From contig NZ_JAFIMU010000007.1 in assembly GCF_017302985.1 (NCBI RefSeq), positions 682,001 to 746,000 of the forward strand: DNA of 64,000 bases, written 5' to 3'. The DNA comes from Corallococcus macrosporus. GTDB lineage: Bacteria; Myxococcota; Myxococcia; Myxococcales; Myxococcaceae. Positions 1 through 64,000 of this stretch are shown one piece after another. Position 1 is the first letter of the stretch, and each line of letters opens with the position of its first letter. The notes under the pieces are model-generated. The model saw only the letters and a list, made by a program, of their open reading frames with translations, was not told where the DNA came from and ran no database searches. A program made the translations under genes and the position numbers.

Positions 1-5
1 TCGTC

Positions 6-1121
6 ATGCACGCCGCCCGTCTGGCCCCCCTGCCCCTCTGCCTGCTCCTCGCCACCGCCTCGCTCGCGCAGGACGCGGCGCCGCGGACTGGCAAGCCGGT
101 GCCCGTGCTCAAGAAGGCGCCCCGGCCGGAGAAGGGGCTCAAGGACTTCGGCTCGCCGCTGGTCCTCAAGCCGCTGTCCGTCGAAGGGGCCACCGCGAAC
201 TTCTCCGCCCGGGTGGGCTGGCGCAAGGACACGCTCTTCGTGGGCGTGGAGGCCACGGACAACCAGTTGCTCGCGGGCGACGTCGTCACGATGACGCTCC
301 ATTTCCCGGACTCAGGCCCCACCGCCCCGGGCTACACCTACCGCTTCGCCTTCGACGGCCAGCGCACCTCCGGGGCCGACAGCGGCACGCCCCAGTTCGC
401 GCAGGGCCTGGTGAACGCCGCGGTGCACCGCCAGGGCGACACGCTGTCCGTGGTGGCCATGGTGCCCGTGCGCGCCCTGCCCCGCTTCCCCGCGGTGGAT
501 CCGCTCGTCATGGACCTCTGCATCACCTACGAGGACCAGGACCAGGTGGGCGCCAAGGCGGTGCCGGTGTCCAACTGCAAGGGCGGCACGATGGCGGACG
601 GTGAGGCGCTGCGCCTGCCGGACGAGGCGCGCAAGAACCTCAAGCTGAAGCCCCCCGCCAGCGTCACCGCGCTGGAGGCGGCGCCCACCGGCTGGCTGGG
701 CTGGGGCATGCTCAGCTACCCGGACTGGGCCCAGGGCGAAGCCGCCCTCACGCCGGCCTCGCTGCGCGCGCTCGTCGCGCCCACGGCCGTGGATGCGTCC
801 AAGATGGGCGTGAACCTGCCGGAGGCGTTAAGCCTGCCGGACGGGCGACCGGTCGTTACGGTGCTCACTGGGAAGAATCCCTATGCCGTCGAGGGTCAAT
901 GCGATTCCGACGACGAGCTCCGCATGGGGCTCTATGTGGTGTCGGGGAAGACAGCCCAACGGGTGCTCGACTGGCCGGCCGCCACCTGTGCGCTGGGTCG
1001 CGCCACCTCGGTGGAGCTGGAAGAAGACGGGGCGCTGAACATCGGTTACTCGAACGGCGCCATCATCAACTTCGTTTGGAGTGCGGACCACTTCGAGCGG
1101 ACGCAACTGGGAAAGCGGTAG
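6..1121 (+). CDS. Secreted protein with a possible CBM9-like beta-sandwich domain
   Basis: A 371-residue protein of unknown function, probably exported. Residues 1-21 form a short basic, then leucine/alanine-rich signal peptide ending near ALA/QDA. Residues about 45-205 read like the family 9 carbohydrate-binding-like fold found in many secreted myxobacterial proteins (alternating strands such as LFVGVEATDNQLL, and two cysteines in the LCITYED...SNCKGG stretch). The C-terminal 150 residues have no motif I recognise and end in a short beta-rich segment. The ATG used is only five bases from the window edge, so a start further upstream cannot be excluded; the signal peptide right after it supports this start. 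The stop is followed after six bases by rimO, so the two may be co-transcribed. The domain assignment is tentative. Confidence 0.7.
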   Translation: MHAARLAPLPLCLLLATASLAQDAAPRTGKPVPVLKKAPRPEKGLKDFGSPLVLKPLSVEGATANFSARVGWRKDTLFVGVEATDNQLLAGDVVTMTLHFPDSGPTAPGYTYRFAFDGQRTSGADSGTPQFAQGLVNAAVHRQGDTLSVVAMVPVRALPRFPAVDPLVMDLCITYEDQDQVGAKAVPVSNCKGGTMADGEALRLPDEARKNLKLKPPASVTALEAAPTGWLGWGMLSYPDWAQGEAALTPASLRALVAPTAVDASKMGVNLPEALSLPDGRPVVTVLTGKNPYAVEGQCDSDDELRMGLYVVSGKTAQRVLDWPAATCALGRATSVELEEDGALNIGYSNGAIINFVWSADHFERTQLGKR

Positions 1122-1127
1122 ACGCGC

Positions 1128-2555
1128 GTGGAAGAGACCAAGAGCCTGTACATGATGACCCTCGGCTGCCCGAAGAACCGGGTGGACTCCGAGGTGATGC
1201 TGGGCACCCTGCGCACGCGTGGCTATTCGCTCGTGCAGGAGGCCGCGGACGCCGAGGTCATCGTGGTCAACACGTGCGCCTTCATCGGCCCGGCGAAGCA
1301 GGAGTCGGTGGACTCCATCTTGGAGATGGCGGAGCTGAAGAAGTCGGGCTCCTGCAAGACGCTCGTCGTCACGGGCTGCCTGTCCCAGCGCTACGGCCAG
1401 GAGCTGTCGCAGGAGATGCCGGAGGTGGACCACTTCCTGGGCACCAGCGCGTACGCCCAGATTGGTGACCTCTTGGCGGCGGAGGCCACGCCGCGCCAGG
1501 TGATTCCGGATCCGGAATACATCCACAACGCGGAGACGCCGCGCATCAACTCGATGCCGAAGTACACGGCGTACCTGAAGATTTCGGAAGGGTGCGACAA
1601 CGCCTGCGCGTTCTGCATCATCCCCAAGCTGCGCGGTGCCCAGCGCTCGCGCGCGGTGGCGGACATCGTGGCGGAGGCTCGGAAGCTGGCGGACAGCGGC
1701 GTGCAGGAGCTGAACCTCGTCGCGCAGGACCTGACGGCGTACGGGCATGACCTGCCTGGAAAGCCGAAGCTCCACGAGCTGCTCAAGGAGCTGGTGAAGG
1801 TGGACGTGAAGTGGATCCGCCTGCACTACGCCTACCCGCGCGTGTTCCCGGACGAGCTCATCGACGTCATCGCGACCGAGCCGAAGATCGCCAAGTACCT
1901 GGACATGCCGGTGCAGCACGCCAGCGACAAGCTGCTCCTGTCCATGAAGCGCGGCCGCAACGCGGAGTTCCTCAAGAAGCTGCTGGGCAAGCTGCGCGAG
2001 CGCGTCCCGAACCTGGTGATGCGCACCTCGCTCATCGTCGGCCTGCCGGGTGAGACGGAGGAGGACTTCGAGCTCTTGAAGGAGTTCGTGAAGGAGCAGC
2101 GCTTCCAGCGCCTGGGCGTGTTCCAGTACTCGGACGAGGAGAACACCGCCGCGTTCGACCTGCCCAACAAGGTTCCGGCGAAGACCATCGAGCGCCGCTG
2201 GCGCGAGGTGATGGCCATCCAGAAGCGAATCAACCGCGAGCAGAACAAGAAGCTCGTGGGCCAGAAGCTCACCGTGCTGGTGGAGGGCCCCAGCGAGGAG
2301 TCCGAGCACCTGCTGGTGGGCCGCCACGAGGGCCAGGCGCCGGAGATCGACGGGCAGGTCTACATCAACGACGGCCTGGCGTACCCGGGCGAGTTCGTCA
2401 CCGTGGAGGTGACGGAGGCGCACGACTACGACCTCATCGCCCGCGTGGTGGAGCGTCCGGATCCGAAGCAGCGCGCGCACACCCCGCGCGAGGCCCACCC
2501 CGCGCCCGTGCCGCTGAAGGCGATGGTGCGTCCGCCGGAGCCCCGTCCGGAGTAG
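1128..2555 (+). CDS. rimO: Ribosomal protein S12 methylthiotransferase RimO
   Basis: Radical SAM enzyme that adds a methylthio group to the conserved aspartate of ribosomal protein S12. The full three-domain layout is visible in 475 residues: an N-terminal UPF0004 domain with cluster cysteines C14, C50 and C84; a radical SAM core with CxxxCxxC at C156/C160/C163 inside [11 protein letters not shown]; and a C-terminal TRAM domain from about residue 380. [14 protein letters not shown] is typical of RimO rather than the tRNA enzyme MiaB. The start is a GTG six bases after the previous stop, in a position suggesting translational coupling; [14 protein letters not shown] begins directly with the domain. 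The last 40 residues are a proline/arginine-rich tail beyond the usual end. A strong hairpin follows the stop. Confidence 0.95.
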
Positions 2556-2578
2556 CCGTCACCGCGAACGCCGTACCA

Positions 2579-2623
2579 CGGGCCCGCGCCCCGTCCTCCC
2601 TCAAGGAGGCGGTCGCGGGCCCG
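2579..2623. terminator. Large hairpin between convergent rimO and lipoprotein gene
   Basis: A perfect 10-bp inverted repeat CGGGCCCGCG (2579-2588) / CGCGGGCCCG (2614-2623) encloses a second complementary pair CCTCC / GGAGG. There is no clear T-run on either side, so it may stop transcription inefficiently or with Rho, or protect the 3' end of rimO mRNA. The rest of the 227-bp gap up to 2782 shows nothing I can interpret. Confidence 0.55.
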
Positions 2624-2782
2624 AGCCGTTCATGGAGACCGATACGTCGGCGACCGGCCAGCGCGCTCCGAGCCCCTTTCAGGCGTCGGTGCTCGCACCG
2701 CGTGCGTGAGCGCGCCCTCGGCCTCTCGGGCCTCCCCACTCCTCGACAGGTGGCGGGCCGTGAGATGAAACCTGCGACGGCC

Positions 2783-4201
2783 CTACTTCGGATCCTCCGG
2801 CTCCAGCTCGCGCTCCTCGACGGGCGGCGGCTGGGGACCGGAGCCCTTCGTCGGGACGGCCACACCTTCGCCCAGCGGCGTGGGCTGGCACTCGCAGACG
2901 GTGCGCCGCGACGCGGACTCGGTGACGAAGGCGCACGTCGTGGGGCACTCGGGCTGGCGCCCTTCCTCCACCAGCGACACGGCGTAGCCCTTCGCGCCCT
3001 GCAGCGCGGCGTGGCACGCGGGCAGCGTCTTCGCCAGGGACGCCCATGGCAGCCGGTGCTGCGTGTTGGCGCCGCGCGTGGCCGTGGGGAAGCTCAGGCC
3101 CACCTGACAGCCCGTCTCCAGGCGCTGACCGTCCGCGCCCCGGGGCTCCACGTACAGGCGCACTCCCTCGGGCACGTCCCGGAACACCTCGCCGGACAGG
3201 GCCACCGCGCCGTCGGGCTCCGCGCGCACGAAGACGCCGTAGCAGGACTCCTCGCTAAACGCGCCGCCCTCGCCCGCGCACTGCTGCCGGCCTCCGCCCT
3301 CGGGCGTGCGCACGTGCGGCCTGCGCAGCACCAGCGCCCCACCCTGCGCGTCCAAGGTGGCGGTGAAGCGGCCCCACACGTCCGGCCCCAGACGGCCCAG
3401 GCTGCTCTGCGACGGCCAGCGGCCCGCGGCCTCCATCACCAGCGGCTTCACGCCCAGGCCCTCCGCCACCTCCACCGCGTCCACCGCGAAGGTGCGCGGC
3501 GGCAGGCCCGCGGCCGTCTCCAGCGGCTGGAGCCCCTGCGCCAGCGCGGGATCCACCGCCAGGCGGGAGAAGGGCTCACGCGTGCCCAGCACGAAGGGGC
3601 CGGTGATGCTCGCCCCGTTCTGCGTCACCTGCACCGCGAGCAGCGGCCAGTCCCCCAGCGGCTCGCGGCTCAGCTCCACCACCTGCGCCTCGCGCACCGC
3701 GTCCGTCGCGCGCAGCTCCGCCTCGTAGGCCTCGCGGGGACGCGACGCGGTGAAGGTCACCTCGCGGCGCAGCGGATCCACCGTGAGGGCATACGGGGCC
3801 AGCACGTCCTGCCCCAGCGTCACCGAGCAGCCCGTCTCACCGGAGAGCAGCAGCGTGCGCAGGGGCGGCGCCACCGGGCCCACCGTCAGCGGCGGGGCCG
3901 GCACCTCCGGCCAGGAGCGATGGCCCCCCGAGGGCTCCGGCACGCGCGCCGTCCCCGCGGGGGCGGGCGGCTCACCGTCGAAGCAGTTCGTGGACACGAG
4001 CGACAGCGGCCGCGTCACGTCCAGCACCACCGGCACGGCCCGGTTCCCCAACCGCCCCGCCACCGTCAGCCGCAGCGCGGGCGACGACAGGAGGGGCAGC
4101 GTCTGTCCCACGAGGCTCGTGGGACGTGAAGGGCCCGCGGGCGCGGCGGAGTGACACCCCGCGCCCAAGAGCACGCATCCCGCCAGCAGCACGCCGCGCA
4201 T
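2783..4201 (-). CDS. Lipoprotein with aspartyl-protease-like N-terminal region
   Basis: A 472-residue predicted lipoprotein. The first 16 residues are a type II signal peptide with candidate lipidated cysteines at C9 (LAGC) and C16 (GAGC). The region VPVVLDVTRPLSLVSTNCF near residue 60 resembles the strand-loop of retropepsin/pepsin-like folds, and a later ADQ..GDWPLLAVQVT-like stretch could be the second half, but the catalytic Asp-Thr-Gly triad is not clear (DVT instead of DTG). Activity is therefore doubtful. Many cysteines in the C-terminal 150 residues suggest disulfides outside the cytoplasm. It starts 15 bp after lolA on the same strand and is probably co-transcribed with it. Function unknown. 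Confidence 0.75.
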   Translation of the reverse strand: MRGVLLAGCVLLGAGCHSAAPAGPSRPTSLVGQTLPLLSSPALRLTVAGRLGNRAVPVVLDVTRPLSLVSTNCFDGEPPAPAGTARVPEPSGGHRSWPEVPAPPLTVGPVAPPLRTLLLSGETGCSVTLGQDVLAPYALTVDPLRREVTFTASRPREAYEAELRATDAVREAQVVELSREPLGDWPLLAVQVTQNGASITGPFVLGTREPFSRLAVDPALAQGLQPLETAAGLPPRTFAVDAVEVAEGLGVKPLVMEAAGRWPSQSSLGRLGPDVWGRFTATLDAQGGALVLRRPHVRTPEGGGRQQCAGEGGAFSEESCYGVFVRAEPDGAVALSGEVFRDVPEGVRLYVEPRGADGQRLETGCQVGLSFPTATRGANTQHRLPWASLAKTLPACHAALQGAKGYAVSLVEEGRQPECPTTCAFVTESASRRTVCECQPTPLGEGVAVPTKGSGPQPPPVEERELEPEDPK

Positions 4202-4216
4202 GGAGGGCGGGCGCTC

Positions 4217-5020
4217 CTACTGCGCCTTCTTGGTGAAGTCGTCCACGCGGGTGCCCTCGGGCGGGTTCAGCTTGAAGCTGTCCGCCGCGATGCCAACGTT
4301 CGTCTTCAGGTCCAGGAAGGCGATGGTGTTCTCACTGCCGTCCGGATCCACCACGGTGCTCTTGAGCACCTGCGCCGTCGCGGGGTCCACCTCCAGGCGC
4401 ACCTGGCGGAAGCGCGGCTCCTCCTTGAGCGGATCCAGCACCAGCAACGTGCCCTTGCAGTCCTTGCAGTCGCCCTTGGTGATGGCGAACTCGTCCGCCA
4501 GCTTTCCCTGGCCGAAGAGGAACGTCACCGACGCGGACAGCTTGCTGGTGTCCATGGCCGCCACCGACAGCGTCTGCGCCTCCGGGTCGTGCATGTAGAC
4601 CTTGTTGCCCGCGAGCACGAACGTCCGCTTGGACGGGTTCTCGTACTCCCAGCGCATCAGGCCCGGCTTCTTGTAGGTCACCGTGCCGGTGGACGTCTGC
4701 GTGCGGCGGAAGGCCTTGTACTTGTAGTCCTGCCGGAAGCCCGCCTTGAAGTCGCCCGTCTTCTCGTAGAAGGCCTGCATCCGGTCCACGAGCGTCTTCA
4801 CCTCGGGCGCCATCGGCTTCGGCGCGGGCTTCGAGGCGCTGGGGGCCACGCTGGCGTCGCCCTGCTTCGCGGCGGGGGGCATGGCGGCCGTGCCGGCGTC
4901 CTTGGGGGCGGCGGGCTTCGGCGTGGCGGCGGGGGCCTTGGCGGCGGCCGCGGGCTTCGGCGCGGGCGCGGTGGTGGGGGCCTGCGTGAGCAGCGCGAAG
5001 AGCAGGGATTCCAGCAACAT
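4217..5020 (-). CDS. lolA: Outer-membrane lipoprotein carrier protein LolA
   Basis: Periplasmic carrier that takes lipoproteins released by LolCDE to the outer membrane. The 267-residue protein has a short hydrophobic N-terminus, then an alanine/proline-rich linker (to about residue 70), then the LolA domain with MQAFYEKTGDFKAGFRQ, GTVTYKKPGLMRWEYENP and VYMHDPEAQTLSV. The long low-complexity linker is not part of ordinary LolA and may act as a spacer. The start is supported by GGAGGCG about 8 bases upstream. Its downstream neighbour is itself a lipoprotein. It lies 82 bp after trmH and may be read from the rplU promoter or its own. Confidence 0.88.
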   Translation of the reverse strand: MLLESLLFALLTQAPTTAPAPKPAAAAKAPAATPKPAAPKDAGTAAMPPAAKQGDASVAPSASKPAPKPMAPEVKTLVDRMQAFYEKTGDFKAGFRQDYKYKAFRRTQTSTGTVTYKKPGLMRWEYENPSKRTFVLAGNKVYMHDPEAQTLSVAAMDTSKLSASVTFLFGQGKLADEFAITKGDCKDCKGTLLVLDPLKEEPRFRQVRLEVDPATAQVLKSTVVDPDGSENTIAFLDLKTNVGIAADSFKLNPPEGTRVDDFTKKAQ

Positions 5021-5102
5021 GGCGTGCGCCTCCGGAGCAGGCGCCCAAAGGCGCCCGCAGGGTCCATCTACCGCATCCGGACGGACCCCGGGGGGCCAGC
5101 AT

Positions 5103-5786
5103 TCACCGCTGTGTGGCTTTGACCAGACGCTTCCGCTGCTTCACGCCCAGCAGGTAGAAGCGCTCGCGCAGTTCCTGGGCCTCCTCGGGGGACAGGTCCC
5201 CGGAGCCCCCCGCCAGGTGCTCGTCCCGCCAGGCGACCGCCCGGGTGATGCTGGCGGACGCCGCCGCGGAGATGTTCAGGCTCTGGCTGAAGCCCTTCAT
5301 GGGCACCCAGAAGGTGCCGTCCACGCCGTTGAGCACGTCGTCGCTCACGCCATAGCGCTCGTTGCCGAACACCATGGCGAACTTCGTGTCGAAGCGCAGG
5401 CTGTAGAGGTTGGTGGCCCCCTCGCGCAGCGCCGACGCGTAGAGGCTGAAGCCCCGCCCCTTCAGGTGCTCGCGGCACTCCGCGAACGTCTTGTAGAGGT
5501 GCACGTCCAACCACTTGTCGCAGCCCTGGGCCACCCGCAGGTTGGGGATGAAGGGCGCTTCCGGGTTGACGACGACGTGCACCTCCTGCACGCCCATGGA
5601 CTCGCAGGTGCGCAGCACCGCGGCCATGTTGAAGTTGTCCTCCAGCCGGTCGAGTACCACCACGAAGTTGCGCGTGCGCTGGCTGACGACGCGGTCGATC
5701 TTCTCCTTCCGCACGTCGAGCAGGAACTGCTCCGGCTCGACGACGTCGCGCTCGAACTTCTCGTAGCGGGGGCCTCCACCAGCCAT
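5103..5786 (-). CDS. trmH: SpoU-family tRNA/rRNA 2'-O-methyltransferase, TrmH type
   Basis: SPOUT-class enzyme, most likely the tRNA (Gm18) 2'-O-ribose methyltransferase. All three SpoU motifs can be read: motif 1 NFNMAAVLRTCESMGVQEV, motif 2 MVFGNERYGVSDDVL and motif 3 WVPMKGFSQSLNISAAAS. The 227-residue length and the C-terminal helical extension fit TrmH rather than the larger RlmB. The start lies 4 bp after the obgE stop, with GGGAGG inside the obgE tail as ribosome binding site, so the two are translationally linked. Assignment to tRNA rather than rRNA is by overall resemblance. Confidence 0.88.
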   Translation of the reverse strand: MAGGGPRYEKFERDVVEPEQFLLDVRKEKIDRVVSQRTRNFVVVLDRLEDNFNMAAVLRTCESMGVQEVHVVVNPEAPFIPNLRVAQGCDKWLDVHLYKTFAECREHLKGRGFSLYASALREGATNLYSLRFDTKFAMVFGNERYGVSDDVLNGVDGTFWVPMKGFSQSLNISAAASASITRAVAWRDEHLAGGSGDLSPEEAQELRERFYLLGVKQRKRLVKATQR

Positions 5787-5790
5787 CGGC

Positions 5791-7110
5791 TCAGCGCCTC
5801 CCGCCGGACTTCTTCGCCGGGGCCTTCCGCGCGGCCTTCTTCGCCGGGGCCTTGCGCACCGACTTCTTCGCGGTGGCCTTCTTCGCCGGAGCCTTGCGCG
5901 CGGCCTTCTTCGCCACCGGCTTGCGCGAGGACTTCTTCGCGGCGGCCTTCTTCGCCGGAGCCTTCTTCGCGGCGGACTTCTTCTTCGCGGGCGCCTTCTT
6001 CGCCGGAGCCTTCTTCACAGCGGCCTTCTTCGCCGGAGCCTTCTTCACAGGCGCCTTGGTCGCGAGCCGCCGCGTCGTCGGCATCTCGACGTAGAGCTTG
6101 TCGGTGCGGCGGGTGAAGAGCACCTCCGCCACCGCGTCCATCAGGGGCTGCATGCCCTCGCCCGTGGCGCAGGACACCGGGTACACGCGGATGCCCTTGC
6201 GGCGCAGCGCCTCCGTGAAGGGGCCCAGGCGCTCGCGGGCCTCCGTCAGGTCCAGCTTGTTGGCGGCCACCACCTGCGGCTTGCCGGCCAGCTCCGCGCT
6301 GTACTTCTTCAACTCCGCGTTGAGGATGTTGAAGTCGTCCAGCGGCTTGCGGCCCTCGCCCTCGGCGCCCATGTCGATGAGGTGCACCAGCACCTTGCAG
6401 CGCTCCACGTGGCGCAGGAACTGGTGGCCCAGGCCCACGCCCTCGCTGGCGCCCTCGATGATGCCGGGGATGTCCGCCATGACGAAGGACAGGTTGTCCT
6501 TGTACTGGACCATGCCCAGGTTCGGCACCAGCGTGGTGAACGGGTAGTCCGCCACCTTCGGCCGCGCCCGGCTCACCCGCGAGATGAACGTGCTCTTGCC
6601 CGCGTTGGGGAAGCCCAGCAGGCCCACGTCCGCCAGCAGCTTCAGCTCCAGCCGCAGGGTGATCTCCTCGCCCTTCCCGCCGTCCTGCGCGAAGCGCGGG
6701 GTCTGGCGCGTGGAGGTGGCGAAGTTCATGTTGCCCAGGCCGCCCCGGCCGCCCTTGGCCGCCACGAACTGCTGGCCCGGGTCGCTCAGGTCCACCAGCA
6801 GCTCGCCCGTGTGCTCGTTGCGGATCAGCGTGCCCACCGGCACCTGGAGCACCAGGTCGTCCGCGCCGTGACCGTTGCAGTCACTGCCCATGCCGTGCTC
6901 GCCGTTCTTGGCGCGGTGGTGCTGCTGGTAGCGGTAGTCCAGGAGCGTGGTCAGTTGCGGGTTCGCAACGAACACCACGGAGCCGCCGTTGCCGCCGTCC
7001 CCGCCGTTGGGGCCGCCGCGCTCGATGAACTTCTCCCGCCGGAAGGCCACGGCCCCGTTCCCGCCGTCTCCCGCCTTCACGTAGATGCGTACTTCGTCGA
7101 CGAACTTCAT
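5791..7110 (-). CDS. obgE: GTPase Obg/CgtA with histone-H1-like Lys/Ala tail
   Basis: Essential GTPase in late 50S assembly and stress control. Residues 1-158 are the glycine-rich Obg fold. The G domain follows with G1 GFPNAGKST (167-175), G3 DIPG (213-216) and G4 NKLD (284-287). Instead of an ordinary OCT domain, residues about 352-439 are repeats of the kind KKAPAKKA/ARKAPAKK, strongly basic and like bacterial histone-H1-like proteins. I use the ATG at 7110 because AGGAGG sits 11 bases upstream and MKFVDEVRIYVKAGDGG is the canonical Obg N-terminus; an in-frame upstream start would add 17 unrelated residues. It is part of the rplU-rpmA-obgE-trmH order seen in many bacteria. Confidence 0.95.
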   Translation of the reverse strand: MKFVDEVRIYVKAGDGGNGAVAFRREKFIERGGPNGGDGGNGGSVVFVANPQLTTLLDYRYQQHHRAKNGEHGMGSDCNGHGADDLVLQVPVGTLIRNEHTGELLVDLSDPGQQFVAAKGGRGGLGNMNFATSTRQTPRFAQDGGKGEEITLRLELKLLADVGLLGFPNAGKSTFISRVSRARPKVADYPFTTLVPNLGMVQYKDNLSFVMADIPGIIEGASEGVGLGHQFLRHVERCKVLVHLIDMGAEGEGRKPLDDFNILNAELKKYSAELAGKPQVVAANKLDLTEARERLGPFTEALRRKGIRVYPVSCATGEGMQPLMDAVAEVLFTRRTDKLYVEMPTTRRLATKAPVKKAPAKKAAVKKAPAKKAPAKKKSAAKKAPAKKAAAKKSSRKPVAKKAARKAPAKKATAKKSVRKAPAKKAARKAPAKKSGGRR

Positions 7111-7161
7111 GGGGCCAGAGCCCTCCTGGAAAAACACAAAGCGGGCCGTCCTCGCATCCAC

Positions 7162-7231
7162 CCGTTCCCAACGGGAACGGAAGGACCGGGAACGACCCGC
7201 TCGGTAAGCCGAGCCCCGGGTCGCCCCGGGG
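7162..7231 (-). other. Two hairpins in the rpmA-obgE spacer
   Basis: The 128-bp gap between rpmA and obgE holds two perfect inverted repeats: CCGTTCCC/GGGAACGG with a 3-nt loop (7162-7180) and CCCCGGG/CCCGGGG with a 4-nt loop (7214-7231). Neither is followed by a T-run on the minus strand. They may be processing or attenuation structures that lower obgE relative to the ribosomal protein genes; this role is inferred from position only. Confidence 0.4.
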
Positions 7232-7238
7232 CCACTGA

Positions 7239-7514
7239 CTAGGCGCTCGCCTGCTCGGCGGCGGCCGGGTACACGGACACCTTCTTCTTGTCGCGGCCGA
7301 GGCGCTCGTACTTCACCACGCCGTCCACCGTCGAGAAGAGGGTGAAGTCGCGACCGAGCTTCACGTTCGTGCCCGGGTGGATGACCGTGCCGACCTGACG
7401 GACGAGGATGCTGCCCGCCGTGATGGTCTCACCGCCGTACACCTTGACGCCACGGTACTGCGGGTTGGAATCACGCCCGTTGCGCGAAGAACCCTGACCT
7501 TTTTTATGGGCCAT
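7239..7514 (-). CDS. rpmA: 50S ribosomal protein L27
   Basis: Ribosomal protein L27, which lies near the peptidyl-transferase centre. The 91-residue sequence begins [20 protein letters not shown] with the family signature, followed by [19 protein letters not shown]. There is no N-terminal processing extension of the Firmicute type. The C-terminus (PAAAEQASA) is slightly longer than in E. coli. It follows rplU by 47 bp and precedes obgE, the classic order. Confidence 0.98.
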
Positions 7515-7561
7515 GACACCTGCTCCTTAAAAGTTCGTGTGGGGAATGACCGGAAAGGCGA

Positions 7562-7870
7562 CTAGCCGGAGATCGAGGTGACCTTCACCTCGGTGTACGG
7601 CTGGCGGTGACCCCGACGGCGGGTCCAGCCTTCCTTCTCCTTGCGGAAGTGCAGGACGCGGCGGTGCTTGTCCTGCGCCAGCACCTTGCCCACGACCTTC
7701 GCGCCCGCGACCGTCGGCTGTCCCACCTTCGGGCTCTCAGAGCCGCCCAGCAGGAGGACCTCGGTGAACGAGACCTCGGCGCCGATGTCCCCGGCGATCT
7801 TCTCGATCCGGACAACGTCGCCCTCGGCGACGCGGTACTGCTTTCCGCCCGTGCGAATGACTGCGTACAT
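7562..7870 (-). CDS. rplU: 50S ribosomal protein L21
   Basis: Ribosomal protein L21, a 23S rRNA-binding assembly protein. The 102 residues start [18 protein letters not shown] and end with [13 protein letters not shown], both typical. An in-frame upstream start would add 18 unrelated residues and is not needed. It is the first gene of the minus-strand group rplU-rpmA-obgE-trmH and probably of a longer run to lolA and its lipoprotein neighbour. Confidence 0.98.
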
Positions 7871-7963
7871 CGTCGAACCCCTGTCAGCTTCGGGTTGGTT
7901 CAACCCATGGAATCCAACGCGCATTTCGGACGGAGGACCGGCCGGCGCGCTAAAAGACGGCGG

Positions 7964-7992
7964 GACTTACGGGAAACCCTGGGGGGAGTCAA
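7964..7992 (-). promoter_or_regulatory. Candidate rplU operon promoter
   Basis: On the minus strand TTGACT (7992-7987) is followed after 17 nt by TAAGTC (7969-7964). The -35 matches the housekeeping consensus at five of six positions; the -10 is weak but has the TAAG form seen before several other starts here. It would give a leader of about 85 nt before rplU, long enough for ribosomal-protein feedback. Confidence 0.4.
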
Positions 7993-8064
7993 GGCAGTTG
8001 GCGGATCAACCCGCCCCCAAGCTCCCTATTTGCTTTTGAATAGAAATCCCGGAATAAAGTCCAC

Positions 8065-8092
8065 TGGACCGCAAGCGAGCGCTCGTTAGGAT
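8065..8092 (+). promoter_or_regulatory. Candidate promoter of the small Cys-rich lipoprotein
   Basis: TGGACC (8065-8070), 16-nt spacer, TAGGAT (8087-8092). The 12-mer TAGGATGCGCGC here is identical to the one just before the oxygenase gene at 10761, which suggests a real promoter element. A second possibility is TTGCTT (8030-8035) with AATAAA (8053-8058) in the AT-rich patch just upstream. Confidence 0.4.
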
Positions 8093-8143
8093 GCGCGCCG
8101 CTTGCTTTCCACCTGTACCTCATCCCTGAGGGGGAGAACCATC

Positions 8144-8518
8144 ATGAAGAAGATCCTGTTCGGTCTGGCGGCCATGGCTTCGCTCACGCTCACTGCCTGC
8201 GGCGGCGGCAGCATCTGCGATCAGCTCGAGGACGTCGCCAACAAGACGGCGGACCAGGCCGAGGAGTGTGGCATCACGGTCGAGGGTGACGACGGTGAGA
8301 TCACCGACGCCGAGCGCGACGCGTGTGAGAAGAGCACCGAGTCCTGCACCGACGACGACAAGAAGAAGTTCGAGGAGTTCGCCGACTGCGTGAACGACGT
8401 CAAGGGCTGCTCCGACAAGACCGAGGCCGAGCAGAGCGCCTACCAGCTGCGCGTGCTGTCCTGCTACGCCAAGCTGACGAGCATCAGCGCGTCCTGCAGC
8501 GCGTCCGCCGGCGAGTAA
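8144..8518 (+). CDS. Small cysteine-rich lipoprotein
   Basis: A 124-residue predicted lipoprotein with signal peptide and lipobox LTAC, lipid attachment at C19, followed by GGGS. The mature part is acidic and helical and carries eight further cysteines at fairly regular spacing, consistent with a compact disulfide-bonded helical bundle in the cell envelope. I use the ATG preceded by GAGGGGGA; an earlier start would place 14 polar residues before the signal peptide. The gene is monocistronic, with a candidate promoter upstream and a strong intrinsic terminator 28 bases after the stop. Small lipoproteins of this kind are common in myxobacteria; function is unknown. Confidence 0.85.
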   Translation: MKKILFGLAAMASLTLTACGGGSICDQLEDVANKTADQAEECGITVEGDDGEITDAERDACEKSTESCTDDDKKKFEEFADCVNDVKGCSDKTEAEQSAYQLRVLSCYAKLTSISASCSASAGE

Positions 8519-8544
8519 TCGCCCCCAGGCTGTAGTCCTGGCCG

Positions 8545-10584
8545 TCAGGGCCCGGTTCCCTCCCCAGGGAATCGGGCCCTTTCATTTTTGACGCCGGACA
8601 GGCGGGCGCCCAGCGCCCGGCCCACCACCCGCCAGCGCTGCTGGTACTCCCACTCCAGGGGGTCCAGCTCCAGGCCCCGCTCGTAGGCCTCCAGGGCCCG
8701 CTGGAGCTGGCCGTCGCGCTCCAGCGCAGTGCCGGTGAGGAAGTGCACCCGCGCGGTGCCCACCGCCCGGGGCTGCTCGGCCAGGAACTCGCGGCGCAGG
8801 GCGTCCGTCTGGGCCGCGGTGAGCCCCGCCTCCAGGCAGCGCGCCACGCCCCGGGCGTTGCCCAGCCGGGCGTCATAGCGCGCCCGGCGCAGCGGCATGC
8901 CCAGGGCGTCGCCCGCGTCCCGCACGCGGATCAGCATGGACTCCAGGCGCGAGCGCTGCCCGCGCGACAGGGGCCGCTGCCGGAGCGCGGACAGGGCGGT
9001 CCACAGCTCGCGCGCCCGCTCCCGCGCGGGCTCCAGCTCCACGTCCGGGGACAGCCCCAGCACCGCGTAGTGGGTGCCCTCCCCGGCCAGCTGCCCGTGC
9101 CACATCGTCAGCACGCGCTCGGCCTCGGCGTCGTCGGGCAGCTCCCGGGGCGCGGGGGGCGGCGAGGCCGGGGTGCCAGCCAGGTGCTGCTCCACGCGGG
9201 CCTTCAGCGCGGTGGACGGCGCGACGAACTGCACGCCGAAGCCCGGGCGCATGCTCCAGGCCTGGGCCTGCTCCGGGGAGACGTGGCGCACCACCTCGCA
9301 CGTGACGGACTGCGGCCCCGAGGCCAGCGGCAGCACCACCTGGACCTGGGCGAACAGCGGGGGCAGCTCCCCCGTCGCGTGCAGGAACACGCCGCCCCGC
9401 GACAGGTCGGACCCCGTGAAGGCCCGGGGCTGCGCGCCCGGCTGCAGCACCACCTGCACGGGCAGCGGGAGCGTCTTGCCCCCCGACGCGCCCGGCGGGG
9501 CCAGCGGCGGTGTGCGCCGGGGCCCCGTGGGGGGAGTTCTTGGAGCCGGGCCTCCTGGCGCGGGACGGGGAGCCCCCACGGCCGCGCGCGGCGGCGGGGT
9601 CCGCATGGCGAGGGCCTGCTCCAGCGCGGCGCGCAGGGCGAGCGCGTTCGGGAAGCGCTCCTCCGGAGTCTTGGCCAGCGCGCGCAGCACCACCGCCTCC
9701 AGCGCGGACGGCACCGTGGGACAGATGGAGCGCGGGGCGGGCGGCTGCCGCGTCTGGTGCGCCACGAGCTGGGCGGTGAGCCCCTCGTCGGGAAAGGGCA
9801 GCCGCCCGGTGAGCAACTGGTAGGCGATGACGCCCACCGCGTACAGGTCCGCGCGGCCGTCCAGGCGCCGGCTCAGAGACTGCTCCGGGGCCATGTACTC
9901 CGGCGTCCCCACGATGATGCCCGCCACCGTCTCCGGCATGCTCGCGTCCACCAGCTTCGCGATGCCGAAGTCGAGCACCTTCACGAACGGCATCCCCCGC
10001 CCGCGCTTCACCAGGAAGATGTTGTCCGGCTTCAGGTCGCGGTGGACGATGCCCCGCGCGTGCGCCGCATGCAGCGCGTCACACACCTGGGTGAGCATGG
10101 GCACCACCGCCCCGGCGGACAGCGGCGTCCCCACCCAGGCCGACAGCGGCGCGCCCTCCAGGAACTCCATGATGAGGTACGGCCGCGGCGCCGAGGCGTT
10201 GAGGTCGAAGATGCTGACGATGTTCTCGTGCCCGATGAGGTTCACTGCCCGGGCCTCGGCATGGAAGCGCTGCACCAGCTCCGGGTAGCGCGTCAGGTGT
10301 TCATGCAGCACCTTCACCGCCACGCGGCTGCCAATGGACACGTGCTCCGCCAGGTAGACGGACCCCATCCCGCCCCGGCCCACGCGGCGCACCAGCCGGA
10401 AGCTCCCCATCTGGGTGCCCACCAGCGGATCCACCTCCTCCACCGCGTTCAGGGGGACCGGTGCCTCCACGGCCCTGGCCGCGCCGCCTCCCGCCTCCCG
10501 GACGAGCGTGTCGCACGACGTCCCCTCGCCATGTCCCCGCCCGCACGCTGTGCACGTGCGCTCGTTCCTCGCGACTTCGGCCAT
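8545..10584 (-). CDS. Ser/Thr protein kinase with PilZ, J-like and TPR-like C-terminus
   Basis: A 679-residue cytoplasmic signalling protein. An N-terminal cysteine/histidine knuckle (CTACGRGHGEGTSC, 11-24) is followed by a complete Hanks-type kinase: glycine loop GRGGMGSVY, K91, HRDLKPDN (D183), DFG (206-208) and GTPEYMAPEQ. All catalytic residues are present, so it should be active. A proline-rich linker (330-370) leads to a PilZ domain (about 372-470) that keeps DLSRGG but lacks a clear upstream RxxxR, so cyclic-di-GMP binding is uncertain. The end has a J-domain-like segment (HYAVLGLS...RRARYDARL) without HPD, and a TPR-like pair of helices. I use the ATG at 10584, just before the cysteine motif, preceded by a run of G; a start 28 codons upstream is possible. 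No transmembrane segment is seen. Confidence 0.9.
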   Translation of the reverse strand: MAEVARNERTCTACGRGHGEGTSCDTLVREAGGGAARAVEAPVPLNAVEEVDPLVGTQMGSFRLVRRVGRGGMGSVYLAEHVSIGSRVAVKVLHEHLTRYPELVQRFHAEARAVNLIGHENIVSIFDLNASAPRPYLIMEFLEGAPLSAWVGTPLSAGAVVPMLTQVCDALHAAHARGIVHRDLKPDNIFLVKRGRGMPFVKVLDFGIAKLVDASMPETVAGIIVGTPEYMAPEQSLSRRLDGRADLYAVGVIAYQLLTGRLPFPDEGLTAQLVAHQTRQPPAPRSICPTVPSALEAVVLRALAKTPEERFPNALALRAALEQALAMRTPPPRAAVGAPRPAPGGPAPRTPPTGPRRTPPLAPPGASGGKTLPLPVQVVLQPGAQPRAFTGSDLSRGGVFLHATGELPPLFAQVQVVLPLASGPQSVTCEVVRHVSPEQAQAWSMRPGFGVQFVAPSTALKARVEQHLAGTPASPPPAPRELPDDAEAERVLTMWHGQLAGEGTHYAVLGLSPDVELEPARERARELWTALSALRQRPLSRGQRSRLESMLIRVRDAGDALGMPLRRARYDARLGNARGVARCLEAGLTAAQTDALRREFLAEQPRAVGTARVHFLTGTALERDGQLQRALEAYERGLELDPLEWEYQQRWRVVGRALGARLSGVKNERARFPGEGTGP
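8547..8589. terminator. Intrinsic terminator, probably bidirectional
   Basis: A 14-bp stem (8547-8560 with 8567-8580, one G-T mismatch) and a 6-nt loop is followed on the plus strand by TTCATTTTT. It ends the lipoprotein transcript. It overlaps the last codons of the convergent kinase gene, so it may also act on that strand, where A/T richness is lower. Confidence 0.85.
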
Positions 10585-10725
10585 ACCGCGCCCCCCTGGC
10601 CAATTCCCCGCCCAATCTGCACATCCCGGAAGCCCGGCATCCACTGCCGCCAAGGGTGGGTGTCGCAAAGTGAGGAGGGTCCCCAGCCCCTGGGCCGGGG
10701 TGACGGTTGGGCGGCGGACTGCGGC

Positions 10726-10754
10726 GTGTCAGGAAGGTGTCACGCGGATAGGAT
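10726..10754 (+). promoter_or_regulatory. Candidate promoter giving a leaderless oxygenase mRNA
   Basis: GTGTCA (10726-10731), 17-nt spacer, TAGGAT (10749-10754). Only six bases separate the hexamer from the ATG, and no Shine-Dalgarno sequence is present, so transcription would begin at or next to the start codon. Confidence 0.45.
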
Positions 10755-10760
10755 GCGCGC

Positions 10761-11723
10761 ATGTCCCGCTCGGCCCGACGCATCCCCACCGTGAACCTGT
10801 CCCACTACCGCTCCGGCACTCCTGACGAGCGGGCCCGCTTCGTCCAGGTGTTTGGCGACGCACTGAAGGAGTTCGGCTTCGTGACCGTGGAAGGTCACGG
10901 GGTCGACGACGCGCTCATCCGCCGCACGTACACGGACGTGGAGCGCTTCTTCCAACTGCCGGAGTCCACCAAGACGCGCTACGCGGTGCCGGAGCGTCCG
11001 GGCCAGCGCGGCTTCATGGCGTTCGGCCAGGAGCACGCGAAGAACCGCAAGGTGGGGGACATGAAGGAGTTCTGGCACGTGGGCCGTGAGCTGCCCGCGG
11101 GCCACCCCTACCTCGAGGACTACGGCGCCAACGTGTGGCCGGAGGAGGTCCCCACCTTCCGCACGAACACGCTGACGCTCTACCGGGAGCTGGACGACGC
11201 GGCGACGGTGATGCTCCAGGCGCTGGCGGACTACCTGGGCATCGCGCGCAACACGTTCAGCGACATGACGGTGGACGGGAACTCCGTGCTGCGGCTCATC
11301 CACTACCCGCCGCTGAAGGACCGCTTCATCCCCGGCGGCGTGCGCGCCGCGGAGCACGAGGACATCAACTTCATCACGCTCCTGTGCGAGGGCACGTCGG
11401 GCGGCCTGGAGCTGCTCACGCGCGACGGCGAGTGGATCCCCGTGGACACGCTGCGCGGGCAGATCGTCGTGGACTCGGGCGACATGCTGAGCCGGGTGAT
11501 GAACGGCGTCATCCCGTCCACCACGCACCGGGTGGTGAACCCGCCCAGCACGGAGCAGGACACCGTGCGCTACTCGATGCCCTTCTTCGTGCACCCCTAC
11601 TCCGACTGCGTGCTGAAGCCGCTGCCGCAGACGGAGACGCCGGACAACCCCGCGCGCCACCCGCCCATCACCGCGGACGCGTTCCTCAAGCAGCGCCTGC
11701 GCGAGCTGGGCTTCCTCAAGTAG
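10761..11723 (+). CDS. Isopenicillin-N-synthase-family Fe(II)/2-oxoglutarate oxygenase
   Basis: A 320-residue non-haem iron oxygenase. The N-terminal DIOX_N domain includes IPTVNLSHY and EFGFVTVEGHGV. The double-stranded beta-helix carries the iron ligands H199, D201 and H256 (AEHEDINF, STTHRVVN) and the 2-oxoglutarate-type RxS pair R270/S272 in VRYSMPFF. The substrate cannot be read; relatives act in amino-acid and secondary metabolism. The ATG has no Shine-Dalgarno sequence but a -10-like TAGGAT just upstream. It is convergent with the next gene, overlapping it by 8 bp, and shows no operon partner. Confidence 0.9.
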   Translation: MSRSARRIPTVNLSHYRSGTPDERARFVQVFGDALKEFGFVTVEGHGVDDALIRRTYTDVERFFQLPESTKTRYAVPERPGQRGFMAFGQEHAKNRKVGDMKEFWHVGRELPAGHPYLEDYGANVWPEEVPTFRTNTLTLYRELDDAATVMLQALADYLGIARNTFSDMTVDGNSVLRLIHYPPLKDRFIPGGVRAAEHEDINFITLLCEGTSGGLELLTRDGEWIPVDTLRGQIVVDSGDMLSRVMNGVIPSTTHRVVNPPSTEQDTVRYSMPFFVHPYSDCVLKPLPQTETPDNPARHPPITADAFLKQRLRELGFLK

Positions 11724-12642
11724 CCGCCGCGGCAGCGAGCAGTTCCTCCATGGGCACGCGGAAGTGGCGAGTCCCTTCCGCGCCGTGGAGCCAGGGCCCC
11801 CGGCCCTTGAGCCACGAGGGCCGCCACGCGCGGCCCGCCTCGTCCGTGAGCTCAACGCGGGCCACGGGGCCCAGGCGCTGGTGGCCCCGGTCGTAGAGCG
11901 TGAAGAGCTGGAGCTGGCAGGCGTCGTCGTAGCCGCCCCCGAACAGCACGTGCGTGTCGCTGACGGTGATGGCGTGCGCGCCTCGCACCGGTGAGTCCCA
12001 GACCGTGGAGGGCTGACCCGGACGCATGCGCACGAGCGGGAAGTCCGTGTAGCTGTAGAACCAGGTCTCCTGCTCCGAAGCGACGTTGAGCGCGTAGCAG
12101 TCCAGGATGCCCAGCTCCCCGGGCAGCGCCATCCGCACGCCGCTCTCCTGCCGCTGTCCCTGCGCATCGAAGCGCACCAGGCCGTCCGCACCGATGGGCG
12201 TCCGTGATCCATCACCGCCCCAGCCCCGGTTGCCGATGACGCCCTCGTCGAAGTAGCTGACCCAGACCTGTCCATCGGACGTGGTCTGCACGTCCGCGAT
12301 GCCGTCCCCCAGGGTCAGCTCGCGCAGCAACGTGCCTTCTGGCGAATAGACGTGGGCGTTGCGCTCGTGCCCAGCCTCCGAGAGGTAGCGGCACCGCGCG
12401 TTCACGAGCAGCACCTCGCCCCCCGGAAGCGGTTGGACGTAGTCGAAGTCCGGTGCGCCGCAAGGCAGCGTGAATCGCTCCCAGGTGTCCCAGCCGTCCG
12501 CGAAGTGGAGGACTTCGTCGTCTTCCGCGAGCCACCACACGGTGTTGTCGTGCGCCACGCCCCGGGCCTTCACCTTGCGACCAGCGAGTACCTCCGCCGT
12601 GTCGACGAATGGGTGCACCTCGACGTGGAGTGTCCTCTTCAT
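11716..12642 (-). CDS. Beta-propeller-like protein of unknown function
   Basis: A 308-residue protein with no signal peptide. Repeating segments such as DNTVWWLAEDDEVLHFADGW, GEVLLVNARCRYL, DGQVWVSYFDEGVIGN, ETWFYSYTDFPLVRM and DTHVLFGGGYDD have the spacing of propeller blades. WVSYFDEGVIGNRGWGG is distinctive for a group of uncharacterised bacterial proteins I cannot name. The start could be this ATG or the GTG three codons upstream, which has GGAGG four bases before it. The gene is divergent from the nitrilase-family gene and overlaps the oxygenase end. Confidence 0.75.
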   Translation of the reverse strand: MKRTLHVEVHPFVDTAEVLAGRKVKARGVAHDNTVWWLAEDDEVLHFADGWDTWERFTLPCGAPDFDYVQPLPGGEVLLVNARCRYLSEAGHERNAHVYSPEGTLLRELTLGDGIADVQTTSDGQVWVSYFDEGVIGNRGWGGDGSRTPIGADGLVRFDAQGQRQESGVRMALPGELGILDCYALNVASEQETWFYSYTDFPLVRMRPGQPSTVWDSPVRGAHAITVSDTHVLFGGGYDDACQLQLFTLYDRGHQRLGPVARVELTDEAGRAWRPSWLKGRGPWLHGAEGTRHFRVPMEELLAAAAAT

Positions 12643-12753
12643 GCGCGTCACGGGGCCTCCGGGCACGGCCCCGACGGTGGCACTCCCGGAAGCTGACGGT
12701 CCATCACCGGGAGGCTCGCGTGGCCCGAAGGCCAGTGCCATCCTCGCGGCACC

Positions 12754-13787
12754 GTGGCCACCTCCCTCGACCTGTTCGCCATCCAGCCGCGCGTCACGCT
12801 CGACGATTACGCCTCACCGGAGACGTTCGCCGCGCACCACCGGGCGCTCGCCGCCCGCGTGGACGCACTGCGCCCCCGGGATGCCTCGGGCCAGCCGCTG
12901 AACCCCGCGCTCGCGGTCTGGCCGGAGATGGTGGGCGCGGCGCTGGGGCTGATGGGGCACCTGCCGCGCGTGCGCAATCGCAAGACGACGAACGGCGCCA
13001 TGACGCGCGTGGCGCTAGCGGAGTGGCTCGGCATGTTCCGCACATGGAGCGCCTTCCATCCGCCGACGCTGGAGGAATGCCTCTACGCCACGGTGGCGCC
13101 CCGCGTGCACCGGGCCATGTACGAGACCTTCTCCGGCATCGCGCGCGACTTCGGATTGTGGGTGGTGGCCGGAAGCGCGCTGCTGCCCACGAACCGCCTG
13201 GGCCCGGACACACCCGAGTACCAGCCCGCGGGCGCGCGCACGTTCAACACCAGCTACACGTTCTCACCGGACGGGCGCTGCGTGGGCGTCACGCGAAAGG
13301 TGAATCTGGTGCCCACGCAGGAGGACGTGCTGCACCTGAGCCCGGGCCGCCCGGAGGACCTGCCCGTGCTCGACACGCCGTTCGGGAAGCTGGGCACGCT
13401 CGTCTGCTACGACGGCTTCCGCGAACCCCACACGTCCGGCGAGCCATACTTCGTGCCCTGCGCGCAGTACCTGGATGCCCTGGGCGTGGAGGTGCTCGCG
13501 CAGCCCTCCGCCAACGCGTGGAGCTGGGACGCGCCCTGGGCCTTCAACGCGCCGGGCGAGACGCAGCTGCGCCGCGAGCAGTGGTTCAACGAGGGCCTCT
13601 TCACGCAGCTGCGCACCCTGAAGCGCGTGCGCTACGCGGTGAACCCACAGCTCACCGGAGGCTTCTTCGACAACGCCTTCGAGGCCCCCTCGCTCATCCT
13701 GGAGCGCCGGGGCCCGGACGACGTGCACGTGCTCGCCCAGTCCGCCGACCCACGCGGCGAGGACGTGCTCCACGTCACGGTGCCCCG

Positions 13788-13791
<4 letters not shown>
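12754..13791 (+). CDS. Nitrilase-superfamily amidohydrolase
   Basis: Carbon-nitrogen hydrolase of 345 residues, hydrolysing a nitrile or amide. The catalytic triad is visible: E58 in WPEMVG, K182 in [11 protein letters not shown] and C218 in LVCYDGF. The C-terminal half has a family-typical [13 protein letters not shown]. Substrate cannot be deduced; the sequence looks like the broad nitrilase/apolipoprotein N-acyltransferase superfamily rather than classic nitrilase. The start is GTG with no strong Shine-Dalgarno sequence. The stop overlaps the convergent gatB stop by 4 bp. Confidence 0.88.
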
Positions 13792-15233
<1,442 letters not shown>

Positions 15234-15260
15234 GGCGGTGTCACCCTTGTGTCGCGCCCG

Positions 15261-16724
15261 CTAGACGGGGGCGGCGCGGCGGAAGAAGTCGTGCTCGCGC
15301 TCGAACGCGCGGGCGATTCTCAGCAGGCGGGCCTCATCGAAGGGGCGCCCCAGGAGCTGCATGCCGATGGGCAGCCCGCCTTGCGTGAAGCCGCACGGCA
15401 CGGACAGGCCGGGCAGGCCCGCCAGGTTGCACGGCAGCGTGTAGACGTCCATGAGGTACATGGACAGCGGGTCGTCCACCTTCGCGCCCAGCTTGAACGC
15501 CGGCACCGGCGACGTGGGCGACACGATGGCGTCCACCTGCTGGAACACCTTCGTGAAGTCCTCGCGGATGAGCGTGCGGACCTTCTGCGCGCGCAGGTAG
15601 TAGGCGTCGTAGTAGCCGGCGGACAGCGCGTAGGTGCCCAGCATGATGCGGCGCTTCACCTCCGCGCCGAAGCCCTGGCCCCGCGTCTGCGTGTACAGCT
15701 CCTTGAGCCCGCGCGCGTCCTTCGCCCGCTGCCCGTAGCGGATGCCGTCGTAGCGCGCCAGGTTGCTGGAGGCCTCCGACGAGGCCAGCAGGTAGTACGT
15801 CGCCAGCGCGTACTTCGTGTGCGGCAGCGACACGTCCACCAGCGTCGCGCCCAGCTTCTCCAGCTCCTCCAGCGACGCGCGCAGCGTGCCCGCGACCTCC
15901 GGGTCCATGCCCTCCGCGAAGTACTCGCGCGGCACGCCCAGCTTGAGGCCGCGCACGCCGTCCTCCAGGCCCGTGAGGCAGTCCGGCGTCTCCACGTCCG
16001 CGGAGGTGGAGTCGAGCGGATCATGCCGCGCGATGAGCTGGAACAGCGCCGCGGTGTCCCCCACCGTGCGCGCCATGGGGCCCGGCTGGTCCAACGACGA
16101 TGCGAACGCGATGACGCCGTAGCGCGACACGCGGCCGTACGTGGGCTTGAGCCCCACGGTGTTGGTGAGCGCCGCGGGCTGGCGGATGGAGCCGCCCGTG
16201 TCGGTGCCCAGCGCGCCGAACACCTCGCGCGCCGCCACCGCCGCCGCCGAGCCACCGGACGAACCGCCCGGCGTGCGCGTCAGGTCCCACGGGTTGTGGG
16301 TGGGGAAGTACGCGCTCGACTCGTTGGACGAGCCCATGGCGAACTCGTCCATGTTCAGCTTGCCCACCATCGGCAGGCCCGCTTCCTTCAGCAGGCGCAC
16401 CACGGTGGCGTCGTAGGGCGGGACGAAGCCCTCCAGGATGCGCGAGCCACAGGTGGTCTCCACGCCCTCCGTGAGGAAGATGTCCTTGAGCCCCACCGGC
16501 ACGCCGTCGAGCGCGCTCAACGGGCTGCCCGCCTTGCGGCGCGCGTCGCTGGCCTCGGCGGCCTTGAGCGCCCCGGCCTCGTCCACGCGCAGGAAGGCGC
16601 GCACCTTCGGGTCCACCTGGGCGATGCGCTGGAGGCTCGCGCGGGTGGCCTCCACGGAGGACACCTCACGCGAAGCCAGCTTCGCCGCCAGCTCCAGCAT
16701 CGACAGGTCGGTGAGCGACGACAT
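15261..16724 (-). CDS. gatA: Asp/Glu-tRNA amidotransferase subunit A
   Basis: Amidase-signature glutaminase that releases ammonia for GatB. The Lys-Ser-Ser triad is seen as K80 (VGLKDIF), S155 ([11 protein letters not shown]) and S179 ([10 protein letters not shown]). The 487 residues are full length. It starts 6 bp after the gatC stop, consistent with translational coupling. Confidence 0.98.
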
Positions 16725-16730
16725 GGCGGG

Positions 16731-17018
16731 CTACTCCAGAATCTTCGGGACCGCGAAGGCGGTGCCCACCTTCGCCGGCGCGTTGGCGAGCCCTGCTTCC
16801 GGGGGCAGCGACGGACGCAGCACGTCCTCGCGCGACAGCGAGGACGCGAGCGTCGCGTGGGAGGTGGGCTCCACCTGGCTCACGTCGAGCGCTTCCAGCT
16901 CCGCCACCGCGTCCAGGACCGCGGACAGCTGGGTGGCGTAGCGCTCCTCCTCCTGCGGCGTCAGCGACAGCCGCGCCAGGGTGGCCACGTGCCGGACCTG
17001 CTCGAGCGTGAGGGCCAT
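16731..17018 (-). CDS. gatC: Asp/Glu-tRNA amidotransferase subunit C
   Basis: Small subunit (95 residues) that wraps around and stabilises GatA-GatB. MALTLEQVRHVATLARLSL and the C-terminal LRPSLPPEAGLANAP are typical. The ATG is chosen because AGGAGG lies about 6 bases upstream; the same frame is open further upstream but that part only mirrors the preceding gene. It is preceded by a zinc-ribbon gene 26 bp away. Confidence 0.95.
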   Translation of the reverse strand: MALTLEQVRHVATLARLSLTPQEEERYATQLSAVLDAVAELEALDVSQVEPTSHATLASSLSREDVLRPSLPPEAGLANAPAKVGTAFAVPKILE

Positions 17019-17044
17019 GGGAAGCCTCCTCCGGACTGCTGGGG

Positions 17045-17398
17045 CTACGTGGACGACGCGGACGGCGTGCGCTTGAACAGGTTGAGGATGGCGCCCATCA
17101 CCTTGCCGCTGCCCTCGTGGCCGTGCTGCTTGATGACCTGCTCCAGCTCGCCCGCGTCCAGCCAGACGCCGTGGCAGTTGAAGCAGCTCTCCAGCTCCAC
17201 GTTGCCGTCCTTGAGCGTCTGCAGGTCCATGCCGCACTTGGGGCACTTCATGTAGTGCAGCTGCTTGAGCGACTCGCGCTGCTGGGCGGCCATCTCCTTG
17301 GACTGCTGGAGGGCCAGCTTGCGCTTGGCTTCAATCTCCTCGCGCGCGAAGTAGTCGTCTTCGTTGTGGGAGGGCTTGTCGGGGCTCAGGTCGGACAT
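17045..17398 (-). CDS. TFIIB-type zinc-ribbon protein
   Basis: A 117-residue soluble protein. After a charged helical N-terminus (residues 15-48, probably coiled coil), it has a zinc ribbon of the zf-TFIIB type: CPKC (52-55) and CFNCHGVWLDAGELEQVI (72-89). HGVWLDAGEL is the hallmark of this family. Function is unknown; members occur beside many housekeeping genes. AAGGAG upstream supports the ATG. It lies 26 bp before gatC on the same strand, so it is probably the first gene of the gatCAB transcript, and it is divergent from ftsK. Confidence 0.88.
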   Translation of the reverse strand: MSDLSPDKPSHNEDDYFAREEIEAKRKLALQQSKEMAAQQRESLKQLHYMKCPKCGMDLQTLKDGNVELESCFNCHGVWLDAGELEQVIKQHGHEGSGKVMGAILNLFKRTPSASST

Positions 17399-17510
17399 GT
17401 TCTTGGGTTCTCCTTGACGGGAGGCACCATACCCTCTCGCCACGCGGACGCGCCCGAAATGTAGGCCCTGCCCCGCCCCCTCGGGGCTCCCTTGGATGCC
17501 TGCCGGAAAA

Positions 17511-17538
17511 TTGACCCCGCCCCCTCCCTCCCTATTCT
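17511..17538 (+). promoter_or_regulatory. Candidate ftsK promoter
   Basis: TTGACC (17511-17516), 16-nt spacer, TATTCT (17533-17538), with five and four of six consensus matches. The predicted leader is about 55 nt. It lies in the 201-bp divergent region with the zinc-ribbon gene. Confidence 0.5.
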
Positions 17539-17599
17539 CGCCGGGCGGATTGCTACAGCTCGCTACGCGGCTGGAATCGGGCAGAGGGAACAGGGGTCC

Positions 17600-20500
17600 A
17601 TGACAGCGGCAAAGAAGGGTGGCCGGGGCGAGAAGGCGGTGCTCTCCCGGCAGGAGATCGCGACGCGCCGCAAGGCGCTCAACAACAAGAAGATGAAGGC
17701 GCCCGGCGCGGCCAGTCCCGCCAAGCGGGCGCTCGTGGGCGTCTTCATCCTGGCCGCCTCGTTGCTGGCCTTGCTGGCGGTCGCCACGTTCGACGCGCAT
17801 GACCGGGTGGGACCCGGCTTCCACAACGCGGTGGGCCCCACGGGCCACCTCATCGCGGAAGGCCTGCGCGGGGCGCTGGGCGTGTGCGCCTACCTCATCC
17901 CCGTGGGTGGCATCTACACCGCCGTGGTGCTCTTCGTGGGCAACCGCGAGCGGCGCCGCCTGCCGCAGATCATCTCCCTGGCGCTGCTCACCTGCAGCGT
18001 GTCCGTGCTCGCGCAGCTCATGTTCGCCAAGGACAAGGGCTGGGCCCACCCGCCCGGCGGCGCGCTGGGCGCGAGCCTGGGCGGCCTGATGGAGGGGATG
18101 TTCTCCACCGTCGGCACCATCATCCTCGTCACCGCCATCAGCGCGGCCGCGCTCATCGTGGGCACCCAGTACACGTTCTTCAAGCTGTGCTCGCTGGTGT
18201 GGGCCGGCCTCACCGTGCTGGGCCGCCGCGTCTCCGAGTCCGCGCACGTCTTCTGGGAGCAGCAGAAGGTCAACTACGCGGCCCGCCAGGAGCGGCTCGC
18301 GCAGGAGAAGGAGGAGGAGGCCGCGTTCCTCGCGGAGCTGGAGGCCGAGGAGGAGGAGCTGTCCGAGGCCGAGCGTCTGGCCGAGGAGGCCGAGGCCGCC
18401 GAGGCGGAGGCCCTGGCCGAGGAGGCCGTGCGCCTGGCCCGCCAGAACGAGAAGGAGCAGGCCGCCAACGCGAAGAAGGCGCTCAAGGAGCAGAAGGAGC
18501 GCGAGAAGCTGGAGAAGAAGCTCACCCGCGACGAGGCGCCGGAAGAGGACGAGCCCGCCTCCGACGAGCAGCCCTCGCTGCCCCCGGAGCGCGCCGAGCG
18601 CCGTCCCCCGGGCGCCGACCCCGCCTGGGCCGCGTCCTTCCTCGCGCCCCAGCCGCAGCTGCCCGCCAACGTGGACGGGGCCGAGCCCCCGCGCCGCCCG
18701 CGCAAGACGCCCCAGATCGTCACCCCGCCCGCCGCGCCGTCCTCGCCGCCGGTGCCCGCCGCGGCGCTCGCGCCCGTGGTGGCCGAGCCCGCCGCGAAGC
18801 CCGTGGCCATGGAGAAGCCGGCCGCCGCCGCTGGGCCGGGCAACGCGCTGGTGCCCGCGCCGCCCTCCGCGCTGGCGCGCATGCCGCTCATCGTGGAGCC
18901 CAAGGCGCCGCCCAAGCCCACCGCCGTGTCGAAGCGCCCGCAGGACCAGTTCGAGTTCGTGGGTGACCGCAAGAGCTTCTCGCTGCCCCCGCTGGACGTG
19001 CTGGAGGCGGACAAGAAGGAGCGCTCCGCGCTGGACAAGGACGCGTTCCTCGTCACGGCGGAGAAGCTGCGCGCGAAGCTGGCGGACTTCGGCATCGTGG
19101 GCGAGGTCGTGGAGATCCGCCCCGGCCCCGTCGTTACCATGTACGAGTTCCTGCCCGGGCCCGGCATCAAGGTCAGCAAGATCGCCGCGCTCCAGGACGA
19201 CCTGGCCATGGCCATGGAGGCCATGCGCGTGCGCATCGTGGCCCCCATCCCCGGCAAGGGCGTGGTGGGCATCGAGGTCCCCAACCGCGACCGCGAGACG
19301 GTGTTCCTCAAGGAGATCGCGGAGCAGGACACGTTCCAGAAGAGCAGCAGCAAGCTCACCATGTGCGTGGGCAAGGACATCGAAGGCATGCCGTACGTCT
19401 TCGACCTGGTGAAGGCTCCCCACCTGCTCATCGCGGGCACCACCGGCTCCGGCAAGTCCGTGGCGGTGAACTCGATGATCATGAGCATCCTCCTCAAGGC
19501 CACGCCCGAGGAGGTCCGCTTCATCATGGTGGACCCGAAGATGCTGGAGCTCTCCGTGTACGAGGGCATCCCGCACCTGCTGCTCCCCGTCGTCACCGAC
19601 CCGAAGAAGGCCGCGCTCGCGCTGCGCTGGGCGGTGGAGGAGATGGAGCGCCGCTACCAGATGCTGTCCGAGGCGGGCGTGCGCAACATCGCCGGCTTCA
19701 ACAAGCTGGTGGAGACGCAGGCGTCGGAGGAGAAGCCCGCCCCCGCGCCCGCCGCGAAGAAGAAGGCCAAGCCCAAGAAGATGTTCGTCGTGGACGTGGA
19801 GGGCAGCACCGTGCCCGCCCCCGCTTCCGCCAGCGACGGGCTGGGCGTGGCGGCGCCGCGCGAGGACGACGAGGACCTGCGTGAGGCCATCGTCTCCGAG
19901 CCCGCCCCGAACATGGAGGCCGACGGCGAGGAGGACGCGGAGTTCGAGGAGGACGGCGAGGAGTCCACTCCGGCGGAGGCCGCGTCCCCGGAGAAGAAGG
20001 AGCTCAAGAAGCTGCCCTACATCGTCGTCATCATCGACGAGCTCGCGGACCTCATGATGGTCGCGAGCCGCGAGGTGGAGACCTACGTCGCGCGCCTGGC
20101 GCAGATGGCGCGCGCCGCCGGCATCCACCTGATGGTCGCGACGCAGCGCCCGTCCACGGACGTCGTCACCGGCATCATCAAGGCCAACTTCCCCACGCGC
20201 ATCAGCTTCATGCTGCGCTCGAAGCCGGACTCGATGACGATTCTCGGTACGGTCGGCGCGGAGGCCCTGCTGGGCATGGGCGACATGCTCATCATGCCGC
20301 CCACGAGCGCGCACCTGCAGCGCGTGCACGGCGCCTACGTCTCCGAGCACGAAATCAAGAAGGCGGTGGACCACCTCAAGGCCCAGGGCAAGCCCGTCTT
20401 CGACGAGTCCATCCTCAAGCCGCGCGACGAGGAGGGCGAGGGCGGCGGTGGCGAGGAGGACGAGCTGTCCGACGAGCTCTACGACCAGGCGCTCGCGGCG

Positions 20501-20686
20501 GTCAGCGAGATGCGCTCCGTCTCCATCTCCATGCTCCAGCGCAAGATGCGCATCGGCTACAACCGCGCGGCGCGCATGATTGAGCGCATGGAGCGCGACG
20601 GCGTGGTGGGCCCCGCGGACGGCGCCAAGCCTCGCGAGGTCCTGCTGCGCGGCCTGGGCGACATGCCCGGCGCCGGGGCGATGTAG
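17600..20686 (+). CDS. ftsK: DNA translocase FtsK
   Basis: Septum-anchored motor that pumps chromosome DNA during division and aligns termini. In 1028 residues: four N-terminal membrane helices (about 43-190), a long acidic/basic coiled segment and proline-rich linker (about 220-430), the alpha/beta RecA-like motor with Walker A GTTGSGKS (613-620), Walker B-like YIVVIIDELADL, and the C-terminal gamma winged helix (SISMLQRKMRIGYNRAARMIE) that reads orientation sequences. A charged insert of about 95 residues (708-800) separates NIAGFNKLVE from Walker B, much longer than the loop in E. coli FtsK. I use the ATG at MTAAKKGGRG, since the upstream in-frame segment covers the promoter. Linker length differs widely in the family. 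Confidence 0.95.
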   Translation: MTAAKKGGRGEKAVLSRQEIATRRKALNNKKMKAPGAASPAKRALVGVFILAASLLALLAVATFDAHDRVGPGFHNAVGPTGHLIAEGLRGALGVCAYLIPVGGIYTAVVLFVGNRERRRLPQIISLALLTCSVSVLAQLMFAKDKGWAHPPGGALGASLGGLMEGMFSTVGTIILVTAISAAALIVGTQYTFFKLCSLVWAGLTVLGRRVSESAHVFWEQQKVNYAARQERLAQEKEEEAAFLAELEAEEEELSEAERLAEEAEAAEAEALAEEAVRLARQNEKEQAANAKKALKEQKEREKLEKKLTRDEAPEEDEPASDEQPSLPPERAERRPPGADPAWAASFLAPQPQLPANVDGAEPPRRPRKTPQIVTPPAAPSSPPVPAAALAPVVAEPAAKPVAMEKPAAAAGPGNALVPAPPSALARMPLIVEPKAPPKPTAVSKRPQDQFEFVGDRKSFSLPPLDVLEADKKERSALDKDAFLVTAEKLRAKLADFGIVGEVVEIRPGPVVTMYEFLPGPGIKVSKIAALQDDLAMAMEAMRVRIVAPIPGKGVVGIEVPNRDRETVFLKEIAEQDTFQKSSSKLTMCVGKDIEGMPYVFDLVKAPHLLIAGTTGSGKSVAVNSMIMSILLKATPEEVRFIMVDPKMLELSVYEGIPHLLLPVVTDPKKAALALRWAVEEMERRYQMLSEAGVRNIAGFNKLVETQASEEKPAPAPAAKKKAKPKKMFVVDVEGSTVPAPASASDGLGVAAPREDDEDLREAIVSEPAPNMEADGEEDAEFEEDGEESTPAEAASPEKKELKKLPYIVVIIDELADLMMVASREVETYVARLAQMARAAGIHLMVATQRPSTDVVTGIIKANFPTRISFMLRSKPDSMTILGTVGAEALLGMGDMLIMPPTSAHLQRVHGAYVSEHEIKKAVDHLKAQGKPVFDESILKPRDEEGEGGGGEEDELSDELYDQALAAVSEMRSVSISMLQRKMRIGYNRAARMIERMERDGVVGPADGAKPREVLLRGLGDMPGAGAM

Positions 20687-20708
20687 GCCCGCCACCACCG
20701 CTTCAAGG

Positions 20709-20744
20709 CCTCCGGGAACGGACACCCGTCTCCCGGAGGTTCTT
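20709..20744 (+). terminator. Hairpin after ftsK that includes the next gene's ribosome-binding site
   Basis: CCTCCGGGA (20709-20717) and TCCCGGAGG (20731-20739) form a perfect 9-bp stem with a 13-nt loop, followed by TTCTTT. It looks like an intrinsic terminator for ftsK. The right arm is also the only Shine-Dalgarno sequence (GGAGG) for the gene starting at 20750, so folding would hide it in read-through RNA. Confidence 0.6.
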
Positions 20745-20749
20745 TCCGA

Positions 20750-21034
20750 ATGATTGTCGCCATCTCCCGCTTCCGCGCGTCCCCCGAAGAGGCCGACGGC
20801 TGGGTCCAGCGGCTCCAGGAGCGCTCGCGGCGCGTGGATGGCTACGCGGGCTTCCTGGGCCTGGAGGTGCTGCGCTCGTTCGAGCGCTCGCCTGAAATCC
20901 TGCTCGTCACCCGCTGGAGGGACCGGGACGCCATGAAGGCCTACTTCCAGTCGGAGGACTTCCAGCGGGCGAAGGGGGCCAGCGCGTCCCAGGAGGACGC
21001 CACCTTCACGATGTACGAGGTCGTGGCCACCTGA
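20750..21034 (+). CDS. Antibiotic-biosynthesis-monooxygenase (ABM) domain protein
   Basis: A 94-residue single-domain ferredoxin-like alpha/beta protein. MIVAISRFRASPEEADGWVQRLQERS, the GFLGLEVLRS strand and ILLVTRWRDRDAMKAYFQSEDFQRA match the ABM/HmoA type, whose members are small cofactor-free monooxygenases or haem-degrading enzymes. The sequence does not decide between these. The only ribosome-binding site lies in the stem of the hairpin after ftsK. Confidence 0.85.
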   Translation: MIVAISRFRASPEEADGWVQRLQERSRRVDGYAGFLGLEVLRSFERSPEILLVTRWRDRDAMKAYFQSEDFQRAKGASASQEDATFTMYEVVAT

Positions 21035-22231
21035 GCAGTTCCCAATCGCCCCCGGGTCGTCTAAGGGCGGTGCACCATGGCTGAACGTCTTGCCCTATTC
21101 GCCACCGCCGCGCGTGGCACCGAGGACCTGCTCGCCGAGGAGCTGAAGGAGCTTGGCGCGAAGCGCATCCGCCAGGACCGCGGCGGCGTGCGCTTCATGG
21201 CCGCGCTCGACGAGGCCCTCAACGTCTGCCTCTGGTCCCGCATCGCCATGCGCGTGCTCTACCCGCTGGGCGAGTTCGACGCCCACGGCGCCCAGGGTCT
21301 CTACGACGCGGTGGCCAGCGTCCCGTGGGAGGAGCACCTCACCACGAACGTGACGTTCGCCGTGGACGCGAACCTGAAGGACACCGAGCACGCGCACTCC
21401 GGCTTCGTGGCCCTGAAGGTGAAAGACGCCATCGTGGACCGCCTGCGCGACAAGCTGGGCTCGCGGCCGGACGTGGACACGCGCAACCCGGACGTGTCCG
21501 TGGTGGCGCACCTGGTGAAGGAGAAGCTGTCGCTCTCCCTGGACCTCGTCGGAGAGCCGCTGCACCGGCGCGGCTACCGCGTGCGCCCCACCCCCGCGCC
21601 CCTGAAGGAGAACCTGGCCGCGGCCCTGCTGCGCGCGGCGGGCTACACCGGCACGGAGGCGCTGGTGGACCCCATGTGCGGCTCGGGCACCCTCGTCATC
21701 GAGGGCGGCCTCATCGCGCGCAAGCGCGCCCCCGGCATCAACCGGAGCTTCGCGGTGGAGCGCTGGCCGCACCTGGGCACGCGCGCGAAGGAGCTGCTCG
21801 CGGACCTGCGCGCGGATGCACGGCGCAACGAGCGCAAGGTGGAGGTCCCCATCCTCGGCTTCGACAAGAGCGACGAGGCGCTGGAGGCCGCGGACCGCAA
21901 CGTGAAGGCGGCCCGGCTGGGCGAGGAGATCACGCTCGCGGAAGGTGACGCGACGAAGCTGCCGCCCCTTCCCGAGGGCGGAGGGCTCATCCTCACCAAC
22001 CCGCCCTACGGTGACCGGCTCGGCTCCGGTGGCCAGAAGGGCATGAAGACCTTCTACTTCAAGCTGGGTGACAGCCTGCGCGCGCTGCCGGGCTGGCGCG
22101 TCTGGGTGCTGTCCGGCAACCCCGCCTTCGAGAGCGCCTTCCACGCGCGCCCCATGGCCCGGCGCGACGTGTGGAACGGCCCCATCCCCTGCACGCTCCT
22201 GGGCTACCGCGCCCCGCCGCTGCCCCCCGGC

Positions 22232-22810
<579 letters not shown>

Positions 22811-22833
22811 GGAAGAGGACAGGGTCCCGCCCT

Positions 22834-23265
22834 TCAGGACAGCAGGTGCGGGAAACGGGTGTGCACCACGACGTAGGCGTAATTCACCAGCAACACCAGC
22901 GGGAACGCGATGCGCACCCACAGCCACTCGCGCTCGTCCAGCTCCACCTCCGGGATGGGCAGCGCGAAGAGGAAGTGCAGCACCGTCACCAGCGCGGCCA
23001 GCGCGAACAGCAGCGCGCACACGGTGCCCAGGGGGTTGGCCTCCCACGCGCCCGGGATGTTGAAGTGCGCGACGCGGTCCGCCACGCGGGTGAGCCCACA
23101 GCCCAGGCAGGGCCAGCCCGTGTGCTCGCGCAGCACACAGCCCCAGAACGGGATGATGCGGGCCACGGGGACGTAGCGCCCCACGAGCAGCCCACCCAGC
23201 CCGACGAGCCCGAGCCATTCGAATGTCCCCAACCGTCGGTTGGGAGCGGGGATGGTGACCTTCAT
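22834..23265 (-). CDS. DUF2752 membrane protein
   Basis: A 143-residue inner-membrane protein with about three hydrophobic helices. The segment CVLREHTGWPCLGCGLTRVADRVAHFNIPGAWEANPLG matches the DUF2752 signature (PGCGLTR-type motif followed by A...NPLG). Function is unknown. The ATG has GAGG upstream, better than the GTG two codons before. It is probably co-transcribed with plsY. Confidence 0.85.
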   Translation of the reverse strand: MKVTIPAPNRRLGTFEWLGLVGLGGLLVGRYVPVARIIPFWGCVLREHTGWPCLGCGLTRVADRVAHFNIPGAWEANPLGTVCALLFALAALVTVLHFLFALPIPEVELDEREWLWVRIAFPLVLLVNYAYVVVHTRFPHLLS

Positions 23266-23354
23266 GCGCACCTCACGCCGAGTGTGCGGGATAGGTCGCG
23301 AGGATGGAAGGGGCGCCTTGCCGGGCCCGGGAAACCTGGGCTAAGCGAACGGGC

Positions 23355-23915
23355 ATGCACATGCTCCGCACCGCCCTCGTGATGCTGGTCGCCGCTCCCC
23401 TCGTGGCCCTCGCGGCGGACAAGACGCCCGCGCCCGCCAAGGCCAAGTCCGAAGCGGCCGCGAGCGACTGCCACCACCCCGCCGACGCCAAGACGCCCGA
23501 GGCCGCCAAGGCCGCCAGCTCCGGCGCCTGGACGCTCACCCGCGGCGAGCCCCTCAAGGGCGAACCCACGGTGAAGCTCGCGGAGCTGCTCGCGAAGCCC
23601 CAGGCCCACGACGGCAAGGTCGTCCGCGTGGAGGGCCAGGTGCGCAAGGCGTGTGAGAAGAAGGGCTGCTGGCTGGAGCTGGCCCAGGACGCCAAGAGCC
23701 CCGGCGTGCGCGTGACGTTCAAGGACTACGGCTTCTTCGTCCCGCTGGACTCCGCGGGCTCGCAGGCGCGCGTGGAGGGCGTGGTGAAGGTCGCGGAGCT
23801 GAGCGACGCCCACGCGAAGCACTACGAGGCGGAAGGCGCCATCGTCCCGCGCGGCGCCGACGGCAAGCCCCGCGAGGTTCAGCTCGTGGCCTCCGGCGTC
23901 GAGCTGCGCCGCTAA
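23355..23915 (+). CDS. Secreted DUF4920-type protein
   Basis: A 186-residue exported protein. A signal peptide (residues 1-21, ending LVALAA) is followed by an Ala/Lys/Pro-rich linker with a CHH motif near residue 37. The rest is an OB-like domain: DGKVVRVEGQVRKACEKKGCWLEL, VRVTFKDYGFFVPLDSAG and ARVEGVVKV. This matches DUF4920. The KACEKKGCW cysteine pair is conserved in that family and could bind metal or form a disulfide. No Shine-Dalgarno sequence is seen; TAAGCG lies 7 bases before the ATG. Confidence 0.83.
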   Translation: MHMLRTALVMLVAAPLVALAADKTPAPAKAKSEAAASDCHHPADAKTPEAAKAASSGAWTLTRGEPLKGEPTVKLAELLAKPQAHDGKVVRVEGQVRKACEKKGCWLELAQDAKSPGVRVTFKDYGFFVPLDSAGSQARVEGVVKVAELSDAHAKHYEAEGAIVPRGADGKPREVQLVASGVELRR

Positions 23916-23920
23916 CCGCG

Positions 23921-24478
23921 ATGGGTGGACGCAGCTTCAGCATGCGGGGCGTGCAGGGCGCGGCCGACCGGGCCGTGCAGCACGCCCGCGCGTGGCTCCT
24001 GGAGACGGAGCCCGGCTCGCGCGTGCACGACGTGCAGCTGGATCCGCGCTTCCAGCACCGGGGCGTGGACCTGCTCTGGGAGCTGCCCACCGGAGAGGTG
24101 CGAGGCATCGAGGTGAAGGGCGACCGGCAGGCCACCCGCCGCCGCTACTTCTTCGAGCTCATCTCCAACCTGGAGAAGGACACCCCGGGCTGCTTCCTCT
24201 ACAGCGGCGCGGACCTGATGCTGTACGTGTTCCTCACGCAGGGCGAGCTGCACGCGCTGCCCCTGCCCCGGGTGCGCGAGTGGTTCCTCCCCCGCGCGAA
24301 GGAGTACGACCTCAAGCACGCCTTCACCCAGACGGGCGCCATCCGCTACACCACCGTGGGCGCCGTGGTGCCCGTGCGGGACGTGGCGGAAGGCGTGCCC
24401 GGCGTCGTCACGGTGAAGCTCAAGCGCGCGGCGCCAGAGGCCCCGGAGTCCCAGGGCCCCCGGCGCACGGGGACTTGA
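23921..24478 (+). CDS. Uncharacterised protein with PD-(D/E)xK nuclease-like motif
   Basis: A 185-residue cytoplasmic protein. GVDLLWELPTGEVRGIEVKGDRQ contains D50...E64-x-K66, the core arrangement of restriction-endonuclease-like folds, followed by a basic RRRYFFELISNLEKD helix. This suggests a nuclease-related or inactive structural relative; the sequence does not give a specific family. It starts 5 bp after the DUF4920 gene and is probably co-transcribed with it. Confidence 0.72.
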   Translation: MGGRSFSMRGVQGAADRAVQHARAWLLETEPGSRVHDVQLDPRFQHRGVDLLWELPTGEVRGIEVKGDRQATRRRYFFELISNLEKDTPGCFLYSGADLMLYVFLTQGELHALPLPRVREWFLPRAKEYDLKHAFTQTGAIRYTTVGAVVPVRDVAEGVPGVVTVKLKRAAPEAPESQGPRRTGT

Positions 24479-24491
24479 GCAGCCCGGTCGC

Positions 24492-25430
24492 CTAGCGGCG
24501 GCGCTGGGGCTGCGCGTGCTGGTGACGGTGCGCCCGGTGGCCCGGGTGCATCTTGTCGTGCAGGGCCTCCAGCCGCTCCTGCGTGCCCATCAGCTCCAGC
24601 AGCGCGGACCGGTCGTTCTGCTGCTTGAAGACGTGCTCCAGGCGGGGCACCAGGTCGAGCGCCAGGTGGATGTCGTTGGACTTCTCCGCCTCCGCCAGCA
24701 GGCCCCGGCCCTCGACGTTCGCGTCGATCCACGCCTGCAGGTGGATGAGGCCGTCCACCGCCAGCAGGCGGGAGATGGGCGCGCGCGCCGTGTCGTGGAT
24801 GAGGTTCTTGAGGTCCTGGATGGCGGGCTCGCGCTCGCCCTTCGCGGCGCGGACCACCGCCTGGGAGATGCCGCGCCGGTCGGGCAGCAGGAACTCCTCC
24901 ACGTCGGCGAAGGCCGACGCGTCGTCCAGGTGCCCCTGGGCCGCCAGCGACTCCGCCAGGCTGTCGAACAGCTCCGCGTCCTTCTCCGAGAAGGGCGCCA
25001 GCGCCTCCTGGAGGAACGGCTGGGGCAGCGCGCCCTTGTCATCCACCGTCAGCTTCGAGCGCAGCGCCTTCACGTGCTCGAAGGCGGAAGCCACGGGGGC
25101 CTCCTTCGCGCCGTTGAGCTTGTGCACCAGCACCTGCATCAGCGTCGCCAGCGCCTGCGTGAAGTCCTGCGGGGACACGCGGTCCGGCATCCACCGGCGC
25201 CACAGCTCCACGGCCGCGGCCACGACGTAGTCCTTGAAGGGGCCGGTGCCCTTCCACTTCGCCGCCCACTGCTGGGCGATGCCGAGCGGATAGGCGGACT
25301 CCGCCAGCTTGCGGTAGTCCTCTTCGCCCACGGGGACGCCGTAGTGCCCCAGCGTGCCCAGCAGGGCCTCCGTCGAGTAGTCCTTGAGGCCCGTCTTCTG
25401 CCACGACTTTTCCACGCGCTGCGTGCTCAC
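24492..25430 (-). CDS. Helical protein of unknown function
   Basis: A 312-residue soluble, mostly alpha-helical protein with no motif I recognise. It has no signal peptide or membrane segment. Residues 90-300 look like a series of helical hairpins (for example ELFDSLAESLAAQGHLDDASAFADVEEFL), possibly an armadillo/TPR-like solenoid. The C-terminus is histidine-rich (HPGHRAHRHQHAQPQRRR), which could bind metal or nucleic acid. The start is GTG with GGAGA about 10 bases upstream. It is convergent with the nuclease-like gene (13-bp gap). Confidence 0.72.
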   Translation of the reverse strand: MSTQRVEKSWQKTGLKDYSTEALLGTLGHYGVPVGEEDYRKLAESAYPLGIAQQWAAKWKGTGPFKDYVVAAAVELWRRWMPDRVSPQDFTQALATLMQVLVHKLNGAKEAPVASAFEHVKALRSKLTVDDKGALPQPFLQEALAPFSEKDAELFDSLAESLAAQGHLDDASAFADVEEFLLPDRRGISQAVVRAAKGEREPAIQDLKNLIHDTARAPISRLLAVDGLIHLQAWIDANVEGRGLLAEAEKSNDIHLALDLVPRLEHVFKQQNDRSALLELMGTQERLEALHDKMHPGHRAHRHQHAQPQRRR

Positions 25431-25528
25431 CAGATGCTCTCCGAGGCCATGCGAGTGCCGGCCATCGGCCCCGCTGGCCGTCTTCTAGCGAAAGCGGAGC
25501 CCGGCGAATACGGCCTTTGCGGGCCCCG

Positions 25529-27076
25529 TCAGGCGGCGGACGGCTGGGGCGGTGGGCGACCCGGCACGATGGGCCACACCGTGGGCTGGCGCCGCCCGTC
25601 CTCCACGCGGCGGGCCAGGTACGGCTCGCACCCGCGCTCCTGGAATGCCCGCTTCCACGCGGCGAAGCTGCCTCCCGCGCGCCAGGCGTCCATGGCGGCC
25701 AGCCCGGCCTCCGGGCCGCACTGGGCCAGCATGTACTCCACCCAGGCCCAGCGCGCGGACGTGGGCCGCACCTCCGCCCGCCCGCGCAGGCCCTTGCGCA
25801 GCCGCTCCAGCTTGTTCTCCACCTCACGCAGCCCCGCGAAGGGCGCCCCGTCCAGCGGCGTGTTGCGCTTGGCCACGAAGGGCGCCACCCCCAGCGCCAC
25901 GGGCAGGATGCGCGACAGCTCCGTGGTGAAGCGGATCAACTCGTCGATGTCCGCGTCCTCCTCATGCGGGAGGCCCACCACGTTGTAGACCTTGAGCTGC
26001 TTCATGCCCGCGGTGCGAGCGAACTGCGCGGCCCGGACGATCTGCTCTTCGGAGTGCTTGCGGTCCACCAGGTCCCGCATCTTCTGCGAGGCCCCGTCCG
26101 CGGCCACCGTGAGGTTCGTCGCCCCGCCCCGCCGCAGCTGATCCACCAGCTCCTGCGTGAGCCGGTCCGCGCGCAGCGAGGACACGCCCACCTCGCGCCC
26201 TGAATCCACGAGGGTGCGCAGGAGCTCCACGATGCGCGGGTGGTCCGTCACCGCCGCGCCCACCAGCCCCACGCGCTTCGCATGGTCCGGGATGAGCGAC
26301 AGGATGCGCTCCGGGGGCACCGTGCGCATGCCGCCATTCGTCGTGCGGCGCATGACGCAGTAGTGGCAGCCGCGCGAGCAGCCCCGCTCCGGCTCGATGA
26401 GGAACATCGAGCGCAGCTCCGTGTGCGGCGTGATGATCTGCGTGCGAGCCGGCAGCCGGGCGTCCGTCGCCTTCGCCACGTGGTAGCGCGCCCCGCCGCC
26501 CCGCCCGGGCACCCGGAAGCCCGGGACCTTCGCCAGGTGATCCAGCAGCGCCTCGCGCTCCATGGAGGCCGCGGCCTCCAGCAGCACGTGGATCAGATCC
26601 TCCGCCTCCCCCTGGACGAGCACGTCCACGAAGGGCTCCAGCGGATCCGGGTTGGAGAACGTCAGCGGGCCGCCCGCCACCACCAGCGGATGCCTTGCAT
26701 CCCGCTCCGAGGCAAGAACCGGCAAACCAGACAACTCCAACATCGTGAACAAACCCGTGAGTTCCAATTCGTAAGCCACGGAGAATGCAAGCATTTCAAA
26801 GCCAGACACCGGTGCCTGGGATTCCCAGGTAAACAATGGCGTCCTTATTCTCTTGTATGTCTCGACATCATCCGGAAGAAAGACACGCTCCGCGGTCGCG
26901 CCCGCGTGCGCATGCACCTCCCGGTAGATGGCCTGGTAGCCCAGCGAGCTCATGCCCACGTGGTAGGGGCTCGGGTAGCAGAGCGCGACCCGGTAGGGCG
27001 CCTCCTTGCGGAGCGTCCCCACTTCGTCCGCGAGAAGCGAGCAGACGTGCTCGATGAGTTCGTATCGGCCCTCCAT
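25529..27076 (-). CDS. B12-binding radical SAM protein
   Basis: A 515-residue protein with an N-terminal cobalamin-binding-like Rossmann domain (about 25-200, including LCYPSPYHVGMSSLGYQ and PLVVAGGPLTFSNPDPL) and a radical SAM core with CxxxCxxC in ERGCSRGCHYCVMRR. It belongs to the large B12-rSAM group that includes methyltransferases and TIGR03960-like proteins; the substrate is unknown. AGGAGG before the ATG supports the start. Codon use in the first third changes abruptly: 26701-26880 is about 51% G+C by hand count, while flanks are near 70%. The reading frame is intact. Confidence 0.88.
   Translation of the reverse strand: MEGRYELIEHVCSLLADEVGTLRKEAPYRVALCYPSPYHVGMSSLGYQAIYREVHAHAGATAERVFLPDDVETYKRIRTPLFTWESQAPVSGFEMLAFSVAYELELTGLFTMLELSGLPVLASERDARHPLVVAGGPLTFSNPDPLEPFVDVLVQGEAEDLIHVLLEAAASMEREALLDHLAKVPGFRVPGRGGGARYHVAKATDARLPARTQIITPHTELRSMFLIEPERGCSRGCHYCVMRRTTNGGMRTVPPERILSLIPDHAKRVGLVGAAVTDHPRIVELLRTLVDSGREVGVSSLRADRLTQELVDQLRRGGATNLTVAADGASQKMRDLVDRKHSEEQIVRAAQFARTAGMKQLKVYNVVGLPHEEDADIDELIRFTTELSRILPVALGVAPFVAKRNTPLDGAPFAGLREVENKLERLRKGLRGRAEVRPTSARWAWVEYMLAQCGPEAGLAAMDAWRAGGSFAAWKRAFQERGCEPYLARRVEDGRRQPTVWPIVPGRPPPQPSAA
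26701..26880. other. Low-GC patch with nested palindromes inside the radical SAM gene
   Basis: A hand count gives 92 G/C in 180 bases. The patch includes CCAGACACCGGTGCCTGG (26802-26819, palindromic but for one pair) overlapping CCTGGGATTCCCAGG (26815-26829, perfect around a central T). It encodes residues about 66-125 of the cobalamin-binding region, whose protein sequence looks normal. Confidence 0.6.
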
Positions 27077-27114
27077 GGTCCTCCTGACAGTGGATTCCAG
27101 ACACTAACAACAGC

Positions 27115-27163
27115 GCGGCCCCGGACCGCCACTCCCACGTGGGGGAGGGGCTGCCGGGGCCGC
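27115..27163 (-). terminator. Terminator-like hairpin after the receptor-lipoprotein transcript
   Basis: A perfect 10-bp inverted repeat GCGGCCCCGG (27115-27124) / CCGGGGCCGC (27154-27163) surrounds an inner CCCAC/GTGGG palindrome. On the minus strand it is followed by GCTGTTGTTAG, only moderately T-rich. It lies 29 bp after the lipoprotein stop. Confidence 0.6.
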
Positions 27164-27191
27164 GTTGGCCTTCAGGGTCGGTCAGTACCGA

Positions 27192-27932
27192 CTACTTGAA
27201 GGACGGGATGGCGTTCGTCGGGACGCAGAACCCGAGCTCGGGATCGCACGTCACCGCGAAGTCCGGGTTGATACCGGAGCCGAGGCCGCACGTGGAGACG
27301 AAGTTCTCCTCCACGTTCGGATCCAGCTCGGGGTCGCAACCCGTCACCGGCCAGACCGCGCGCATGACGTACTGCGCGGTGCAGCCGTTGCTCGTGTAGG
27401 TCAGCTCGCCGGTCATCTGCGTGCCCGGCGCGCCAGGGTTCGAGTAAACCCGGACGTTGGCGAACTGGTAGGTCTTCGCACTCGGGTTCACCGAGTAGTC
27501 GATCTCGTTCGGCTTGCCCTCGTTGGCCTTGCCCGTGTTCGCGTTGACGCCCGCCGAGTTGAAGTCCGTGGCCGAGCAGAAGTCGTCCGCGTCCGTCGTC
27601 GTGGACAGGTTGCCCGTCGCCTGCAGCCCGTCGAACGTGTTGGTCGCGTCGAACTGACCCAGGCCGGCGAGCGTCAGGGGACGGATCACCAGCTTGGCCG
27701 TGTTCAGCTTCGGGTCCGCGAACTTCCACACACCCAGCTGCTCACCCGTGAGCGGCTCGAACCGGCTGCAGTCCGCGCCCGTGGGAGCGCCGACCGCGTC
27801 GTACTTGGCGTACCAGTTCGCGAAGGACGCGTCCTGGACGATGCACCCGGGGTTCGGCTGCTCGAAGTCGCAGGCGGTCAGGCTGCCCGCGGCTCCCAGC
27901 ATCACCACCGTCGAAAGAATGCTCTTGCGCAT
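27192..27932 (-). CDS. Lipoprotein co-transcribed with the TonB-dependent receptor
   Basis: A 246-residue predicted lipoprotein: signal peptide with lipobox LTAC and lipid attachment at C21. The mature protein is rich in Asn, Thr and Gly, with beta-rich stretches (KLVIRPLTLAGLGQFD, MTGELTYTSNGCTAQYVMRAVWPV) and at least eight further cysteines, including CDPELDP and a repeated CDPELGFC near the end. No known domain is recognised. The ATG with AGGAAG upstream is preferred over a GTG six codons earlier. It begins 30 bp after the receptor stop, so it may form the surface or periplasmic partner of that receptor (inference from position). Confidence 0.85.
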   Translation of the reverse strand: MRKSILSTVVMLGAAGSLTACDFEQPNPGCIVQDASFANWYAKYDAVGAPTGADCSRFEPLTGEQLGVWKFADPKLNTAKLVIRPLTLAGLGQFDATNTFDGLQATGNLSTTTDADDFCSATDFNSAGVNANTGKANEGKPNEIDYSVNPSAKTYQFANVRVYSNPGAPGTQMTGELTYTSNGCTAQYVMRAVWPVTGCDPELDPNVEENFVSTCGLGSGINPDFAVTCDPELGFCVPTNAIPSFK

Positions 27933-27962
27933 GTTGCTGATCTTCCTCACGTGGTCGGGTGG

Positions 27963-30900
27963 TTAGAACGTGTACCGGACACCGAAGCGGATCTGCCGCG
28001 GGGCCTGGTAACGGTCCGGGTTCTTGTAGTTCTTGTTCACTTCGTCGGCCGGCAGGAACTCGCCGGAGCCGTCCGCGCGCAGAACCTTGCCCTCGTTGCC
28101 GTCAGACGGCAGGTCGGCCACGGTGCCCGAGGTCTTGGTCTTCGCGTCGTAGACCGGGAGGACCTGCGAGAACGTGTAGGACTCGTCCACGCTGTCCACG
28201 CCCTGGAAGTTGAAGAGGTTGAACACGTCCAGGGTGAAGGACACCACGCTGTCCTTGCTCACGCGGTAGTTCACGCCCACGTTGGAGTCGATGCTGTTGA
28301 TCCACGGGGTGCGACCGCCGCTGCCGCGCGGCAGGATGAACGTCTCATCCTGGCCGTAGCCCGGGTACGCGCCGAGGTAGCTGATCGGCGTGCCGGAGTT
28401 GCCGCGGTAGGACAGACCGATGCTCGCGGACAGCGCGTTGGAGATGTTGATCTCCTTGGCGCCGAACACCTTGATGGCGTGCGTGCGGTCGAAGGGCAGC
28501 AGACCCGAGCGGTTGTTCAGGAGGGCAATCAGGTCGAAGTCCGCGAGGATGTTCGGGTCGAGCTGGTTGTTCTCCGGACGGAACAGACCGGGGTAGTTGC
28601 CGTACAGGCGGGACCACGTGTAGCTCGCCTGCGCCAGCCAGCCGTCCGTGAACGTGCGGTTCAGGTAGACGGTGACCGCGTCGTAGTCACGCTGCGGGGT
28701 CGGGAATTCCTTGGCGAAGCCGCTGCCGGGGTTGCCGAGGAAGTACGTGTTGCCGTCATCGCGGCTCATGTCCTCGATGACCTTGTTCATGTCGCGGTGC
28801 GTGTACGTCGCGCCCAGGCGGGTGTTCGCCAGGAGCTCGTACTCGCCGCCGACCACGAACTCGTCGGAGGACTGGGGCTCGATGTCCGGATCGACCGGCT
28901 CGCTCTGCACCAGACCGCCAGAGTAGAGCTGGTTCGCGTTCGCGGTGTTCTCCGCGCGCGGCGCGATGAACGCGTCGGACGCGCAGTTGCCGCGCTGGCC
29001 TTCCAGGGTGGAAGGATCGCAGCCGCCCGCGGCGCCCGGCTCCGCCAGGTAGCGACGCGCGCTGAAGCGGCGCTCACCCGGGAAGGCGCGGTCCATCATG
29101 TTGAGCGGAACCTGCTCGTAGTACCGGGCGAAGTTGACGAACAGCTTCGCGCGGCCGTTGGCGAACGGATCCACCACGGCGCCGATGCGGGGCGACCACT
29201 GGTTGCCGAGCTTCAGCGCCAGGTTGCCGTCGCCGCCGTACATGGACTGCACGTCGTAGCGCACGCCCAGGTTCAGGGTGACGCGGTTCGCGATGGACCA
29301 GCTGTCCTGGAGGAAGCCACCGATGGTGGTGCCGCTCGTGGAGGACTGCTGCAGGGTCTCGAACACCGGGGTGTCCGGGGCCGTCTGGTAGCCGTAGCGA
29401 CGGTTGTCCACCCAGATGCGGCGGCCGTTCACCGTGCCGCTGCTCTCCTGGAGGAACACGCTACCGGAGTAGGCCTTCTTCTGATCGAAGGTCAGGAACT
29501 CCGTGTCCACGCCCGCCTTGAAGACGTGCGTGCCGGCCGCGTTCAGCAGGTACGTGGCCTTCGCGTTGATCTGGTAGCGATCCAGGGTGGCCTCGGACAT
29601 GAAGCCAGGGCCGCCGACGTAGTAGTTCGTCGCCGGGCAGCGCAGGGCCTGCTCGGCCGCGGACGTGCCGCAGTACTCTTCCGCGTTCGGGACGTTCTCG
29701 AACTGCGTCAGGGGACGCGTGCGGGTGTACTGCGCCAGGGCGTAGCCCGCCAGGCCGTTGGTCGCGCCGATGGCGCTGCCGTCCGCCGGAGGCGTGGACG
29801 CGGTCTGGTGGAACCAACCGAGGTTGGCGTCGACCAGGACCTTCTTGTCCATGAACGCGCCCGCGTACTTGAGGGCGAGCGCCGTGGTGTTCGCGCGGTT
29901 CTCCGTCTGGCCGATGTCCTCCGGACGCGAGTTCTGCGCGGCCGGCAGACCGCCCGAGCGGGGGCTGATCTGCAGCTTGCCCAGACCACCCGACACGGTC
30001 GGGGTGCCGTTCAGGGCGAACGACACGTTGTGGTCCTGGTTGATGAGGTACGTCAGCTTGCCCATGAACTGGATCGTGCGGGAGTCCGCGAAGTACGTCC
30101 GCTCGGAACCCGGGATCTGCTGGACGACGCTGAAGCCGTTCGCATCCTTCGCCACCGCGCCGTCGTCATCCAGCGTGAAGGCGTTGAGGGCGCGGGTGTG
30201 CTCGTAGCGCTGGAACGACGGCGCGAAGCCGGCGAAGAACCAGAGCTTGTCCTTGAGGATGGGGCCGCCGAGGGTCGCGCCGAAGTCGCCCAGGTTGCTC
30301 AGGGCGTTCAGGCCGGTGACCGTGGTGCCGTCCTCGATGACCAGCTTGCGGTTGCCTTCCAGCGCGCCCGGCGTCCAGTTGGCGAACACGGAGCCGTGGA
30401 ACTCGTTGGAGCCCGACCGGGTCACCGCGTTGATCACACCGCCCGTGGAGCGACCGAACTCCGGCATGTAGCCGCCGGTGATGATGTTCACGTCCTGCAC
30501 GAACTCGATGCTCAGCGGGCTGGCGTTCACGCCGAAGGCCGGGTCGTTCGTGGACAGACCGTCCACCACGTAGCCGTTCTCAGGCGAGGTCGTGCCGTTG
30601 ATGGACACGCCGTACTGGTCGGACTGGGCGCCCGGGGCGAGCTCGGCCAGGGACTCGAACGAGCGCGTCGCGCCGCCCTTGCCGACCGGACGGGCCACCG
30701 CGATGCGCTTGATGAACTCCTGATCGACGTTGACGCCCTGGTTCGTCGAACCGACGTCGATCGTCGGCGGGGCGCCAACGATGGTCTCCGTCGACGAGAA
30801 GCTCTCAGGGAGCAGCTCCACGTTCACGCGGATGGTGCGGTTGAGCAGCAGCTGGATTTCAGGGCGGGCGAAAGGCTTGAACGACTCCTTTTCGAACCGC

Positions 30901-31145
30901 AGCGTATACGTGCCCGGCGGGAGCTGGGGAATACGGTAGTTACCCTGTGCGTCGGTAACCACGGTCTGCTCGCCCTGCAGGTTGGGCGAGGTGGCGGTCA
31001 CAACGACATCGGCTGCCGGCTTCTTGTCCTCAGTATTGATGACAGTGCCGATGATGACGCTGGACTGCGCGAAAGCCGCGGATCCGTACAACAGACCCGC
31101 AGCAAGGACGACTCCGGTTTCCCGAAGTACTTGTTTCACTTGCAT
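27963..31145 (-). CDS. Oar-like TonB-dependent outer-membrane receptor
   Basis: A 1060-residue outer-membrane protein. Signal peptide 1-26 (ending SAAFA), then a carboxypeptidase-regulatory-like beta-sandwich (about 28-115: GTVINTEDKKPAADVVVTA, GNYRIPQLPPGTYTLRFEK), a plug domain (about 150-260: NGYVVDGLSTNDPAFG, PEFGRSTGGVINAVTRSG) and a large barrel ending in RFGVRYTF with the terminal aromatic residue used by the Bam machinery. This layout and length match Oar, the myxobacterial protein that acts with a TonB system in export of the protease PopC in Myxococcus xanthus (established for that species). Whether this is the Oar orthologue or a paralogue cannot be told here. The ATG has GGAGGGG upstream. 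It is divergent from tonB. Confidence 0.92.
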   Translation of the reverse strand: MQVKQVLRETGVVLAAGLLYGSAAFAQSSVIIGTVINTEDKKPAADVVVTATSPNLQGEQTVVTDAQGNYRIPQLPPGTYTLRFEKESFKPFARPEIQLLLNRTIRVNVELLPESFSSTETIVGAPPTIDVGSTNQGVNVDQEFIKRIAVARPVGKGGATRSFESLAELAPGAQSDQYGVSINGTTSPENGYVVDGLSTNDPAFGVNASPLSIEFVQDVNIITGGYMPEFGRSTGGVINAVTRSGSNEFHGSVFANWTPGALEGNRKLVIEDGTTVTGLNALSNLGDFGATLGGPILKDKLWFFAGFAPSFQRYEHTRALNAFTLDDDGAVAKDANGFSVVQQIPGSERTYFADSRTIQFMGKLTYLINQDHNVSFALNGTPTVSGGLGKLQISPRSGGLPAAQNSRPEDIGQTENRANTTALALKYAGAFMDKKVLVDANLGWFHQTASTPPADGSAIGATNGLAGYALAQYTRTRPLTQFENVPNAEEYCGTSAAEQALRCPATNYYVGGPGFMSEATLDRYQINAKATYLLNAAGTHVFKAGVDTEFLTFDQKKAYSGSVFLQESSGTVNGRRIWVDNRRYGYQTAPDTPVFETLQQSSTSGTTIGGFLQDSWSIANRVTLNLGVRYDVQSMYGGDGNLALKLGNQWSPRIGAVVDPFANGRAKLFVNFARYYEQVPLNMMDRAFPGERRFSARRYLAEPGAAGGCDPSTLEGQRGNCASDAFIAPRAENTANANQLYSGGLVQSEPVDPDIEPQSSDEFVVGGEYELLANTRLGATYTHRDMNKVIEDMSRDDGNTYFLGNPGSGFAKEFPTPQRDYDAVTVYLNRTFTDGWLAQASYTWSRLYGNYPGLFRPENNQLDPNILADFDLIALLNNRSGLLPFDRTHAIKVFGAKEINISNALSASIGLSYRGNSGTPISYLGAYPGYGQDETFILPRGSGGRTPWINSIDSNVGVNYRVSKDSVVSFTLDVFNLFNFQGVDSVDESYTFSQVLPVYDAKTKTSGTVADLPSDGNEGKVLRADGSGEFLPADEVNKNYKNPDRYQAPRQIRFGVRYTF

Positions 31146-31188
31146 ACCAAACCCCTCCAAGGTGGGCTGCAACCGAAAATGACTCCGG

Positions 31189-31216
31189 AAAATATCCGAG
31201 GTCAAGCAGTTGTCAA
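31189..31216 (-). promoter_or_regulatory. Promoter of the receptor-lipoprotein operon
   Basis: On the minus strand TTGACA (31216-31211, perfect -35), 16-nt spacer, TATTTT (31194-31189). It stands out against the GC-rich background and gives a leader of about 37 nt. Confidence 0.65.
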
Positions 31217-31284
31217 TAGACCGTTGCTTTTTGGTGACCAGTGGGGCATTGCGCGATCACGTTTGCGGCGCCAAACACGGTTGC

Positions 31285-31312
31285 TTGAACCCGGAACCCT
31301 TTTCTGTATGGT
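31285..31312 (+). promoter_or_regulatory. Promoter of the tonB-exbB-exbD-exbD operon
   Basis: TTGAAC (31285-31290), 16-nt spacer, TATGGT (31307-31312), each matching four of six consensus bases. The leader would be about 57 nt. The two divergent -35 elements are about 70 bp apart, leaving room for a shared regulator. Confidence 0.55.
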
Positions 31313-31375
31313 GGCCGCCCTTCAATCCGGGCATGGCGGGGACGGGTAGTCCACTGGTGAAGAGGAGTTACGTGC

Positions 31376-32119
31376 ATGTTCGATTCAGTCCTTGACCGCG
31401 GGCAAGGACCCAGGTCGCGCTTCGGCGTGGGTGCTGGCGTTTCCACGGTGCTCCACGTCGGCCTGCTGGGTCTTGTGGCCTATCTCTCCACGCGCCCGCC
31501 TCCCGTGGAGGAGAAGGAGGTCGAGGTCACGCTGAAGGCCACCATGGCGCCGCCTCCGCCGCCTCCGCCTCCGCCTCCTCCGGCGTCGAAGCCGAAGACG
31601 GAGAAGAAGGTCACGCCCAAGAAGCCCAAGGACATGATCGTCCAGCCGAAGGAGATCCCGCAGCAGAAGCCGCAGGAGACCGAGGAGGCGCCGGAGCCTG
31701 AAGAAGAGGCGAGCGAGTCCGAGGTCGAGGGTGGCGTCGAAGGCGGCGTCGCTGGCGGTGTGGTGGGTGGCGTGGTCGGCGGTGTGATCGGCGGCGTGGT
31801 GGGCGGCCAGCTGGGTGGAACGGGCACGGACGTGCTGGCGTTCGGCCAGGGCATGACGCGTCCCGAGAAGATCGCGGGTCCCGAAGTCTCCTATACGCGT
31901 GAGGCGCTCGAGGCGCGCGTGCAGGGTCTGATGATCGTGAAGTGCGTGATCACGACCGAGGGAAAGGTCGAGCGCTGCCGCACGATCAAGCCGCTCCCGC
32001 ACATGGAGCAGGCCGTGATGGACGTGCTCACCGCCTCACGTTACAAGCCGGTCACGTTCCAGGGCAGGCCGGTGGAAGTTCAGTACACGTTCAACTTCAA
32101 CCTGAAGCTGCCGCGCTGA
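31376..32119 (+). CDS. tonB: TonB energy-transducing protein
   Basis: Inner-membrane anchored protein that passes proton-motive-force energy to outer-membrane receptors. The single membrane helix (about 20-38) keeps a histidine (H27) at the place of the functional TonB histidine. The periplasmic spacer has a run of twelve prolines (59-69 region), a Lys/Pro then Glu-rich stretch and an unusual glycine/valine repeat of GGV/VGG units (119-147). The C-terminal TonB domain (about 160-247) has EARVQGLMIVKCVITTEGKVERC and ends in VQYTFNFNLKLPR. AGGAG lies 9 bases before the ATG. It is the first gene of a four-gene operon divergent from the Oar-like receptor. Confidence 0.92.
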   Translation: MFDSVLDRGQGPRSRFGVGAGVSTVLHVGLLGLVAYLSTRPPPVEEKEVEVTLKATMAPPPPPPPPPPPASKPKTEKKVTPKKPKDMIVQPKEIPQQKPQETEEAPEPEEEASESEVEGGVEGGVAGGVVGGVVGGVIGGVVGGQLGGTGTDVLAFGQGMTRPEKIAGPEVSYTREALEARVQGLMIVKCVITTEGKVERCRTIKPLPHMEQAVMDVLTASRYKPVTFQGRPVEVQYTFNFNLKLPR

Positions 32120-32195
32120 TCATCCAGCCAGGCAGCCCCGCTTAGCAGTCCGCCGAACATCACCTCGCGCTCGTGAGGAGGAGCGCTCCACAGCC

Positions 32196-32870
32196 ATGCA
32201 ATTTACCCTGCTCGATATCTGGCACCACACGGGCCTCTTCGCCCGCATGATCATCTTCACCCTCGCCATCATGTCGGTGGCGTCGCTGGTCGTCATGGCG
32301 GAGCGGATCATCGTCTTCCGCAAGACCCGTTCGGACAGCCGCAACTTCGCCGCCAAGATGGGCGCGATCCTCGCGAAGGGCGACCTGACCACGGCAGCGA
32401 ACACCAACCTGGGCAAGGACGTGGGCCACCTGGGCCGCGTGATCAACTCCGGCCTGACGGCGTACCGGATCAGCCCCGGAAACAAGGACCTGGCGGTGGA
32501 GTCCGTGGCCCGCGCGCTGGAGCGCCAGGCGCAGCGTGAGGTGCAGAGCCTCAAGCGTGGCCTGGGCCTGCTGGCCACCGTCGGTTCGACGGCCCCGTTC
32601 GTCGGTCTGCTCGGCACCACGATGGGTATCGTGAACGCCTTCCAGCTCATGGCGGCCGCGGGTTCGGGTGGTCTGGCGACCATCTCCGCCGGTATCTCCG
32701 AGGCGCTCATCACCACGGCGTTCGGTCTGCTCGTGGCGATCCCCGCGGTTATGGCCTACAACTTCCTGCAGGGCTGGGTGGATGCCCGCTCCGTGGACAT
32801 CTCCGAGTCCTCCAACGAGTTCCTGGACGTGGTGGCGCGGCACGTGGGCGGCGGTTCGCACGCGGCCTGA
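32196..32870 (+). CDS. exbB: MotA/TolQ/ExbB proton channel protein
   Basis: Inner-membrane channel subunit (224 residues) that with ExbD powers TonB. Three hydrophobic helices are seen near 15-40, 115-140 and 160-185, with the family signature GLLATVGSTAPFVGLLGTT and ALITTAFGLLVAIPAVMAYN. It lies 76 bp after tonB. The presence of tonB rather than pal/tolB beside it favours ExbB over TolQ. Confidence 0.93.
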   Translation: MQFTLLDIWHHTGLFARMIIFTLAIMSVASLVVMAERIIVFRKTRSDSRNFAAKMGAILAKGDLTTAANTNLGKDVGHLGRVINSGLTAYRISPGNKDLAVESVARALERQAQREVQSLKRGLGLLATVGSTAPFVGLLGTTMGIVNAFQLMAAAGSGGLATISAGISEALITTAFGLLVAIPAVMAYNFLQGWVDARSVDISESSNEFLDVVARHVGGGSHAA

Positions 32871-32972
32871 GTCGTAGCTCCACACCCTGGGACCCCCCAC
32901 CCATGAGGGTGGCCCGGCTGAGAAGCCGCGCCGCCCCGGGGTGGGAATCCCTTCCCGGACACAGGTGCACGC

Positions 32973-33383
32973 ATGGGAATGTCAGCAGGCCCCAAAGGGG
33001 GCATCAAGAGCGAGATCAACGTCACGCCCCTGGTGGACGTGGTGTTGGTGCTCCTCATCATCTTCATGGTCGTGACGCCCATGCTCCAGCGCGGCAAGTC
33101 CGTGGAGCTGCCCAAGGCCACGGAGATCGAAAAGGAAGGCAAGGAAGCCGACCCGCTGATCCTCTCCATCACCCCGGACAAGAAGATGTTCGTGGAGAAC
33201 GATGAGGTCGACGAGAAGGGGCTCCAGGAGAAGATCGCCGCCGAGCTGGTGAAGGATCCAGGCAAGAAGATCCTCCTGAAGGGCGACAACGCCCTGAACG
33301 TGGGCGATGTGCGCAAGGTTCTGGACACGGCCCGCAAGGCGAAGGCGAAGCAGATCGCCCTGGGTGTCGAGGAGAAGAAGTAA
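32973..33383 (+). CDS. exbD: ExbD/TolR biopolymer transport protein, first copy
   Basis: A 136-residue protein with one membrane helix carrying the essential aspartate in INVTPLVDVVLVLLII and a periplasmic domain. Two in-frame ATGs exist at the start, two codons apart; AGGTG lies upstream. Its stop overlaps the start of the second exbD copy by one base (TAATG). Residues in the membrane helix are encoded by DNA nearly identical to that of the second copy. Confidence 0.92.
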   Translation: MGMSAGPKGGIKSEINVTPLVDVVLVLLIIFMVVTPMLQRGKSVELPKATEIEKEGKEADPLILSITPDKKMFVENDEVDEKGLQEKIAAELVKDPGKKILLKGDNALNVGDVRKVLDTARKAKAKQIALGVEEKK

Positions 33384-33898
33384 TGTCCCGAGGACACAAG
33401 CAGCGTCAGTGGGTCAAGCCCGCGTCCGCGCCGAACTCGGAGATCAACGTCACGCCCCTGGTGGACGTGGTGCTGGTGCTCCTCATCATCTTCATGGTGG
33501 TGACGCCCCTCCTGGAGAAGGACATCCTCGTCCGGGTCCCGGAGACGGAGGTGGAGGAGAACCAGCCGCCGCCGGAGCCCGATGATCAGCAGATCGTCGT
33601 GCAGGTGGACAAGGCCGGTGCCTACTCCATCAACACGGAGCAGATCCCCGCGTCGGACTACATCCCTCGCCTCAAGCGGATGCTGAACGCCAAGAAGCCG
33701 GACGAGAAGGTCGTCTTCTTCATGGCGGATGACGCGGCGAACTACGGCAAGCTGGTGGTGGCGCTCGACGGCGCCCGCGCCGCGGGAGCGAAGATCCTGG
33801 GCATGGCCACCGAGCTTCCGCAGAACGCGGTCATCCAGGGCACGCAGACCACGCCGGACGGTGCGGCGCCCGCGCCCGCCCCCGCGCCGACTCCCTGA
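33383..33898 (+). CDS. ExbD/TolR biopolymer transport protein, second copy
   Basis: A 171-residue ExbD-family protein. It shares INVTPLVDVVLVLLIIFMVVTP with the first copy but its periplasmic domain differs and ends in a proline/alanine tail (APAPAPAPTP). GAGGAGAA upstream and the TAATG overlap indicate coupled translation. Two ExbD proteins may form a hetero-oligomer or serve two receptors; this is inference. Confidence 0.92.
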   Translation: MSRGHKQRQWVKPASAPNSEINVTPLVDVVLVLLIIFMVVTPLLEKDILVRVPETEVEENQPPPEPDDQQIVVQVDKAGAYSINTEQIPASDYIPRLKRMLNAKKPDEKVVFFMADDAANYGKLVVALDGARAAGAKILGMATELPQNAVIQGTQTTPDGAAPAPAPAPTP

Positions 33899-33929
33899 TC
33901 CACGCATCAGGCTGCGCTTGATTCCATCC

Positions 33930-33970
33930 GAAGCCCGCTGGCGTTCCGACGCCAGCGGGCTTCTTCTTTT
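33930..33970 (+). terminator. Strong intrinsic terminator of the tonB operon
   Basis: A perfect 15-bp stem (33930-33944 with 33949-33963), 4-nt loop TCCG and a following TTCTTCTTTT. The remaining 130 bases to the next gene hold nothing I recognise. Confidence 0.9.
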
Positions 33971-34103
33971 CGCGGCTCCGTGTCCCTGACCGGGACCCGA
34001 CGTCTGACGCGATGGATGGCCATGAAGCGCCTTCCCAGGGGACGGGGCCTCGGTATGTCCATTGCTCTTCCCTGCCCCGGTTCGTGGATGGGAGGGGATG
34101 ACG

Positions 34104-35738
34104 ATGCTGGCGAGGGTGCGGTCAGGGGCGTTGATGGGCATCGACGCGGTGGTGGTGGAGTGCGAGGTCGACATGGCGCTCGGCCTCCCCTACTTCAACG
34201 TCGTGGGGTTGCCGGAAGGCGCGGCGCGTGAGTCGAAGGTACGGGTGGTCTCCGCGCTGAAGAACGCCGGGTTCGACCTTCCGCAGAAGCGGATCACCGT
34301 CAACCTGGCTCCCGCGGAGATCCGCAAGGAGGGGGCGGCGTTCGAGCTGCCCATCGCCCTGGGTGTCCTTGCCGCGGCGAAGTTGATGGAGGAGGAGCCG
34401 CTCGGGCACTACCTCTTTGGCGGAGAGCTGTCGTTGGACGGCTCCATCAAGCCCATCAAGGGCGTGCTGCCCCTGGCCGTGGCGGCCCGGAACGGCGGCT
34501 ATCGAGGAATCATGGTGCCGGCCGCGAACGCAGCGGAGGGGGCACTGGTGGAGGGGATCCAGGTGCTGCCGGTGGCCCACCTGCGAGAGGCGGTGGGGCA
34601 CCTCACGGGCGAAGCGCCCCTGACGCCGCTGGCACGCACGGGGACAACGCAGGGGGGTCGTCGCCTGGAAACCGCGGACATGGCCGACGTGCGCGGACAG
34701 CCGGAGCTGAAGCTGGCGTTGGAGCTGGCGGCGGCCGGTGGCCACAACCTCTTGATGGCCGGGCCTCCGGGCTCAGGCAAGACGATGCTGGCGCGGCGGC
34801 TGCCAGGCATCCTGCCGGAGATGACGTTCGATGAGGCCCTGGAGGTGACGAAGGTCTACTCCATCCAGGGATTGCTGGGAGACGAGCAGGCGCTGGTGCG
34901 GGAGCGGCCGTTCCGCTCGCCTCACCACACGCTGTCCGACGCGGGCCTCGTGGGGGGAGGCCCCATGGCGCGGCCGGGCGAGTTGTCCCTGGCGCATCAC
35001 GGGGTGCTGTTCCTCGACGAGCTTCCGGAGTTCCGGAAGAACGTCCTGGAGGTGCTGCGACAGCCGCTGGAGGAAGGAGTCATCCACCTGGCGCGGGCGA
35101 CGCAGCACATCACCTATCCGTGCCGCGTCATGCTGGTCGCGGCGATGAACCCCTGCCCCTGTGGCTACTTCAACGTCCCGGGGCACAAGTGCACCTGCCG
35201 CGAGCACCGCGTCTTTGACTATCACACGCGCATCAGCGGGCCGTTGCTGGACCGCATCGACATCACCGTGCAGACGCGGCCGGTGGAGTACCACCACCTC
35301 GCGGCGAAGACGCCGGAGCAGCCGAGCCAGTACTACCGGGAGCGCGTCCAGGCCGCGCGCGAGCGGCAGCGCGTCCGCTTCCAGGACATGCCGGGCGTAC
35401 ATTGCAACGCACAGATGCCGTCACATCTGCTGCGCCGCTTCTGCGCGCTGTCTCCCAAGGCTGAGAAGGAATTGAAGAAAGCGGTTCAGCAACATGGCCT
35501 GTCCGCTCGGGCGCACGACCGCATCCTCAAGCTGGCGCGGACCCGCGCGGACCTGGAGGACCACGCACGTATCGAGGACGTGGACCTGCTGCTCGCCGTC
35601 GACTGCCGGATGCTGGACCGCCGGGGCTGGCTGCAGACCAATACCCAGGGCGCGGCGAGTTCACCCCTCCCCTCGCCTGTCAGGCACCAGCCTTCCGAGA
35701 ACGGCGGGAGCCACGACTTCCCGCCCTACCCGAGCTGA
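34104..35738 (+). CDS. comM: ComM/YifB-family AAA+ Mg-chelatase-like ATPase
   Basis: A 544-residue AAA+ protein. The N-terminal ChlI-like domain (RSGALMGIDAVVVECEVDMALGLPYFNVVGLPE) is followed by Walker A GPPGSGKTM (near 220), FLDELPEF (Walker B), CPCGYF zinc-like cysteines and a C-terminal helical domain. In naturally transformable bacteria ComM is a branch-migration helicase that extends incoming DNA during recombination. The ATG has GGAGGGG 7 bases before it; another ATG two codons upstream overlaps that site. The last 35 residues go beyond the usual end and overlap the convergent NADH dehydrogenase gene by 78 bp. Confidence 0.9.
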   Translation: MLARVRSGALMGIDAVVVECEVDMALGLPYFNVVGLPEGAARESKVRVVSALKNAGFDLPQKRITVNLAPAEIRKEGAAFELPIALGVLAAAKLMEEEPLGHYLFGGELSLDGSIKPIKGVLPLAVAARNGGYRGIMVPAANAAEGALVEGIQVLPVAHLREAVGHLTGEAPLTPLARTGTTQGGRRLETADMADVRGQPELKLALELAAAGGHNLLMAGPPGSGKTMLARRLPGILPEMTFDEALEVTKVYSIQGLLGDEQALVRERPFRSPHHTLSDAGLVGGGPMARPGELSLAHHGVLFLDELPEFRKNVLEVLRQPLEEGVIHLARATQHITYPCRVMLVAAMNPCPCGYFNVPGHKCTCREHRVFDYHTRISGPLLDRIDITVQTRPVEYHHLAAKTPEQPSQYYRERVQAARERQRVRFQDMPGVHCNAQMPSHLLRRFCALSPKAEKELKKAVQQHGLSARAHDRILKLARTRADLEDHARIEDVDLLLAVDCRMLDRRGWLQTNTQGAASSPLPSPVRHQPSENGGSHDFPPYPS

Positions 35739-37091
35739 CCCGTCCCCGGCGGGCAGGGGATGCACGCCCCGCTCATCCAGGCGGGGCGCGGGGCCCGTGA
35801 TGATGCGCGCCGACCTGCCGAACGTCAGGTACGAGTACGCCCAGTTGAGCAGCACGGCCAGCTTGCTGCGGAAGCCGATGAGGAAGGTGATGTGGATGAA
35901 GAGCCAGGCCAGCCAGGCGATGAAGCCGGACTGCTTGACGCGGCGGAAGGCCACGCCCACGGCATGGCCTCTGCCAATGACGGCGTAGGTTCCCCGGTCC
36001 CAGTAGCGGAAGGGCTGCATGGGCTGACCCGCGAGCTGGCGGCGGAGGTTGAGCACCGCGTGCTTGCCCTCCTGCATCGCCGCGGGCGCCACGCCCGGGA
36101 CCGCGCTGCCGTCGTCCTGCTTCACGAGCGCGAGGTCGCCCACGACGAAGATGTCGGGATGCCCGGGCACGGTGAGCTCGGGCGTCACCGGGACGCGACC
36201 TGCCCTGTCCAGCGTCACGCCGAGCGAACGGGCCACGGGCGAGGCCTCCACGCCCGCGGCCCAGAGCACCGTGCGGGCCGCCAGATGCTCGGTGCCCATG
36301 TCCACGCCGGCCGCGTCGATGTTCGTCACCCGGGTGCCCGTGCGGACCTCGACGCCGAGTTTTTCCAGCACCCCGCGGGCCTCGCCCGAGAGGTTCTCGG
36401 GATAGGTGGGAAGCACGCGGTCCATGCCCTCGATGAGGATGACGCGCGCATCCCGGGGGTCGATGTTCTGGAAGTCCCCCGACAATGAATTGCGGCTGAT
36501 CTCCGCCAGGGCTCCCGCCAGCTCCACGCCCGTGGGGCCCGCGCCGATGATGGCGAAGGTGAGCAACGCGCGGCGGCGCTCGGGATCCGGTTCGCGCTCG
36601 GCCTGCTCGAAGGCGAGCAGCACGCGGCGGCGGATCTCCAGGGCGTCCTCGACGGTCTTCAACCCCATCGAGTGCCGCGACCAGGCGTCGTTGCCGAAGT
36701 ACGAGTGCGTCGCACCGGTGGCCACGATGAGGAAGTCATACGCCAGCTCGCCGTCCGCCAGGAGGACGCGCTTGTGCTCGGTGTCCACGCCCGTCACTTC
36801 CGCGAGCAGCACCTGGACGTGATTGCGTCCGAGCATTGCCCGCAGCGGCGCGGCGATGTCGCTGGGGCTGAGCGTCGCCGTGGCCACCTGATACAGCAGG
36901 GGCTGGAAGAGGTGGTGGTTGTGACGGTCCACCATCGTGACGCGAACCCCTGCCTTTCGCAGGTACCGAGCCGCGTAGAGGCCGCCGAAGCCGCCTCCCA
37001 GGATGACCACATGGGGAAGGTTCTCACGGGTCGTATTCACGAGCGGAGATGTCACGCCGACGTGCCGGGGATTCAATGCAAAGCCATTCAT
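35661..37091 (-). CDS. ndh: Type II NADH dehydrogenase
   Basis: Membrane-associated FAD enzyme (476 residues) that passes electrons from NADH to quinone without pumping. First Rossmann motif VVILGGGFGGLYAARYL near residue 24 (FAD), second IIGAGPTGVELAGALAEI (NADH), then IFVVGDLA, and a hydrophobic C-terminal region (FIAWLAWLFIHITFLIGF) that anchors it to the membrane. The start is uncertain because no good ribosome-binding site is seen; the ATG at MNGFALNPRHVG is used. The C-terminal 26 codons overlap comM on the other strand. Confidence 0.88.
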   Translation of the reverse strand: MNGFALNPRHVGVTSPLVNTTRENLPHVVILGGGFGGLYAARYLRKAGVRVTMVDRHNHHLFQPLLYQVATATLSPSDIAAPLRAMLGRNHVQVLLAEVTGVDTEHKRVLLADGELAYDFLIVATGATHSYFGNDAWSRHSMGLKTVEDALEIRRRVLLAFEQAEREPDPERRRALLTFAIIGAGPTGVELAGALAEISRNSLSGDFQNIDPRDARVILIEGMDRVLPTYPENLSGEARGVLEKLGVEVRTGTRVTNIDAAGVDMGTEHLAARTVLWAAGVEASPVARSLGVTLDRAGRVPVTPELTVPGHPDIFVVGDLALVKQDDGSAVPGVAPAAMQEGKHAVLNLRRQLAGQPMQPFRYWDRGTYAVIGRGHAVGVAFRRVKQSGFIAWLAWLFIHITFLIGFRSKLAVLLNWAYSYLTFGRSARIITGPAPRLDERGVHPLPAGDGSARVGREVVAPAVLGRLVPDRRGEG

Positions 37092-37321
37092 CCCACCAAG
37101 CTGGGCTGTCACGTCCCCCCGTGTCTGCTTATGCGCGGACGCACGCGCCTTGCGTCTTCTCAGCACCCGGGAGACAGCCATGTCGCTCCGCCACTTTGGA
37201 CGGACCGGACGCACCTGGACGCCCTTGCAGGTCCTTCTCCCCGGAGGCCCGCGCGGCATGACCGTTGCTCTGCCCGCCGCCGAGGCATCCAGCCCGCAGG
37301 GCGGCGAGGGAGTCAGACGAG

Positions 37322-38347
37322 ATGAGCAAGCTGACGGAGAAGTTGAAGGCAGTGGCGGCGGCGGTGGCGTCCATCGAGAAGCAGTTCGGCCGGGGGGCGG
37401 TGATGACGCTCGGCGCGGACGCACCGGAGCAGAAGGTGGCGGTCATCCCCACGGGCTCGGTGGGGTTGGACCGGGCGTTGGGCGTGGGGGGCTATCCGCG
37501 AGGCCGCGTGGTGGAGCTGTTCGGCAACGAATCCTCCGGCAAGACGACGCTCACCCTGCATGCCATTGCCCAGGTGCAGGCCGTCGGAGGCGTGGCGGCC
37601 TTCATCGACGCGGAGCACGCGCTGGATCTGTCCTACGCGCGCAAGCTGGGGGTGCGCACGGAGGAACTGCTCGTGGCGCAGCCGGACACCGGGGAGCAGG
37701 CGCTTGAAATCACCGAGCAGCTCGTGCGCTCCGGCGCCGTGGACCTCATCGTGGTGGACTCGGTGGCGGCGCTGGTGCCCCGCGCGGAAATCGAAGGGGA
37801 GATGGGGGACGCGCACATGGGCGTCCAGGCGCGGCTGATGAGCCAGGCGCTGCGGAAGCTCACTGGCGCCGTGAGCCGTTCGGGCACCTGCATCATCTTC
37901 ATCAACCAGGTCCGCATGAAGATTGGCGTGATGTTCGGCAACCCGGAGACGACGACGGGTGGCAACGCGCTGAAGTTCTACGCGTCGGTGCGGATGGAGA
38001 TCCGCCGCACGGGCAACCTCAAGGAGGGCGACGCGGTGGTGGGCTCGCGGGCCCGCGTGAAGGTGGTGAAGAACAAGCTGGCGCCCCCGTTCCAGGAGGC
38101 GGAGTTCGACGTGCTCTACGGCACGGGCATCCACCGCGCCGCCGAGGTGCTGGACCTGGCGGTGGGCGCGGGCGTGGTGGAGAAGTCGGGCAGCCACTTC
38201 AGCCTGCGGGGTGAGCGCATCGGCCAGGGCCGCGAGCGGGCGTGCGAGTGGCTGCGGGAGCACCCGGACGTCCTGGAGGCCCTCGCCCGGGACCTGGTGG
38301 GAACCACGGCGCCGTCCGTGCCGTCCGCGTCCGCCGAGGCGGCCTAG
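37322..38347 (+). CDS. recA: Recombinase RecA
   Basis: Strand-exchange and SOS co-protease recombinase of 341 residues. [31 protein letters not shown] is the normal N-terminus, Walker A is GNESSGKT (68-75), and [23 protein letters not shown] and [18 protein letters not shown] (L2 region) are conserved. The usual second residue of Walker A is proline (GPESSGKT); asparagine here is a departure. GGAG lies upstream of the ATG. No LexA-type operator could be identified in the 230-bp divergent spacer. Myxococcus xanthus has two recA genes; which one this matches cannot be decided. Confidence 0.96.
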
Positions 38348-38853
38348 AGCGCGGCCTGGAGTGCATCCAGCGAGAGGGGGACCTCCCATTGGCGTTGGCC
38401 CGCGCGCAGCACCAGGTGCCCTTCCGGGCCCTCTTCCAGCAGCTCACCGAACTGGTACTGCGCATCACGAGAGAAGCGGGCCTTCGCCCTGCCCTGCTTC
38501 ACGCGGCAGGTGAGGACTCCGTCCGGCGTGAGCTGGAGCGTTCCCAGGTCCAGGGCCTCCGCCGTCCGGTCGCTCAGGCGCAGGGACACGCGCTCGTCCG
38601 GCGTGACGTCCACGGTGCGCACTTCATACGCCGCGTCCTCCACCTGGACGTAGCACCAGTCCGGGGCGATGCGGAGCTGGTAGCGCCCATCGTCGTCCAG
38701 GACCAGCGAGGCGTTGAAGAGCTCGATGATCTTCGGATGCTCGATGGGCTCGTCGTCGTGCCACCAGCGCAACGTCGCATCCAGCCGGATGCCGCTGTCC
38801 TCACGGGTGTGCCAACGCTTGCCTGGAGGGGGCTGACCGGTAGGAGGTTGCAT
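38344..38853 (-). CDS. DUF1285-like protein
   Basis: A 169-residue soluble protein. [68 protein letters not shown] resembles DUF1285 in the order of its small beta-domains (one shown in short fragments: [27 protein letters not shown]). Function unknown. It is convergent with recA, overlapping its stop by 4 bp. Confidence 0.75.
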
Positions 38854-38910
38854 GTCGCCCTTGATGTGCGAGTGGGGCCCGGCGGATTCAAGCCTCCGGG
38901 CCCTGGAGGC

Positions 38911-40407
38911 CTACCAGTTCCGCACGAACTCCGTGTAGCCACGAAAGGCCACGGCTCCCCAGAAGTTCACCAGCACGCCAAGCGCCAGCACGGCAATCAC
39001 CGCGCGGTTGCGCAGGGACCATCCGCCAATGGCGAAGAGCAGCAACAGGTAGGGCGTGTAGTCCAGGCTGAACCGGAAGCCGAACTGCATGTAACCGGTG
39101 TTCTGGTAGAAGAGGCCCGGCAGCGCGCACACCGCCACGGTCAGCCACAGGGGCCAGTGCAGCCGGGGACGCGTGCGGGGGAACAGCAGGAACACCAGCA
39201 GGGGCAGCGTGAGCAGCAGCGACAGCCCATGCGGGTCGTACGACAGCCTCGGCGGAGACAACGACACCTGGGGCAGCTTGAGGAACGCGGCCTGGATGTT
39301 GCGCGACAGGTACTCGAGGTTGAAGAGCCCGAAGCGGTCGATGTCCGCGTTCACCCGGTTGTTGTAGAAGTACGAGTGGCCGAACTCCCCCGGCTTGCCG
39401 AAGCGGTAGACGTTGTAGGCGGCGGCGAGCAGCGCAAGGGGTGCGGCTCCCGCGCCGAAGAGCACGAGCTTGCGCAGGGCGGGCTTCCACGCGGTCGGAA
39501 GGGCCTTGAGTTGGGCCAGCCGGTCCGGGCCCGGACAGAGGGCTTCCAGGACGAAGAAGAGGCCCGCGAACACCAGCGGCGTGCGGGTGAGCACGGCCAT
39601 GGAGAAGAAGACGCCCGCGAGCACGGGACGCCGGGCCTTGACGGCGTTGCGCACGTACAGACACGTGAGCGCCACGCCCATCACCTGCGCGCCGAACCAG
39701 ACCTCGCCGCGGATGGCGCAGTAGAAGAACAGCGTGCCGAAGGAGAGCACCAGCGACAGCGCCACGTTGTCGTTGCGGTTGCGCTCTGTCTCCCCTTCCT
39801 GCGCGAGGAAGCGCAGCAGCGAATAGAAGAGCGCCACCGCGAGCGCACCCACGAAGACGCCGAACGACGTGTCGTTGAACTGGTAGCCGTGCAGCGCGAC
39901 GAACGGGAGCATCACGACCGCGGGGAAGGACGGGAAGCTGACGAACCAGCGGTCATCGCGGAGCAGGCGCCCCTCGCACCGCACCTTGTGCCCATCCACC
40001 ACCCGCACGCAGGCCCAGTCCTCCAGGTTGGGCAATACCTGAGGATCCACGTCGAGCCGGCCCTCCAGCCAGGACTGGGCCTGGTAGATGAAGTGCGGCG
40101 CGGCGCTCTGCCGGAGGAAGCGCTGCGAGCTGAAGCTGGCCAGCACCGCGAACGCGACCAGGAACAGCATCACCTCCACCCGGTAGGCCGACAGCCACAG
40201 GCGCACCGCGCTCCGTACGGGATGCGCTCCTCCGGCCGGAGGGGTGGCTGGAGGGCTGGGCTCCACCGCGGCCGTGGGGCTGGCGAGCGGCGTGGAGGAC
40301 TCGGGCGTGGGCGGGATGGGCTCGCTCGCGGTGGCGGGGACCGGGGGCACCGTGGACGGCGCCTCCACGGGGGAAGGACGGGGACGCTTTGATTTGGAGC
40401 GACTCAT
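38911..40407 (-). CDS. Polytopic membrane protein, glycosyltransferase-C-like
   Basis: A 498-residue membrane protein with a 65-residue proline/serine/threonine-rich cytoplasmic N-terminus, then about ten hydrophobic helices. FISFPS-like WFVSFPSFPAVVMLPFVALHGYQFND, CAIRGEVWFGAQVMG and LTRTPLVFAGLFF resemble lipid-linked sugar transferases of the GT-C fold; a loop with cysteines (WACVRVVDGHKVRCEG) lies after the first helix. No catalytic residue can be named with confidence. Its start overlaps the cinA stop by 4 bp (ATGA), so the two are coupled. Confidence 0.78.
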   Translation of the reverse strand: MSRSKSKRPRPSPVEAPSTVPPVPATASEPIPPTPESSTPLASPTAAVEPSPPATPPAGGAHPVRSAVRLWLSAYRVEVMLFLVAFAVLASFSSQRFLRQSAAPHFIYQAQSWLEGRLDVDPQVLPNLEDWACVRVVDGHKVRCEGRLLRDDRWFVSFPSFPAVVMLPFVALHGYQFNDTSFGVFVGALAVALFYSLLRFLAQEGETERNRNDNVALSLVLSFGTLFFYCAIRGEVWFGAQVMGVALTCLYVRNAVKARRPVLAGVFFSMAVLTRTPLVFAGLFFVLEALCPGPDRLAQLKALPTAWKPALRKLVLFGAGAAPLALLAAAYNVYRFGKPGEFGHSYFYNNRVNADIDRFGLFNLEYLSRNIQAAFLKLPQVSLSPPRLSYDPHGLSLLLTLPLLVFLLFPRTRPRLHWPLWLTVAVCALPGLFYQNTGYMQFGFRFSLDYTPYLLLLFAIGGWSLRNRAVIAVLALGVLVNFWGAVAFRGYTEFVRNW

Positions 40408-41672
40408 GGCGACACGGGGGCGGCGGCGAGCAGGTGCAACCTCAACATCTCCAGCACATGGGACGCGGCGAACAGACGGACCCGGTCGCGGTCACCCGCG
40501 AGCGAGATCCGCTCGCAGCGCGGCTCCATGTCCGGGCCGGCCAGACCGCAGTACACGGTGCCCACAGGGTCCTCGGGCGTGCCTCCGCCGGGTCCCGCGT
40601 AGCCCGTGACGGACAGGCCGAACGTGGCGCCGCAGGCGGCGCGGACTCCCTCCGCCATGGCGAGCGCCGTCTGCGACGACACGGCGCTGTGCTTCGCGAG
40701 GAGGTCCGGGGGGACGCCCACCCAGGCGGACTTCATCTTCTCCGAGTAGGCGACCGCGCCCCCGATGAAGACCTGGCTGGAGCCGGGAACGGCCGTGAGT
40801 TCCTGCGCGACGAGGCCTCCCGTGCAGCTCTCCGCCACCGCCAGCGTGTGGCCGGCGCGCGCGAGCAGATCCAGCAGGACGGGGGCGTATTCGCTGCCAT
40901 CCGCGCCGTAGACGTGCGTGCCCAGCACCTTCCGGCAGGCGGCCTCCGCGGCGGCGAGCGCGGCGTCGGCCTCCGACTGCGTGGGGGCCTCCGCCATCAG
41001 CTTCAGGTGGTTCTCCGGCGCGTGCGTCCGGAAGCCGAACACCACCCGGGGATGGCTGGGGGCCAGCGGCATCACCCGCTCGTTCAACACGGACTCGGGG
41101 AGGCGCACCGTTCGCAGCAGGCGGAAGGCTCGGAACGTGCGGTCGGGTTCGGAGGCGAGCCAGGCCCGCACACGAGGCAGCACCTCGCCGTCCACCAGGG
41201 CGCGGTATTCGCGGGGAACTCCTGGCAGGAAGAACAGGTGGGCGCGGCCGAGCTGCTGGATGACCAGCGGCGCCGAGCCCTGGGGATTGCGCACCGGCTC
41301 CGTGCCCGCGGGGATGCGCGCCATGCGGAGGGCGCCCGGGTTCATGGGCATGCCTCGCGCGGCGTAGCGCTCCTTCAGCCAGCCGAGCACCCGTGCGTCC
41401 TCTCGCAGGGGTACGCCCGCCGCCGAGGCCGCGCACTCCAGCGTGAAGTCATCCGCCGTGGGGCCCAGGCCCCCGGAGACGATGACCACGTCCGCGCGCG
41501 CCGAGGCCTCCAGCAGCGCGCCCGTGATGTCCGGGCGGACGTCGCCCACCACCGTCACCCGTGCGACCTTCACACCCAGGTCGAAGAGGCGGGCTTCCAG
41601 GTAGGTGCTGTTGGTGTCCGTGATGAGGCCGGTGACGAGCTCGTCACCGGTGCACAGCAGCTCGACGCGCAT
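40404..41672 (-). CDS. cinA: CinA-family NMN amidohydrolase-like protein
   Basis: A 422-residue two-domain protein. The N-terminal MoCF-biosynthesis-like domain (MRVELLCTGDELVTGLITDTNSTYL, VIVSGGLGPTADDFT) is followed by the C-terminal amidase domain of PncC type (LAVAESCTGGLVAQELTAVPGSSQVFIGGAVAYS, GYAGPGGGTPEDPVGTV). Family members deamidate nicotinamide mononucleotide and are linked with competence in some bacteria. There is no Shine-Dalgarno sequence; TAGGAT lies 9 bases before the ATG. Confidence 0.92.
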   Translation of the reverse strand: MRVELLCTGDELVTGLITDTNSTYLEARLFDLGVKVARVTVVGDVRPDITGALLEASARADVVIVSGGLGPTADDFTLECAASAAGVPLREDARVLGWLKERYAARGMPMNPGALRMARIPAGTEPVRNPQGSAPLVIQQLGRAHLFFLPGVPREYRALVDGEVLPRVRAWLASEPDRTFRAFRLLRTVRLPESVLNERVMPLAPSHPRVVFGFRTHAPENHLKLMAEAPTQSEADAALAAAEAACRKVLGTHVYGADGSEYAPVLLDLLARAGHTLAVAESCTGGLVAQELTAVPGSSQVFIGGAVAYSEKMKSAWVGVPPDLLAKHSAVSSQTALAMAEGVRAACGATFGLSVTGYAGPGGGTPEDPVGTVYCGLAGPDMEPRCERISLAGDRDRVRLFAASHVLEMLRLHLLAAAPVSP

Positions 41673-41681
41673 GGGCCGGGC

Positions 41682-41687
41682 ATCCTA
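41682..41687 (-). promoter_or_regulatory. -10-like TAGGAT before cinA
   Basis: Reading the minus strand, TAGGATGCCCGGCCC runs straight into the ATG. No consensus -35 is seen 16-18 nt upstream. It has the same form as the elements before the oxygenase and galU genes. Confidence 0.4.
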
Positions 41688-41741
41688 GCGGCCCCGGGCC
41701 GGGAGGGCACGGTCCGCGTCCTGGCTCCCGCGCCCGACTGC

Positions 41742-42599
41742 TCAGAGGAACGCGGGACCGTCGTCCGTGGTGGCGTTGGGCTCGGAGTCCTCGTCGTCGT
41801 CCTCGTCGAGCCCGGCCGCCACCGCCACCGCGGCGACAGCGCCGACCTTGCGCGACGCCAGCCGGCTGCGCACCGAGACCGCGGACTCCACCAGCCCCAT
41901 CAGCAGGTACGCGAAGAAGTACGTCACCAGCACCCAGGCCGGGTGGAACCGCTGGGCGATGAACGCGCCCGTGAGCGCCATGACCATGAAGACGAGCGCC
42001 AACTTCCGGCTGGGACGCGCGTCCTTGAAGGTGCGGTAGCGCACCGTGGACACCATCAGCAGCGACAGGGCGCCCACCGCGACCGCCACCGGCAGGCGCG
42101 CGCTGTCACTGAGCGCCTCGCCCTGGCTGGCCACGTGGTGGGAGATGATGAGGGAGACGAGCACGCCAGCCGCCAGCGGGATGGGGAGGCCCACGAAGAA
42201 GCCGCCACCACCGCCGTGCGGGTTGCGCATGGCGAGCACGTTGAAGCGCGCGAGCCGCATGGCACCGCAGGCCATGAACGCGAAGGAGATGAACAGGCCC
42301 CAGAAGCCCATGGGGGCCAACGCCCACTTGTAGACGAGCAGCGCCGGCGCCGCGCCAAAGGACATGACGTCCGCGAGGCTGTCGAGTTGCATGCCGAAGT
42401 CGCTCTGCGTCTTCGTCAGCCGGGCCACCCGTCCGTCGAACCCGTCGAAGAACATGGCGAAGAGGATGGCCAGGGCCGCCTGGTACAGCTGCACCGGTTC
42501 TGCCTCACCCGAGCACAGGGTGATGGCGTAGAAGCCACAGAAGATGGACGTGACGGTGAAGAGGTTCGGGAGCACGAACATCAGTTTCCGCAGCTTCAT
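41742..42599 (-). CDS. pssA: CDP-diacylglycerol-serine O-phosphatidyltransferase
   Basis: Integral membrane enzyme making phosphatidylserine, precursor of phosphatidylethanolamine. The CDP-alcohol phosphatidyltransferase motif DGFDGRVAR...GMQLDSLAD is present after the first helices; about eight membrane helices in 285 residues. The C-terminal 30 residues are acidic and cytoplasmic. The ATG at MKLRKLMFVLPNLFT has GAGGGA upstream. It is divergent from the alpha/beta hydrolase. Confidence 0.93.
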   Translation of the reverse strand: MKLRKLMFVLPNLFTVTSIFCGFYAITLCSGEAEPVQLYQAALAILFAMFFDGFDGRVARLTKTQSDFGMQLDSLADVMSFGAAPALLVYKWALAPMGFWGLFISFAFMACGAMRLARFNVLAMRNPHGGGGGFFVGLPIPLAAGVLVSLIISHHVASQGEALSDSARLPVAVAVGALSLLMVSTVRYRTFKDARPSRKLALVFMVMALTGAFIAQRFHPAWVLVTYFFAYLLMGLVESAVSVRSRLASRKVGAVAAVAVAAGLDEDDDEDSEPNATTDDGPAFL

Positions 42600-42715
42600 C
42601 GTTCCCTCGACTTCCCCAGGTGGTCGGCTGCCCATGTGGCAGAAACGGCGAGGGAACGAACCTTAGCAGGGTTTTATTCGCGCTGGAGTCGGTCCCGGGT
42701 CGCATGGGAGGAGAA

Positions 42716-43834
42716 ATGCCGTACGGGCAGTGGGCCCTGTGGGGATTGATCGCGGCGGCGGTGCTGCTGCTGGTGAACGTCGGGTGGGTCCTGCTCGTGC
42801 GGCGGTGGTACCGCCTCAAGGGACCTCTTCCCGAGATGCTGCGCGTGCGCTGCGCGGATGGGTGGGAACTGACCGTCCACGCGCGGCGGGCCCCGGTGCG
42901 CCGCTTCGCCGAGCCTGTCCTGCTATGCCACGGGCTGGCGGCCAACCGCTTCACCTTCGACTTCGAGCCGCCCTACTCCGTGGCCCACTACCTCACCGAG
43001 GCGGGCTTCGACTGCTTCAGCGTGGAGTGGCGTGGCACCGGGCACTCGCAGCGTCCGCCTCGGGGCCGGCGGCCCACGGACTTCACCGTCGACGACCACA
43101 TCAACCACGATGGACCGGCCCTGCTGGAGCTGGCGCTGAAGGAGACCGGCGCGAAGCAGGCGTTCTGGCTGGGCCACTCGCTGGGCGGCCTGGTGGGGTA
43201 CGGCGTGGCCCAGGGCCCCGAGGGCGGCAAGCTGGCGGGCCTGCTCGAATTGGGGGCGCCGGTGTACCTCAAGTCAGAGCCGTTCCTGCGGACGCTCATC
43301 TCGCTGGGCGTGCGCGCCGCGTGGCCCGGGAGCATCCGGCAGTCATGGGTCAGCGCCAGCATGGCGCCTTTCCTGGGCTACCTCGCGCTGCCCCTGTCGG
43401 ACATCGTCGTGAATCCCCGGCACGTCCCGCCGCGCGTCCTGCGGCAGCTGTCCGTCAACATGATGGCGGCGATGAGCCGCAAGGTGCTGCTCCAGTTCCA
43501 GGATTGGATCTCCCACGACGCGTTCCGCTCCTACGACCGCAAGACGGATTGGCGCGCGGGCATCGCGAAGCTCCAGCTGCCCGTGCTGGTCATGGGCGGC
43601 AGCGCGGACCGGCTCGCCACCGCGGCCAACGTGGAGGCGCAGTACGCGCTGCTCACGTCACCGGATCGCGCGCTGCACGTCTTTGGCCGGGACCGTGGGG
43701 ACAAGATGGATTACGGCCACGGCGACCTCATCTTCGGCACCGGGGCGCCGATGGAGGTCTACCCCGTCATCCGCCAGTGGCTCGAACAGCGCGCCACGCC
43801 CCTGCCTCCCACGTCCGCGCCCACTCAGGGCTGA
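42716..43834 (+). CDS. Membrane-anchored alpha/beta hydrolase
   Basis: A 372-residue alpha/beta-fold hydrolase with an N-terminal hydrophobic anchor (about 5-28). HG pocket LLCHGLAANRF, nucleophile elbow GHSLGG, acid in MGGSADRLATAA and the catalytic histidine in MDYGHGDLIFG form a complete triad. VEWRGTGHSQRP and the length resemble gastric-lipase-like or polyhydroxybutyrate-depolymerase-like groups; substrate unknown. GGGAGGAG before the ATG supports this start. It is divergent from pssA and overlaps the following convergent gene by 10 bp. Confidence 0.85.
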   Translation: MPYGQWALWGLIAAAVLLLVNVGWVLLVRRWYRLKGPLPEMLRVRCADGWELTVHARRAPVRRFAEPVLLCHGLAANRFTFDFEPPYSVAHYLTEAGFDCFSVEWRGTGHSQRPPRGRRPTDFTVDDHINHDGPALLELALKETGAKQAFWLGHSLGGLVGYGVAQGPEGGKLAGLLELGAPVYLKSEPFLRTLISLGVRAAWPGSIRQSWVSASMAPFLGYLALPLSDIVVNPRHVPPRVLRQLSVNMMAAMSRKVLLQFQDWISHDAFRSYDRKTDWRAGIAKLQLPVLVMGGSADRLATAANVEAQYALLTSPDRALHVFGRDRGDKMDYGHGDLIFGTGAPMEVYPVIRQWLEQRATPLPPTSAPTQG

Positions 43835-45294
43835 GGCGGGCTGGCGCGGGGGCTGGAGTCGAGCTGGACGCAGGAAGCTTGCAGTCCCTTCTTGTTGCTC
43901 GCGTCGACGTGGCGGAGGTGGACCCGCGTCTGGCCCTCGCAGTCGGTGGAGACCAGTTCGCCCTTCGCGTCCTTCGCGGTGAGGTCCTCCACGCGCAGTT
44001 GGCCGTCTTCGATGGCGAGCAGGACGGAGCCGGAGGTGTCGCGCACGGTGACGTTCCTGGACTCCAGGGTGGCCTGCGTATCCGCCGCCAACGCGGCGAG
44101 CCCGCACCCCGAGAGCCGGGCATCGCGGAGCACCGCGTGGGCTCGCTGTGTCGCCAGCACGCAGGTGCCCCTGGCTCGCTCGACGGTCACGGTGTCGACG
44201 TCCGCTTCCACCTGGCGCAGGTGGAGCCCGTCTCCCGCGATGCCATCCGCGGTGCTCACGTCGGTGATGACGCCCTGTCTCAGGCGCAAGCGTCCCTGCA
44301 AGGCCACCACGCCGTATTCCCGCGAGCCCTCCAGGCGGAAGCGCCGGACCTCCAGGTCCGAGGCCGTGAGCTGCAGGGCTCCGTAGTTGCCCGCGTCCTT
44401 CACGACCACGTCCTCCAGCAGGCCGTTCGTCGCCGTGAGCCCCAGCCCCGCGCGCGTGGCGTGCTCCGAGGTGAAGCCGCGCACCGACAGGCGGGCCCGA
44501 TTCGTCGTGACGCCGTACTCGTGTCCCTGGACCCGCACGTCCACCAGCGTCAGCGTGCCCTCCACCGTGGAGAACGCCGTGCCCGCGCCGCCGGAGGCGC
44601 TCGCCCGTTCGACGTCCGCCACGCCGCCCTCCTGGCTCAGCGCCATCCGGGGGCCCTGGAAGGACACCCCTTCCAGACGGACCGTGGCCCCACCCCGAGC
44701 CCGGATCCCGCGCTCGTAGGCGCCCACGAACGCGCTGTCCTGGAGGATCAGGGAGGGCGTGGAGCGCTCCCCATTCGTGGCCTCCACGAGCACGCCGACC
44801 ACGCCCTGCGCCTGGCTGGCTGCCCCCATCTCGAAGCGCAGGCCCTTGCCCTCGAGCGGCCCCGCGGTCAGCCGGATGGCCCCCCGGGCCTGACTCCGGA
44901 AGGTCACTCCGTGGATCCGCACCGGGCCCCGGGCTTCCAGCCCCCAGCCGCCTCCCTCCACCACCAGGGACTCCAGGGTGGTGTCCGCTCGGGCCTCCAC
45001 CCCGGTGACGCCAGTGTCCGTTACCGCCAGGATCGTGGACGGGCCCTTCCCCTGGAGCCGGGTTCCTTCCGGCAGCCGGATGGGCCCCTCGTAGCGGCCG
45101 GCGGCCAGGTGCACGAACAGCGGGCCGGGACGGCTCAGGGCCTCGCTCAGGGAGCGCAGGGGCCGCTCCCGGGTGCCGTCGCCGCCTTCCGCCGCCCCGT
45201 CCACCCAGAGCTCGCCCGTTGCCTCGGGCCGAAGTGTCGGCCGCGAACAGGCGCACAGCAGGGCCAGGAGCCAGGGCAGGAGTCGGGTGAGCAC
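43825..45294 (-). CDS. Parallel beta-helix lipoprotein
   Basis: A 489-residue lipoprotein. The signal peptide (LTRLLPWLLALLCAC) ends in a lipobox cysteine. The rest is a right-handed parallel beta-helix: DUF1565-like start (GELWVDGAAEGGDGTRERPLRSLSEAL, VHLAAGRYEGPIRLPEG) followed by about fifteen rungs of 20-25 residues. Such proteins bind or cleave polysaccharide, but no catalytic residues can be identified. I prefer the GTG at 45294 over one four codons upstream because the -10-like TAGAGT (45310-45305) overlaps the earlier start and lies 10 bases before this one. Confidence 0.82.
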   Translation of the reverse strand: MLTRLLPWLLALLCACSRPTLRPEATGELWVDGAAEGGDGTRERPLRSLSEALSRPGPLFVHLAAGRYEGPIRLPEGTRLQGKGPSTILAVTDTGVTGVEARADTTLESLVVEGGGWGLEARGPVRIHGVTFRSQARGAIRLTAGPLEGKGLRFEMGAASQAQGVVGVLVEATNGERSTPSLILQDSAFVGAYERGIRARGGATVRLEGVSFQGPRMALSQEGGVADVERASASGGAGTAFSTVEGTLTLVDVRVQGHEYGVTTNRARLSVRGFTSEHATRAGLGLTATNGLLEDVVVKDAGNYGALQLTASDLEVRRFRLEGSREYGVVALQGRLRLRQGVITDVSTADGIAGDGLHLRQVEADVDTVTVERARGTCVLATQRAHAVLRDARLSGCGLAALAADTQATLESRNVTVRDTSGSVLLAIEDGQLRVEDLTAKDAKGELVSTDCEGQTRVHLRHVDASNKKGLQASCVQLDSSPRASPPQP

Positions 45295-45355
45295 GCAGGC
45301 AGGCACTCTAGCCCCTTGATGGCGCCCTGCTGGAGCTGGATCAGAAACGACTGCT

Positions 45356-45410
45356 AAGTGATCGATTTCCCAATGCCTTTCATGCGGAATCGATCACACG
45401 GCGATCACTT
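45356..45410. promoter_or_regulatory. Operator-like cluster of three GTGATCG half-sites
   Basis: AAGTGATCGATT (45356-45367) and AATCGATCAC (45388-45397) form a perfect 10-bp inverted repeat, and CGATCACTT (45402-45410) is a third copy of AAGTGATCG in the same orientation as the second. They lie in the 322-bp divergent region between the beta-helix lipoprotein and HU, about 60-115 bp upstream of the lipoprotein start and 130-185 bp before the HU -35. Confidence 0.5.
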
Positions 45411-45487
45411 CCCCTGATGGGAAAAGTAGGAGTGTGGGGATGTATCAAAAGATGCGATCCTCCCTCTCTCTACAGGGTGTATTTTCA

Positions 45488-45518
45488 GAGGCCAGTTTTC
45501 ATCCGGAGGCCGATTTTC
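45488..45518 (+). repeat. Direct repeat GAGGCCRRTTTTC upstream of HU
   Basis: GAGGCCAGTTTTC (45488-45500) and GAGGCCGATTTTC (45506-45518), 18 bp apart start to start, with another ATTTTC at 45481. They end 22 bp before the -35 hexamer, an activator-like position. Confidence 0.4.
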
Positions 45519-45540
45519 CGGCCCGGGAGCAGGTGGCGCA

Positions 45541-45570
45541 TTGACAGTCGAAACCTCGATTTGTTACCTC
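45541..45570 (+). promoter_or_regulatory. Candidate HU gene promoter
   Basis: A perfect -35 TTGACA (45541-45546) with a poor -10 17-18 nt downstream (TTACCT or TACCTC). The leader to the ATG would be about 40 nt. Confidence 0.45.
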
Positions 45571-45616
45571 CGCCATCCGCTCGTTCAACGCCAGACAACG
45601 CAGAGGGAGGGGTGTC

Positions 45617-45886
45617 ATGACCAAGGCAGAGCTCGTGGAGGTGGTGGCTGCGCAGTCGAAGCTGACGAAGAAGCAGGCCGCCCAGATCCTCGACAGCGTC
45701 TTCACCAACATCGGTAAGGCGGTGAAGAAGGACACGCGCTTCAGCTACCCCGGGTTCGGTACGTGGTCGCTGCGCTCGCGCAAGGCGCGGAAGATCCGCA
45801 ACCCGCAGACCAACGAGATGATGAAGCTCAAGGCGTCGAAGACGGTCGGTTTCCGTCCCGCCAAGGAGCTGAAGAACTCGCTGTAG
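45617..45886 (+). CDS. hup: HU-family DNA-binding protein
   Basis: Nucleoid-associated histone-like protein of 89 residues. MTKAELVEVVAAQSKLTKKQAAQILDSVF is the helical dimer part; FSYPGFGTWSLRSRKARKIRNPQTNEMMKLKASKTVGFRPAKELKNSL is the saddle and DNA-gripping arm (core motif GFGTWSLRSRKARKIRNP). GGGAGGGG before the ATG is a strong ribosome-binding site. It cannot be assigned to the alpha or beta type. It appears to be monocistronic. Confidence 0.95.
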   Translation: MTKAELVEVVAAQSKLTKKQAAQILDSVFTNIGKAVKKDTRFSYPGFGTWSLRSRKARKIRNPQTNEMMKLKASKTVGFRPAKELKNSL

Positions 45887-45913
45887 TCGCAGGGCCCTGA
45901 AGGCCCGTCCCCC

Positions 45914-46930
45914 TCAGGGGCGCGAACCCGTGGACGGGTGCCGCCCCTGGGACGTGAGGACGGGGGACTCCGCGGGCATGCGGGCCACGGGACGCTCCTC
46001 GGAGGTGTCCGGGGCCGCTTCTGGGGCGACGAGCGCCTCCAGCGGATCCAGTGAACTGCCGTCGTGCCAGAGCTCGAAGTGGACGTGGACGCCGGTCGCC
46101 AGGCCCGTGTCCCCCGCGAGCCCCACGACGTCGCCCCTCGCCACCACCTCGCCGGTCGTCACCAGGACCTCGGACAGGTGGCTGTAGCGCGTCACCCACT
46201 GGCCGTCGTGCTGGACCTCCACCATCTTGCCGTGGTCACCGTTCCAGCCGGCGCGCAGGACGACGCCCCGCTCCGCGACGCCCACGGGCTGTCCCCGGCG
46301 GGCCGCCAGGTCCACGCCGGAGTGGCGGCGGAGCCGGCCGGTGATGGGGTGCCAGCGCTCGCCGTAGAGGCTGGTGATGGTGACCGGCTCCACGGGCCAG
46401 GCGAGGCGCGGCGGCCCCGACGGCTCCGGTGGCAGCTCCCAACGGCGCAGCGTGGACGCGCGCACGATGAGGCGCCCCACGCGCACCACCACGGCCTCCG
46501 CGAGCGGGCCCGGCATGTCGCCGTAGAGGCGCGCGTCCTGCTCCAGCTCGGCCTCCATCACGCCCCGGGCGCGCGTCAGGTCGCGCGTGTCGGTGTGCTC
46601 CACCGGCCGGGCCAGGAAGGCGTCCAGGGCCGCGTTCATCGCCTCCCAGTTGCGCACCTGGTCGGCGGGCATGGCGCTGCCGCGCTGGACCTTCTCTCGG
46701 TAGGCCTGGGCCTGATGCGCGAACGCGGTGAGCGCGGCGTCGAGCTCCGCTGAGCGCTCGGGGGCCAGCGGTCCCCGGGCGCGCTCCGGTTCGTGCGGCA
46801 GGAAGGGGGCGCTGCTGCTGAAGCCGCTGTCGCCCGAGGTCGCGTACAGCTCCTCAAAGCTCATCTTGCCCGGGCGCTGGGTCGCGCAGGCGGAGAGGGC
46901 CAGCAGGGCGAGGACGGCGGGTCGGCGCAC
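45914..46930 (-). CDS. M23 peptidase lipoprotein
   Basis: Predicted envelope peptidoglycan hydrolase of 338 residues. Signal peptide and lipobox LSAC (C15). A helical region (about 50-175) precedes the M23/LytM domain: ITSLYGERWHPITGRLRRHSGVDL with first zinc ligands, and TGVHVHFELW with the HxH ligands; GDVVGLAGDTGLATG lies between. All four usual metal ligands appear present, so it may be active rather than an activator. The start is GTG without a Shine-Dalgarno sequence; TAGGCT lies 9 bases upstream. Confidence 0.88.
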   Translation of the reverse strand: MRRPAVLALLALSACATQRPGKMSFEELYATSGDSGFSSSAPFLPHEPERARGPLAPERSAELDAALTAFAHQAQAYREKVQRGSAMPADQVRNWEAMNAALDAFLARPVEHTDTRDLTRARGVMEAELEQDARLYGDMPGPLAEAVVVRVGRLIVRASTLRRWELPPEPSGPPRLAWPVEPVTITSLYGERWHPITGRLRRHSGVDLAARRGQPVGVAERGVVLRAGWNGDHGKMVEVQHDGQWVTRYSHLSEVLVTTGEVVARGDVVGLAGDTGLATGVHVHFELWHDGSSLDPLEALVAPEAAPDTSEERPVARMPAESPVLTSQGRHPSTGSRP

Positions 46931-46997
46931 GGCGCGACGAGCCTACCACGCGCCGCCGCGTTCGCCCGTTCGGGCCGCGGATCATTCCCCCAGTGCC

Positions 46998-47020
46998 CAG
47001 GTGCGTGCCGTCCGCACCTG
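46998..47020. promoter_or_regulatory. Inverted repeat upstream of the M23 gene
   Basis: CAGGTGCG (46998-47005) and CGCACCTG (47013-47020), perfect 8-bp arms with a 7-nt spacer. It could be an operator or, for threonine aldolase mRNA, a 3' hairpin without T-run. Confidence 0.35.
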
Positions 47021-47100
47021 ACTTGGACGGGCTCGTCCCCGGGTCCCGGTGGACCGTCAGCGCGCTGGCAGGGGCCCCGGCCGGGCGACCCACACGAACT

Positions 47101-47117
47101 GGTCCGACAGTCGGACC
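47101..47117. promoter_or_regulatory. 17-bp near-perfect palindrome
   Basis: GGTCCGAC-A-GTCGGACC, 8-bp arms around one central base, in the 251-bp spacer between threonine aldolase and the M23 gene. The shape is that of a dimeric repressor site. Nothing else is seen in this spacer and it contains no tRNA-like fold. Confidence 0.4.
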
Positions 47118-47181
47118 CGTTGGGCCGCATCGGGCCGGCGGTGGGCACCCTGGAGGCCAGGGGCCCTTGTGACGCGGGCGG

Positions 47182-48207
<1,026 letters not shown>

Positions 48208-48243
48208 GGTTCTCCTCGCGGCTTCGAAAAAGGGTGCCCCGCC

Positions 48244-48975
48244 ATGGCGCTTGGGCGGGGCCGCCCCGTGACATACAACGCCCGCGTGGCCCGGCGAGAG
48301 ACAGTGGGTGAGAAGCGGCAGCGCGCGGTGGCGGTCCTGGACGGTCTGGAAGCAGCCATGCCGGACGCCCGCATCGAGCTGGACTACCGCACGCCGCTGG
48401 AGCTGCTGGTCGCCGTCATCCTGTCCGCGCAGTGCACCGACAAGCGCGTCAACCTGGTGACCCCTGCCCTGTTCGCCCGCTTCCCGGACGCCCAGGCCTA
48501 CGCGCGCGTCGAGCCCACCGACGTGGAGCCCTTCATCCGCACCTGCGGGCTGTACCGCGCGAAGGCGAAGAACATCGTCGCCACGGCGCGCGCGCTGGTC
48601 GCGGAGCATGGTGGGCAGGTGCCGCTGGTGCGCGACACGCTGGCGGAGCTGCCGGGCGTGGGGCTGAAGACGGCGGGCGTGGTGTGCATCCACCTGGGCG
48701 GCGACGCGGCCTTCCCGGTGGACACGCACGTGAAGCGGCTGGCGTACCGGCTGGGCTTCACCACGCACGAAGACCCGGACAAGGTGGAGAAGGACCTGCA
48801 GGCGCTGCTGCCTCGCGAGCGGTGGACGCTGGGGCACCAGTTGCTGGTGTGGCACGGGCGGCGCACGTGCTTCGCGCGCTCGCCCGCGTGTAGCGCCTGC
48901 GCGGTGGCGGACCGCTGCCCGAAGAAGGGCGTGCGCGCCACCGCGAAGGGTCAGGCGGACGCCGGAGCGCCCTGA
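48244..48975 (+). CDS. nth: Endonuclease III
   Basis: DNA glycosylase/AP lyase for oxidised pyrimidines. The helix-hairpin-helix region LPGVGLKTAGVV carries catalytic K142 and the aspartate D160 follows in FPVDTHVKR. The [4Fe-4S] cysteines C-x6-C-x2-C-x5-C are in CFARSPACSACAVADRC. The start may be this ATG (243 residues) or the in-frame GTG at 48268, which has GGGCGGGG 7 bases upstream; both leave a short N-terminal extension compared with E. coli Nth. The end overlaps the convergent def gene by 25 bp. Confidence 0.94.
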   Translation: MALGRGRPVTYNARVARRETVGEKRQRAVAVLDGLEAAMPDARIELDYRTPLELLVAVILSAQCTDKRVNLVTPALFARFPDAQAYARVEPTDVEPFIRTCGLYRAKAKNIVATARALVAEHGGQVPLVRDTLAELPGVGLKTAGVVCIHLGGDAAFPVDTHVKRLAYRLGFTTHEDPDKVEKDLQALLPRERWTLGHQLLVWHGRRTCFARSPACSACAVADRCPKKGVRATAKGQADAGAP

Positions 48976-49478
48976 TCCTTCGAGGCCTTGAGCTTCTTCA
49001 TGCGCTTGCGGATGAACTCACGCTTGAGCGTGGAGACGTGGTCCACGAAGACGGTGCCGTCCAGGTGGTCCGTCTCGTGCTGCACGGCGATGGCGAGGAG
49101 GCCGTCACAGCGCAGCGTCTGCTCGTTTCCGTCCTCGTCCAGGTAGCGCACGGTGGCGACGGCGGCGCGGTCCACGTCCTCGGCTTCACCGGGGATGGAG
49201 AGGCAGCCCTCCGTGTAGGTCGTCTCCCCTTCGAGGGCGACGAACTCCGGGTTGATCATCGCCAGGGGCTTGGAGTCCGGCTGCTGCGGCCGGGTGTCCA
49301 GGACGATGACGCGCTGGAGGATGCCCACCTGCGGCGCGGCGAGACCGACGCCCTCCGCGGCGTACATCGTCTCGAACATGTCCTTGATGAGCGCGCGGAC
49401 CTTGTCGTCCACCTTCACCACGGGCTTGGCCTTCTGCTTCAGGATGGGGTCTGGCCAGATGAGAATCTCGCGAACCAT
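48951..49478 (-). CDS. def: Peptide deformylase
   Basis: Metallo-hydrolase removing the formyl group from new proteins. The 175-residue protein has motif 1 GVGLAAPQ (43-50), motif 2 EGCLSIPG with metal ligand C92, and motif 3 QHETDHLDG with H134, E135 and H138. The C-terminal basic tail is short. The ATG lacks a Shine-Dalgarno sequence; TAAGAC lies 8 bases before it. It sits 53 bp after the giant coiled-coil gene on the same strand. Confidence 0.97.
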   Translation of the reverse strand: MVREILIWPDPILKQKAKPVVKVDDKVRALIKDMFETMYAAEGVGLAAPQVGILQRVIVLDTRPQQPDSKPLAMINPEFVALEGETTYTEGCLSIPGEAEDVDRAAVATVRYLDEDGNEQTLRCDGLLAIAVQHETDHLDGTVFVDHVSTLKREFIRKRMKKLKASKDQGAPASA

Positions 49479-49531
49479 GGGGCGGAGTCTTAACGCCTCC
49501 GGACCGCGACGGGCAACCGTTCCACCGGGCA

Positions 49532-52500
49532 TCAGTCGAGCAGATTACGGGCGTACTCCCCCCGCAGCCGGTCGTCTCCCAAGGCCCGCGCGGCCTCCGT
49601 CAGTACCGCGCGGATCTGCTGTGCCCGGTGCTGGAGCGCGGGGTCCGGGTGGCCGGCGAAGCGCAGCGGGTGGAACTCGGCGGCGAGCAGCGCGTAGGCC
49701 CGCTTGACCTCCTCGCTGCCGGCCGAGCGCGCGAGCCCCAGCACGGTGAAGTAGTCCGCGTCCTGGATCTCCTCGAACTTGGCCTCCAGCCGGTGCACGT
49801 CCAGCTCCGGCGGCAGGTCGCCCTGCGCGTCCTCCGAGGGCGGGTGCAGGGCGATGAGGCCCAGCGCGCGCGCCACCGCGAGCGTCTTGAGCGCGCCGTC
49901 CTGCGGCAGCCCCGCGCCCAGGAGCAGCGACTCCAGCGTGCGTTCACCGTCCACGGCCTGCAGGAGCTGGAGCTCGCGGGCGGAGAGGCCGAAGTCCGTG
50001 GGGGCCATGTGCGCGTCGCCTCGGGAGACCTGGGCTCGCAGGGAGCCGGCGGCGTCGAGGAGCGATTCGGCGGTGAGTGTGTTGCGCAGCCCTTCCGCGA
50101 GCAGGTGCAGCGGCGGGCGCGTGGCGGCGGCGAGGGCCACCTCATGCGGCGCGGGCTCCGGCACCAGGCGGTAGAGCGTGGACGGTTCGGCGAGCGCGTC
50201 CAGGAAGACCTGTTCGGTGTAGCGCTGCACCAGCGGGACGGATTCGGCTTCGCGCACGTAGCCCCGGCCGCGCAGGGCCTCCAGGAGCGTGCCGGTGGTG
50301 GCGCTGCGCACGAGCCGCAGCTCGGCTTCCTGGCGCGCGTCGATGAGGCCGTCCGCGCGGGCGCGGTCGATGAGGGACTCGCCCTGCGCGGAGGACGCGG
50401 CGCCGACCAGGGCTCCGTCGCGCAGCCAGAGGACGCGCAAGGCGTTCATCACCTTGAGTTCCAGGCGGACTTCCATGCGCGCGTCACACAGCCGCAGCAC
50501 GAGGCGCGCGAGGCCCTCTTGCGTGAGGCTGCCGCTGCGGGCCACCGCCATCTCCGGGCGGCCGGGCGATTCGAGCGGGATGAGGGTCGCGCGCGCCTGG
50601 GCCGCGGCTTCTTCCGCGTCCCGCTGCGCTCGGGCTTCGAGTTGTTCGCGCTCGCGCTCGGCCTGGAGGCGCTGCTCGACGGCTTCGGCTTCGAGCCGGA
50701 CGCGGGCTTCGCGCTCGCGGGTGAGTTCTTCTCGGAGCTGGTCGAGCTGGGATTGCAGGGTGTCTCGGGCCTGCGTGAGGTTCGTGGACTCGGATTGGGC
50801 TCGGGCTTCGGCTTCGGCTCGGGCGTGGGTTTCGGCGGCGAGGCGGGCTTCGGCGGCGGTGCGGGCCTGGGATTCGGTTTCGATGCGGGCTTCGAGGTCC
50901 TGGCGGGCGCGGGCCTCGGAGTCGAGGCGGACTTCCAGCACGGTGCGCAGGCGTCCTTCGGACGTGGCCTTGGCGGTGGACTCGGCGGACTTCTGCTCCG
51001 CCTGGAGGGCGCGGGATTCCGCGGCGGTGCGGGCCTGGAGCTGCTGCTCGGCGGTTGCTTCCGCTTCGGTGCGGGCCTGTTCGGCCTGGGCCAGTGCTTG
51101 GGTGAGCTGCGCGATGCGTGCTTCGGCTTCGGTGCGTGCCTGGGCCAGGGCCTCGGCTTCGGCCTGGGCCAGCTTGAGCTGGCCGGCTGTCTTCGCGGCT
51201 TCGGCCTGAACCTGCGTGAATTGATCCGCTCGGTCGCCCGAGTCGGACTGGAGCCGCTGGAGCTGCTCCGCGCGGGCCTCTGCTTCGGCGCGGGCCTGCG
51301 TCAGCTGCTCGGCGGTCTGCTTCGCTTCGGACTGGAGCTGCGCCAGTTGTTCCGCGCGGGCGTCGGATTCGGCCTGGACCTGTTTGAGCTGTTCTTCGCG
51401 GGCCGCTGCTTCGGCTTGGGCTTGCTTGAGCTGTTCTTCGCGGGCCTCTGTCTCGGCCTCAAGCTGCTTGAGCTTCTCCGCGCGGGCCTCTGCCTCGGCC
51501 TCAAGCTGCTTGAGCCTCTCCTCGCGGGCCTCGGCCTCCGCCTGAGCCTGAGTGAGCGACTCCTCGCGGGCTTCTGCTCCCGACTGGGACTGCTTGAGCT
51601 GCTCCTCGCGAGCCTCTGCTTCGGCCTCAAGCTGCTTGAGCTTTTCCCCGCGGTTCTCTGCTTCGGCCTGCACCTGCTTCAGGTGTTCTTCGCGGGCTTC
51701 TGCTTCGGCCTGTGCCTGCCGCAGCTGTTCTTCGCGGGCCGTTGCCTCAGCCTCAAGCTGCTTGAGCTTTTCCTCGCGGGCCTGTGCTTCGGCCTGAGCC
51801 CGAGTGAGCAATTCCTCGCGGGCCTGTGCTTCGACCTGGGCCTGCGTCAGCTGCTCGGCGCGGGCCTCTGCTTCGGCCTGGGCCTGGGTGAGCAGTTGCT
51901 CACGGGCTTCTGCTTCGGCCTGGGCTTGCTTCAACTGCTCGGCTCGCGTCTCCGCTTCGGCCTGCGCCTTCTTCAGCTGCTCGGCGCGAGCGTCCGCTTC
52001 GGCCTGGGCCTGGGTGAGCAGGTCCTCGCTGGCTTCTGCTTCGGCCTGGAGCTGTCTGGCGTTGGCGTCTCGGGCTTGTTCGGCTTCGGCGGCTCGCGCT
52101 TCGGCGCGCTTCACGGCCTCCGACAGCTCCTTCACGCGGGCTTCGGTTCGCGCCAGGGCCTGCGTCAGCTGATCCACTCGCGCTTCTGCCTGGAGCAGGG
52201 CTTCGGCGGGCTGCGCGGCCTTGGCTTCGGCTCGCTGGCGGGCCTGCTTGAGCTGCTCCATCCTCGCGTTGGCCTGGCCCAGCGTCTCCGCGAATCGCGT
52301 CTCGTTCTGCTTCGCCGCGGCTTCGGCTTCTTCCGCTCGGGCCTGGGCTTCGGCCAGGGCTTCCTCGGCCTTCGCGGCCCGGGCTTCTGCTTCGGCCAGG
52401 CGCTCGGCGTTTCGTTCCGCGGTGACTTCGGCGGCGGCTCGGGCTTCCTCTGCTTGCGTGGCCCGGTCTTCGGCCTGGCTCACGGCCTGCGTGGACTGCT

Positions 52501-55500
52501 TTGCCTTGGCTTCGCCCTGCAGCAGCACCTGCGCCAGCTGCTGCGCCCGGGCCTCCACCTGCGCCAGGGCCTGGGCGGACTGCTTCGCCTTCGCCTCGGA
52601 TTGCGCCAGCGCCTGCGTGGCTTGCTGAACCCGGGTCTCCGCCTGGGCCAGCGCCTGCGCGGACTGCTTCGCCCTTGCTTCGGACTCAGCCAGCGATTGG
52701 GCCAGCTGGTGCGCTCGCACCTCCACCAGGGACAGCGCCTGCGCGGAGTGCTTCACCTTCGCTTCGGCGGCGGTCCGGGCCTTCGCCTCCGCTTCGGCCC
52801 TTGCTTCCGCTTCGGCACGCCGGGCCTCCACCGCGGCGGTCTCATCGTCGCGGCGCTCCGTCCGCTCGGTGCCGGACTCCGCTCGGGCTTCGGCCGCGAG
52901 CCGGGCTTCGATCTCGGCTTCCAGCCGCGCTTCCACGTCCGTGCGCGCGGCCTGCTCCAGTTCGGCGCGGGCTTCGGCCTCTTCGCGCGTCTGGGCTTCC
53001 TGGCGGGCCCGGAGTTCGGCCTCCTCGCGTGCCTGGACCTCCGTGGCGATGCGCTTCTCGAGTTCGGCCAGTTCGAGCCTTGCCATCTCCGCGAGGGCTT
53101 CGGCTTCGCGGCGGGCGCGCTCCTCGGCGTCCGCTCGGGCTTCGGCTTCCACGCGGCTTCCGGCCTCGGAGGCGAGCCGGGCTTCGACCTCCGCGAGGGC
53201 CTGCGTCGCCGACACGGCCCGGACTTCCGAGTCCGCGCGGGCCTCCGACGCCTGCTTCAACAGCGACTCGGCGCGGGCTCGGGCGTGGACCTCTGCTTCG
53301 GCCCGCACTTCCACCGCGCTCCGGGCCTCGACCTCCGCGTTCGCTTCGAGAAGGGCGTCCTCTCGTGCTCGCGCTTCGCCTGCGACGCGCTCTTCCAGCT
53401 CGACGCGGAGCGACTGCTCCGATTCGGCCAGGGCTTCCGCGTCCGCGGCGCGGGCCTCCGCCTCCTCGATGGCGGCGTAGGCCATCGCGAGCTCTTCACG
53501 CAGCGATTCCAGCTCCGCGGCCAGGTCGGACGGTGGCTCGGCCGCGTCGTTGCTCGCTGGAGCGGGGGCCTGCTGCTCCTGGGTGCGCGTCTTGTTCGCC
53601 CGTTGCAGGCCTCCGGGCACCTGCATCGGCGACGACGGTGCCTGGACTTCCAGCCGGGCCGTGGGCTCCGAGGAGCCGTCTGGATTCGCGGCATCGCGCG
53701 CTCCAGCCGCGTCGCCCGTGTGTGCGGAGGTACCGGCGCCTGTGTCGCGTGACCGCGATGAAAAAGGATTGGATCCTGCTGCATCGCCGACGCCGGACGG
53801 ACTTGCCGCGCGCGTGGCGGTGCCTCCGGCTCCGCTGATCAGGGCATGGGTGCCTGCTGCGGCACCGGCTCCGGACTCCACGGCGGTGCCACTCGTTACC
53901 GCCGCACTGCCTGCTCCGGACTTGTCGCTCAGGGCCGCTGGGCTGACCGCCGCATCGCTCGGGCCCGCGACAACTCCCACAGGGGCCTTGCCCGACGAAC
54001 GCAGTGGGACTCGGGCCGCGACACGTAGTGGCCGCTCGGGGTTCACACGGTGCGCCGCGGTATCCGGGGCGCCGCCATCGCGCGACGCCTTGGCCTCCTC
54101 CGGGCGTGCCGCCGTTGCTTCGTCCGCACGCGAGACCTGCGCATCACCCGCACGTGAGGCATTTGCCTCGTCCGGACGCGATGCTTTGTCATCCTCCGGA
54201 CGCGCTGACTTCGCATCACCGGAATGCAACGCTTTCGCTTCATCGGAACGCGCTGACTTCGCCTCGTCCGGACGTGCGCCTTCACGGCCTGCACGGGCCG
54301 CGTCACCGCCCGCGGGATCCGACCACTGGAGGGGCTTCGTGCCCTCCGTCTTCGTCTCCTCGACGGTCTCGGAATCGAACCAGTCCGAGCCCACCGGCTT
54401 CTCGGCGGCATCGGGCTCTTCGCCCCGCTCGCGCGCTTCGGCGGAGGCCTTGAGCTCCTGCTCCAGCACGTCCCAGTTCGACAGGCCCGCCGCCGCCAGC
54501 TCCTCCTCGGTCGGCTCCGAGGAAGAAGACTCGGCCTCTTCCGAGGACTCCGCTGCCGCCGCCCTGGCCCGCTCCTCCGCCGCCACGTCTTCCGCGACCG
54601 AACCGAAGTCCGCCTCGTCGGGGTCTCCCACTCCGCCCCGCGACGGACGCGACTCCAGCTCCGGATCCGGCTCCAGTTCCTTCCAGGCCAGCGGCGCCGC
54701 GCCCTCCGGCTCCGCCACCTTCGCGGCCCCAGCGCCCTCGTCCGAGTCGACGTCGAAGAACCCCTCGTCGCCCAGCTTCGGCGCGGCCTTCACCGGCTTG
54801 AGCCCCGGCGGCGTGAGCCGCTCCTCACGGAACGCGAGCTGCCCCTCCGGCGGCGCCCCTTCCTCCTCGGCCCCCTCCTCGTTCGGGAACGGGAAGCGCA
54901 GCGTGGTGCGCGCCTCCGGCGAACGGCCGTCCGCCGCGTCCGCGTTCGGCGGCTCCGCGTCCCACTCGTCGCCGATGTTCGCGTCCGGATCCTGCTCGCC
55001 CCACGCCTCCCCGGAGTCCCCCTCCCCCGCCGCCCACTCCGACTTCGTGCCCACGGAGAGCGCCGAGTCGATGGACGCCATCGCCTCCGACTCCACCTCC
55101 AGGTGCGCCTCTTCCAGCGCGGCGTTCATCGCCAGGTGCGTGCTGCGCTCGCGCTGCTGGTGCACGGCGTGCGCGCTGCGCTCCTCGCGCGTCATCGCCG
55201 CCACTTCCCAGTCCGTCTGGTTCAGCGGCGCCAGGTCCCCGAACAGCGCGTTGGCCAGCGCCGGGTCCCCGCCCACCGCGTGCGGCGCCGTCGCGTGCCA
55301 CGCTTCGTCCGAACCCGGGCCGCTCCCCTTCGCCGGCTCCTGGAGCGCCCGGTTCTCCACCACGCGCCAGCCGTCCGCCTCCGCCGGGGCGCGGATCAAC
55401 GTGTCCACCAGCGTCACGAAGCTGGGGCCGTCCAGGGGCAGCGGCGCCACCGGCGCGCTGAAGCCCTCGATGGCTTCGCTCAAGAGCAGCACCCGGGCCT

Positions 55501-55726
55501 TGTGGCCCTCCGGGTGCTGCACCAGCTCCTCCAGCACCACGCGCCCGCGGCCGCTCTCCACGCCCGGCGCCAGCACGATGAGCTCCGGCAGGTGATGCCC
55601 GAAGGCGATGAGCGCGTCCGCGGCGGAGGTGGCGAGGATGACCTCGTGCCCTTCGCGGGACAGCAGTCGCCGGACGGCGGCGATGGTGGCGATGTCGTCG
55701 TGTACGAGGAGGACCGAGGCGCCCAT
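49532..55726 (-). CDS. Giant pseudo-receiver / coiled-coil / DUF4388-like / J-like protein
   Basis: A single intact frame of 2064 residues. Residues 1-115 look like a CheY receiver ([22 protein letters not shown], with D10-D11), but the phospho-acceptor position reads [11 protein letters not shown]: alanine at about 53 instead of aspartate, so it is a pseudo-receiver. Residues about 120-730 are acidic, low-complexity and include eight tandem 8-residue units (about 485-548). Residues about 735-1725 form a near-continuous Ala/Glu/Gln/Arg coiled coil with many 14-residue repeats. A DUF4388/PATAN-like domain (about 1733-1850, [16 protein letters not shown]) follows. The last 75 residues are J-domain-like ([31 protein letters not shown]) but HPD is replaced by HPL. 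Receiver plus long coiled coil recalls FrzS of Myxococcus xanthus. No membrane segment. Role in polarity or motility is speculation. Confidence 0.85.
51240..52020 (-). repeat. About 18 tandem 42-bp repeats coding for 14-residue heptad pairs
   Basis: Within the giant coiled-coil gene, units like [14 protein letters not shown] (14 residues, two heptads) recur nearly without interruption. Boundaries are approximate. The unit DNA is similar enough that replication slippage or recombination could change copy number in steps that keep the frame and the heptad phase. Confidence 0.7.
54083..54274 (-). repeat. Eight tandem 24-bp repeats (8 residues each)
   Basis: The giant protein contains [56 protein letters not shown] and RPEEAKAS in direct succession. 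They are charged, disordered-looking and unlike the heptads of the coiled coil. Confidence 0.75.
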
Positions 55727-55742
55727 GGGGGAGCCGGGGAGT

Positions 55743-58136
55743 CTACAGCATGGCCCCGGGATCCACGTCGATGACGACCTTCACCCCGTTGGGCACATCC
55801 GGCAACGCCGCCTCCAGCCGGGCGAGCAATGGGGCGAGCGCAGAATGCGTCGGCGCCTTCAGGAGCAGCTGCCAGCGCGTCTTGCCCCGAATCCGGGCAA
55901 TGGGCGCCAGGGCCGGCCCCAAGAGGCGCACCCCCGCCGAGGCCGGCGGCATGTGCCGCCCCACCAGGTTCCCCAGGAAGCGCGCCACCCCCGCCGTCTG
56001 CTCGGGGTGCTCGCCCTCCAGCCGGACGGCCGCCATGCGCGCGAAGGGCGGATAGGCCAGCGCCTTGCGCCACTCCAGTTCCTGCTTGGAGAACCCGTCG
56101 AAGTCGTGCGCCAGCACCCGCTTCACCGGCTCCGCGTCCGGGTTGTAGGTCTGCACCAGCACCCGGCCCGGGTCCTTGCCGCGTCCCGCCCGCCCCGCCA
56201 CCTGGGTCAACAGGTGGAAGGTCCGCTCGGCGGCCCGGAAGTCCGGAATGGCCAGGGACGTGTCCGCCATCACCACGCACACCAGCGTCACGCCCGGAAA
56301 GTCGTGCCCCTTGGCCACCATCTGCGTGCCCACCAGCACGTCCAGCTCCCGCCGCGCGAAGGACGCCAGCAGCTCCGTCAGCTTCTCCGCGCTCGTCGCG
56401 GAGTCCCGGTCCAGCCGCGCCACGCGTGCGTGCGGCATCTTCTCCAGGACCTCCGCCTCCACGCGCTCCGTGCCGATGCCCAGCTTGAGCAGCGGGCCCG
56501 TGCACTCGCGGCAGGCGTTGGGCACCGGGAAGGCCACGCCGCAGTAGTGGCACACCACCCGGTTCTGCGAGCGGTGGTGCGTCATGCACACGTCGCAGTC
56601 GTGGCACTTGAGCGACAGGCCGCACACCTCGCACAGGAGGATGGTGCTGTGGCCGCGGCGGTTGAGGAACAGGATGACCTGCTGCCCCTTGGCCACCGTC
56701 TCCTCCATGGCCTGGAGCATCTGCGGGCTGAGGATGGGCGCCTCTTCCGTCACCTGGCCCTCGCGCGGACGCTCCACGCGCAGGTCCACCAGGTTGATGG
56801 TGGGCATGGGCCGGTCATCCACGCGGTTCTTCAGCTCGATGAGCTTGTAGCGGCCGGAGCGCGTGTTCTGGAGCGTCTCCAGGGACGGCGTCGCCGAGCC
56901 CAGCACCACCACCGCGCCGGCCTGCTTGCCGCGCACCACCGCCAGGTCACGCGCCTGGTAGCGCAGCTTCTCGTCCTGCTTGAAGGACGGGTCGTGCTCC
57001 TCGTCCACGACGATGAGCCCCAGGTGCTCCACCGGCGCGAACACCGCCGAGCGCACACCGACGGCGATCTTCACCGTGCCCTTGCGCAGCGCCTGCCAGT
57101 GGAACAGCCGCTCGCGGTCCTTGAGCCCCGAGTGCAGCACCGCCACGTCCCCGCCGAAGCGGCTGCGGAAGCGCCCCACCAGCTGCGGCGTCAGCGCGAT
57201 TTCCGGCACCAGCACCAGGCTGCCCAGGCCGCGCGCGAGCGTGTGCTCCACCGCGCGCAGGTAGACCTCCGTCTTGCCGCTGCCGGTGACGCCGTGCAGG
57301 AGGTACGGCTGGAAGCCGCCCGCGTCCACGGCGCCCTGGAGTTCCTTCACCGCGAGGGCCTGCTCCGGGGTGAGGCGGTCCGGGCGGTTCTGCACCAGCC
57401 CCTCGCGCACGCCGGCCTGCAGCGTCACCTCCACCCACTTCACGAACTTGCGCGTGGCCAGCTTCTTCAGCGTCTCGCGCGCGCCGGGGATGGCGTGCGT
57501 CACCTCGTCCAGCGGCGCGCGTCCGCCCACCGCCAGGAGGTACTGGAGCACGGCGGCCTGCGCCGGAGCGCGGGCCAGCTGCGGCGGCACCTCCGTGACG
57601 AGCGCCTCCACGAAGAACTGGATGTCCGGCTTCGCTTCCTTCTCATCCACCGCGGTGGAGAGGCCCGGCGGCAGCGCGCCGCGGATCACCTCGCCCAGCG
57701 GATAGCGGTAGTGCTCGGCGGTGAAGCGCAGGAGCGCGATGAGGTCCTTGGGCAGGGAGGGCGAGTCCTCCAGCACGCGCTGGATGGGCTTGAGCCGCAC
57801 GCCGCCCTCCACCGGTGCGTTCGCGGGCCCCAGGTAGAAGCCCAGCGCCATGCCCCGGCCGAAGGGCACCAGCACGCGCTGGCCCGGGGCGAGGTTGCCC
57901 GCGAGCGCCTCCGGCACCAGGTAGGTGAACTCCCCGCGCACGGGACGTCCCACGGCGACGGACGCAAGTTGGGCAGGGGTGGCGCTCACGACGGGGCGCA
58001 CTGTAGCGGCCTGTTCCCGCTGCGACAGTTCCCGTCCCACTTCCGTACGCCGCGTCCGCAGGGGAATGGCACCGCGAGAGGGAACCTCTCCGGCTCCCTG
58101 CGAAAACCCACCCAGCGCGAAGTGCTCTTGCTCCAT
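55743..58136 (-). CDS. priA: Primosomal protein N' (replication restart helicase PriA)
   Basis: Superfamily 2 helicase that reloads the replisome on stalled forks. The 797 residues show the N-terminal 3'-end-binding domain ([18 protein letters not shown]), Walker [18 protein letters not shown] in [14 protein letters not shown], and the cysteine-rich zinc region ([34 protein letters not shown]). About 50 extra N-terminal residues precede the usual start; AGAGG upstream supports the ATG used, but a GTG nearer the domain is possible. The upstream 166-bp spacer to the gst stop holds no clear signal. Confidence 0.94.
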
Positions 58137-58302
58137 GACCGACCTCTTGCCGCCTTCTCCCCCACCCCGCCCGTCCTGCACCCGGGATCCACTGTGCCCC
58201 GGGCGTCTGACATTCCCGGGCCTGGGAAGCACGAAGGGCCCCTCCCGGCCCCGGAAAACAGGGTGCGGAAGAGGCCCGGGGAGGAAGGAGGCGTGCGTGC
58301 GG

Positions 58303-58911
58303 CTACTTGCCGAAGGCCTTCTTCACGGACGGGCGGTTGCTCACGCGCTCCCACCAGGCCACCACGTGCTTGTGCGGGGTGACGAGGTCCTTCTCGCCCA
58401 CCACGAAGAGGTACTCCACGTAGGGCGCCCAGGAGACCTCCGCGAGCGTGAAGTCCTTGCCCGCAAGGAACGGCTGCTTCGCCAGCACCGCGTCGATGAC
58501 CTCCAGCGGGTGCTTCACGCCCTCGCGGCCCTTGGCGATGTTCTCCTCGTTGTTGGTGCCCCGGAAGCGCTCCATGACGACCTTCATGGCCGGGCCGGAG
58601 AAGTAGGACTGCTCCACGCCGATGAACTGCTCCATCAGCGCGTAGCCCTTGGGGTCCGCGGGCGTCAGCGACGTGCCCGGCAGGGTGCGGTCCAGGAAGC
58701 GGGCGATGGCGCGCGACTCGTACATCATGAAGCCGTCATCCAGCTCCAGCGCGGGCACCACGCCAAAGGGCTGGCGGGCCAGGTGCGCGGGCGACTTCTG
58801 CTCGCCCTTCTGCAGGTCGATGTTGATGAACTCGACCTCGCGGCCCTTCTCCGCCAGGACGGTGAGGACCTTGCGGGTACACGTGCTCATCGGGTTGCCA
58901 TAGAGCTTCAT
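58303..58911 (-). CDS. gst: Glutathione S-transferase
   Basis: A 202-residue cytosolic glutathione transferase. The thioredoxin-like N-terminal domain starts MKLYGNPMSTCTRKVLTVLAEKG, with S9/T10/C11 near the glutathione site, and has FGVVPALELDDGFMMYESRAIARFL, where the cis-proline VVPAL and the ES pair bind glutathione. The C-terminal domain is all helical (GKDFTLAEVSWAPYVEYLF). The class is probably beta or phi-like. GGAGGCG upstream supports the ATG. Confidence 0.92.
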   Translation of the reverse strand: MKLYGNPMSTCTRKVLTVLAEKGREVEFINIDLQKGEQKSPAHLARQPFGVVPALELDDGFMMYESRAIARFLDRTLPGTSLTPADPKGYALMEQFIGVEQSYFSGPAMKVVMERFRGTNNEENIAKGREGVKHPLEVIDAVLAKQPFLAGKDFTLAEVSWAPYVEYLFVVGEKDLVTPHKHVVAWWERVSNRPSVKKAFGK

Positions 58912-59014
58912 GGAAATCGCCTCCGCGCCACGAGGCCGGGGAAATCCCGGCCCTGGAACGGGCGGGACTTTCCCCGTCAGCCCCGCCCGCCGCAAGCGAT
59001 TCGAAGCGGACCCG

Positions 59015-59770
59015 CTACGGCGTGAAGAGCTTGTCCGGCACGGCCGAGCGGTTGTCCGCCTTGAGGGCGGTGAAGCGCAGCACGCGCTGGCCGGCCTTCC
59101 ACACCTCCACCGTGCGGGGCATCCAGTCCCCGGTGGCCGGCGAGGCGTAGTCCACGAAGCGCACGTCCCAGGCCGCCCCGGACGCATCCGAGTAGCGCAG
59201 GCGCGCGGGCCGGAAGGCGTCCTTGTAGACCCAGAACTGGGGCTTGCCCTCCGCGGGGTCTCCCAGGACGTAGGCCACCTCGCCGCCGAAGCGCGCGAGC
59301 GACGTGACCTTCGTGTTGACGCCCAGCCCCTGGAGGTAGGCCTCCTGGGCCAGCTTGGTGTCCTGCACGCTGCCCGCGTCCTGCGCGAGGATGGCGCACA
59401 CCTGCGTCACCAGCACGGAGATGGCCGGCACCTCCTTGCCCTCCACGCGCTTCTTGCCGGAGGCCTGCACGGTGGCGGCCTTGAGGCTGCTGTCCGGCGA
59501 GCTCGCGTCGAAGCGGCAGCGGCCTGGAATCTTCACGGACAGCACGCCGTCACCCTGGAGCTCCGGGCGGTCCGTGGGGACGTTGAGGGCGGCTCCGGCT
59601 TCCGCCACGCCCGAGGAGGAGAAGATGACGGAGCCTTCCACGCGGAAGGCCGCCAAGCGCTTCTCCTCGCGCGCGGTGGCCATGCGCCGGAGGATGGAGC
59701 CACCGGGCAGCACGTAGGCCCCGGCGGCGAGAGAGACGAGGACGGCGGATACGGCGATGAGACGCTTCAC
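59015..59770 (-). CDS. Exported protein with LolA/LolB-like fold, coupled to galU
   Basis: A 251-residue protein with an N-terminal hydrophobic signal or anchor (MKRLIAVSAVLVSLAAGAYVL). Stretches such as FRVEGSVIFSSSG, GVLSVKIPGRCRFDA, FWVYKDAFRPARLRYSD and WMPRTVEVWKAGQRVLRFT have the order seen in LolA/LolB-like half-barrel proteins, though no family can be fixed. Its GTG start overlaps the galU stop (GTGA), so it is translated with galU. Confidence 0.78.
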   Translation of the reverse strand: MKRLIAVSAVLVSLAAGAYVLPGGSILRRMATAREEKRLAAFRVEGSVIFSSSGVAEAGAALNVPTDRPELQGDGVLSVKIPGRCRFDASSPDSSLKAATVQASGKKRVEGKEVPAISVLVTQVCAILAQDAGSVQDTKLAQEAYLQGLGVNTKVTSLARFGGEVAYVLGDPAEGKPQFWVYKDAFRPARLRYSDASGAAWDVRFVDYASPATGDWMPRTVEVWKAGQRVLRFTALKADNRSAVPDKLFTP

Positions 59771-60672
59771 GGCTTCTCCGTCTTGACGACCTCGCGCAGG
59801 TACTCCAGGAGTCCTCCGCGCAGGTCGGGGCGCTTGAGCGCATAGGCGATGTTCGCCTTGAGGTAACCCACCTTGTCACCGGCGTCGTAGCGCTGGCCTT
59901 GGAACTTGTAGCCCAGCAGACCTTCGGTCTTCTGGAGCGTGGCCAGGCCGTCCGTGAGCTGGATTTCGCCGCCCACGCCGGTGGTCTGCTTCTCCAGGAT
60001 GGGGAAGATGGACGGGGGCAGCACGTAGCGGCCAATCACCGCCAGGTTCGACGGTGCGGTGCCCTTCCTGGGCTTCTCCACCACGTTGTCGATCTGGATG
60101 ACGCCGTTGCCCAGGTCCTTGCCGGCGGCGATGCCGTACAGGTGCGTCTCGCTCTCCGGGACCTCCATCAGCGCGATGACGGCCTTCTGGTGCTGCGCGT
60201 AGATGCGCGCCAACTGCCCGATGCCGGGATCCTCCGGCGAGTCGATCATGTCGTCGCCCAGGAGGACGCCGAAGGGCTCGTCGCCGATGACGCTCCTGGC
60301 GCACAGCACGGCGTGGCCCAGGCCGAGCGGCTCCTTCTGGCGCACGCTGATGATGCGCACGAGGTTCGCGATGGCGCGCATGCGGTCCGCGTCCGCCGTC
60401 TTGCCGCGCGCGCGCATGGTGGTCTCCAGCTCGAACGCGATGTCGAAGTGGTCCTCGATGGCGCCCTTGCCGCGGCCGTTGATGACGACCACGTCCTCCA
60501 TGCCCGCGGCCACGGCCTCCTCGACGATGTACTGGAGGGTGGGCGTGTCGACGATGGGCAGCATCTCCTTGGGCACCGCCTTGGTGGCCGGGAGGAACCG
60601 GGTGCCCAGGCCGGCCGCCGGGATGACGCACTTGCGGATGGGCTTCGCTGCCTTCGTGTCGGTGGAGGACAT
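59767..60672 (-). CDS. galU: UTP-glucose-1-phosphate uridylyltransferase
   Basis: Makes UDP-glucose for envelope polysaccharides. The 301-residue protein has IPAAGLGTRFLPATKAVPKEMLPI (nucleotide binding), VEEAVAAGMEDVVVINGRGK and EIQLTDGLATL, all typical of GalU. There is no Shine-Dalgarno sequence; TAGATT lies 9 bases before the ATG. It forms a coupled pair with the LolA-like gene downstream and is divergent from an outer-membrane protein gene. Confidence 0.96.
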   Translation of the reverse strand: MSSTDTKAAKPIRKCVIPAAGLGTRFLPATKAVPKEMLPIVDTPTLQYIVEEAVAAGMEDVVVINGRGKGAIEDHFDIAFELETTMRARGKTADADRMRAIANLVRIISVRQKEPLGLGHAVLCARSVIGDEPFGVLLGDDMIDSPEDPGIGQLARIYAQHQKAVIALMEVPESETHLYGIAAGKDLGNGVIQIDNVVEKPRKGTAPSNLAVIGRYVLPPSIFPILEKQTTGVGGEIQLTDGLATLQKTEGLLGYKFQGQRYDAGDKVGYLKANIAYALKRPDLRGGLLEYLREVVKTEKP

Positions 60673-60675
60673 GGG

Positions 60676-60728
60676 CCGGGGAATCTATTGGTGGCCCAGA
60701 ACCCCAGCAAGCCGGATAGATTCCCCGG
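60676..60728. promoter_or_regulatory. 13-bp inverted repeat forming two symmetric start regions
   Basis: CCGGGGAATCTAT (60676-60688) and ATAGATTCCCCGG (60716-60728) are a perfect inverted repeat with a 27-bp centre. Each arm carries TAGATT, as a -10-like element, 9-10 bases before the start codon of galU (minus) or the barrel protein (plus). Confidence 0.5.
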
Positions 60729-60732
60729 CGCC

Positions 60733-61602
60733 ATGCCGCTCCGTGCCATCGCCGCCGCTCTCTGCCTGACGCTGTCCGCGGTCCCCCTCGCCGCCCTGGG
60801 CGCCACCACCGAGCGCGCCGAGGAGCTGCGCGACGTCGCGAGCGCCCGGTCCCTGGGCATGGGCAACGCGTTCCGGGCCACGGGCCTGGGGGCGGATGCA
60901 CTCCTGGGCAATCCCGCGGCGATGGCGCTGTTCCCGGCCTACCGCATCGAGGGCACGGGCGCGTACGACCCTCGCAACAAGGAAGGCTACCTGGGCATCA
61001 GCCTGGCGGACTCCAGCAGCGGCCGGCTGGCGCTGGGCGTGGACTACCACTGGCTGTCCTTGGGGCGCGGCGGGGCCCGGACGAAGTCGAACCTGAGCAC
61101 GCTGGGCGCGGCGCTGCCGCTGAGCCAGTCGCTGATCATCGGCCTGTCGGGGCACTACCTGCGGCTGAATGGCCAGCAGCGCTTCGCCAACTCCATCACG
61201 CTGGACGCGGGCCTGCTCGTGCGGCTGAGCGAGCAGCTGACGGTGGGCGTGTCGGGGCACAACCTCATCGACACGGACAACGTGGAGCTGACGCGCTACT
61301 TCACCGCGCACACGGCCTACGTGGGGCCGGCGCTGGTGGTGGCGTTCGACGTGCGTGCGGACTTCGAGACGCGCGACTCGACGGTGCTCACGTACAACAC
61401 CGGCGCGGAGTACACGCTGGACCAGACGATTCCGCTGCGCGCGGGCTACACGTACGACGGCTTCCAGCGGCTGTCGCGCCTGTCGGTGGGCACGGGCTAC
61501 CTGTCGCCCGGCGGCGGCGGCGTGGACCTGGCGTACCAGCATGACCTGGGCGGGCTGAACGGGCGCATGCTGTCGCTCACGCTGCGGATCCTCGCGAACT
61601 GA
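60733..61602 (+). CDS. Outer-membrane beta-barrel protein (PorV/PorQ-like)
   Basis: A 289-residue protein with a signal peptide (residues 1-25, ending ALGA) and then alternating hydrophobic/polar strands of 8-12 residues with turns rich in Gly, Asn and Asp. SARSLGMGNAFRATGLGADALLGNPAAMAL is the conserved start of the PorV/PorQ and UPF0164-like barrel group. The C-terminus LSLTLRILAN is barrel-like but not strictly aromatic. It may be a channel or secretion accessory; substrate unknown. The ATG has no Shine-Dalgarno sequence. Confidence 0.82.
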   Translation: MPLRAIAAALCLTLSAVPLAALGATTERAEELRDVASARSLGMGNAFRATGLGADALLGNPAAMALFPAYRIEGTGAYDPRNKEGYLGISLADSSSGRLALGVDYHWLSLGRGGARTKSNLSTLGAALPLSQSLIIGLSGHYLRLNGQQRFANSITLDAGLLVRLSEQLTVGVSGHNLIDTDNVELTRYFTAHTAYVGPALVVAFDVRADFETRDSTVLTYNTGAEYTLDQTIPLRAGYTYDGFQRLSRLSVGTGYLSPGGGGVDLAYQHDLGGLNGRMLSLTLRILAN

Positions 61603-61606
61603 GGCG

Positions 61607-64000
61607 TCAGCGCGCGGGGCGGCCCGCTTCGGCGGCGTCGCGCAGGGCCAGGTAGCGCTCGGAGGCGGCGAAGCGGACCAGTTCCTCCAGCTCCGAGTCG
61701 TGGGGGCGGCGGGCGCGCAGGACGGTGAGCGCGGCCCCGGGGCCTCCGCATGCGACGAGCCCCGCGCGGTTGGCGGAGTCGCGCGCGGCGGCGACCAGCA
61801 GGCTCGCGTCGAAGTCGCGGGTGCCGGGCTCCATCAGCAGGGCGGCGCGCTCCAGGGCCTTGGGGGACAGGGACTCGCGCACCACGCGGGCGTCGTCGCC
61901 GGCGTCCTTGGGGTTCTTGAGGACGGAGGACAGGAGCGCGAGCGCGCGCAGCAGGTGGTCCTTGCGCAGGGCGCGCAGGGCCAGCAGGTCCGGTGACAGC
62001 GAGAACAGCGCGCGGCCGGCGTGGAAGCGCAGCTCGGCGTTCGTGGGGGGCTGCTGCACGAGGAGCCGGCCCACGACGAGGCGCGGGGCGGTGGTGTGCA
62101 GCGGGGTGATGTTGGCGGTGTCGTCGTCGCCCGCGACGAGCTCCGGCAGCGGCACGCCGAGGAGGCGCGCGGCGCCGTTGAGCGCGTCGAGGACGGCGGC
62201 GGCGCCCGGGCCGGAGGAGGCGCGCAGGGGCTCCGAGGTGCTGGCGATGCGCGCGGGCGACGGGAACAGCCGGCACAGCGCGATGCCTACGCACGCGAGC
62301 AGCTCACCGGACGGGGTGCGCAGGCCAGGGTGGCGCAGGCCGGCGCGCTCCTGGTTGGAGAGGGGGCCGCGCTGGACTCGGGGGGCGGGGACGTCGCGGC
62401 CTTCGAGGGCGTCCGCGAGCTCGCGCATGAGCGCGGCGCGGGTGACGTCGCCGCGCTGGTCGAAGTGGTCCACGAGGCCGCGATAGGGCTTCGGGTCGAG
62501 CGGCCGCTCGCGCACGAGCTTGAAGACGATGGGCTCCGCGGAGGTGGCGTCGGCGGGGGGCGCGGCGTCCGGGACGGCGGCGGGCGTCTCGCGGGTCTCG
62601 GTGGAGCCGACGGTGGGGCGGCCGCTGGCCGGCGGACGCGTGGGGGCCGGGCCTGCGAAGGTGCCCTCGGGACGGCCGGCGCGGTGGATGCGGCGCACGG
62701 GGTCCATGCGGCCCGGAGGTGCTTCCCACGCGATGACGCTCGTGGCCTCCACGGGCCCGTCGCCGAGTTCCTGTGCGTCCTCGTCTTCGTCCTCGGACGG
62801 AATCTGGCTGAGGAGCGGGATGTCGGGCGGGGCTTCGGGAGCGCCGCGGCCCTTCGACGGAGGGGCGACGGGACGCGAGGCTCCGGCCATGGCGCGGGGA
62901 GCGGGGGCTGGGGGCTCAACGCCACTGGCGGACAGCGGGGCGCGGGGCGGCGCGGGCGGTTCCACGCCGCTGGCGGACAGCGGGAGCCGGGGCGCGTGGC
63001 CGGCGCGCGGGACGCGTTCTGAGCGCGAGGGAGCTTCGCGGATCTGCGTGCCCGCGTTCTTGGGGGCACGGGCGGCCGGAGAGGCGTTGTCCTCGGAGGG
63101 AGCGGCCTTGCGCGACACGGCGGCTTCGAGGTCCGCGTCCTGGGGGAGCGGTGCGCCGAAGGCCGTGGTGCTTTCGCGAGGCGGGGTGCGCTGCTTGCGG
63201 TCGGAGGTGCCGTCGTCTGGCGTGGGTGCCGGTTCGCTCGCGGCACCGCGAGCGGGCTTCATGGCCCGCGCCATGCCGCTGGGAGCAGGGGCGGATTCCG
63301 CGAGCGAGGCAGGGCTTTCCGTGGGCGCCTTCGTGGACGCGGAGCGACGGGAGGGTTCTGCTTCCGGCGACGTGCTTGCGATTGACGGGTGACGGCCCGA
63401 GGGTGCCTTGGGCTGGCGGGCGGCGTCCGTGTTCGGCGCCGTGGAGCCTACGGGCGCATGACGGCCCGAGGGTGCCTTGGGCTGGCGGATGGCATCCGCG
63501 TTCGGTGTCGCAGTGCTTGAGGAAGCGTGCTGTTCGACTGGTCCCTTGGGTTGCCGTGAGGCTTCCGCGCTCGATGCGGGAGCACCTGCGGCGGCGTGAC
63601 GGCCGGATGGAGCCTTGGGCTGCCGGGGTGCTTCCGTGGAAGACGATGCGCTGCCCACCGGTGAATGACTTCCCGATGGTGCCTTCGGCTGCCGAGGTGA
63701 TTCCGTGGACGACGGTGCAGCGCCCACGTGACGGCCGGATGGGGCCTTCGGCTGGGCCCCTTCGGATGACGCCTTGGCCTTCCGGGCCGCTCCGTCCTTG
63801 GCTCGGGATGAACGCTTGCCCGGTGCATCTTCGGCCGCAGCCTCCTCCGCATCGAGCAGCGAGGGGACGTCCGTGTTGGACGTGACCTCGTCCGCGAAGT
63901 CCTTGCGCTTCGACGGCACGAGCACTGACGGCGGAGCCACGAGCACCGACGGTGGCGGCACCCCGACGTTCTGCGGCGGCGCCGTACGCGCGGGCTCGGG
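61607..64000 (-). CDS. Repeat-rich protein, 3' part (continues beyond the window)
   Basis: The frame is open to the last base, so the start lies outside. The visible ~797 residues begin with a proline-rich PPPSVLV/PPSVLVPS repeat, then six imperfect 21-23-residue repeats centred on RQPKAPSGRH, then low-complexity basic/acidic stretches with a repeated PLSASGVEPPAP (two copies). The last ~320 residues are a helical, probably globular domain (LDPKPYRGLVDHFDQRGDVTRAALMREL, AELRFHAGRALFSLSPDLLALRALRKDHLL) like C-terminal parts of large myxobacterial TPR-type proteins. No catalytic motif is seen. It is convergent with the barrel gene, 4 bp apart. Confidence 0.7.
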   Translation of the reverse strand, partial: PEPARTAPPQNVGVPPPSVLVAPPSVLVPSKRKDFADEVTSNTDVPSLLDAEEAAAEDAPGKRSSRAKDGAARKAKASSEGAQPKAPSGRHVGAAPSSTESPRQPKAPSGSHSPVGSASSSTEAPRQPKAPSGRHAAAGAPASSAEASRQPKGPVEQHASSSTATPNADAIRQPKAPSGRHAPVGSTAPNTDAARQPKAPSGRHPSIASTSPEAEPSRRSASTKAPTESPASLAESAPAPSGMARAMKPARGAASEPAPTPDDGTSDRKQRTPPRESTTAFGAPLPQDADLEAAVSRKAAPSEDNASPAARAPKNAGTQIREAPSRSERVPRAGHAPRLPLSASGVEPPAPPRAPLSASGVEPPAPAPRAMAGASRPVAPPSKGRGAPEAPPDIPLLSQIPSEDEDEDAQELGDGPVEATSVIAWEAPPGRMDPVRRIHRAGRPEGTFAGPAPTRPPASGRPTVGSTETRETPAAVPDAAPPADATSAEPIVFKLVRERPLDPKPYRGLVDHFDQRGDVTRAALMRELADALEGRDVPAPRVQRGPLSNQERAGLRHPGLRTPSGELLACVGIALCRLFPSPARIASTSEPLRASSGPGAAAVLDALNGAARLLGVPLPELVAGDDDTANITPLHTTAPRLVVGRLLVQQPPTNAELRFHAGRALFSLSPDLLALRALRKDHLLRALALLSSVLKNPKDAGDDARVVRESLSPKALERAALLMEPGTRDFDASLLVAAARDSANRAGLVACGGPGAALTVLRARRPHDSELEELVRFAASERYLALRDAAEAGRPAR
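63347..63754 (-). repeat. Six tandem 63-69-bp coding repeats (RQPKAPSGRH units)
   Basis: Six units, five of 23 residues and one of 21, share QPKAPSGRH or a variant (one is QPKGPVEQH) followed by a Ser/Thr/Ala-rich part. The conserved basic core contrasts with a free-running linker, suggesting repeated binding or modification sites. Confidence 0.75.

Follow-up and report, generated by a model that had tools for sequence, protein, structure and literature searches.

Introduction

In the genome of Corallococcus macrosporus (9.8 Mb, 17 contigs), the gene for a 2064-residue protein, referred to here as X, stands between priA and def. The gene lies in a window of 64,000 nucleotides (contig NZ_JAFIMU010000007.1, positions 682,001 to 746,000), and a preliminary description made from the letters of that window proposed that one frame joins a receiver with alanine at the phospho-acceptor position, about 1000 residues of coiled coil, a DUF4388/PATAN-like domain and a J-like end in which HPL replaces HPD. 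By comparison with FrzS of Myxococcus xanthus, X was suggested to be a phosphorylation-independent polar or cytoskeletal scaffold. We found no description of this gene in the open-licence literature, searched by terms other than locus tags. The question raised by the locus is what a protein of this composition would do next to priA and def. The answer that we favor, at somewhat better than even probability, is that X is a phosphorylation-independent constitutive adaptor that does not stimulate DnaK and is probably made with PriA and Def.

Results and Discussion

A single frame between priA and def

The X frame starts with ATG and contains no stop within its 2064 codons. Its parts follow one another in the order pseudo-receiver, disordered-looking linker, helical spacer, DUF4388 and J-like end with HPL (Table 1). 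A Pfam scan of the whole protein returned DnaJ and Response_reg alone, each under its cut-off. The C-terminal 350 residues share 99.7% identity with C. exercitus and 96-98% with other Corallococcus records. Among the 47 X loci examined, the N- and C-terminus were in the same ORF in all 37 that show both; in the remaining 10 the N-terminus was not found, which was ascribed to contig ends from the positions of the matches. The fusion in one frame was therefore confirmed, and an origin of X from two or more proteins joined by a frameshift was not supported. The identification of X as a phage or defence protein was also rejected; PADLOC gave no match and PHROGs a single weak one (E = 0.0047).

Table 1. 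Coordinates, in the window, of gene X, its parts and its neighbors
Feature	Position	Strand	Basis or remark
X, 2064-residue protein	49532..55726	(-)	single ORF, both ends joined in 37/37 informative loci
priA, upstream neighbor	55743..58232	(-)	16 bases between priA stop and X start
def, downstream neighbor	48951..49532	(-)	first ATG overlaps X stop
Pseudo-receiver, residues 1-115, without helix alpha4	55382..55726	(-)	Pfam, profile, AlphaFold2, alignment
Ala53, phospho-acceptor column	55568..55570	(-)	profile and alignment
Acidic low-complexity linker, residues 120-724, few kept short motifs	53555..55369	(-)	sequence, alignment
Ala/Glu/Arg/Gln-rich spacer, residues 725-1714	50585..53554	(-)	composition, periodicity, length comparison
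Clear 3.5-residue periodicity, residues 960-1520	51167..52849	(-)	overlaps 42-base tandem array 51148-52049
DUF4388 (PATAN), residues 1731-1882	50081..50536	(-)	over Pfam cut-off
Winged-helix-like part, residues ~1885-1963	49838..50074	(-)	weak, Z 7.2-7.5
J-like domain, residues 1991-2058	49553..49756	(-)	Pfam, profile, model
HPL replacing HPD, residues 2019-2021	49664..49672	(-)	sequence reading

The X stop and the first def ATG overlap in the sequence TGATG. Since, among the more distant genomes compared, homology mostly begins at residue 17-20 of the def ORF, the true def start may lie 54 bases further on. A survey of gene neighborhoods, which the preliminary description had proposed, covered 104 X loci (at least seven genomes are counted twice) and found priA as a direct neighbor in 66 and def in 83; 51 loci have both, and 98 at least one of them. 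Five of the six loci without either neighbor have no upstream room and no def near, and the sixth, L140, has neither gene despite the room. One partner is absent despite room in 26 of the 104 loci (13 without def and 13 without adjacent priA); one-sided breaks of the cluster are thus common. A new finding is that X is placed between priA and def well outside the family as well. Because the gene lies between the two others on the same strand, X is probably made together with PriA and Def; the synteny is no proof of a shared pathway. In the window, no RNA gene reached the gathering score and no tRNA was found. Downstream of def, the frame at 47182-48855 (-) matches Beta_elim_lyase (threonine-aldolase-like), and a 405-amino-acid ORF at 47057-48274 is probably an out-of-frame shadow of that overlapping frame.

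A receiver without acceptor aspartate and without helix alpha4

Residues 1-125 of X alone matched the Pfam model Response_reg below threshold (E = 3.2e-5, 24.5 bits against a cut-off of 30.2 bits), and all 36 members of alignment A3, X of the window included, matched it at E<=1. Compared with solved receivers, the A3 profile gave its best match with RR468 at E = 1.3e-8, with LIVLD of RR468 aligned with LIVLA of X, which places Ala53 in the acceptor column. The AlphaFold2 model of this end (pLDDT 88, pTM 0.84) has a receiver fold with the topology beta1-alpha1-beta2-alpha2-beta3-alpha3-beta4, no alpha4, a short beta5 and alpha5, and its best structural match, with an rmsd of 1.9 over 114 residues and Z 18.4, is to DivK. 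Besides the replacement of the acceptor Asp by Ala53, the conserved Lys is replaced by Leu, the first acidic Asp by His9 and the Thr by Ser83, while the second acidic residue, Asp10, is kept.

The 82 N-termini collected were reduced to 79 and, once genomes present twice were removed, to 70 that are non-redundant. The set from the host's order (Myxococcales) consists of the genomes assigned there together with the 47 X loci, all with myxobacterial titles except L096. That record is titled Comamonas sp. KCTC 72670 and carries a Myxococcus-like X with 84% C-terminal identity, so the record is probably mistitled or its assembly a mixture. Of the 11 sequences from outside the order, two belong to another order within the host's class and nine to other classes. 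In ten of the 20 X loci outside the host's order, no N-terminus was found within the ORF that contains the C-terminus, in some because the contig ends, and four loci outside it (L128, L140, L141 and L142) have long frames in which no receiver was recognized. L071, L072 and L075 were handled as paralogs.

In the 70 sequences, the acceptor column contains Ala (41), Gln (12), Ser (9), Asp (3), Gly (2), Asn (2) and Thr (1). Asp is found in none of the 59 from the host's order, and a conserved Asp in the true acceptor column of X was found neither with the profile nor in these counts. The three Asp residues, among the 11 outsiders, belong to L130, L131 and L136, one family of another class, and phosphorylation is thus possible in those relatives. 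The acidic pair is altered in these three sequences, which may still be phosphorylatable or may represent a reversion. Lys occupies the receiver Lys column in three of the 70 N-termini, each from outside the host's order. The second acidic Asp is present in 74 of the 79 N-termini, a count biased by the selection of some of them with a motif requiring that Asp.

The Thr and Lys columns are separated by a stretch of 8-13 residues in all 59 sequences from the host's order, in contrast to 22 residues in all 11 outsiders and 21 in RR468. The lineage leading to the host's order has therefore most likely lost helix alpha4, a reading that goes beyond the preliminary description. Five beta-alpha units, alpha4 included, are usual and lie outside the definition of a pseudo-receiver in the abstract of a review (PMC12632262). 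Considering the short stretch and the lack of a helix at that place in the model, we term X an alpha4-less variant.

A special kinship with FrzS was not supported by the profile. The solved FrzS receiver, 2gkg, matched the A3 profile at E = 2.3e-4, behind many other receivers, phosphorylatable ones among them. FrzS was not among the best 50 structural matches to the X model, a result that carries no weight against kinship. FrzS is reported to bind SgmX through the surface alpha3-beta4-alpha4, and nearly all observed pseudo-receiver dimers are described as using part of alpha4-beta5-alpha5 (PMC12632262). Without alpha4, X would be unable to use either of these alpha4-type surfaces, and a partner surface of the FrzS type is not supported for it.

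A J-like end without HPD

When residues 1715-2064 were scanned alone, both C-terminal domains passed their Pfam cut-offs: DUF4388 (PF14332) with E = 4e-6 and 27.3 bits against 25, and DnaJ with E = 4.3e-7 and 30.4 bits against 27.8. At E<=1, DUF4388 was matched by 31 of the 31 members of alignment A1 and DnaJ by 30, and the C-terminal profile matched solved J domains at E = 1.7e-12. In the AlphaFold2 model of this end (pLDDT 89, pTM 0.71), the J part resembles J domains with Z of at most 10.4, which is middling among helical folds. With the whole C-terminal model, Foldseek found nothing at E<=0.001, and in the structural match lists consulted for the fold of the DUF4388 part the places were filled by J domains. 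A likeness of the winged-helix-like part to GATOR1 was too weak for use. Both the DUF4388/PATAN-like domain and the J-like end with HPL were thus correctly recognized from the sequence. As to membership in the J-domain proteins, the J fold is present in X with its HPD tripeptide replaced. The 107 J regions collected correspond to 92 distinct ones, and HPD is retained in two of these, L060 and L073.

Two loci of the same genome, L153 and L148, resemble X in having DUF4388 followed by a J domain, and differ from it in retaining HPD and in carrying TPR repeats, both missing from X. Together with L152 they match the DnaJ and TPR models and have an intact HPD, as read by eye, and the receiver of L153 has Gly, also by eye, in the acceptor place. 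L152 is a J-TPR paralog whose open frame of 2176 residues contains repetitive sequence. These paralogs, like the J fold that has lost HPD, agree with a regulator of the chaperone network similar to Pam16, in which the J-like domain of X would tune DnaK by pairing with a genuine J protein, perhaps one of the DUF4388-J-TPR paralogs of the host genome that keep HPD. Pam16 and the trypanosome Pam18 share with X a J fold without intact HPD (PMC11349236), but they are proteins of the mitochondrial inner membrane and have no receiver. We consider such a regulator quite unlikely, since the trypanosome J-like proteins are reported to be active without Hsp70 (PMC11349236) and the stretches scanned around X contained no DnaK gene next to it.

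A spacer of changing length

Residues ~120-720 of X look disordered, as judged from composition. The motifs ALFGDL (160-165), DWEVAAMT (172-179) and LGDEGFFDV (318-326) are shared by many of the 17 Myxococcaceae sequences aligned; encoded at 55190-55249 and 54749-54775 of the window, they are possible partner-binding peptides in an otherwise unalignable linker. Over residues 725-1712 the hydrophobic 3.5-residue periodicity reaches z = 10 against shuffles, distributed unevenly: 12.0 in 960-1240, 4.8 in 1240-1520, -0.4 in 725-960 and -0.3 in 1520-1712. Of the coiled coil of about 1000 residues proposed at first, the composition is found over the entire 725-1712 region but a clear heptad periodicity over 960-1520 only. 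Among 19 relatives tested, three have no extended region low in Pro and Gly. In the 16 others, z reaches 8.7-11.4 in three Corallococcus loci and 1.6-6.9 in seven relatives, and does not exceed 1.2 in six (L086, L087, L088, L092, L102 and L104). Across 50 proteins, the spacer varies in length between 58 and 1853 residues. This range and the uneven heptad signal among relatives indicate that the coil is a variable accretion and not the defining part of X.

These observations bear on the proposal that X, like FrzS or AglZ, is a polar or cytoskeletal scaffold for motility, whose pseudo-receiver would dock at the pole while the coil reaches or assembles the motility machinery. FrzS has the same broad layout, with an atypical, Asp-less N-terminal receiver followed by a long coiled coil (PMC1974792), AglZ of M. 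xanthus is described as coupling a receiver to a filament-forming coil in a similar layout (PMC2680258), and heptad periodicity is present in the Corallococcus X. Nevertheless, the X receiver is nearer to phosphorylatable receivers than to that of FrzS and is missing alpha4, the coil of the relatives is short or has no heptad signal, and X, unlike FrzS, has DUF4388 and a J-like end and is located beside priA and def, not beside motility genes. AglZ differs from X in that it is not known to have a DUF4388 or J-like C-terminus. Five other receivers of the host genome found with the A3 profile (E<=1e-3) are in frames of 156-1120 amino acids, none with a match better than 1.6e-10. We therefore regard a motility scaffold as unlikely: the Asp-less receiver and the scaffold-like layout stand, and the FrzS kinship, the FrzS-type surface and a conserved cytoskeletal coil are not supported.

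Distribution, short forms and selection

When 195 genomes from the host's phylum were searched with a profile, 170 had a match at E<=1e-20, and 138 of these, by hand count, at 1e-49 or better. Some of the weaker matches are paralogs or pieces cut by contig ends; the second-best match in the host genome itself has E = 3.5e-26. The X relatives outside the host's order matched at E values from 1.2e-54 to 8.7e-97. Nineteen regions behind priA are without a clear X: def follows directly in ten and after a gap of ~0.75 kb in one, two have a short form and six have no def in range. X has been lost in some lineages, and the ten genomes in which priA and def lie side by side without it show that X is dispensable for the two genes.

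Both short forms lie between priA and def. L156 is a 345-amino-acid frame (reverse strand, 7066-8100) that is recognized by the family profiles (E = 5.3e-21 and 4.3e-23), with weak matches to Pfam Response_reg (0.0071) and DnaJ (0.17). L169 is a 236-amino-acid frame (reverse strand, 7244-7951) that matches the C-terminal family profile only (2.6e-9) and, weakly, Pfam DnaJ (0.0034). Because L169 gave no match to the Pfam receiver model, its receiver rests on the sequence read by eye. DUF4388 was not found in either by Pfam, and the coil is also absent.

The short forms are one reason why we think it improbable that X regulates the type IV pilus motor through an action of DUF4388/PATAN on PilB. 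Synechocystis PATAN response regulators are reported to bind PilB (PMC10519157, PMC7690835), and DUF4388 is present in 31 of 31 C-termini; L156 and L169 lack this domain. In addition, nine of the ten X-less genomes with adjacent priA and def pass the PilB cut-off among the matches listed, and the tenth, G166, has a match at E = 6.6e-233. With PilB-family ATPases in 193 of the 195 genomes, this co-occurrence says little. Cyanobacterial regulators such as PixG combine, like X, a receiver and PATAN in one protein, but PATAN is N-terminal in them (PMC10519157), whereas X begins with the pseudo-receiver and finishes with the J-like end.

Compared with eight close loci, dN/dS was 0-0.106 at the N-terminus of X and 0.014-0.069 at the C-terminus, and with five more distant loci it rose to at most 0.355 and 0.236, respectively. 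The Def ORF gave 0.211-0.479 in five usable comparisons; the value for L078 (2.654, with dS and dN inflated) was set aside as an alignment slip. Purifying selection acts on both ends of X. A decaying gene, or a residual protein without present function, would agree with the disappearance of both catalytic features and with the clean loss of X in ten genomes. Such decay is extremely improbable in view of dN/dS values far under 1 at both ends and a frame that is open in every locus showing both of them.

A proposed constitutive adaptor

Because the constant part of X consists of two binding folds without catalytic features, beside priA and def, we read X as an always-on adaptor. The receiver is expected to be unable to be phosphorylated and the J-like end unable to stimulate DnaK. 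With no acceptor Asp, conserved Lys or alpha4, the pseudo-receiver would have been kept as a binding module and not as a switch; the J-like domain without HPD would likewise serve for binding and not as a co-chaperone. Both ends would thus bind partners, held apart by a spacer that may change freely in length, and the DUF4388/PATAN module, also carried by nearly all relatives examined, would accompany them. Probably co-produced with the replication-restart helicase PriA and the peptide deformylase Def, X may act in replication or nascent-protein processing pathways. The absence of the acceptor Asp in 59 of 59 sequences, the retention of HPD in as few as 2 of 92 J regions, the low dN/dS, the synteny in 98 of 104 loci, the strong matches outside the host's order, the wide range of spacer lengths and the short forms argue for the adaptor. 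Against it are the acceptor Asp in 3 of the 11 sequences from outside the host's order, the same two J regions that kept HPD, the ten X-less genomes with priA next to def and the weak Pfam matches of the short forms.

The significance of X lies in part in its receiver, as the way pseudo-receivers act without phosphate was called a mystery in a 2025 review (PMC12632262). Within a single syntenic gene, X presents a natural series made up of full-length receivers that have Asp, in three sequences, full-length ones that lack it, and receivers with neither Asp nor alpha4. The short forms L156 and L169 are small enough for study and handy for structure work. At the other end of the protein, an HPD-less J-like domain is found beside replication and translation genes across much of the host's phylum. 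It recalls, by analogy only, trypanosome Pam16 and Pam18, for which an Hsp70-independent role in mitochondrial DNA replication is reported (PMC11349236). A more specific form of the adaptor, to which we give little credence, is that X ties PriA (replication restart) or Def (nascent-protein processing) to the chaperone network throughout the phylum. In that case the HPD-less J-like domain would be one docking head and the alpha4-less pseudo-receiver the other, and the giant coil of the Myxococcaceae a mere adjustable spacer. If this were true, X would be a bacterial counterpart of the repurposed J-like proteins.
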